A DNA stretch of 32,001 bases from Marinitenerispora sediminis (lineage in GTDB: Bacteria; Actinomycetota; Actinomycetes; Streptosporangiales; Streptosporangiaceae): contig NZ_QEIO01000058.1 in NCBI RefSeq assembly GCF_003336425.1, forward strand, positions 1-32,001, in the 5' to 3' direction. Numbering within the stretch: position 1 is the first letter of the stretch; each line of letters opens with the position of its first letter. The position numbers and the translations under genes are program-made. Below, one piece after another: positions 1 through 32,001 of the stretch. The notes beneath the pieces were generated by a model, which worked only from the letters and a program-made list of their open reading frames with translations, was not told the DNA's origin and did not search any database.

Positions 1-86
1 CCGCCCGGGGGGGGCTGGACGGCGGGCCCGTCGGCCTGGCGGCCCACCGCGGTGGCGTCCTCGTCCTCGGCTTCCGGGCGAGCTGA
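1..86 (+). CDS. C-terminal end of an unidentified protein (partial)
   Basis: An open frame enters from the left edge and ends at TGA 84-86. It encodes about 27 residues ending in LVLGFRAS. Codon third positions are almost all G or C and the composition (Gly/Val/Leu-rich with an AHRGG turn) looks like a real globular C-terminus. Too little is visible to name a family. The following 490 bases hold no convincing gene, so this is the last gene of its transcription unit. Whether it is related to the next gene cannot be judged. Confidence 0.4.
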   Translation, partial: ARGGLDGGPVGLAAHRGGVLVLGFRAS

Positions 87-343
87 CTGCGCGCCGTGCC
101 GGGCCGAGACGCCCGTCCTGGAGTGACATCGCGCGCCCGCGTCCCGCCCCGGTATGTCCCCGGTACCCGGGTGACGGACCGGGAGGGCCGCGTCGCCGCC
201 ACCACTGACGCGGGGGCCGGCCCCACCGGTCGGGTGCCTGTCCTCGGCGAGGAGCGAAACCGGGAGACTTCTCCCGAGGGCGCGGCAGTGGCGGGCGGGG
301 GAGGGGCCTGCCAGGGGCGCGCCGCGCCGTGCGACTTCTGACT

Positions 344-379
344 GTTACTTTGCGGAGTTGGTTAGCTACATTTGGTAAC
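344..379 (+). promoter_or_regulatory. AT-rich promoter-like island in the 87-578 gene-free gap
   Basis: The gap 87-578 is GC-rich and holds no frame with protein-like composition. Its only distinct feature is an AT-rich island. TTACTT (345-350) and TACATT (367-372) are 16 bp apart and resemble -35 and -10 elements. GTTAC (344-348) and GTAAC (375-379) form inverted arms around them, which could be an operator. If used, this promoter would give the gene at 579 a leader of about 200 nt. Confidence 0.35.
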
Positions 380-578
380 GCCATGGTGAAGCCGGTTCAG
401 GTGACCGGTGCCGCCGGCGGACTTCCGGGCCGCGGGTACGGCTGGAGCAGGGCCCGCTGTGCCGGACGGCGGGGGACCGACGCGCCCATGAGCGTGCCGC
501 GCGGAGCCGTCGCACGATGCCTGCCGGCTGCCGCACGGCGCCGGGGGCAGGATCTCGCGGAGAGGGGTGGAGAGGGGC

Positions 579-935
579 ATGACGACAGTGGAAGACACGC
601 TGAGCCGGGCCGAGCCGCCGGCCGTCGAGAGCGCGAACCGCCGCTTCCGGTCCCGCCCCTCCTGGGCCTCGGTGCTCGGCGGCGCGGTGCTCGTCCTGGT
701 GGCGGGACTGGCCGCGGCCGAGGTGATCGCCGCGCTCGCGGGCCTCTCGCCGCGCGCCGCGGGCGGCGACCCCGCGGGTCTCGCCGGTGAGAACCAGTGG
801 CACGACCCGGTGGTGCGGCTCTCCTCATGGGTGGTGGCCCTGATCGGGCTCGCCCCGATCGTGCTGGCGCTGGGGTCGGGCCTGCGCCGGCGGTGGTCGG
901 CGGCGCGGCACCGCCGCCCCGCGCCGGCGGAGTGA
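579..935 (+). CDS. Two-TM membrane protein, DUF6286-like (alkaline-shock operon type)
   Basis: This is a 118-residue protein. A charged cytoplasmic N-terminus is followed by a first membrane segment (about residues 33-54, ending in AAEVIAALAG). An exported loop carries the motif NQWHDPVVRL, then comes a second membrane segment (about 84-104) and a basic tail. The layout of TM, AEVIxALxG, W-x-DP-x-V and second TM resembles actinobacterial DUF6286 proteins, which often lie beside Asp23 and AmaP envelope-stress genes. That assignment is from memory. No Asp23 or AmaP gene is visible here. ATG 579 is preferred over an in-frame GTG at 567 because GGAGAGGGG at 569-577 serves as its ribosome binding site. 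The gene converges on the HAD gene with a 28-bp gap. Confidence 0.6.
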   Translation: MTTVEDTLSRAEPPAVESANRRFRSRPSWASVLGGAVLVLVAGLAAAEVIAALAGLSPRAAGGDPAGLAGENQWHDPVVRLSSWVVALIGLAPIVLALGSGLRRRWSAARHRRPAPAE

Positions 936-963
936 CCGGGCCGGAAGGGGAGCGGGGCGCGGG

Positions 964-1656
964 CTAGCCGAGCAGGAGGTCCAGCACGGCCTCGGTGTCG
1001 GAGAGGTCGGGCAGGACGGTGGTCGCACCGGCGGCGCGGAGGGCGGCCGCGTCGCTGAGGCCGGTGGCCACGGCGACGATCCGGGCGCCGCCCTCCACCG
1101 CCGCGCGCACGTCGTTGGGGCTGTCGCCCACCAGCACCGTGGTGTCGGGCGTGAACGCCAGTCCGGTGGCCTCGTAGACCCGCCGACGGGCCACGTGGAC
1201 GAGTTCCGGGCGGTCCGGGTGGTCGTCGCCGTAGCCGCCCACCGCCGTGTCGACGAGGTGGTCGAGGCCGAACACCCTCAGCTTGTGCTCGGCGTTGCGC
1301 CGGCTGTTGCCGGTCAGCAGCGACGACATGATGTCGGGGGCCGCCGCGCAGCGCTCCAGGACCTCACGGGCTCCGGTGAGCACCCGTCCGCTGGCGTGCA
1401 TCTCGGCGCCGCGCGCGGCGAACTCCGCCTCGTTGATCTCCTGGAACCGGGCGAAGTCTCCCGGCCACTCGGTGAGGCCGTTGGCGGCCAGCGTCTCGTT
1501 GAACCACTGCCACTCGGTACGGCCGGGGCCCCTGGTGTCGGTGTGGTCGCTGAGGCCGGTGAACCGGGCGAACGCGTGGGAGAAGACCTCGAACCCGAAC
1601 CCGTCCACGTCCAGCAGCGTCTTGTCGATGTCCCACAGCACCAGACGTTGTCCCAC
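964..1656 (-). CDS. HAD-superfamily hydrolase (phosphoglycolate phosphatase-like)
   Basis: A predicted cytosolic phosphatase of 230 residues. HAD motif I is DIDKT (Asp9 nucleophile, Asp11 acid/base), followed by LLDVDG and an alpha-helical cap domain. Motif II is LLTGNS, motif III is the Lys of EHKLRVFGL, and motif IV is VLVGDSPNDVRAA, so all catalytic elements are intact. The frame is open further upstream to 1743, but GTG 1656 is chosen because GGGAGGA lies 5 bp before it. Similar proteins in actinomycetes are annotated as haloacid dehalogenases or phosphoglycolate phosphatases. The substrate cannot be read from sequence. The gene diverges from the fhuF-like gene across a 174-bp gap that contains an iron box. 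Confidence 0.85.
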   Translation of the reverse strand: MGQRLVLWDIDKTLLDVDGFGFEVFSHAFARFTGLSDHTDTRGPGRTEWQWFNETLAANGLTEWPGDFARFQEINEAEFAARGAEMHASGRVLTGAREVLERCAAAPDIMSSLLTGNSRRNAEHKLRVFGLDHLVDTAVGGYGDDHPDRPELVHVARRRVYEATGLAFTPDTTVLVGDSPNDVRAAVEGGARIVAVATGLSDAAALRAAGATTVLPDLSDTEAVLDLLLG

Positions 1657-1781
1657 CCAGGTCCTCCCTGATCGTCGTGCCCCCACCGTAGCCGAACCGG
1701 GGGCGATCCCCGGCCGTTCCGACGGATCGGCCGAATTCGCCACGCGGGGGACACCGGGCCGTCATCAGGACGCGATCGGCA

Positions 1782-1800
1782 TGAGGATAGGCTCACCTAT
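1782..1800 (+). promoter_or_regulatory. Iron box (DmdR/IdeR-type operator)
   Basis: TGAGGATAGGCTCACCTAT matches the actinobacterial iron-regulator operator TTAGGTTAGGCTCACCTAA at 16 of 19 positions. It contains a -10-like TAGGCT (1788-1793), so the bound regulator would cover the promoter and start site of the fhuF-like gene at 1831. This predicts repression by DmdR/IdeR with Fe(II) and induction under iron limitation. It also lies upstream of the divergent HAD gene, but nothing shows that the HAD gene responds. Confidence 0.75.
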
Positions 1801-1830
1801 GGACCGGTCTGTCGAGCCGTTGGGAAGCCC

Positions 1831-2691
1831 ATGCAGAGTTGCCATCCGCTGGCCGGCGTCGCCCGCTGGGTCAACGAACGCGGGCTCGCCCTGGACATCC
1901 GGCTGCTCGGGGCCGCCGACCCGGAGCCCCGCACGGCGGAGTGGGTGCGGCTGGACCGGCTGCCCGAGCGGGTCCCCGCCCTGCTCGCCGACCTCACCGT
2001 CCGGACGTGCGCGGGGCACCGCACGTCCGCCGCCGCGATCCTCGCCTCGGACGCCGCGCGCCAGGTCGCCGGGTTCGCCGCCGTCGCCGCGTACCTGGTG
2101 GGCCGGGTCCCCGACCTCGCCGCGGTCCGGCTGTGGGTGCGCGTCGCGGAGTCGGGCCGGCCGGCCGCGCTCGCGCTGCGCCAGGGCGACGTCGCGATGC
2201 TGGCCGGCGACCCCATGGCGCGCCGGCCCGGGGCGGTGCCGCTGCCCGACGACGACGCCCTCGACGGGTGGCTGGCCGCCGCCGCGGTGCGGACGCTGGA
2301 GCCGGTGTTCCAGGCGATCCGCGCGGAGAGCCGGTTCGGCCTGCGGCCGCAGTGGAGCATGCTCGCCGACGCCCTGTTCCGCGCGCTGCCGGCCGCCGCC
2401 GACGAGGTGGGCGCGGACCAGTCCGCGGCCTGGCAGCGGGCGGGCCGGATGGCGGCCCGCCTCAACGACGACGCACCCCGCGTGCGCCCCCGCCAGCGCC
2501 CGTTCCCGATCCGCCTCCCGGGCCGCCCGGCCAGCCGCCCCGAACGCCTCGTCCTGGTCCGCGGCGGGTGCTGCTTCCGGTATCGCTACAAGGAGCCGTG
2601 CAAGGGCTGCCCGCTCATCTCCGACGAGCAGCGCGAGCGCCGGCTGCTCGCCCGGTACGCACCGGCGGGGGGCGGGGAAGCCGCTCCGTGA
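1831..2691 (+). CDS. FhuF-like (2Fe-2S) protein, probable ferric-siderophore reductase
   Basis: A 286-residue protein ending in a cysteine cluster, C247-C248-x8-C257-x2-C260, in the sequence GGCCFRYRYKEPCKGCPL. FhuF-family ferric-siderophore reductases bind a [2Fe-2S] cluster through a C-terminal CC-x10-C-x2-C, so this is the same arrangement with two residues fewer. The N-terminal 200 residues are Ala/Arg-rich without other motifs, as in actinobacterial FhuF relatives. The iron box 30 bp upstream supports a role in releasing iron from imported siderophores in the cytoplasm. No siderophore transporter or biosynthesis gene is nearby. Start ATG 1831 has a weak GGGA ribosome site. An ATG at 1799 is out of frame. 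Confidence 0.75.
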   Translation: MQSCHPLAGVARWVNERGLALDIRLLGAADPEPRTAEWVRLDRLPERVPALLADLTVRTCAGHRTSAAAILASDAARQVAGFAAVAAYLVGRVPDLAAVRLWVRVAESGRPAALALRQGDVAMLAGDPMARRPGAVPLPDDDALDGWLAAAAVRTLEPVFQAIRAESRFGLRPQWSMLADALFRALPAAADEVGADQSAAWQRAGRMAARLNDDAPRVRPRQRPFPIRLPGRPASRPERLVLVRGGCCFRYRYKEPCKGCPLISDEQRERRLLARYAPAGGGEAAP

Positions 2692-2810
2692 CCGGACCGC
2701 CGTCGAGGAGCTGCCGCGTTCGGCGCCGGTGTCGCCCGTGTCAGGGACGCCGCGGGGCGGCCGTTGCGCGCGGGGACTGCTGGCTCGCCCCGTAGCGGGT
2801 GGCCGGGCGG

Positions 2811-2836
2811 ACGCGGGCGGCGTCGCGCGCCCGCGT
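2811..2836. terminator. Hairpin between convergent fhuF-like and vapC genes
   Basis: ACGCGGGCG (2811-2819) and CGCCCGCGT (2828-2836) form a perfect 9-bp stem with an 8-nt loop. It abuts the vapC stop codon and lies 120 bp past the fhuF-like stop, so it could end either transcript. There is no U tract, as is usual in these genomes. Confidence 0.45.
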
Positions 2837-3271
2837 TCACCAGTCGTCGGGTAGCAGCCGGAACGCCTTGTGCGGGGTCAGCGGGCGCACGGCCCGGAAG
2901 TCGCGGCGGTCCAGGGTCAGGACGGCATCGGTGCGGTACTCGGCCGCCAGTGCCACGTTCACCGCGTCCGCGAGGTCCAGGTCGAGGCCGTGGTAGCGCT
3001 GCTGAACGGCCTGCGCCGTGCCGAGGACCGCGGTGTCCACCTCCGGGACCTGGAAACGCAGGCGGCGGGCTTGCGCGAGGATGAACGCGATGAGGTGGGC
3101 GCGGGCGGCGGGCCCGAACCTGGCCTTGGCCATGTGGTCCACCTCCGCCAAGACCAGAGGGGAGATGACCACCGTCCCGGCCTCACGCAGCACGCTCTGG
3201 CAGTCAGCGGCTTCGGCGGAGTTCCGGTCGGAAGCGGCGATGATGCCGGAGGTGTCGGCGACCACGATCAC
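2837..3271 (-). CDS. vapC: PIN-domain ribonuclease toxin (VapC-like)
   Basis: A 144-residue PIN-domain protein, the usual length for VapC. The acidic residues expected to hold the catalytic metal are present: Asp6 in VADTSG, Glu43 in LAEVDHM, Asp102 in LADAVN, and Asp121/Asp124 in LTLDRRDF. VapC toxins cleave tRNA or rRNA when freed from their antitoxin. The GTG start overlaps the antitoxin stop codon by 4 bp (GTGA), so translation is coupled, as in typical vapBC modules. The RNA target cannot be predicted. The pair is unrelated to the flanking metabolic genes and may be a mobile-origin stability module, although base composition is not visibly different. Confidence 0.8.
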
Positions 3272-3507
3272 GTGCCGTCGGCTCCCCCGGTGACCGCCCT
3301 CGTGACCTCGGCGCTGGATGCCGTCTCGCCGCTACCGTCGAACATGGGCCAGTCGAGCGGCTCGTCCCACACGCGGTTGGCCATGGCCGCCAGGTGGATG
3401 CCCTCGCGGATGAGCTCCGCCTCCGGGATGCCGCGGCGTCGGGCGGCTTCCTTGATGAGCGCGAGGTCCTCCGGGTCGGCGTAGACGTTCGTTCTCTTCA
3501 TGGACAT
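3268..3507 (-). CDS. vapB: Ribbon-helix-helix antitoxin (VapB-like)
   Basis: A 79-residue protein. The N-terminal 45 residues ([20 protein letters not shown], then [15 protein letters not shown]) fit a ribbon-helix-helix DNA-binding fold of the CopG/Arc type: a short beta strand followed by two helices. The acidic C-terminal tail (about residues 46-79, with WDEPLDWP) is the expected toxin-binding arm. It lies directly upstream of, and overlaps, the PIN toxin. No ribosome binding site precedes ATG 3507. A TAGCAT -10 lies 6 nt upstream, so the message is probably leaderless. The in-frame ATG at 3501 also lacks a ribosome site. Autorepression is likely, through the repeats over the promoter. Confidence 0.75.
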
Positions 3508-3531
3508 GTACCAATGCTAGTCCATGTACCA
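3505..3531 (-). promoter_or_regulatory. vapBC leaderless promoter with operator repeats
   Basis: Read on the minus strand, TAGCAT (3519-3514) is followed by 6 nt and then ATG 3507. This is the TANNNT-N5/7-start arrangement of actinobacterial leaderless genes. TGGTACATG occurs twice, at 3531-3523 and 3513-3505, 18 bp apart and on either side of the -10. The second copy contains the start codon itself. Repeats placed this way are a likely VapB or VapBC operator for autorepression. Confidence 0.55.
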
Positions 3532-3538
3532 CCACGGT

Positions 3539-3572
3539 GCCCGCGCCGGTGCGGCCGCCCGGCGGTGCGGGC
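3539..3572 (-). terminator. Probable terminator of the gcv-sdaA operon
   Basis: Just past the sdaA stop, GCCCGC pairs with GCGGGC and an inner GCCGG pairs with CCGGC, with a 3-nt bulge on one side. The hairpin separates the glycine operon from the leaderless vapBC promoter. The stem is imperfect, so the call is moderate. Confidence 0.4.
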
Positions 3573-3578
3573 GGTGGG

Positions 3579-4991
3579 TCAGCACTCGATGACGTTGACC
3601 GCCAGCCCGCCCCGGCTGGTCTCCTTGTACTTGTCGTGCATGTCGCGGCCGGTGTCGCGCATCGTCCTGATGACCTTGTCCAGGGACACGAAGTGGCTGC
3701 CGTCGCCGCGCAGGGCGATACGGGCGGCGCTGATGGCTTTGACCGATGCCAGGGCGTTGCGCTCGATGCACGGCACCTGGACGAGGCCGCCGATGGGGTC
3801 GCAGGTCAGGCCGAGGTTGTGCTCCATCGCGATCTCCGCGGCGTTCTCCACCTGGGCCGGGGTGCCGCCGAGGACCTCGGCGAAGCCCGCGGCGGCCATC
3901 GAGGACGCCGAGCCGACCTCGCCCTGGCAGCCCACCTCGGCGCCCGAGATGGACGCGTTCTGCTTGAACAGGATGCCGATCGCGCCCGCCGTGAGCAGGA
4001 AGCGCACCACGCCGTCGTCGTCGGCGCCCGGGGTGAAGTGCTGGTAGTAGTGCAGCACCGCGGGCACGATTCCGGCGGCGCCGTTGGTCGGGGCGGTCAC
4101 CACGCGGCCGCCGGCGGCGTTCTCCTCGTTGACCGCGAGGGCGTAGAGCGTCACCCAGTCGGCGCCGCGCATCGGGTCGCCGTCCTGGACGCCGGCCGGC
4201 GGGGCTGCCAGGCCGGTGTCGTCGCAGCGTCCGCCGAGCTGCCGGTAGAGCCGGTGCGCCCGGCGCGGGACCCGCAGGCCGCCGGGCAGGGTGCCTTCGG
4301 TGGTGACGCCGCGGCGGACGCACTGCCGCATCACCCGCCAGATCTCCAGCAGTTCGGTGCGGACCTCGGCGGGGGAGCGGCCGAACGCGCGCTCGTTGGC
4401 GAGCATGAGCGCGCTGATCGACATCCCGGTGTCCCGGCACAGGTCGAGGAGTTCGGCGGCGGTGTCGAAGGGGTGCGGCAGTGCCGTGTCGTCGGGCTTG
4501 ATGCGGTCGGCCCCGGCCGCCTTCTCGTCCACGACGAAGCCGCCGCCCACCGAGTAGTACACCCGCGTGAGCAGTTCCGCGCCGTCGGCGTCGCGGGCGG
4601 TGAAGCGCATGCCGTTGGGGTGGCCGGGCAGTGTCTCGCGGCGGCGGAAGTCGACGTCCTCCTTGGGGGCGAAGGCGATCTCGTGCTCGCCGCCGAGCCG
4701 CAGCCGTCCGTGCTCCGCGACGCCGGCCAGCAGCCGCGGCACGGCCTCGACGTCCACCCCCTCCGGCGTCTCGCCGAGCAGCCCGAGGATGACGGCGGTG
4801 TCGCTGCCGTGCCCCCTGCCGGTCAGCGCGAGCGAGCCGTAGAGCTCGGCCCGCACGGCGGCGGTGCGCGGCAGCAGCCCGGCCTCCCGCAGCCCGGCCA
4901 CGAACGTCCGGGCCGCCTTCATCGGCCCGACCGTGTGCGAGCTGGAGGGGCCTATCCCGACCTTGAACAGGTCGAACACGCTGATGGCCAT
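3579..4991 (-). CDS. sdaA: L-serine ammonia-lyase, iron-sulfur dependent, single chain
   Basis: It converts L-serine to pyruvate and ammonia with a [4Fe-4S] cluster. The 470 residues comprise the N-terminal domain ([19 protein letters not shown]) and the alpha domain fused in one chain. Cluster cysteines are Cys355 (VGCQGEVGS), Cys397 (LTCDPIGG) and Cys408 (VPCIERN). The protein ends exactly at Cys470 (NVIEC). In the Legionella enzyme a C-terminal cysteine reaches into the active site as the fourth ligand, and the same can be inferred here. ATG 4991 has GGGAGGA 4 bp upstream. It is the last gene of the riboswitch-led operon and drains serine made by GlyA, but a strong hairpin (5028-5059) separates it from glyA. 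Confidence 0.95.
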
Positions 4992-5027
4992 GGCGTCCTC
5001 CCTCTCTTCCGGCTCATGGGGCGGGCG

Positions 5028-5059
5028 GCCGGGACCCGGCGCGGCGGCCGGGTCCCGGC
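5028..5059 (-). terminator. Intercistronic hairpin between glyA and sdaA
   Basis: GCCGGGACCCGGC (5028-5040) and GCCGGGTCCCGGC (5047-5059) are perfectly complementary 13-bp arms around a 6-nt loop. The hairpin sits in the 110-bp gap between glyA and sdaA. It may attenuate readthrough so that sdaA is made at a lower level, or protect the 3' end of the gcvTH-glyA message. Confidence 0.6.
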
Positions 5060-5101
5060 GTGCGCGGGGCGCCGACCGGGACGGGCGGGACCGCCCGGCG
5101 G

Positions 5102-6376
5102 TCAGCGCAGCCCGGGGTACAGCGGGTGCTTGCGGGCGAGCGCGGCGACGCGGTCGCGCAGGGCCGCGGCGTCGTGCTCGGGCTGCAGCGCGGCGGCGAT
5201 GATGTCGGCCACCTCGGTGAAGTCGGCCTCGTCGAAGCCGCGGGTCGCCAGGGCCGGCGTGCCGATGCGCAGACCCGAGGTGACCATGGGCGGCCGCGGG
5301 TCGTTCGGCACGGCGTTGCGGTTGACGGTGATGCCGATCCCGTGCAGCCGGTCCTCGGCCTGCTGCCCGTCGAGCTCGGACTCCCGCAGGTCCACCAGGA
5401 CGAGGTGCACGTCGGTGCCGCCGCTGAGCACGCTGACCCCGGCCGCCACGGCGTCGGGGCGGGTCAGCCGCTCGGCGAGGATCCGTGCGCCCGCGACGGT
5501 GCGGCGCTGCCGGTCGGCGAACTCCTCGCCCGCGGCGACCTTGAGCGCCACTGCCTTGGCCGCGATGACGTGCTCCAGCGGGCCGCCCTGCATGCCCGGG
5601 AAGACCGCCGAGTTGATCTTCTTGCCGAACTCCTCCTTGGCGAGGATCAGCCCGCCGCGCGGCCCGCCCAGGGTCTTGTGGGTGGTGGTCGTGACGACGT
5701 CGGCGAAGGGCACCGGGTTGGGGTGCAGACCGGCGGCCACCAGGCCGGCGAAGTGCGCCATGTCCACCATGAGCAGCGCGCCCACCTCGTCGGCGATGGC
5801 GCGGAACCGCGCGAAGTCGAGCTGGCGCGGGTACGCCGACCAGCCGGCGATGATCATCTTCGGCTGGTGCTCCTTGGCGAGCGCCTCGACCTCGTCGTAG
5901 TCGACCGTGCCGTCGGAGTCGCGTACGTGGTAGGCGACGGCGTTGAGGATCTTGCCCGAGTAGTTGATCCGCATGCCGTGGGTGAGGTGCCCGCCGTGCG
6001 CGAGGTCCAGGCCGAGGATGGTGTCGCCCGGCTTGAGCAGCGCGAAGTACACCGCGGTGTTGGCCTGCGCGCCGGAGTGCGGCTGGACGTTGGCGTGCTC
6101 GGCGCCGAACAGCGCCTTGGCGCGGTCGATGGCGAGCTGCTCCACGACGTCCACATGCTCGCAGCCGCCGTAGTACCGGCGCCCGGGGTAGCCCTCGGCG
6201 TACTTGTTGGTGAGCACCGAGCCCTGGGCCTCCAGGACCGCCTGCGGGGCGAAGTTCTCGGAGGCGATCATTTCCAGGGTGTCGCGCTGCCGGGCCAGTT
6301 CGGCGTCGACGGCGACCGCGACCTCCGGGTCGAGCTCGGCCAGTGTCTGGTTGAGCGGGTTGGTCTCGGCGGCCAT
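5102..6376 (-). CDS. glyA: Serine hydroxymethyltransferase
   Basis: A PLP enzyme that interconverts glycine plus 5,10-methylene-THF with serine plus THF. It is 424 residues long, normal for the family. The PLP lysine is Lys234 in [14 protein letters not shown]. Other signatures are [30 protein letters not shown] and [17 protein letters not shown] 6376 is preferred because GAAGG lies about 8 bp upstream. An in-frame GTG at 6391 would overlap gcvH by 11 bp. With ATG 6376 the genes do not overlap (the gcvH stop is at 6381-6383). In this operon it uses the methylene-THF released by glycine cleavage to turn a second glycine into serine, which SdaA then deaminates. Confidence 0.96.
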
Positions 6377-6380
6377 GTGG

Positions 6381-6761
6381 TTAACCTTCACCTTCGGTCA
6401 GCTGCGTGTACTGCTCCGGGGTGAGCAAATCGGCGGGTTCGTCCGCGAGCTCGACCTTGAACAGCCAGCCCTGCCCGTAGGGGTCGGTACCGACGAGCTC
6501 CGGCTCGTCGACGGCCGCGCGGTTGATGTCCACGACCTCGCCGTTGACGGGGGCGTAGATCTCGCTGACCGATTTGGTGGACTCGACCTCGCCGCACGGT
6601 TCACCCGCCGCGACGGTCGCCCCGACCTCGGGCGGCTCGACGAAGACGATGTCGCCCAGCGACTCGGCGGCGAAGGCCGTGATGCCGATGGTGGCGACGC
6701 CCTCGTTGATGGCCACCCACTCGTGCTCGCTCGTGTAACCCAGCTCCGCGGGAACGCTCAA
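6381..6761 (-). CDS. gcvH: Glycine cleavage system H protein
   Basis: The lipoyl carrier of the glycine cleavage complex, 126 residues. It shuttles the aminomethyl group between GcvP, GcvT and the lipoamide dehydrogenase. The lipoylated lysine is Lys63 in [11 protein letters not shown], with the usual YAPVNGEV strand after it and the N-terminal YTSEHEWV motif. The start codon is a TTG at 6761, supported by GGAGAG 5 bp upstream and by the family N-terminus. No ATG or GTG is available nearby in frame. It follows gcvT by 118 bp and precedes glyA by a few bases. Confidence 0.96.
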
Positions 6762-6879
6762 TTCAACTCTCCAGGAGGTATTCCATTATCCAGCACGACC
6801 GGTCTCCGGCGTGCCCGGCCCTGACGACGCTGACCTGCCCCGACCGCCCGCTACCGCGCCGGCGGGACGGGGCCGCGGC

Positions 6880-8004
6880 TCACGCCTCCCGCCGGTAGAA
6901 CGGGAGCTCGACCACATCGACGGGTTCGGCACGCCCGCGCACGTCCACGGCGAACGCGCCCGTCGCGGTGTCGACCCCGGCGTCGACGTAGGCGACCGCG
7001 ATCGGCCGTCCCAGCGTCGGCGAGGGCGCGCCGCTGGTGACGACGCCGACCGGCTGATCCTCGCGCAGCACGGTGTATCCCTGCCGGGGGACGCGCCGAC
7101 CCCGGGCGACCAACCCGACCAGCGTGCGCGAGGGGCCGCTGCGCGCCCGGGCGGCCAGGGCGGCCCGGCCGACGAAGTCGCCGGGCTTGTCGAGCTTGAC
7201 GACCCGGCCGAGCCCGGCCTCGTAGGGGGTGACCTCGGTGGTCAGCTCGTTGCCGTACAGCGGCATGCCGGCCTCCAGGCGCAGCGTGTCGCGCGCGGAC
7301 AGGCCGGCCGGCACCAGGCCGTGCGGTTCGCCGGCGGCGCTGAGGGCGTCCCACACGGCGGCGGCGCCGGAACCGGGGCGGAGGAAGATCTCGAAACCGT
7401 CCTCGCCGGTGTAGCCGGTGCGGGCGAGCAGCACCGGGTGGCCGGCGACGGTGTGGAAGTAGCCGGCGTAGTACCGGATGTCGGAGAGGTCGGCGTCGGT
7501 GAGCGGAGCCAGGATCTCGGCGGCTCGGGGGCCCTGGACAGCGATCAGCGCGTACTCGGCGGACTCGTCGGCGACCTCGGCGTCGAAGCCGGAGGCGCGC
7601 TCGCGCAGGGCGGCGGCCACGGCGTCGCTGTTGGCGGCGTTGGCCACGACGAGGTAGTCGTCGGCGGCGAGCCGGTAGACGATGAGGTCGTCGAGCACGC
7701 CGCCGTCCTCGGCGGTGATCATCGTGTAGCGGGCCCGGCCGGGCGCGACCGCGGAGAGGTGGCCGACCAGCGCGTGGTCGAGGAGCGCGTCGGCCTGCGG
7801 GCCGCGGACGTGGATCTCCCCCATGTGGGAGAGGTCGAACAGGCCGGCCGCCTCGCGGACCGCGCGGTGCTCGCCGGCCTCGCTGCCGTAGCGCAGCGGC
7901 ATCAGCCAGCCGGCGAAGTCGACCAGTGCGGCGCCGAGCCGCTCGTGCACCTCGTACAGCGGGGTCCTACGGGGCTCGGCGGTCGCGGCTGCGGGCGCGC
8001 TCAT
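6880..8004 (-). CDS. gcvT: Glycine cleavage system T protein (aminomethyltransferase)
   Basis: It releases ammonia and transfers the methylene group from H-protein-bound aminomethyl to THF. The protein is 374 residues. It has RTPLYEVHERLGAALVDFAGW at the start, FDLSHMGEIHVRGP, YTGEDGFEIFLRPG and the C-terminal RARSGPSRTLVGLV region typical of GcvT. Start ATG 8004 has AGGAGA 5 bp upstream. The frame stays open to 8271, but that extension is the riboswitch and not protein. This is the first gene of the gcvT-gcvH-glyA-sdaA operon. GcvP and dihydrolipoamide dehydrogenase are not in the window and must be encoded elsewhere. Confidence 0.96.
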   Translation of the reverse strand: MSAPAAATAEPRRTPLYEVHERLGAALVDFAGWLMPLRYGSEAGEHRAVREAAGLFDLSHMGEIHVRGPQADALLDHALVGHLSAVAPGRARYTMITAEDGGVLDDLIVYRLAADDYLVVANAANSDAVAAALRERASGFDAEVADESAEYALIAVQGPRAAEILAPLTDADLSDIRYYAGYFHTVAGHPVLLARTGYTGEDGFEIFLRPGSGAAAVWDALSAAGEPHGLVPAGLSARDTLRLEAGMPLYGNELTTEVTPYEAGLGRVVKLDKPGDFVGRAALAARARSGPSRTLVGLVARGRRVPRQGYTVLREDQPVGVVTSGAPSPTLGRPIAVAYVDAGVDTATGAFAVDVRGRAEPVDVVELPFYRREA

Positions 8005-8008
8005 GGAG

Positions 8009-8237
8009 TCTCCTGAGAGGATGGGCGTCGGTGTCTGCCGTTGGCGGTGCCATCCTCCCCCTCTGTCATCGGAGCCTGAGAGCTTCACCACAGGGTGGCT
8101 TGCACCTTCGGCGAGGGGCCGCGGCCCCTGCTTTCCAGAGTGGTCTCGCCCGCGCGGTCCGGTGCGCCTGAGAGGTTCTGTGGGGAGGACTTGCTCCTTC
8201 GGCGGCCCGTGCTGGCTGCGCGGACACTCTCCCGTGC
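8009..8237 (-). promoter_or_regulatory. Tandem glycine riboswitch (gcvT leader)
   Basis: Two glycine aptamers lie in series on the minus strand. The first (about 8237-8160) has GGGAGAGTGTCC, GCCGAAGGAGCAA and CCTCTCAGGC. The second (about 8158-8050) has GACCACTCTGGAAAGC, GCCGAAGGTGCAA and GCTCTCAGGCTCCGATGACA. These are the conserved blocks of the gcvT motif. After aptamer II, GAGGATGG (8057-8050) can pair with CCATCCTC (8024-8017), a hairpin that ends 3 nt before the gcvT ribosome site AGGAGA (8014-8009). No U-rich terminator follows, so control of translation seems likely, but the switching partner cannot be proved by eye. Glycine is expected to turn the operon on. Confidence 0.95.
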
Positions 8238-8391
8238 GGGGTCGGCGACCGGCATCAGAGTAGCAGCGCACGTCCCGCGGGCACAGGGGCGCGTCCCGGC
8301 CGCCGGGGATCGGTGCCGCGCGGGCGCGCGTAGGCAGGGAGCGCGCCGCAGCCCGGGGCGGCCCCGTCCGCGGCGCCCTCCCAAGACGCCC

Positions 8392-8423
8392 GACGGCCGC
8401 CGTCCCCTGGGACGGCGGCCGTC
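8392..8423 (-). terminator. Terminator downstream of the DAHP synthase gene
   Basis: A perfect inverted repeat with 15-bp arms (8392-8406 and 8409-8423) and only 2 nt between them lies 19 bp past the DAHP synthase stop. In RNA it would fold with a 4-nt loop. It separates this gene from the glycine riboswitch region. Confidence 0.8.
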
Positions 8424-8442
8424 GAAGGCGGCGGAGGGACGG

Positions 8443-9504
8443 TCAGCGCGCGGCCTTGCGGCGCTGGCGGACCGCCTCGGCGAGACCGGTGAGGACGCCC
8501 TCCGTGGTCTCCCAGCCCATGCAGGCGTCGGTGATGCTCTGGCCGTAGGCGAGCGCGGCCGGGTCGCCGAGCCGCTGGGCGCCCTCCAGCAGGAAGCTCT
8601 CCAGCATGACGCCGATGATGCCGCGCTGCCCCTCGGCGACCTGCGCGGCGATCGCCTCGGCGACGACCGGCTGGCGGCGGTGGTCCTTGCCGCTGTTGGC
8701 GTGGCTGGCGTCGATCATCAGCCGGCGGGGCAGCCCGGCGCCCTCGACGACGTCGAGCGCGTTCTGGACGCTGTCGGCGTCGTAGTTGGGGCCGGAGCGG
8801 CCGCCGCGCAGGATGACGTGGCAGTCGGGGTTGCCCGAGGTGGTCACGACGGCGCCCGCCCCAGCGGGGTCCACGCCGAAGAACGTGTGCGGGGCGGCGG
8901 ACGCGCCGCAGGCGTCCACGGCCACCTGGACGTCGCCGTCGGTGCCGTTCTTGAACCCGACTGGCATGCTCAGGCCGCTGCCGAGCTGCCGGTGGACCTG
9001 GCTCTCGGTGGTCCGGGCGCCGATCGCGCCCCAGGCGACGGCGTCGGCGATGTACTGCGGGGTGATCGGGTCGAGGAACTCGGTGCCGGCGGGGACGCCC
9101 AGGGACCCGATGTCGAGCAGCAGCTTGCGGGCCGTGCGCAGCCCGCGGTGCACGTCGTAGCTCTCGTCGAGGCCGGGGTCGTTGATGAGGCCCTTCCAGC
9201 CCAGGGTGGTGCGCGGCTTCTCGAAGTACACCCGCATGACCACGCACAGCTCGTCGTTGACGGAGGGGATGAACGCCTTGAGGCGCTCGGCGTACTCCAG
9301 CGCTGCGACCGGGTCGTGCACGGAGCACGGCCCCACGATCACGAGCAGGCGGTCGTCGTCCCCGTCGAGCACGCGCTTGACCTCGGCCCGGGCGTCCTCG
9401 ACGAGCGCGGCGCGCTCCGGGCCCGTGGGCAGTTCTGCGAGGACGTCCTGCGGAGCGACCAGCGGCTGGTAGCTGACGACGCGCGTGTCATTGGTACTTG
9501 ACAT
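8443..9504 (-). CDS. aroG: 3-deoxy-7-phosphoheptulonate (DAHP) synthase, class I
   Basis: The first step of the shikimate pathway: PEP plus erythrose 4-phosphate gives DAHP. The protein is 353 residues, matching AroF/G/H-type class I enzymes. Motifs include VGPCSVHDPVAALEYA, the FEKPRTTLGWKGLINDP loop, GARTTESQ, PVGFKNGTDG, GNPDCHVILRGG and MIDASHANSGKDH, which supply the PEP and metal sites. Many actinomycetes use a class II enzyme for bulk aromatic synthesis, so a class I copy may be the second isozyme, sometimes tied to specialised metabolism. No other aromatic pathway gene is adjacent. Start ATG 9504 has AGGA before it. A -10-like TAGGGT at 9542-9537 would give a leader of about 25 nt. 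Confidence 0.93.
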   Translation of the reverse strand: MSSTNDTRVVSYQPLVAPQDVLAELPTGPERAALVEDARAEVKRVLDGDDDRLLVIVGPCSVHDPVAALEYAERLKAFIPSVNDELCVVMRVYFEKPRTTLGWKGLINDPGLDESYDVHRGLRTARKLLLDIGSLGVPAGTEFLDPITPQYIADAVAWGAIGARTTESQVHRQLGSGLSMPVGFKNGTDGDVQVAVDACGASAAPHTFFGVDPAGAGAVVTTSGNPDCHVILRGGRSGPNYDADSVQNALDVVEGAGLPRRLMIDASHANSGKDHRRQPVVAEAIAAQVAEGQRGIIGVMLESFLLEGAQRLGDPAALAYGQSITDACMGWETTEGVLTGLAEAVRQRRKAAR

Positions 9505-9683
9505 GTGATCCTTTTCCCTCCCCAGACACCTCCAACACCCTAACGTCCCCGTTCAACGGCTCGGTCCCCGGCCGCGCGCGGGGAGGGCGGGGAGGGGCGC
9601 GGCACACACCGGTATGGGCGCGTCTGTCCCGGATCGTTCCGGGCTCCCGGGCGCGTTCGGCCGGGATCGGCGCGCCGCGCGCC

Positions 9684-11393
9684 CTAGCGGTCCTTGAGCC
9701 CGGGGAAGTCCTCCTCCCAGTACTCGCCGGGGTTGCGGGCGCCGTCGGTGACCGGGCCCCGCGCGTCCTCGCGGCCGCGCAGCTGCACCCGCCGGATCTT
9801 GCCGGAGATTGTCTTGGGGAGCTCCGCGAACTCCAGGCGGCGGACCCGCTTGTAGGGGGCGAGGCGGGCGCGCGCGTGCGCGAGGATCGATCGGGCCAGC
9901 TCCGGGCCGGGGTCGGTACCCGCCGCCGGTGTGACGAACGCCTTGGGCACCGCGAGGCGGACCGGGTCGGGGGAGGGGACGACCGCGGCCTCGGCCACCG
10001 CCTCGTGCTGGATGAGCACGCTCTCCAGCTCGAACGGGGAGATCCGGTAGTCCGACGCCTTGAAGACGTCGTCGCCCCGGCCGATGTAGGTGATCCGGCC
10101 GTCGGCGTCGCGCGCGGCCATGTCGCCGGTGTGGTACCGGCCGCCGCGCATCACGTGCGCGGTGCGCTCCGGGCTGTCGGCGTACCCCGTCATCAGGCCC
10201 ACCGGGCGTTCGGCCAGGTCCAGGCACAGCTCGCCCTGCTCGGCGGGTTCGCCGGTGGCGGGGTCCTCCAGCACGACGGTGTAGCCGGGCAGCGGCCGGC
10301 CCATGGAGCCCGGCCGCACCTGCGACCCCGGCGGGTTGCCGATCTGGGCGGCCGTCTCGGTCTGGCCGAACCCGTCGCGGACCGTGATGCCCCAGGCCCG
10401 CCGGACCTGCTCGATGACCTCCGGGTTCAGCGGCTCGCCCGCGGCCACCGCCTCGCGGAGCGGCACCTGCCACGCGCCGAGGTCGGCCTGGACCAGCATC
10501 CGCCACACGGTGGGCGGCGCGCAGAAGGTGTCCACGCCGCACCGCACGATCGCGGCCAGCAGCCGGGTGGCGTCGAACCGGCCCTGGTCGACGACGAGCA
10601 CCGTGGCCTGCGCGTTCCACGGGGCGAACACGTTGCTCCACGCGTGCTTGGCCCAGCCCGGGGAGGAGATGTTGAGGTGGACGTCGCCGGGCTGGATCCC
10701 GATCCAGTACATCGTGGACAGGTGGCCGATGGGGTAGGACGCGTGGGTGTGCCGCACCAGCTTCGGCTGGGCGGTCGTGCCGGAGGTGAAGTAGAGGAGC
10801 AGCGGGTCGTCGGCGCGGGTCGGGCCGTCGGGTTCGAACCGCGGTCCGGCGTGCGCGGACTCGGCGTAGTCGAGCCATCCGGCCACCGGGCCGACCGAGA
10901 TGCGGGTCCAGTGGCCGCCGAGGCCGGCGAACTTCGCCGTCTCGGCGGCGTCGGCGACCACGTGCGCCACCCGGCCGCGCTCGATCCGGTCGGCGAGGTC
11001 GGCCGCGCCCAGCAGCGGGGTCGCCGGGATGATGACGGCACCCAGCCGGATCGCGGCCAGCGTGGTCTCCCACAGCTCGACCCGGTTGCCCAGCATCATC
11101 AGTACGCGGTCGCCGCGCCGCACACCCTGGGCGCGCAGCCAGTTGGCCACCTGGCGGGAGCGGCGGGCCAGCTCCGCGTAGCTGAGCCGCGACTCGGTGC
11201 CGTCATCGGCCACCACCCACAGCGCGAGGCGGTCGGGGTGCTCCCGCGCCGCGACGTCGAAGTGGTCGCTGGCCCAGTTGAACGGGTCGGGCCGCGGCCA
11301 GGCGAACGCGCGCCGGGCGGCCTCCTCGTCGGTCCGGTAGCGAAGCAGCAGGTCCCGGGCGGCCCGGAACTCCTCGGTGGCCGGATGGGACAC
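9684..11393 (-). CDS. AMP-forming acyl-CoA synthetase, medium-chain (ACSM-like)
   Basis: A 569-residue member of the ANL superfamily that activates a carboxylic acid to its acyl-CoA through an acyl-adenylate. The P-loop is TSGTTAQPK (203-211), with Ala where Gly is usual. GFGQTE is motif A5, YHTGDMA is A7, and YRISPFELESVL is A8. Lys532 in ISGKIRR is the A10 adenylation lysine. The SSPGWAKHAWSNVFAPWNA stretch resembles medium-chain acyl-CoA synthetases and benzoate/butyrate ligases more than acetyl-CoA synthetase. Start GTG 11393 has GGGGAGGA 4 bp upstream. The true substrate cannot be read from sequence. A palindrome lies just downstream of its -10. Confidence 0.88.
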   Translation of the reverse strand: MSHPATEEFRAARDLLLRYRTDEEAARRAFAWPRPDPFNWASDHFDVAAREHPDRLALWVVADDGTESRLSYAELARRSRQVANWLRAQGVRRGDRVLMMLGNRVELWETTLAAIRLGAVIIPATPLLGAADLADRIERGRVAHVVADAAETAKFAGLGGHWTRISVGPVAGWLDYAESAHAGPRFEPDGPTRADDPLLLYFTSGTTAQPKLVRHTHASYPIGHLSTMYWIGIQPGDVHLNISSPGWAKHAWSNVFAPWNAQATVLVVDQGRFDATRLLAAIVRCGVDTFCAPPTVWRMLVQADLGAWQVPLREAVAAGEPLNPEVIEQVRRAWGITVRDGFGQTETAAQIGNPPGSQVRPGSMGRPLPGYTVVLEDPATGEPAEQGELCLDLAERPVGLMTGYADSPERTAHVMRGGRYHTGDMAARDADGRITYIGRGDDVFKASDYRISPFELESVLIQHEAVAEAAVVPSPDPVRLAVPKAFVTPAAGTDPGPELARSILAHARARLAPYKRVRRLEFAELPKTISGKIRRVQLRGREDARGPVTDGARNPGEYWEEDFPGLKDR

Positions 11394-11416
11394 GGCGTCC
11401 TCCCCGCACGGAAGTT

Positions 11417-11434
11417 GTGACGGGAGTCACTGTA
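11417..11434 (-). promoter_or_regulatory. Promoter and palindromic operator of the acyl-CoA synthetase gene
   Basis: On the minus strand TACAGT (11434-11429) is a -10-like hexamer about 35 bp before the GTG start. Directly downstream and partly overlapping is GTGAC-N4-GTCAC (11417-11430), a perfect short palindrome covering the likely start site. A repressor, for example a TetR- or GntR-family acyl-CoA sensor, is a natural candidate. No such regulator is adjacent. Confidence 0.4.
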
Positions 11435-13112
<1,678 letters not shown>

Positions 13113-13118
13113 CGCGCG

Positions 13119-13145
13119 GGACGCCGGCGGTGCGCGCCGGCGTCC
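13119..13145 (+). terminator. Terminator of the prolyl iminopeptidase gene
   Basis: GGACGCCGGCG (13119-13129) and CGCCGGCGTCC (13135-13145) form a perfect 11-bp stem with a 5-nt loop, starting 6 bp after the stop codon. Confidence 0.8.
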
Positions 13146-13258
13146 ACCACGGCGGGACCCGCCGCGTCCGCGCCCGGCCGGCCGCGCCGGATCGGCGGCC
13201 GGACGGCTCCCCGGCGGATTAAGCTCGCAGCGGGACCCAGACGAGTGAGGTGTGGCAC

Positions 13259-13453
13259 ATGGTGCGGGTGGCCGTCGACTTCGACCGCTGCGAGAGCAAC
13301 GCGGTCTGCATGGGCATCGTCCCGGAGGTCTTCGAGGTGCGCGACGACGACTTCCTCTACGTCCTCCAGGAGGAGCCGGCGGAGGAGCTGCGGGGCCGAG
13401 TGGAGGAGGCGGCGCGGATGTGCCCCAAGCAGGCCATCACGATCGAGGGCTGA
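13259..13453 (+). CDS. [3Fe-4S]-type ferredoxin (P450 redox partner class)
   Basis: A 64-residue ferredoxin of the short actinobacterial type that feeds electrons to cytochromes P450. The cluster motif is C11-x2-N14-x2-C17 with the distal C55-P56. The position normally held by a fourth cysteine is Asn14, so a [3Fe-4S] cluster is expected. The chain is otherwise acidic (VPEVFEVRDDDFLYVLQEEP), as expected for a partner-docking surface. ATG 13259 is chosen because GAGTGAGG lies 7 bp before it. GTG 13250 would fall on the ribosome site. No P450 gene is in the window. A ferredoxin reductase lies 0.6 kb away on the other strand. The 3' end overlaps the convergent SRPBCC gene by 17 bp. Confidence 0.9.
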   Translation: MVRVAVDFDRCESNAVCMGIVPEVFEVRDDDFLYVLQEEPAEELRGRVEEAARMCPKQAITIEG

Positions 13454-13949
13454 GCCCGTCCGCGGCCGGAGGAGCCGGCCGGTCCCGGCCGGCCGCCTCG
13501 GCGAGCCGGGCCAGTGTCGCGCTCATGGCCGGGGCCATCCGCCGGGGGTAGCCCGGCAGCTCGACGAGCAGCGGGAACCGCGCGCCCGACCAGTCGTAGG
13601 TGTGGACCACCCGGGTGCGGTCCTCGGCCAGCGGGACCAGCTGGTAGCGCCAGCGCTGCCCGCCGACGGTGCGGCGGCCCCGCCACTCGCCCCATGTCTC
13701 CCAGGCGATGAGCCGATCGGGCTCGTACTCGACCACCGTGTTGACGCTGCGGTAGCGCACGCCGGCCTGCCGCATGGCCATCGCGAACCGCTCGCCGGGG
13801 CCGAGCCGTTCGGGGCCGTCGGGCTGGCCGCGCAGCATTCCCGAGCCGTCCAGCTCCGCGTGCGCCGCCGGCGCGGTGATGATGTCGAACACCGCCGCCG
13901 CCGAGGCGGGGACGACGCGTGCGACCGAGACCGACCTTCGCCCTGCCAT
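13437..13949 (-). CDS. SRPBCC-family (polyketide cyclase/START-like) protein
   Basis: A 170-residue protein with the SRPBCC pattern: an N-terminal SVSVARVVPASAAAVFDIITAPAAHAELDGSG, a central VVEYEPDRLIAWETWGEW, and a late TRVVHTYDWSGARFP followed by a long C-terminal helix. These folds make a hydrophobic cavity that binds lipid- or polyketide-like ligands, and some act as cyclases or Hsp90-ATPase-activator-like factors. Nothing here identifies a ligand. ATG 13949 has GGGGAG upstream. It lies downstream of the ferredoxin reductase on the same strand and tail-to-tail with the ferredoxin, so a functional link to a redox system is possible but unproved. Confidence 0.75.
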   Translation of the reverse strand: MAGRRSVSVARVVPASAAAVFDIITAPAAHAELDGSGMLRGQPDGPERLGPGERFAMAMRQAGVRYRSVNTVVEYEPDRLIAWETWGEWRGRRTVGGQRWRYQLVPLAEDRTRVVHTYDWSGARFPLLVELPGYPRRMAPAMSATLARLAEAAGRDRPAPPAADGLSPRS

Positions 13950-13995
13950 GCCCTGTCACTCCCCTTCTGCCGGCCCGCCGCGGCGCCATCGCCGA

Positions 13996-14034
13996 GGGGG
14001 CCGGCCCCCAGCATGCCCGCCGCCCGCGGGCGGC
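13996..14034 (-). terminator. Two adjacent palindromes after the ferredoxin reductase gene
   Basis: GGGGGCCGGCCCCC (13996-14009) and GCCGCCCGCGGGCGGC (14019-14034) are perfect palindromes 9 bp apart in the 140-bp gap between the reductase and SRPBCC genes. They could form hairpins that terminate or reduce readthrough. Confidence 0.45.
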
Positions 14035-14089
14035 CCGACACCGGGTCGCCCCCGAGCGGGCGCCCCCGCGGACCCCGCTCCTCCGCCTC

Positions 14090-15292
14090 CTACCGTCCGG
14101 CGGCGGCGAGGGCCTGCTCCCACGTGGTCGGCTCGGTCAGCAGCGGGCGGTACCGCATGACCTTGGGGGTGGAGCGCAGGCCCAGCACCCCGACGAGCAT
14201 GCCGCCGCGCCCGAAGAACGCGACGAACTTCCGCTCGGCGGGGGAGCCGTGGACGAACTCCACGGTGTCGGCCGGGGCGGCCTGCCCGAGCAGCTGCACC
14301 TTCATGCCGTACTGGTCGGACCAGAAGTAGGGGACCGGGGTGTAGGGACGCCGTCGGCCCGCGCCGGCCAGCAGGTTGTGCGCGACGGCGGCGGCCTGCT
14401 CGCCGGCGTTCGTCCAGTGCTCCAGCCGGACGCGTCCGCCGTAGCGCGGGTGCGGCCAGTTGGCGAGGTCGCCGGCCGCGTAGACGCCCGGGACGCTGGT
14501 CGCGCAGTAGGCGTCCAGCCGGACCCCGCCGACCCCGTCGGCGAGTTCGACGCCGGAACCGGCGAGCCAGTCGGTGTTCAGCCGCACGCCCAGCCCGGCC
14601 ACCACCATGGGCGCGGCGACCGCGGTGCCGTCGGCGAGCCGGACGCGCTCCACCCGGTTCCCGCCCTCGAAACCGGTGACGCCGACGCCGAGGCGGACGT
14701 CCACCCCGTTGTCGCGGTGCAGCTCGGTGAGGACCTCGCCGACGCGCGGGTCGACCACGCGGGTCAGCGGAGTGGGCGCGGCCTCGACCAGCGTGACGTC
14801 CAGACCGAGCGTGCGCGCGCTCGCCGCGACCTCCGCGCCGATGAAGCCCGCGCCGACTACGACCACCCGGTCGACGGCCTCCAGTCCCTCCCGCACCGCC
14901 TCGGCGTCGTCCAGGGTGCGCAGCACGTGCACGCCGGCGAGGCCGGTGTCGGGGCGGCGGGCGGTGGCGCCGGTGGCGATGACCACGGCGTCGCCGCGCA
15001 CCAGCGCGCCGTCGTCGAGCTCGACGGCGCGCTCGGCCGGGCGCAGCCGCACGGCCCGCCGGCCCAGGCGCAGGTCGAGCCGCAGCGCGTCGAACTCCGG
15101 CTCGTCGCGGAGCACCAGGCTGCGGGTCGTCCCCTTGCCGGTGAGCAGCTCCTTGGACAGCGGGGGGCGGGAGTAGGGCCGGTGCGGCTCCTCGCCGACG
15201 AGTGTGACGGTGCCGTCGAACCCGGCCGAGCGCAGCGCCTCCGCCGTGCTCAGCCCCGCCATGCCCCCGCCGACGACCACGACCCCGCGCAT
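14090..15292 (-). CDS. FAD-dependent NAD(P)H:ferredoxin reductase (rhodocoxin/putidaredoxin reductase type)
   Basis: A 400-residue flavoprotein that passes electrons from NAD(P)H to a ferredoxin. The N-terminal FAD Rossmann motif is VVVVGGGMAGLSTAEALR (from residue 4), followed by RPYSRPPLSKELLTG, a signature of this family. The second, NAD(P)H-binding Rossmann motif is VVVVGAGFIGAEVAASA. VYAAGDLANWPHP is the second FAD contact, and a C-terminal reductase domain follows (YFWSDQYGMKVQLLG). Together with the ferredoxin at 13259 it makes a complete class I P450 electron-transfer chain, although no P450 is adjacent. Start ATG 15292. A 14-bp palindrome lies about 35 bp upstream. Confidence 0.92.
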   Translation of the reverse strand: MRGVVVVGGGMAGLSTAEALRSAGFDGTVTLVGEEPHRPYSRPPLSKELLTGKGTTRSLVLRDEPEFDALRLDLRLGRRAVRLRPAERAVELDDGALVRGDAVVIATGATARRPDTGLAGVHVLRTLDDAEAVREGLEAVDRVVVVGAGFIGAEVAASARTLGLDVTLVEAAPTPLTRVVDPRVGEVLTELHRDNGVDVRLGVGVTGFEGGNRVERVRLADGTAVAAPMVVAGLGVRLNTDWLAGSGVELADGVGGVRLDAYCATSVPGVYAAGDLANWPHPRYGGRVRLEHWTNAGEQAAAVAHNLLAGAGRRRPYTPVPYFWSDQYGMKVQLLGQAAPADTVEFVHGSPAERKFVAFFGRGGMLVGVLGLRSTPKVMRYRPLLTEPTTWEQALAAAGR

Positions 15293-15326
15293 CCGACCTC
15301 CACACCGACACCGATCCGTACCGCCA

Positions 15327-15340
15327 CCCGGTATACCGGG
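15327..15340 (-). promoter_or_regulatory. Palindromic operator candidate at the reductase promoter
   Basis: CCCGGTATACCGGG is a perfect 14-bp palindrome whose centre TATACC could be the -10 of the reductase gene, giving a leader of roughly 25-30 nt. A repressor bound here would block the promoter. The binding protein is unknown. Confidence 0.4.
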
Positions 15341-15351
15341 CCGTGCGGCCA

Positions 15352-15369
15352 GTGGGGCCGCCGCCCCAC
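15352..15369 (-). terminator. Probable terminator of the asparaginase gene
   Basis: GTGGGGC (15352-15358) and GCCCCAC (15363-15369) form a 7-bp stem with a CGCC loop, about 68 bp after the asparaginase stop and just upstream of the reductase promoter. Confidence 0.45.
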
Positions 15370-15436
15370 GGCAGTGCCAACGACGGACCGAGCCCGCCGG
15401 ATTCCGGGCCGGTGCGGCGCGGCCGCCGGTCCCGGG

Positions 15437-16405
15437 TCAGCGGTGCAGCGGCCGGACGACGCCGACCGGCTCGCCGCCGCCCAGGACCGGGCGGCTGAGC
15501 AGGTCGGCCACCGGGTCGATGTCGACCCCGAGCGCGGCGAGGGCCATCAGCGCGGCCATGGCGGCGCCGCGTCCGGCCGCGTCGCCGTCGCTGATCTTCA
15601 CGGCGGCCGTCTCGCCGGTGGGGACGCTCACCACCATCACGCCCTCGGCGCCCTGCTTGGAGACCGCACCGGGGAGCCGGCGCATCACCACGGTGTCAGG
15701 GCGGCCGTCCCCGGCGACGAACTCGGGGAAGCCGCGCATGGCATCGAGGACGCGGGCCTCGGCCGAGTCCGGCTCCGCCAGCGTCATCGCGCGCAGTCCG
15801 CGGGCGAGACCGGCGAGCGAGACGGCGAGCTGGGGCGCGCCGCAGCCGTCGACGGCGGTGTGCGCGACCGGTTCGCCGCACTTCTCCTCGGTCGTGGCAC
15901 GGACGAGCGCCTGCAGGGGGTGCTCCGGGTCCAGGTAGTCGCCGGTGCTCCAGCCCTGCCGGACGCACGCGGTGAGCATCGCGGCGTGCTTCCCCGAGCA
16001 GTTCATCCGCAGCCGCTCCGGCTCTCCGCCGGCGCGCAGCAGGGCGTCGCGTACCGAGCGGTCCAGCGGCCAGTCGGGCGGGCAGCGCAGCGCCTCCGGG
16101 GTGAGGCCGGCGTCGGCGAGCATGCCGCGCACCGCGGCGACGTGCGGGTCGGCGCCGGAGTGGCTGCCGGCCGCGATCGCGAGCCGCTCGCCCGCGACGT
16201 CGGCGCCGGCGCGCAGGCAGGCGAGCGCCTGGAAGGGCTTGGCCGAGGAGCGGGGGAACATCGGGGTGTCGACCGGTCCCCGCGCGTAGCCGACGTCGCC
16301 GGCGGCCGTCAGGCCGACGGCGGTGCCGTAGTGCACACCCTCGCGGAAGCCGGAACGGACGACCTCGACGAGAGGGGCGTAGTCGGGCAGCGGGCTCTCG
16401 GGCAT
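15437..16405 (-). CDS. Asparaginase, Asparaginase_II (Rhizobium ReAII/ReAV) family
   Basis: It hydrolyses L-asparagine to aspartate and ammonia. The protein is 322 residues of the class 3 family, unrelated to the E. coli enzymes. Catalytic features known from the Rhizobium etli enzyme are visible: the Ser53-x2-Lys56 tandem (SSAKPFQ), Ser83 (SHSGADPHV), a probable second-tandem Lys250 (AVSKQGAEG), and the zinc ligands Cys136 and Lys139 (NCSGKHAAML) and Cys188 (VDGCGAP). No signal peptide is present, so it is cytosolic. ATG 16405 is chosen because AGGATC lies 5 bp upstream. An in-frame GTG at 16417 falls on that site. It appears monocistronic and divergent from the exonuclease gene. Confidence 0.9.
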   Translation of the reverse strand: MPESPLPDYAPLVEVVRSGFREGVHYGTAVGLTAAGDVGYARGPVDTPMFPRSSAKPFQALACLRAGADVAGERLAIAAGSHSGADPHVAAVRGMLADAGLTPEALRCPPDWPLDRSVRDALLRAGGEPERLRMNCSGKHAAMLTACVRQGWSTGDYLDPEHPLQALVRATTEEKCGEPVAHTAVDGCGAPQLAVSLAGLARGLRAMTLAEPDSAEARVLDAMRGFPEFVAGDGRPDTVVMRRLPGAVSKQGAEGVMVVSVPTGETAAVKISDGDAAGRGAAMAALMALAALGVDIDPVADLLSRPVLGGGEPVGVVRPLHR

Positions 16406-16470
16406 GGCGATCCTCACGCGCGTCGGGGGATATCGGCGTTTCGTGTGGTTTGTCGGGTGGGTTCGCGCCG

Positions 16471-16584
16471 AGCATAACCGCCGGACCCGGACCGCCCGCG
16501 GCGTGAGTCCGGCCTCCGCGGCCGCCCCCGCCTCCGGGCGGCCGCGCCGACTCCGCCGGGGGCGTCACCCTCAGCGGGTAGTGT
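16471..16584. promoter_or_regulatory. Divergent promoter region (gap 16406-16747)
   Basis: The 342-bp gap between the divergent asparaginase and exonuclease genes holds no gene. TATGCT on the minus strand (16476-16471) is a -10-like hexamer for the asparaginase gene. TAGTGT on the plus strand (16579-16584) is one for the exonuclease gene, implying a leader of about 155 nt there. The middle of the gap is plain GC-rich sequence. Confidence 0.35.
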
Positions 16585-16747
16585 CGTGCCCTGGGCGCGC
16601 GGGAACGGGCTCGGTCGGGCCCGAAGCAGCCTCGCGACGCGCGCCGGCCCGGCCGCCGCGATCGGCGGGGACCGGCGGGACCGGACACGAGCAGACAGGG
16701 GCGAGGACGTGCGGGACGATGGCCGTGCCGGCCGGTGGGGATTCCGG

Positions 16748-17656
16748 ATGGGGGCCTTGACCCGGTCCCGGGCCGGCCGCCCGGCGCGGGACCTCGAGTA
16801 CGCGGTGATCGACGTGGAGACGACCGGCCTGGACCCGGTCGGCGGTGCCCGCGTCTGCGAGGTGGCGGTGCTGCGGATGCGCGGCGACGGCACGGTGCTC
16901 CGCGAGTTCACCACACTGCTCGACCCCCGGGGACCGGTCACCGGTCAGGAGTTCCACGGCATCGGTTCCGGTGACGTGGTGGGGGCGCCGAGCGCGGCCG
17001 ATATCGCCGACGAGCTCGCCCGGCTGTGCGCCGGCGCGGTGGTCGTGGGCCACAAACTCGACTTCGAGGAGGGCTTCCTCGCCGCCGAGTTCGGCGCGTG
17101 GCTGCCCGACGGCATGCCCGGCCTGTGCACGCTGCGCGCGCTGCGCTCGCAACTCGACCTGGAGCGCTACTCGCTGCCCTGGGCCAGCCACACGCTGAAC
17201 GGGCACTGGCCCACCGGCCAGCACACCGCGCTCGGCGACGCACGGGCCTGCGCCCAGCTGCTGGCGGAACTGCTGCACAACGCCCCGGGGGAGCTCCGCT
17301 ACACGGGGCCCGCGCCGCTCGCGCCGCCGCCCGCGCCCCTGCCGGAGGCCGCCTCCCGGCCGCGGCTCAAACCGCGCCGCCGGGTCGACGGCCTGACCGC
17401 CCGGCTGCCCAACGGGGGCATCCGCTCGACTCCGGCGCATCCGCTCCGGCCGTGGCCGGCGTGCTGGCGGCCCGACGAACTCGACGCCGCCAGGTGCGGG
17501 GGGCGCTTCGATCCCGAGCAGCGGGCGGCCGCCGCCGCGGCGGCCGCGCGGCGCCGCCGCCGCAGGGAGGCGGCGGGGGCAGCCGTGGCGCTGACCGGGG
17601 CGGCGGCCACGGCCGCCGCCGTGGCCGCGGTCCGCCGCCGGCTGCGCGGTCGCTGA
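16748..17656 (+). CDS. DEDDh 3'-5' exonuclease with a C-terminal extension
   Basis: A 302-residue protein whose first 180 residues are a DnaQ-like exonuclease. ExoI is VIDVETTGLDP (Asp22, Glu24), and ExoIII is HTALGDARACAQLL (general-base His and metal Asp). ExoII reads GHKLDFEEGFL (101-111), where the usual HN-x-FD has Lys for Asn and Glu107 for the catalytic Asp, so activity may be altered. Residues 185-302 are a Pro/Arg-rich linker (with CWRPDELDAARCGG) and an Ala/Arg-rich tail. The role is probably DNA or RNA trimming or repair rather than polymerase proofreading. ATG 16748 has GGTGGGG about 7 bp upstream. GTG 16709 is an alternative start. A terminator stem begins inside the last codons. 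Confidence 0.8.
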   Translation: MGALTRSRAGRPARDLEYAVIDVETTGLDPVGGARVCEVAVLRMRGDGTVLREFTTLLDPRGPVTGQEFHGIGSGDVVGAPSAADIADELARLCAGAVVVGHKLDFEEGFLAAEFGAWLPDGMPGLCTLRALRSQLDLERYSLPWASHTLNGHWPTGQHTALGDARACAQLLAELLHNAPGELRYTGPAPLAPPPAPLPEAASRPRLKPRRRVDGLTARLPNGGIRSTPAHPLRPWPACWRPDELDAARCGGRFDPEQRAAAAAAAARRRRRREAAGAAVALTGAAATAAAVAAVRRRLRGR

Positions 17657-17676
17657 GCCGGCGGCGGACCGCGGCC
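17623..17676. terminator. 20-bp hairpin straddling the exonuclease stop codon
   Basis: The arms 17623-17642 and 17657-17676 are perfectly complementary over 20 bp. The 14-nt loop (17643-17656) ends with the TGA stop codon, so the left arm lies inside the coding sequence and encodes part of the Arg-rich C-terminus. It lies between convergent genes and can serve both strands. Confidence 0.8.
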
Positions 17677-17683
17677 GGCCGCC

Positions 17684-17923
17684 TCAGAGGCCGGAGAGCG
17701 CCAGCAGGACGGCGGCGATGAGCATGCTCCCGCCGACGGCGGTCAACGTGGCCCGCCCGCTCTCCGTCAGCCGCGCCGGCACCGCGCGCACCCGGAGCGC
17801 GGAGGCGGAACCGGCGGTCACCCGGTGCCGTTCGGGTCGGCGGCGGGCCGCGATCCGGGGCAGCCGGTTGAACAGCGCGACCGACACGAGAGCGGCACCG
17901 ACGACGATGAGCGCGAGCGACAC
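17684..17923 (-). CDS. Small two-TM membrane protein of unknown function
   Basis: A 79-residue protein starting at GTG 17923, which has AAGGA 8 bp upstream. The open frame extends to 17983 without a better start. A first membrane segment occupies about residues 1-17 (SLALIVVGAALVSVALF), then a basic loop RLPRIAARRRPERHR, and a second segment occupies about 59-78 (LTAVGGSMLIAAVLLALSGL). I do not recognise the family. It converges on the exonuclease gene and shares its terminator hairpin. No operon partner is visible. Confidence 0.6.
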   Translation of the reverse strand: MSLALIVVGAALVSVALFNRLPRIAARRRPERHRVTAGSASALRVRAVPARLTESGRATLTAVGGSMLIAAVLLALSGL

Positions 17924-18234
17924 CTTCGGCGTCCTTCGGGGAGAGCGGAGACCAACGGCACAGGATTCTGCCGGAGATTTCACCGGACGTAGCGCCTGAT
18001 GTCGGATCTGGGCCGGTTGCGGCCATCCGATACGGCATTGCCCGGCCGGAGGGGGAGCGCGCCGCGACCTCGCCGATCGGCCGGCCGCCGTCGGTGACGG
18101 GCCGGGCGGCGTCGCGGCGGTGCCGGGGAGTCAGGGCGGCGTCGACGCGGGACGCGGCCGGCCTTCCGTCCCCCTCGTCCCGCCGGCGAGGCGCGGCTCG
18201 TCGCTGGGAGCGGCGGAGCGCGGGGCCGCTGGCC
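17924..18234. other. 311-bp gene-free gap upstream of the small membrane protein
   Basis: No frame here looks coding. TCGGAT (18002-18007) and ATCCGA (18025-18030) with inner GGCC pairs form a hairpin that could be a late terminator for map, which ends at 18235. A modest AT-rich patch at 17960-17990 may hold the promoter of the small membrane protein. The rest, 18060-18234, is uniform GC-rich sequence. Confidence 0.4.
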
Positions 18235-19017
18235 TCACGGCCGCGCCCGCGTGGGCAGGGTGAGGATCTCGGCTCCGTCGTCGGTGATGGCGATCGTGTG
18301 CTCACTGTGCGCGGTGCGGCAGCCGGTCGCGCTGCGCAGCGTCCACCCGTCGGCATCGGTGACGAGTTCGGCGGTGTCGGCCATGACCCACGGCTCCAGG
18401 GCCAGCAGCAGCCCGGGGCGCAGTCTGTACCCGCGGCCGGGGCGACCGGTGTTCGCGACGTGCGGGTCCTGGTGCATCGTCGAGCCGATTCCGTGGCCTC
18501 CGAACTCGGTGTTGATCGGGTACCCCGCCTCGCGGAGGACCGTGCCGATGGCGTGGGAGATGTCGCCGACGCGGGCCCCGGGGCCGGCGGCGGCGATCCC
18601 CGCGGCCAGCGCGCGCTCGGTGGCGCTGATCATCGCGACGCTCTGCGCAGGCTTCGCCTCGCCCACGATGAAGCTGATGGCGGCGTCCGCGGCGACTCCG
18701 CCCTTGGAGACGGCGAGGTCCAGTGTCAGCAGGTCGCCGTCGGCGAGCGCGTAGTCGTAGGGCCGCCCGTGGAGCACGGCGTCGTTGACGCCCGTGCAGA
18801 TGTAGTGGCCGAACGGGCCGCGGCCGAAGGACGGCTCGTAGTCGACGTAGCAGGACAGCGCTCCGGCCTCGGCGATCATGTCCCGGGCCCAGCGGTCGAT
18901 CTCCAGAAGGTTGGTGCCGACCGCGCTGCGGCTCTTCAGCGCCTGCAGGATGTCGGCGACCAGGGCGCCGGTGTCCCGTGCCTGGGGCAGTCGGGCGGGG
19001 GTAAGGATCTCGATCAC
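18235..19017 (-). CDS. map: Type I methionine aminopeptidase, probable second copy
   Basis: It removes the initiator methionine from new proteins. The protein is 260 residues. All dinuclear-metal ligands are present: Asp100 (LTLDLA), Asp111 (AADAAISF), His175 (GGHGIGSTMH), Glu208 (LLALEPW) and Glu239 (AHSEHTIAI). His83 (VLHGRP) and His182 are the substrate-side histidines. GTG 19017 is chosen because GAGGAAGG lies 6 bp before it. The essential map copy of actinomycetes usually sits in the ribosomal protein region near secY, adk and infA. None of those are here, so this is probably a paralogue. It diverges from a small XRE regulator with a shared palindrome between the promoters, which suggests regulated expression. 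Confidence 0.92.
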   Translation of the reverse strand: MIEILTPARLPQARDTGALVADILQALKSRSAVGTNLLEIDRWARDMIAEAGALSCYVDYEPSFGRGPFGHYICTGVNDAVLHGRPYDYALADGDLLTLDLAVSKGGVAADAAISFIVGEAKPAQSVAMISATERALAAGIAAAGPGARVGDISHAIGTVLREAGYPINTEFGGHGIGSTMHQDPHVANTGRPGRGYRLRPGLLLALEPWVMADTAELVTDADGWTLRSATGCRTAHSEHTIAITDDGAEILTLPTRARP

Positions 19018-19043
19018 GTGGCGCCTTCCTCGAACAGCCAATA

Positions 19044-19083
19044 ACTATACCGGCCATATTATCCCGGTACTAGAATCGGGGGC
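19044..19083. promoter_or_regulatory. Back-to-back map and XRE promoters with a shared palindrome
   Basis: TACCGG (19048-19053) and CCGGTA (19064-19069) form a perfect inverted repeat with a 10-bp AT-rich spacer, extended outwards by CTAT/CTAG. On the plus strand TAGAAT (19071-19076) is 7 nt from ATG 19084, so the XRE message is leaderless. On the minus strand TATAGT (19049-19044) serves map, with a leader of about 20 nt. The palindrome lies between both -10 elements and is the probable XRE operator, so the regulator would control itself and map together. Confidence 0.65.
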
Positions 19084-19386
19084 ATGGTCAGGTTGCCGCT
19101 CACTCCCGCAGAGGTCGAACGCGGACAGCGCCTCGGTGCCCTCCTCCGCCGGGCCCGGGGGCAGCGCTCGATGCTCGATACCGCGCTGGACGCCCGTGTC
19201 TCGCCGGAGACCCTGCGCAAGATCGAGTCGGGGCGGGTCGCCACCCCCGCCTTCCCGACCATCGCGGCGATCGCCGATGTCCTCGGCCTCTCCCTGGACG
19301 CGGTGTGGGCCGAGATCAACCAGCCCGAACACGGTGCCGGACCGGCCGGTTCCGGTCGCGACGCGCGTGAGCGGCTGGCCTCGTAG
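19084..19386 (+). CDS. XRE-family (helix-turn-helix) transcriptional regulator
   Basis: A 100-residue protein that is little more than a DNA-binding domain. Residues 12-67 carry a Cro/C1-type helix-turn-helix, with ALLRRARGQRSMLDTALDA, then the recognition region VSPETLRKIESGRVATPAF and the closing TIAAIADVLGLSLDAVWAE. The short polar tail (70-100) has no sensor domain. ATG 19084 is 7 nt after TAGAAT and has no ribosome site, so translation is probably leaderless. The gene diverges from map and probably regulates it through the palindrome at 19048-19069. What signal it reads is unknown. Confidence 0.88.
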   Translation: MVRLPLTPAEVERGQRLGALLRRARGQRSMLDTALDARVSPETLRKIESGRVATPAFPTIAAIADVLGLSLDAVWAEINQPEHGAGPAGSGRDARERLAS

Positions 19387-19473
19387 GCCCCGCTCCCGCA
19401 GCCGCGTTCCAGGCGCCGGGAGGACCGCTCGCGCGGGCGGGCGGCTCGCCACGGGCCTTGGCGGCCGGTCGGC

Positions 19474-20106
19474 CTAGGCCCGGCGGTGCACCGCCCGCTC
19501 GACCGTGCCGGCGTCCACGCCCAGGGCCCGGAGGGCGAACGCCGTCACCAGCGCGTGCGCGTCGTCGAACGCCGTTTCGCCCCGCGAGAGCGGGACCCGC
19601 TGCGCGCCGATGAGGGCGAGCACGAGTTTGGCGGTGGCCTCGGCCGGTACGGCGTCGAACTCGTCGGCCGCCATGCCGGCGCGCAGGATCTCGACGAGCA
19701 GGCGCTGCATGGGCGCGACGTGGTCGGCGAGCGCCTGGTAGGCGTCCGGACCGAGGCTCGCGCCGAGCTCCGCCGCCGCCGGGTGCGGATGCTGGACGAT
19801 TCCCTCCAGCTGGAACCGGACGAAGACCGACATCCGCTCGGCGGCCGTGGCGTCGGAGGGAAGCTCGTCCTGGTACCGGCGGACGAAGCCGGAGGTGACC
19901 TGCTCGGTGAAGGCGAGCAGCAGCGCGGGCTTGTCCGGGAAGTAGTTGTACAGCGCGGTGCGGGTGATGCCGGCGGCCGCGGCGACGTCGGTCATCGAGA
20001 TCTCGTCGATCCCCTGCGTGCGGGTGAGGGACGCCACCGCCGCCATGATCCGCTCCCGGGTCTGGGCGCGGTGCGCGGCGATGGTGGGGGCCGAGATCTT
20101 GGGCAT
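19474..20106 (-). CDS. TetR-family transcriptional regulator
   Basis: A 210-residue repressor-type protein. The N-terminal helix-turn-helix (about residues 17-63) reads RERIMAAVASLTRTQGIDEI, SMTDVAAAAGITRTALYNYF and PDKPALLLAF, the standard TetR pattern. The remaining helices form an all-alpha ligand and dimer domain with no recognisable ligand motif. It lies 102 bp downstream of the heme oxygenase gene on the same strand, with a strong palindrome between them. Several TGACA/TGTCA palindromes lie at the heme oxygenase promoter and are plausible operators for it. Heme or biliverdin as the effector is only a guess from context. The 3' end converges on the XRE gene. Confidence 0.9.
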   Translation of the reverse strand: MPKISAPTIAAHRAQTRERIMAAVASLTRTQGIDEISMTDVAAAAGITRTALYNYFPDKPALLLAFTEQVTSGFVRRYQDELPSDATAAERMSVFVRFQLEGIVQHPHPAAAELGASLGPDAYQALADHVAPMQRLLVEILRAGMAADEFDAVPAEATAKLVLALIGAQRVPLSRGETAFDDAHALVTAFALRALGVDAGTVERAVHRRA

Positions 20107-20167
20107 GGCACCTATCGTCGCACGCGGCGCGGGCCACCGGTCCGTCCCCGGTAGCCCGCGCCGGGCG

Positions 20168-20189
20168 GCCGAGGCCGGCCGGCCTCGGC
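20168..20189 (-). terminator. Palindrome between heme oxygenase and tetR
   Basis: A perfect 22-bp palindrome (centre CCGG) starts 20 bp after the heme oxygenase stop and ends about 62 bp before the tetR start. It probably terminates or attenuates heme oxygenase transcripts, partly uncoupling tetR. Confidence 0.6.
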
Positions 20190-20208
20190 GGGCCCACGCC
20201 CGAGGCGG

Positions 20209-20895
20209 TCAGGCCGCCAGGTCGGCCGGGTGGCGGCGGCCGAGGTCGGCCAGGACCTCGACGTTGAGCTGGTAGGCCAGCCGGGTCTCGTCGATGACGC
20301 GCTCCCGCTCGCCCTCGTCGAGCGGCAGGGCGTCGAGGCGCTCGCGGTAGGCCGCCTTGAAGGCGGGCAGGCTGCCGAGCGCGCCGAAGTCGTAGAAGGC
20401 GGCACCGGCGTCGGCGCCGAGCCCGTAGCTGCGGGCGGCGACGCGGCGGATGAACTGACCGCCGGAGAGGTCCCCGAGGTAGCGGGTGTAGTGGTGTGCG
20501 ACGTACCCGGCCGGCCAGTCGAGCGTCTGCCGGATGCGTGCCACGTAGGTGGTGGTCGGCCGGCTCGGGCGTACGGCCTGCGCCCAGTGGGGGCCGTACA
20601 GCGCCGCGAGGTCGAGGCGCAGCGCCGGCAGGCGGTACAGGTCCCGGGTCACCACAGGGCCGGCCACCGGGTCCTCGGCGAGGGCCTCGGCGACCTCCTC
20701 CAGTGCGGCGTAGGCGAAGTAGTGCTGCGCGACCATGGCGGCGTAGCCCTCGCGGGACAGCCGCCCGGCGAGGAGCGCCCGGGTGAAGCCGTGCTCCTCG
20801 GCGTCGGTGTGCCGGTGCCACGTGGCGGCCCGGAGCCGCTCCGAGAAGGGAGCCGCCGTGTGCTCCTCGACCGCCGTCCGCTGGTCCGCAGCCAC
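20209..20895 (-). CDS. Heme oxygenase (biliverdin-producing, HmuO-like)
   Basis: It opens heme to biliverdin, CO and Fe(II). The protein is 228 residues, close to Corynebacterium HmuO. The proximal heme ligand is probably His29 in LRAATWHRHTDAEE. The distal helix signature is LGDLSGGQFIRR, with the flexible glycines that bend over the heme. The conserved HHYTRYLGD precedes it. Start GTG 20895 has GAAGGG about 9 bp upstream. The open frame to 21018 runs across the promoter palindromes and is unlikely to be translated. Expected roles are iron acquisition or heme detoxification. I see no iron box upstream, which suggests control by the adjacent TetR protein. Confidence 0.93.
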   Translation of the reverse strand: MAADQRTAVEEHTAAPFSERLRAATWHRHTDAEEHGFTRALLAGRLSREGYAAMVAQHYFAYAALEEVAEALAEDPVAGPVVTRDLYRLPALRLDLAALYGPHWAQAVRPSRPTTTYVARIRQTLDWPAGYVAHHYTRYLGDLSGGQFIRRVAARSYGLGADAGAAFYDFGALGSLPAFKAAYRERLDALPLDEGERERVIDETRLAYQLNVEVLADLGRRHPADLAA

Positions 20896-20972
20896 GCGCC
20901 CACCCTTCCCCTCGCACCGGAAGGCGGCCGCCGGGCGCGCCCGCGGGAACCGGCGGACCATGGCGAACCGCA

Positions 20973-21034
20973 AATTTAGTGACATCATGTCAGCAAGCCG
21001 GGTGCCGCTGTCAAGCATGTTCTGACACAGTGTC
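20973..21034 (-). promoter_or_regulatory. Heme oxygenase promoter with a cluster of TGACA/TGTCA palindromes
   Basis: TAAATT (minus, 20978-20973) is a -10-like hexamer about 80 bp before the start codon. Immediately upstream is TGACA-N3-TGTCA (20980-20992). A second site TGTCA-N9-TGACA (21009-21027) contains a -35-like TTGACA on the minus strand. A third, GACACAGTGTC (21024-21034), overlaps the second by 4 bp. Such clustered short palindromes are typical TetR-family operators. The neighbouring TetR protein is the obvious candidate. Confidence 0.5.
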
Positions 21035-21091
21035 GTGAAGATCCGCGGGCCGGTGCGCGGCCGACCTGCGCGTACCCGCCGTGACGTGCCC

Positions 21092-21116
21092 GTTCGCCGC
21101 GGCCGCGGGAGGGTAT
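21092..21116 (+). promoter_or_regulatory. Possible SigB-like stress promoter for the signalling operon (gap 21039-21449)
   Basis: GGGTAT (21111-21116) matches the -10 of stress sigma factors of the Streptomyces SigB type (GGGTAC/T). GTTCG (21092-21096) lies 14 bp upstream in the -35 position but fits only partly. The 410-bp gap 21039-21449 otherwise holds no convincing gene. A short AT-rich patch at 21217-21236 could be a second promoter. The leader before the SpoIIE-type gene would be about 325 nt from the first site. Confidence 0.3.
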
Positions 21117-21449
21117 CCTGGCGACGGTGAGGGGCGCCGGACCATTCGCCCCGCGCCCGACCCCCGGAGCCCAGGACCGGTCCCGTACTCCCGCTGGCGG
21201 TGACGCAGAACCGCCGATTATCTTCTTAGTGGTCTTGGCGCCGCGAGATCGCGTGCCGACGCGCCGCGCCGCCGGTCGCCGCGGTATCCGGTGGGGAGCC
21301 GGAGCGCCGCGGCGCGGCAGGGGGAACCGGAGGCGCCCGCGGGCGCGATGTACAGACGTCGGGGGACGGTCACGAGACCACCGTGGACGCGAGGAGCCGG
21401 GCCGACGTAGAGGCGATGAGTGGATATCAGGAAAACGGAGCACCAGCCT

Positions 21450-22688
21450 GTGGCTGTGACAGATTCCTCCGCGGCGAGGCCGGAGTACGCCGGCCCCGCG
21501 CCGGGTGAGGCTGCCGTGACGGCGGAGGCCTCCGCCGTCGCGGAATCCGTCGAGATCCTGCTGATCGAGGACGATCCCCAGGACGCGTTCCTGGTCGAGG
21601 AGCTGCTGGCCGACACGAACCTCGACGCCACCATCACCTGGGTCGACACCCTGCGGGCCGCCCGGGACCGCCTGCCCGGCTTCCGCGGCTGCGTGCTGCT
21701 CGACCTCAACCTGCCCGACGCCGGCGGGATGGAGCTGCTGCGGGAGGTGCTCACCACGGCGGAGTCGGCCGCCGTCGTGGTGCTGACCGGGCTCAACGAC
21801 GAGCACGAGGGCGCCGCCGCGGTCGCCGCCGGGGCGCAGGACTACCTGGTCAAGGGGCAGGTGGACGGCGCGCTGCTCGCGCGCAGCCTGCGCTACTCCA
21901 TCGAGCGCCAGCGCTCCGACGAGAACGCCCGCCAGCTCCGCGAGGCCGAGATGTACGCCCGCGAGAACATGCGCCTGGAGCGCGGCCTGCTGCCCCAGGT
22001 GCTGCTGGACCGCTCCCCGCTGACGCACCGCTCGTTCTACCGGCCGGGCCGCAAGCGCGCGCTCGTGGGCGGCGACTTCTTCGACGCCGTCGAGAAGAAC
22101 GGCACCACGCACGTCATCATCGGCGACGTCAGCGGGCACGGGCCGGACGAGGCGGCGCTCGGCGTCAACCTGCGTATCGCCTGGCGGGCGCTGGTCGTGG
22201 GCGGCGTCCGCGAGGAGGAGCTGCTGCCCGCGCTCGAAGAGATCCTGACCACCGAGCGCGCCCAGGACGAGATGTACGCGACCCTCTGCCAGGTCAGCCT
22301 GGACACCGGCAGCGAGACCCTGCGGATCCGGCTGTTCGGCCACCCGCCGCCGCTCGTCCTCTCCGACGGCATCGAGGAGGTCGCGGCCACGCCGCGGCCG
22401 CCGCTCGGGGTTTTCCCCGACTCCGACCTCTCCGTCGACGAGTGGCCGTTCCCGCGCGGCGCCACCCTGCTGCTCTACACCGACGGGCTGGTCGACGCCT
22501 ACGACGGCGCGCCCCCGGACCGCCTGGAGGTCGGCGGGCTGCGCCGCATCCTGCAGGACATCCGCGACCGGGGCGCCTCGACCGTGGACCTGCCCGAGCG
22601 CCTGGTGGACGAGGCCGAGCGGCGCAACGGCGGCCCGCTGCAGGACGACGTCGCCATGCTGCTCCTCACCCACGGGACCGGTCCGTGA
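21450..22688 (+). CDS. Response regulator with SpoIIE/PP2C-type phosphatase output
   Basis: A 412-residue protein. Residues 35-150 are a receiver domain (EILLIEDDPQDAF, phospho-acceptor Asp85 in LLDLNLPD, Thr113, Lys135). A short coiled linker (150-178) follows, then a SpoIIE-type PP2C phosphatase domain with metal motifs VGGDFFDAV and IIGDVSGHGPDEAA and the late LYTDGLVDA and DDVAMLLL. RsbU-like proteins of this design dephosphorylate anti-anti-sigma factors to release stress sigma factors. The substrate is not in the window. GTG 21450 with GGAG 9 bp upstream is preferred over GTG 21420. The stop overlaps the kinase start by GTGA, so the two are translated together. Confidence 0.9.
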   Translation: MAVTDSSAARPEYAGPAPGEAAVTAEASAVAESVEILLIEDDPQDAFLVEELLADTNLDATITWVDTLRAARDRLPGFRGCVLLDLNLPDAGGMELLREVLTTAESAAVVVLTGLNDEHEGAAAVAAGAQDYLVKGQVDGALLARSLRYSIERQRSDENARQLREAEMYARENMRLERGLLPQVLLDRSPLTHRSFYRPGRKRALVGGDFFDAVEKNGTTHVIIGDVSGHGPDEAALGVNLRIAWRALVVGGVREEELLPALEEILTTERAQDEMYATLCQVSLDTGSETLRIRLFGHPPPLVLSDGIEEVAATPRPPLGVFPDSDLSVDEWPFPRGATLLLYTDGLVDAYDGAPPDRLEVGGLRRILQDIRDRGASTVDLPERLVDEAERRNGGPLQDDVAMLLLTHGTGP

Positions 22689-24423
22689 GCACTGCCCGCA
22701 CCGGCGGGCCGCCGGCGGACGGTCCGGGCTTCGGGCCCGGCCGCCGGACCGGTCCGCGGTGGCTCGCGCACGCCGACCGCTGGACACTGCGCCGCCGGGT
22801 CAGCGTGCTGCTCGCCGCCGTCGCCGTGGTGCTGGTGGCCTCGGTGGCGACCATCACGCTGAGCGCGCTGCAGGCCTACGACGCCGTCCTGCGCCAGGTC
22901 GACGAGCTCACCCCGGCGCAGAGCGCCGTCCAGCAGACCGTGGCCGCCTACCTGAACCAGGACAACGGGGTCCGCGGCTACGCGCTCACCCGGGACGTCG
23001 AGTTCCTCTCCCCCTACCAGCAGGGGCGCAACTCCCTGGAGGAGGCGCTGCCGCGGCTGGAGGAGGTCGCCGGGACCAACACCGCCATCGACAGCGACAT
23101 CCGCGCGCTGATCGCCGCCGGCGAGGCGTGGCACCGCGACTTCGCCGAACCCACGCTGGCCAAGGTCGACCAGGGCGAGGAGATCACCGCGCAGGACTAC
23201 CGGCTGGGCCGGGAGCGGTTCAACGACCTGCGCAGCGCGGCCAACATCGCCGAGCGCCACATCGACACCGAGCTGCGCGACGCGCGGGAGGGGCAGGCCA
23301 CCGCCACCCAGCAGCTCGTCGCACTGCTCTCCCTGGTGGGGCTGGTGGTGTTCGTGCTGTGCGCGTTCCTGTGGGTGATGCTGCGGCACTGGGTGCTGCG
23401 CCCGCTGGACGAGCTGGGCCGCCACCTCCAGCAGGTCTCCGACGGCTACTACGCGCACCGCATCGTCCTGCACGGCCCCCCCGAGATCCAGCGGGTCGGC
23501 CGGGACGTGGACGCCATGCGTGAACGCATCGTGCACGACCTGCACGAGGTCGCGACCGCGCGGCGCACCCTGCAGGAGCAGTCTGAGCTCCTGGAGCGCC
23601 AGACCGAGGAGCTGCGCCGGTCCAACCTGGAGCTGGAGCAGTTCGCCTACGTCGCCTCCCACGACCTCCAGGAGCCGCTGCGCAAGGTGGCGAGCTTCTG
23701 CCAGCTGCTGCAGCGCCGGTACCACGGCCGGCTGGACGAGAGGGCCGACTCCTACATCGACTTCGCGGTCGAGGGCGCCAAGCGGATGCAGACGCTCATC
23801 AACGACCTGCTCGCCTTCTCCCGGGTCGGACGCACCCGCGACTTCGGGCCGGTGGACCTCAACGTCGCGCTCGATGACGCGCTGCGCAGCCTGGACGCCG
23901 CGCTGGAGGAGGCCGAGGCGGTGGTCACCGGCGACGAGCTGCCCGCGGTCTCCGGCGACCGGACGCTGCTCACCCAGGTGTTCTTCAACCTGGTCGGCAA
24001 CGCGGTGAAGTTCCGCGGCGAGCGGCCGGCGCGGGTGCACGTCAGCGTGCGCCGCGAGCGCGACGAGTGGGTGTTCTGCTGCGCCGACAACGGCATCGGG
24101 ATCGAGCCGCAGTACGCCGAGCGCATCTTCGTGATCTTCCAGCGGCTGCACACCCGCGACAAGTACAGCGGGACCGGGATCGGCCTGGCCATGTGCAAGA
24201 AGATCGTGGAGTTCCACGGCGGGCGCATCTGGCTGGACGCGGAGTCGGAGGAGCCGGGGACGCGGATCTGCTGGTCGCTGCCGGCCCGGCCCGGCACCGT
24301 CCGGGCCGCCGAGGAGCCCGCGGCGGGCGGCGGCGAGAGCGGCGGGTCCGACCGCGAGGGCTCGGACGGCGGGGCGGCCGCGCCCGCGCCGGAGGGGGCC
24401 GGCGACGAGCCGGCCGGAAGCGG

Positions 24424-24427
<4 letters not shown>
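22685..24427 (+). CDS. Membrane sensor histidine kinase (CHASE3-HAMP-HisKA-HATPase)
   Basis: A 580-residue kinase. TM1 is about residues 40-60. The extracytoplasmic region 61-210 has the CHASE3 pattern ([20 protein letters not shown], then [11 protein letters not shown]). TM2 is about 211-233, a HAMP domain runs 234-286, and a coiled coil runs 290-316. A phytochrome-like HisKA has phospho-acceptor His326 in [14 protein letters not shown]. The HATPase has [19 protein letters not shown] and the G box [12 protein letters not shown]. The last 45 residues are a Gly/Glu/Ala-rich tail of no known role. The GTG start overlaps the previous stop and the stop overlaps the next start, both as GTGA. It probably phosphorylates one or both flanking response regulators. 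Confidence 0.92.
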
Positions 24428-24888
<461 letters not shown>

Positions 24889-24946
24889 CCGATGTCACCT
24901 GACCGGAGTTCTGTGCTGTTTGTCCGCTTTGGTTAGCATCACTGGA

Positions 24947-25010
24947 TAGTGTTCGCCGTCGGCGGCCCGTCGCGTACCGGCCCGCGGAACCCGCCCCCCG
25001 GGGTCCGCGG
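24947..25010 (+). promoter_or_regulatory. metQ promoter and leader hairpin
   Basis: TAGTGT (24947-24952) is a -10-like hexamer giving a leader of about 95 nt. In the leader, CCGCGGA plus ACCC (24982-24992) pairs with GGGTCCGCGG (25001-25010), with one bulged A. It is a strong hairpin about 40 nt before the start codon. I looked for a SAM riboswitch and see none of its conserved blocks. The hairpin may be an attenuator or simply GC-rich structure. Confidence 0.35.
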
Positions 25011-25052
25011 CACCCGGGCGCCGGCCGCCGCCCCCCCACGAGGAGTCCCGTC

Positions 25053-25883
25053 ATGCGCCGCATCGCCGTTGCCGCCGCCGGAGCCGTCGCCGCTCTCGGA
25101 CTGGCCGCTTGCGGCGCTCCCTCCGAGAGCGCCGGAGGCGACCAGGAGGAGGCCCTGATCGTCGGGGCCACCGCCGTCCCCGCCGGCGAGGTCCTGGCGT
25201 TCGTCCGCGACGAACTCGCCGCCGACGCGGGCCTGGACCTGCGGATCCAGGAGTACTCCGACTACAACGCCCCCAACGCCGCCCTGGCCGAGGGGGAGCT
25301 GGACGCCAACCTCTACCAGCACGAGCCGTTCCTGGACGACTACAACGCCAACAGCGGCACCGACCTCGTCGCCGTCACCCCCGTCTACCTGCCGCCGCTC
25401 GGGCTGTACTCCTTCACCGCCGACTCCCTCGACGACCTTGCGGACGGCGCCACGGTGGCGCTGCCGAACGACCCGACGAACGAGTACCGCGCGCTGCTGC
25501 TCCTCCAGGAGGGCGGACTCATCACGCTGGCCGAGGGGACCGAGGAGAGCTCCTTCTCGCTCTCCGACATCGAGGACAACCCCCGTGACCTGGAGTTCCA
25601 GGAGATCGACGCGGCCCAGCTGCCCCGCTCCCTGGAGGACGTCGACGCCGCCGTCGTCAACGCCAACTACGCGCTGGAGGCCGGCATCAGCGCGAACGAG
25701 GACGCCATTCTGCTGGAGGAGTTCGAGGGCAGCCCGTACGTCAACGTGCTGGCGGCCCGCTCGGACAACCAGGACGACCCGCGCATCAGCGAACTCGCCG
25801 AGCTGCTCACGTCCGACGAGGTCGCCGCCTTCGTCGAGGAGACCTACGGCGGCACGATCATCCCCGTCGCCGACGCCTCCTGA
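25053..25883 (+). CDS. metQ: MetQ/NlpA-family substrate-binding lipoprotein
   Basis: A 276-residue lipoprotein that captures methionine or a related amino acid for an ABC importer at the cell surface. The signal peptide ends in the lipobox LAAC with the lipidated Cys20. The mature part has the NlpA pattern: EYSDYNAPNAALAEGELDANLYQHEPFLDDY, LPPLGLYSF, ATVALPNDPTNEYRALLLLQ and VDAAVVNANYALEAG. Start ATG 25053 has GAGGAGT about 7 bp upstream. The metN ATPase and metI permease that normally accompany it are absent on both sides, so it is an orphan binding protein and must borrow a transporter encoded elsewhere. Confidence 0.9.
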   Translation: MRRIAVAAAGAVAALGLAACGAPSESAGGDQEEALIVGATAVPAGEVLAFVRDELAADAGLDLRIQEYSDYNAPNAALAEGELDANLYQHEPFLDDYNANSGTDLVAVTPVYLPPLGLYSFTADSLDDLADGATVALPNDPTNEYRALLLLQEGGLITLAEGTEESSFSLSDIEDNPRDLEFQEIDAAQLPRSLEDVDAAVVNANYALEAGISANEDAILLEEFEGSPYVNVLAARSDNQDDPRISELAELLTSDEVAAFVEETYGGTIIPVADAS

Positions 25884-25924
25884 TCCGGGCGCGGTTTTCC
25901 GATCTCCGCCAGCGGCATCTGGGT

Positions 25925-25930
25925 TACCGT
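25925..25930 (+). promoter_or_regulatory. Leaderless -10 element of the tyrosine phosphatase gene
   Basis: TACCGT is followed by 7 nt and then ATG 25938. This fits the TANNNT-N7-start pattern, and no ribosome site precedes the start, so the message is probably leaderless. Confidence 0.5.
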
Positions 25931-25937
25931 AAGCGTC

Positions 25938-26468
25938 ATGAGCCTGCCGGAACCGCTCGACCCAGCCGGACCGTACCGCGTCTGCCTGGTCTGCCTCGGC
26001 AACATCTGCCGTTCGCCCATGGCCGAGAAGGTGCTGATGGCCGACCTGGAGCGCGCCGGACTGGACGGCGTCGTGCGCGTCGACAGCGCGGGCACCGGCA
26101 GCTGGCACATCGGCGCCGACATGGACCCGCGCGCCGCCACCACGCTGCGGGTGCACGGCTACCCCGTCGACCACGTGGCGCGGAGGTTCGACCCCGCGTG
26201 GTTCGCCACCCGCGACCTCGTCCTGGCCATGGACACCGACAACCTCGCCGACCTGCGCGCCCTCGCGCCCGACCCCGCCACCGCGGGCGAGCGGATCCGG
26301 CTGTTCCGCTCCTTCGCTCCCGGCGCCGGGGCCCACCCGGAGGTCCCCGACCCCTACTACGGCGGCGACGACGGGTTCGGCGCCGTGCTGAACATGATCG
26401 AGACCGCCGCCAAGGGCCTCACCGGGGAACTGGCCGCGCTGCTCGACGCGCGCGACCGCCGCGGATAG
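25938..26468 (+). CDS. Low-molecular-weight protein tyrosine phosphatase
   Basis: A 176-residue cysteine phosphatase. The P-loop is C19-LGNIC-R25-S (C-x5-R), directly after VCLV, and the general acid is Asp138 in VPDPYYGGDDGF. MDPRAATTLRVHGYP and ARRFDP are also typical. These enzymes remove phosphate from tyrosine. Some close homologues encoded beside fructosamine-kinase homologues were reported to act on sugar-phosphate adducts of proteins (recalled from the literature, not checked). The next gene is such a kinase, 8 bp downstream, so the second role is plausible here. The N-terminus is slightly longer than usual. Confidence 0.92.
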   Translation: MSLPEPLDPAGPYRVCLVCLGNICRSPMAEKVLMADLERAGLDGVVRVDSAGTGSWHIGADMDPRAATTLRVHGYPVDHVARRFDPAWFATRDLVLAMDTDNLADLRALAPDPATAGERIRLFRSFAPGAGAHPEVPDPYYGGDDGFGAVLNMIETAAKGLTGELAALLDARDRRG

Positions 26469-26476
26469 GAGGCGCG

Positions 26477-27352
26477 GTGACGTCCATCGCCGACCGCGTG
26501 ACCGAGCTGACCGGGCGCGAGGCCGGTGCCGCCGTGGCGCTCGGCGCCCGGCAGGAGTGGGAGCTGCACCGCGTCCGGCTCGGCGACGGGGCGTCGGTGT
26601 TCGTGAAGGCGGTCGCGGACCGCCTGCCGGACGGGCGCCTGGACGGCCTGTTCCGCGCGGAGGCCCTGGGGCTGGACTGGCTGGGACGCTCCTTCGGCTC
26701 CCCGGTCCCCGACGTCCTCGGCTGGGACGCCCGCACCCTCGTGCTGTCCTGGGTCGAGGAGCGGCCGCCGTCCGGGCCGGCGGCACGGCGCTTCGGCCAC
26801 CAGCTCGCGGCCATGCACCTGTCCGGGGCCGACTCCTTCGGCGCGTCCTGGCAGGGCTTCATCGGGCCGCTGCCGCTGGACAACACCCCGGCCCGGTCCT
26901 GGCCGCGCTTCTACGCCGAGCAGCGGCTCGCCCCCTACCTCCGGATCGCGGCGGACCGGGGCGCGCTCACTCCGGCCGACGTGCGGACCGTGGAACGGGT
27001 CATGGACAGCGTCGAGGACCTGGCCGGCGATCCCGAGCCGCCCGCCCGGATCCACGGCGACCTGTGGAGCGGCAACGTCCTGTGGCAGGACCAGGGGGCG
27101 GTGGTCGTCGACCCCGCCGCGCACGGCGGTCACCGGGAGACCGACCTCGCCATGCTCGCCCTGTTCGGCCTGCCCTTCTTCGACCAGGTCCGGGACGCCT
27201 ACAACGAGGCGGCGCCGCTCGCGGCCGGCTGGCGGGCGCGGGTGCCGCTGCACCAGCTCCATCCGCTGCTCGTGCACGTGTGCCTGTTCGGCGCCGCCTA
27301 CCGCACCACCACGCTGGAGGCGGCGCGGGCCGCGCTGCGCGCGGCCGGCTGA
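26477..27352 (+). CDS. Fructosamine/ketosamine 3-kinase family protein
   Basis: A 291-residue kinase of the aminoglycoside-phosphotransferase fold. It phosphorylates ketosamine adducts on glycated proteins so that they decay and free the amine. Visible motifs are VFVKAV (ATP-binding Lys), EALGLDWLG, VLSWVEE, HLSGADSFGASWQGFIGPLPLDN, the catalytic loop HGDLWSGNVLW and the metal site DPAAHGGHRETDLAM, all characteristic of the family. Start GTG 26477 has TAGGAGG 5 bp upstream, overlapping the phosphatase stop, so the two genes form an operon. Bacterial members mostly prefer ribulosamines and erythrulosamines over fructosamines (from memory), which makes repair of ribose-5-phosphate damage a reasonable inference. 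Confidence 0.9.
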   Translation: MTSIADRVTELTGREAGAAVALGARQEWELHRVRLGDGASVFVKAVADRLPDGRLDGLFRAEALGLDWLGRSFGSPVPDVLGWDARTLVLSWVEERPPSGPAARRFGHQLAAMHLSGADSFGASWQGFIGPLPLDNTPARSWPRFYAEQRLAPYLRIAADRGALTPADVRTVERVMDSVEDLAGDPEPPARIHGDLWSGNVLWQDQGAVVVDPAAHGGHRETDLAMLALFGLPFFDQVRDAYNEAAPLAAGWRARVPLHQLHPLLVHVCLFGAAYRTTTLEAARAALRAAG

Positions 27353-27397
27353 CGCTCCGGGCCGCCCGGAGCAGCAGCCAAACCAGCCGGTTTCCTC

Positions 27398-27403
27398 TAA
27401 AGT
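27398..27403 (+). promoter_or_regulatory. Leaderless -10 element of the 27411 gene
   Basis: TAAAGT is followed by exactly 7 nt and then GTG 27411. The start has no ribosome site. It lies 46 bp after the kinase gene, so the Pro-rich membrane protein has its own promoter. Confidence 0.55.
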
Positions 27404-27410
27404 CGGGTCC

Positions 27411-28286
27411 GTGACGTGGCCCCCCAACCAGCACCCCCCGCAGTACGGCTGGGAGCACCCGCCGCAGGGCGGTGCCCCGGCACCGAACCGGCCCGGCAAC
27501 GGCGGACTCAGCCCGATCATGATCGCCGTCCTCGCGATCGTGCTCGTCGCGGTCCTCATCATCGCCGTCGCGGTCGTCGCCATCACGCTGCGCCGGGACG
27601 CCGAGCAGGCGGCACCGGCCCCCGTGGAGAGCTCCGCCCCGCAGGAGCGGGAGGAGGCGCCGCCCGAGCCCTCGACCGCCGCCTCGCCGACCGACCTCCC
27701 CGGCCGGCCGCCCCTGCACGAGGGCTGGCAGGTGGCGCACGCCGTCAAGTGGGGACTGGTGTACGACATCCCGGCCGATGACGGCTGGGAGTTCGACGGC
27801 CCCGAGTACATCCGCGGGTACGAGGACGACGACGGCACGCCCGTGATCGCCATGAGCGGCACCTCCACCTACCGGGACGAGCCGTGCGAGACGTGGGGGT
27901 CGCGAGCCGACCTCGGGGCGCAGGGGGTCTCGGACAGCGACGACACCGCGGGGATGGCCGAGGCCGTCGCGCTCAACTGGGCGGGCCACGCGTTCGAGAC
28001 CGACGAGGGCGCGCCCGAGACGTCCGTGCGCTCGGTCGAGGAGTTCTCCCGCAACGGACTGGAGGGCCACCACGCCGTCATCGACGTCGGGGTCCGCCAG
28101 GAGGACACCCGCTGCCAGCCGCCCAGTGGCGTGGTCCACGCGCTGGCCGCCCCGCACGGCGACGGCGGGGTGCGGGTCTTCGTGATCGTGGCCGACACCG
28201 GCATCGAGGGCGCGGCCGACGCGGACACCGTCGACGGCATCGTCGCCACCCTGCGCGACACCGGGTACCAGCCGGACGAGGCCTGA
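27411..28286 (+). CDS. Pro-rich single-TM protein with an extracytoplasmic domain, unknown function
   Basis: A 291-residue protein. Residues 1-34 are a cytoplasmic Pro/Gln/Gly-rich tail (WPPNQHPPQYGWEHPPQGG). Residues 35-60 form one membrane helix (IMIAVLAIVLVAVLIIAVAV). A Pro/Glu/Ser-rich spacer runs 64-102. Residues 105-291 form an acidic outer domain with only two cysteines, in DEPCETWG and TRCQPPSG, which could form a disulfide. The KWGLVYDIPADDGWEF segment recurs in secreted actinobacterial proteins of unknown function. I do not know its role. The architecture suggests a cell-envelope protein. GTG 27411 follows a leaderless -10. The gene converges on the agl permease gene with a strong hairpin between them. 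Confidence 0.75.
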   Translation: MTWPPNQHPPQYGWEHPPQGGAPAPNRPGNGGLSPIMIAVLAIVLVAVLIIAVAVVAITLRRDAEQAAPAPVESSAPQEREEAPPEPSTAASPTDLPGRPPLHEGWQVAHAVKWGLVYDIPADDGWEFDGPEYIRGYEDDDGTPVIAMSGTSTYRDEPCETWGSRADLGAQGVSDSDDTAGMAEAVALNWAGHAFETDEGAPETSVRSVEEFSRNGLEGHHAVIDVGVRQEDTRCQPPSGVVHALAAPHGDGGVRVFVIVADTGIEGAADADTVDGIVATLRDTGYQPDEA

Positions 28287-28298
28287 GCGGAGAACGCG

Positions 28299-28330
28299 CC
28301 GGTCCCGGCCGCCGCGGCGGCCGGGACCGG
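28299..28330. terminator. Bidirectional terminator between convergent genes
   Basis: A perfect 32-bp palindrome (two 16-bp arms, no spacer) lies 12 bp after the 27411-gene stop and 11 bp after the agl permease stop. It can serve both converging transcripts. Confidence 0.85.
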
Positions 28331-28341
28331 GTGGGCGGGCC

Positions 28342-29274
28342 TCAGCCCTTCACGCTGCCCGCGAGCAGTCCGCGGACGAAGTAGCGCTGGAGGGAGAAGA
28401 ACACCAGCAGCGGCACCACGATGGACACGAACGCGCCAGCCGTCAGGCGCTGCCACTCGTTGCCGCGGGTGCCGGCCATCTCGGCGAGGCGCACGGTGAG
28501 CGGTGCGACGTCGGCGTTCCCGCCCGCGAAGATCAGCGCCACCAGAAGGTCGTTCCAGACCCAGAGGAACTGGAAGATCCCCAGCGACACCAGGGCGGGC
28601 ACGATCAGCGGGGTCACCACCCGGCGGAAGATCACCCCGTGCCCGGCGCCGTCCACGCGGGCGGCCTCGAAGAGGCTGCGCGGCAGCGCCGAGATGAAGT
28701 TGTGCAGCAGGAAGATGCCGAGCGGCAGGCCGAAGATGGTGTGCGCCACCCACACGTTGGTGAACTCCAGCGCCCCCTGGAACTCCCAGGCCGGCAGGAC
28801 CTGCACGCCGCCCACGACCAGCCCCTGGGAGAAGATGCTCAGCAGCGGGACGAGCGCCATCTGCAGCGGCACGATCTGCAGCGCGAAGATGCCGAGGAAC
28901 AGCCAGTCGCGCCCGGGGAAGTCCATCCACGCGAGCGCGTACGCGGCGAGCGCCGCGATCCCCACCACGAAGACCGTTGAGGGCAGCGAGATGACGATCG
29001 AGTTGATGAAGTAGCTCGCCAGCTGGCCCTGGCTCGACGTCCCGAACAGCACGTCGGCGTAGTTCTGCAGGGTGACCTGCGGGTCCGTGAAGAACGTCCA
29101 CCAGCCGGTGGTCTTGATCTGCTGCTCCGGCCGGAAGGAGGAGATGAGCAGCCCGAAGGTGGGCATGGTCCACAGCAGCGCGATGACGATCGCCACCGCG
29201 CTGCCGACACGGCCGGACAGCCGCCGGCGGACCCGGGCGGCCGCCGAGGTCGGACGGGGGGTCGGATCGCTCAT
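28342..29274 (-). CDS. aglG: Sugar ABC transporter permease, AglG/MalG type
   Basis: A 310-residue inner-membrane permease with about six membrane segments. The EAA loop that contacts the ATPase reads EAARVDGAGHGVIFRRVVTP. N-terminal WTMPTFGLLISSFRPEQQI and C-terminal LQRYFVRGLLAGSVKG are typical of MalG-type subunits. ATG 29274 overlaps the stop of the AglF-type permease by 4 bp (ATGA). Upstream, the same frame stays open across the other permease gene, but this is not a fusion. The ATPase is absent. Actinomycetes often share one MsiK ATPase among such importers, which would explain this. Confidence 0.9.
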   Translation of the reverse strand: MSDPTPRPTSAAARVRRRLSGRVGSAVAIVIALLWTMPTFGLLISSFRPEQQIKTTGWWTFFTDPQVTLQNYADVLFGTSSQGQLASYFINSIVISLPSTVFVVGIAALAAYALAWMDFPGRDWLFLGIFALQIVPLQMALVPLLSIFSQGLVVGGVQVLPAWEFQGALEFTNVWVAHTIFGLPLGIFLLHNFISALPRSLFEAARVDGAGHGVIFRRVVTPLIVPALVSLGIFQFLWVWNDLLVALIFAGGNADVAPLTVRLAEMAGTRGNEWQRLTAGAFVSIVVPLLVFFSLQRYFVRGLLAGSVKG

Positions 29275-30254
29275 GCCTGCTGCTCCCTCACGCGTCGGTT
29301 GGTCCGCATCTGCACGATGACGAGCGGAATGACCAGGGCGAACAGGAAGACGGCGAGCGCCGATCCCTGGCCGAGCTCGCCGTAGCGGAACGCCTGGTTG
29401 TACATCTCGTTGGCGATCACACTCGTGTCGAACTGGCCGCCGGTCATCGTGCGCACGATGTCGAACACCTTCAGGGTCTGCACCGAGATGGTGATGAGGA
29501 CGACCGTCAGCGTCGGCCACACCGACGGCAGCGTGACGCTGCGGAACAGCTGCCAGGCGTTGGCGCCGTCGATCCGGGCCGCCTCCACGATCTCGGACGG
29601 GATCGCCTTGATGGCGGCCGACAGCACGACCATGGCGAATCCGGCCTGCACCCAGATCAGCACCACGATGAGCAGCAGCGTGTTGAGCGGCTGGTTGAGC
29701 AGCCACTGCTGCGGTTCGCCGCCGAACGCGACCACGACCCGGTTGAGCAGGCCGATCTGGTCGGCTTCGGCCGGCCGGTAGGCGTAGACGAACCGCCAGA
29801 TGATGCCGGCGCCGACGAAGGAGATCGCCATCGGCATGAAGAGCAGCGACTTGGCCACCGACTCGAACCGGGAGCGGTCCACCAGGATGGCGTAGACCAG
29901 CCCGGTGGCGGTGGCGAGCACCGGCGCGAGCACCACCCAGAGCAGGGTGTTGCGCAGCACGATGAGGATCTCGGGCTGCGTGAACAGCCACACGTAGTTG
30001 TCCAGCCCGGACCAGGTCTCTCCCGAGCCGTCGAAGAACGACAGCCAGGCGGTCCGCAGCGCCGGGTAGACCAGGCCGAGCAGGAGCAGCAGCACGGCCG
30101 GGCCGAGGAAGAAGGCGGCCTGCCACCAGTCGCGCCGCGCCCGCGGGCCGCGGTCGACGACGAGGAGCAGCAGGCCGATCACGCCGGCGAAGGCGGCGAG
30201 GCCGATCACCAGCCAGAGGAGTTTGGGGAGTTCGTCGAGGATGGAGAAGCCCAT
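29271..30254 (-). CDS. aglF: Sugar ABC transporter permease, AglF/MalF type
   Basis: A 327-residue permease. The N-terminal helix MGFSILDELPKLLWLVIGLA is followed by a charged loop and about six core membrane segments. The EAA loop is EAARIDGANAWQLFRSVTLP. YPALRTAWLSFFDGSGETWSGLDNYVWLF is the usual first periplasmic stretch. The close fit to AglF (including the FVYAYRPAEADQIGLLN loop) supports alpha-glucosides as substrate, but this is by recollection. ATG 30254 has AAGGGA 5 bp upstream. It follows the binding-protein gene by 79 bp, with a stem-loop between. Confidence 0.9.
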   Translation of the reverse strand: MGFSILDELPKLLWLVIGLAAFAGVIGLLLLVVDRGPRARRDWWQAAFFLGPAVLLLLLGLVYPALRTAWLSFFDGSGETWSGLDNYVWLFTQPEILIVLRNTLLWVVLAPVLATATGLVYAILVDRSRFESVAKSLLFMPMAISFVGAGIIWRFVYAYRPAEADQIGLLNRVVVAFGGEPQQWLLNQPLNTLLLIVVLIWVQAGFAMVVLSAAIKAIPSEIVEAARIDGANAWQLFRSVTLPSVWPTLTVVLITISVQTLKVFDIVRTMTGGQFDTSVIANEMYNQAFRYGELGQGSALAVFLFALVIPLVIVQMRTNRRVREQQA

Positions 30255-30272
30255 GTGATCCCTTTCAGGGGC

Positions 30273-30300
30273 GCGGCCCGGACACGGGTGCCCGGACCGC
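30273..30300 (-). terminator. Stem-loop between the binding-protein and permease genes
   Basis: As RNA, the minus strand folds into a 13-bp stem (two G-U pairs) with almost no loop. It is placed 33 bp after the aglE-like stop and 18 bp before the permease start. Such hairpins commonly protect the 3' end of the binding-protein message or limit readthrough, so that much more binding protein than permease is made. Confidence 0.55.
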
Positions 30301-30333
30301 GCTGCAGACTGCTGGGGAGGTGACTGAAGGGAG

Positions 30334-31680
30334 TCAGGAGGAGGGCCAGGAATCCTCGATGTAGGTCAGCGTCTCTTCGGTGCTGTCGCCGTTGATCCAG
30401 TTGACCATCCCGCGCCAGAACGTTCCGGCGCCGACGGCCGCCGGCATGATGTCGGCGCCGTCGAACCGGAAGACGGCGTCGGGGTCGCGCAGCACCTCGG
30501 CGCCGAGGCGGTCGGTGGGCGCCTGGAGGGTGTCGAGGTCGAGGTCCTGGTGGGCGGAGATCCAGGCGCCCTCGGAGGCGCGGCTGTCGGCGAAGCCGGC
30601 GGTGGCCAGGTACTCCTGGAACGCGACGACCTCGGGACGGTCGGAGAAGGCGCCGACGAACTCGCCGCCGCCGAGCACCGGCGTGCCGATCTCGGGGTCG
30701 ATGGGCGGCATGTTGAAGGCGAAGACGTCACCGTCCTCGCCGACCTCGGTGCCCTCCGGCCAGTTCGCGGCGTAGAACGACCCCATCATGTGCATGGCGC
30801 ACTGGTTCTCCAGGATGGGCAGACCGGCCTCCTGGAAGGCGGTCGTGGCGATGCTCTGCACGTCGCCGTAGCCGCCGTTGACGTAGTCGGGGTTGCGCAG
30901 GATGGTGTCCACCCGGTCGAGGGCGTCGACCACGGCCTCGTCGTCGAACGGGATCTCGTGGCTGACCCACTGGTCGTAGACGTCCGGCCCGTTCTCGCGG
31001 AGCATGACGTTCTCCACCCAGTCGGTGGCCGGCCACCCCGTGGCGTCGCCGGACTCGATGCCGGCGCACCACGGCTTGTCGCCCGCCTCGACGATGGCGT
31101 CGCTGAGCTCGATCATGTCGTCCCACGTCTCGGGGACCTCGTAGCCGTTGTCGGCGAAGTAGCTCGGCGAGTACCAGACGAAGGACTTGACGTTGGCACC
31201 GAGCGGGACGCCGTACATCTCGCCGTCCACGGTGGTGTAGTTCAGCCAGTCCTCGCTGAAGCCGGCCTCGGCCTGCTCACGCACCGGGTCGGGCAGCGGC
31301 AGGAGATCGCCGGCGCTGGCGAAGCGCTCCAGCAGCCCGGGCTGGGGGAAGAAGGCGAGGTCGGGGGCGTTGCCGCCGTCGACCATCACCTGGATCTGGG
31401 CCTCGAACTCGCCGGTGCCCTCGTACTGGATGTCGATGCCGGTACAGGAGGCGAAGTCCGCCCACGCGCTTTCGAGGCGGTCAGCCTCCACGTCGCGGAT
31501 GGAGGCGTACACGTTGACGGTTCCGCCCTCGGTGTCCTGCCACTCGCGGAACGGTTCGCAGTCCGCGGAGTCAGGGTCGGCCGCCGTCGAGCCGCCTTCC
31601 AGGTACGAGCAACCTCCGGCGAGGAGCACGAGGGGCAGAGCTGCCGCGAGGGTGAGGCGCCGGGGTGGTAGTAGGGACAT
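30334..31680 (-). CDS. aglE: Alpha-glucoside-type sugar-binding lipoprotein (AglE-like)
   Basis: A 448-residue extracellular binding lipoprotein. The signal peptide ends in the lipobox LAGGC, with lipidated Cys24. The mature domain resembles AglE: DIQYEGTGEFEAQIQVMVDGGNAPDLAFFPQPGLLERFA, YGVPLGANVKSFVWYSP and GAGTFWRGMVNWING. Substrates of the family are trehalose, maltose, sucrose and similar alpha-glucosides. Which one applies here cannot be read. ATG 31680 has a near-perfect AGGAGGT 7 bp upstream, consistent with high expression. It is the first gene of the aglEFG operon, and no hydrolase or LacI regulator is in the window. The name is given with moderate certainty. Confidence 0.85.
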   Translation of the reverse strand: MSLLPPRRLTLAAALPLVLLAGGCSYLEGGSTAADPDSADCEPFREWQDTEGGTVNVYASIRDVEADRLESAWADFASCTGIDIQYEGTGEFEAQIQVMVDGGNAPDLAFFPQPGLLERFASAGDLLPLPDPVREQAEAGFSEDWLNYTTVDGEMYGVPLGANVKSFVWYSPSYFADNGYEVPETWDDMIELSDAIVEAGDKPWCAGIESGDATGWPATDWVENVMLRENGPDVYDQWVSHEIPFDDEAVVDALDRVDTILRNPDYVNGGYGDVQSIATTAFQEAGLPILENQCAMHMMGSFYAANWPEGTEVGEDGDVFAFNMPPIDPEIGTPVLGGGEFVGAFSDRPEVVAFQEYLATAGFADSRASEGAWISAHQDLDLDTLQAPTDRLGAEVLRDPDAVFRFDGADIMPAAVGAGTFWRGMVNWINGDSTEETLTYIEDSWPSS

Positions 31681-31746
31681 GTACTTACCTCCTGGACCGC
31701 CCGGCCGCCGGTCCGGGCCGGGGTTGGTGAGCCCTGATGAAAGCCC

Positions 31747-31756
31747 TTTCTAGAAA
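31747..31756 (-). promoter_or_regulatory. Palindrome in the aglE leader
   Basis: TTTCTAGAAA is a perfect 10-bp palindrome about 40 nt downstream of the predicted aglE transcription start, in an unusually AT-rich stretch. It is short for an operator but could be a LacI-type half-site pair. Confidence 0.3.
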
Positions 31757-31793
31757 TTTTGTCCACTTTTTGCAGTGACTTTCGCCATAACGG

Positions 31794-31828
31794 TTGTGTT
31801 ACATAATGCGGCCTTGTGTTACATGCAA
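31794..31828 (-). promoter_or_regulatory. aglE promoter with two 20-bp-spaced direct repeats
   Basis: On the minus strand TTGCAT (31828-31823) and TATGTA (31805-31800) are 17 bp apart and make a good -35/-10 pair, with a leader of about 113 nt. The sequence ATGTAACACAA occurs twice (31824-31814 and 31804-31794), exactly 20 bp apart. One copy covers the -35 edge and spacer, the other the -10 and start site. This placement suggests a dimeric or tandem-binding repressor responding to sugar. The regulator is not in the window. Confidence 0.6.
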
Positions 31829-31943
31829 GATGCTTCGCGTTTCTTGTCCGTTATGTCGCATCGGCTGACGTGTGTTGAACACGCTGTGTGGTCCCGCGGC
31901 TGCGATGCGGGGGGTGGGCCGGCGGCGTTGCGCTGGCGGAGTA

Positions 31944-32001
31944 GGGAATGGGACGTATCCGCCGTTCCGGCGCGCCGGAACGGCGGATACGTCCCATTCC
32001 C
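31944..32001. repeat. Perfect palindrome of at least 58 bp at the window end
   Basis: Bases 31944-31972 and 31973-32001 are exact reverse complements (29 bp each) with no spacer. The centre is CCGGCGCGCCGG and the outer ends are GGGAATGGGACG and CGTCCCATTCCC. The window stops exactly where the visible match stops, so the repeat may extend further. It lies about 115 bp upstream of the aglE -35. It may be a bidirectional terminator for a gene beyond the edge, like the shorter loop-less palindromes elsewhere in this window. An assembly artefact at a contig end cannot be excluded. Confidence 0.85.

Follow-up and report, generated by a model that had tools for sequence, protein, structure and literature searches.

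The sequence considered here, a complete contig of Marinitenerispora sediminis (C395, 32,001 bases in a draft genome of 6,010,989 bases and 441 contigs, referred to below in its full length as the window), ends in a long perfect palindrome, and this raises the question of whether the palindrome is a real element of the genome or a product of the way in which the sequence was obtained. The last 58 bases of the window (31944-32001) consist of two arms of 29 nt each, 31944-31972 and 31973-32001, which are 100% complementary and 0 nt apart. This confirms the spacerless structure described in the original prediction, and with about 4e-11 loop-less palindromes with arms of at least 29 nt expected in the window from its base composition, it is far beyond chance. 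The RNA fold of 31931-32001 has a predicted energy of -59.4 kcal/mol (z -9.2 against 200 shuffles). As had been claimed, no other exact inverted repeat found in the window is as long; the runner-up among exact arms of at least 19 nt, at 17623-17676, has 21 pairs around a 12-nt loop. Another loop-less inverted repeat, with arms of 16 nt, lies at 28299-28330. The G+C content of the palindrome arm is 0.69, an excess of +0.09 over its flank, and a search of all 441 contigs, allowing up to 3 mismatches, found no second copy of the arm. The right edge had been treated as an arbitrary cut from which the sequence could be extended past 32001. This was mistaken, as 32001 is the last base of the contig and the outer arm of the palindrome ends exactly there.

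The ends of other contigs in the same assembly provide the most informative comparison. Stretches from 120 of the 440 other contigs, together with the window, gave 224 contig ends, of which 188 were usable after 36 ends belonging to 18 small contigs and reading N were dropped. A terminal inverted repeat, defined as an exact repeat starting at the terminal base with an arm of at least 14 nt and its partner no more than about 400 nt away, occurs at 20 of the 188 ends (the window end counted) as against 37 of 100,000 random internal positions. Arms of at least 19 nt occur at five of these random positions, arms of at least 23 nt at one and arms of at least 29 nt at none. A repeat one base inside the start of L293 and another close to the contig end in L038 were left out of the count. 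The terminal arms are 14-79 nt long, showing that the arms of hundreds of bases previously demanded of an artefact were too strict a requirement, and the gaps between them range from 0 to 256 nt (median 21.5). Two of the 20 terminal repeats are loop-less, at the window end and at one end of L044 (arm 14 nt), and the remaining 18 have gaps of 4-256 nt. The four longest arms measure 77, 77, 78 and 79 nt, which may be the mark of an assembler word length near 77: a fold-back path that had copied about 77 nt would meet its own reverse complement, and the assembler would stop. The 19 further repeat-bearing ends (arms 14-79 nt) lie in L034, L040, L044 (both ends), L052, L058, L166, L189, L194, L205, L275, L279, L287, L291, L296, L297, L301, L304 and L305, and genes predicted at these sites may have false termini.

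At one of these ends, the repeat can be judged against a conserved protein. The terminal repeat of contig C45 (L275; arm 77 nt, gap 256 nt) lies within the reading frame of an AMP-binding enzyme, a conserved acyl-CoA ligase, and the last 25 residues of the predicted protein are an antisense copy of the inner arm. The fold falls after query residue 123, inside a domain. The alignment of the closest homologue extends to residue 121-123, and in all 14 of the 14 homologous loci looked at the frame continues for at least 46 residues beyond the aligned part. However, some distant homologues align to residue 139 and the Pfam family AMP-binding_C matches weakly through the fold (197-249), and the boundary therefore depends chiefly on the closest homologue, together with the continuation of the frame elsewhere. 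Judged from these alignments, the C45 end is very probably false sequence, and a conserved ligase that is folded back inside a domain implies that terminal repeats in this assembly can be false. At the ends of C202 and C389, within what we take to be a DUF58 protein and a ribulokinase, respectively, homology also stops at or near the fold, although these cases are weaker as natural protein ends lie close by. Terminal inverted repeats mark about one in ten of the contig ends sampled from this draft, and at least one of these repeats is very probably false, so neither genes nor hairpins called at such ends should be trusted.

The genomic setting of the palindrome was reconstructed from related genomes. 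The gene nearest to it, at 30334-31680 on the minus strand, encodes a solute-binding protein of a sugar-type ABC transporter (Pfam SBP_bac_1 / SBP_bac_8) and reads away from the palindrome, from which it is separated by a non-coding spacer (31681-31943) preceding the transporter operon. A divergent lon protease gene is the first or second gene upstream of the transporter in four relatives, L006, L009, L010 and L077, and its identity was checked with Pfam in L006 and L077; other relatives have different genes upstream of the transporter. The lon gene of the organism itself starts at C1:123536, 222 bases from the end of contig C1, and is transcribed away from that end. Compared with the L006 spacer, the C1 tail resembles its lon side (81% over 120 bases), and part of 31681-31943, at the window end, its transporter side (71% over 70 bases). 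Because the two sides of the L006 spacer are matched in this way, the end of C1 is very probably situated opposite that of the window, with a gap between them. This arrangement would place the palindrome between the divergent lon and transporter promoters and gives a probable order for the two contigs. The C1 tail and the window end share no word of at least 10 bases and no suffix-prefix overlap, and C1 ends without reaching the palindrome arm, which is absent from that contig. In the lon-transporter spacers of L006, L009 and L010 (239, 251 and 470 bp), loop-less palindromes occur with arms of at most 6 nt; none of the relatives compared is of the same genus as the window organism.

These observations point to the palindrome at 31944-32001 being, more probably than not, a contig-end fold-back artefact, presumably of the same origin as the other terminal repeats. 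An artefact is favoured because the palindrome is flush with the contig end, where the assembly is greatly enriched in terminal inverted repeats, and because one such repeat, that of C45, breaks a conserved gene inside a domain. An arm flush with the last base is the automatic outcome of a fold-back. The inner arm (31944-31972, plus strand) is accordingly taken as genuine, whereas the outer arm (31973-32001, plus strand) would be its false reverse-complement copy, as suggested by the other contig ends of the assembly. A strand end near 31972 would pair with itself or with a second identical molecule over a short natural palindrome, possibly the GGCGCGCC core at 31969-31976 or a slightly longer sequence. 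Fill-in, presumably during library preparation, would copy the inner arm as its reverse complement, and the resulting chimeric read would become the tip of an assembly path in a C1-C395 gap that is likely to have been thinly covered. In the PDSM model of PMC10908179, which addresses chimeric artefact reads arising from DNA fragmentation and end repair, natural inverted repeats or palindromes are proposed to let partly single-stranded ends of fragments pair, and fill-in then results in a read that runs into its own reverse complement. These artefact reads resemble 31944-32001 in that sequence is joined to its own reverse complement and, in the model, seeded on short natural repeats or palindromes, but they come from human tumour libraries and concern false variant calls, whereas here only a trace is seen in a bacterial contig after assembly. 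Two further papers, PMC13141652 and PMC13265396, also deal with inverted chimeric or palindromic reads. A false inverted join had been listed among several options for this site, and it is the best supported of them, through the other contig ends, and probable for 31944-32001 itself.

The strongest alternative, possible but doubtful, is that the lon-transporter spacer contains a genuine perfect palindrome, 58 bp or more in length, and that sequencing and assembly broke at its hairpin. Its very stable fold is consistent with this, as is the existence of loop-less palindromes elsewhere in the genome. In 1.73 Mb, 26 internal exact inverted repeats with arms of at least 19 nt were found, seven of them loop-less and crossed by the assembly (arms of 31, 29, 27, 23, 20, 19 and 19 nt). 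The three longest of the 26 are all loop-less: a palindrome of 62 bp at L068:2258-2319, which lies between predicted divergent genes and so provides a natural precedent for the setting, one of 58 bp at L281:10039-10096 and one of 54 bp at L180:1981-2034. These three share with 31944-32001 the absence of a loop, a length of 54-62 bp and a position that is not just after a predicted stop, but differ from it in being assembled through, with unique sequence on both sides. The proposal that natural palindromes in this genome sit at gene ends, which would have argued for an artefact, was dropped for this reason, as the three longest internal ones do not, and the artefact is rated somewhat less probable as a result. 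The zero loop fits the internal class (7 of 26) better than the terminal class (2 of 20), although it is not strictly disqualifying for a fold-back, as no loop is required when two molecules pair over a palindrome. Similarly, the arm G+C excess of +0.09 is nearer to the internal median (+0.105) than to the terminal one (+0.025), although the absolute value of 0.69 is low by the standard of the internal class (median 0.85).

Against a real palindrome stands its position flush with a contig end, in an assembly whose ends are often repeats. Moreover, since the mid-contig palindromes of 62 and 58 bp were crossed, a palindrome of 58 bp need not break this assembly. The absence of the arm from the facing contig C1 also favours the artefact, because a break in a real palindrome would leave arm sequence on both sides, unless the gap is wider, and nothing similar is present in the spacers of the three relatives, none of which is of the same genus. 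Were the palindrome real, it might separate the lon and sugar-transporter promoters as one of a set that has persisted although such sequences are usually unstable, and may act as a cruciform or an insulator, a proposal that we regard as slightly more doubtful again than the existence of the palindrome. Together with its long mid-contig counterparts, it would then pose a small question on unusual palindromes in one actinobacterium.

It is very improbable that the palindrome is an intrinsic, possibly bidirectional, terminator of a small gene hidden in the gap upstream of lon. Inverted repeats of this genome are often found behind genes: by crude gene calls, a predicted stop lies at most 60 nt before 15 of the 26 internal repeats compared with 203 of 5000 random positions, and most of the 26 look like terminators. 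There would also be room for an extra gene, since, leaving out the palindrome, the organism's own lon-transporter spacer still measures at least 485 bp (222 + 263) compared with 239 bp in L006, and in L077 lon and the transporter are separated by a further predicted gene. However, no gene end is seen on either side of the palindrome. The gene at 30334-31680 (minus strand) starts on the palindrome side and the putative neighbour lon likewise, reading away from it, which disfavours the strong terminator suggested previously. The site has a G+C-rich stem, but no T run on the readable side, the other side being beyond the contig, and no terminator-like call was made at the site.

Hairpins with no loop or a short loop do occur close after predicted stops in this genome, including those at 28299-28330 and 17623-17676 in the window, L072:13726-13771, L061:4190-4227 and others, and these are probably terminators without a U-tract. 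The hairpins at L072:13726-13771, L061:4190-4227 and 28299-28330 resemble 31944-32001 in their perfect arms and absent or short loop. Such post-stop hairpins lie mid-contig and near predicted stops, whereas 31944-32001 runs to the last base of a contig, is placed in a divergent promoter region and has a lower arm G+C.

The remaining options, a protein-binding, recombination or replication-associated site, drew no positive evidence, with a single copy of the palindrome in the genome and nothing at its position in the three relatives' lon-transporter spacers or among the listed matches in 297 family genomes, none of the relatives searched being of the same genus. In that search, 31681-32001 matched 33 of the 297 genomes including its own, and the listed matches of the others cover query positions 1-56 or 210-265 only, the palindrome beginning at query position 264. 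With 31300-32001 as the query against 60 genomes, 21 matched including its own, and among the matches listed those of the others stop at query position 444, before the palindrome. Viral contigs gave no exact match to the palindrome arm, and plasmids and phages no near match to 31801-32001. In loci taken from other genomes, 819,423 bases in all, one loop-less palindrome with arms of at least 16 nt was found; these loci are gene-centred and partly from distant phyla and so give no fair comparison.

Two other elements were observed in the course of the analysis. No tRNA was found, and Rfam gave one match in the window, away from the palindrome; this match is a glycine riboswitch aptamer (RF00504, 59.4 bits) at 8053-8148 on the minus strand. 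On the opposite side of the gap, the start of lon in L183 (the C1 tail, G000:C1) is preceded by an inverted repeat of the form TTGAGT...GCTCAA, with a similar one in L006, which is reminiscent of the HAIR sites of the HspR type.
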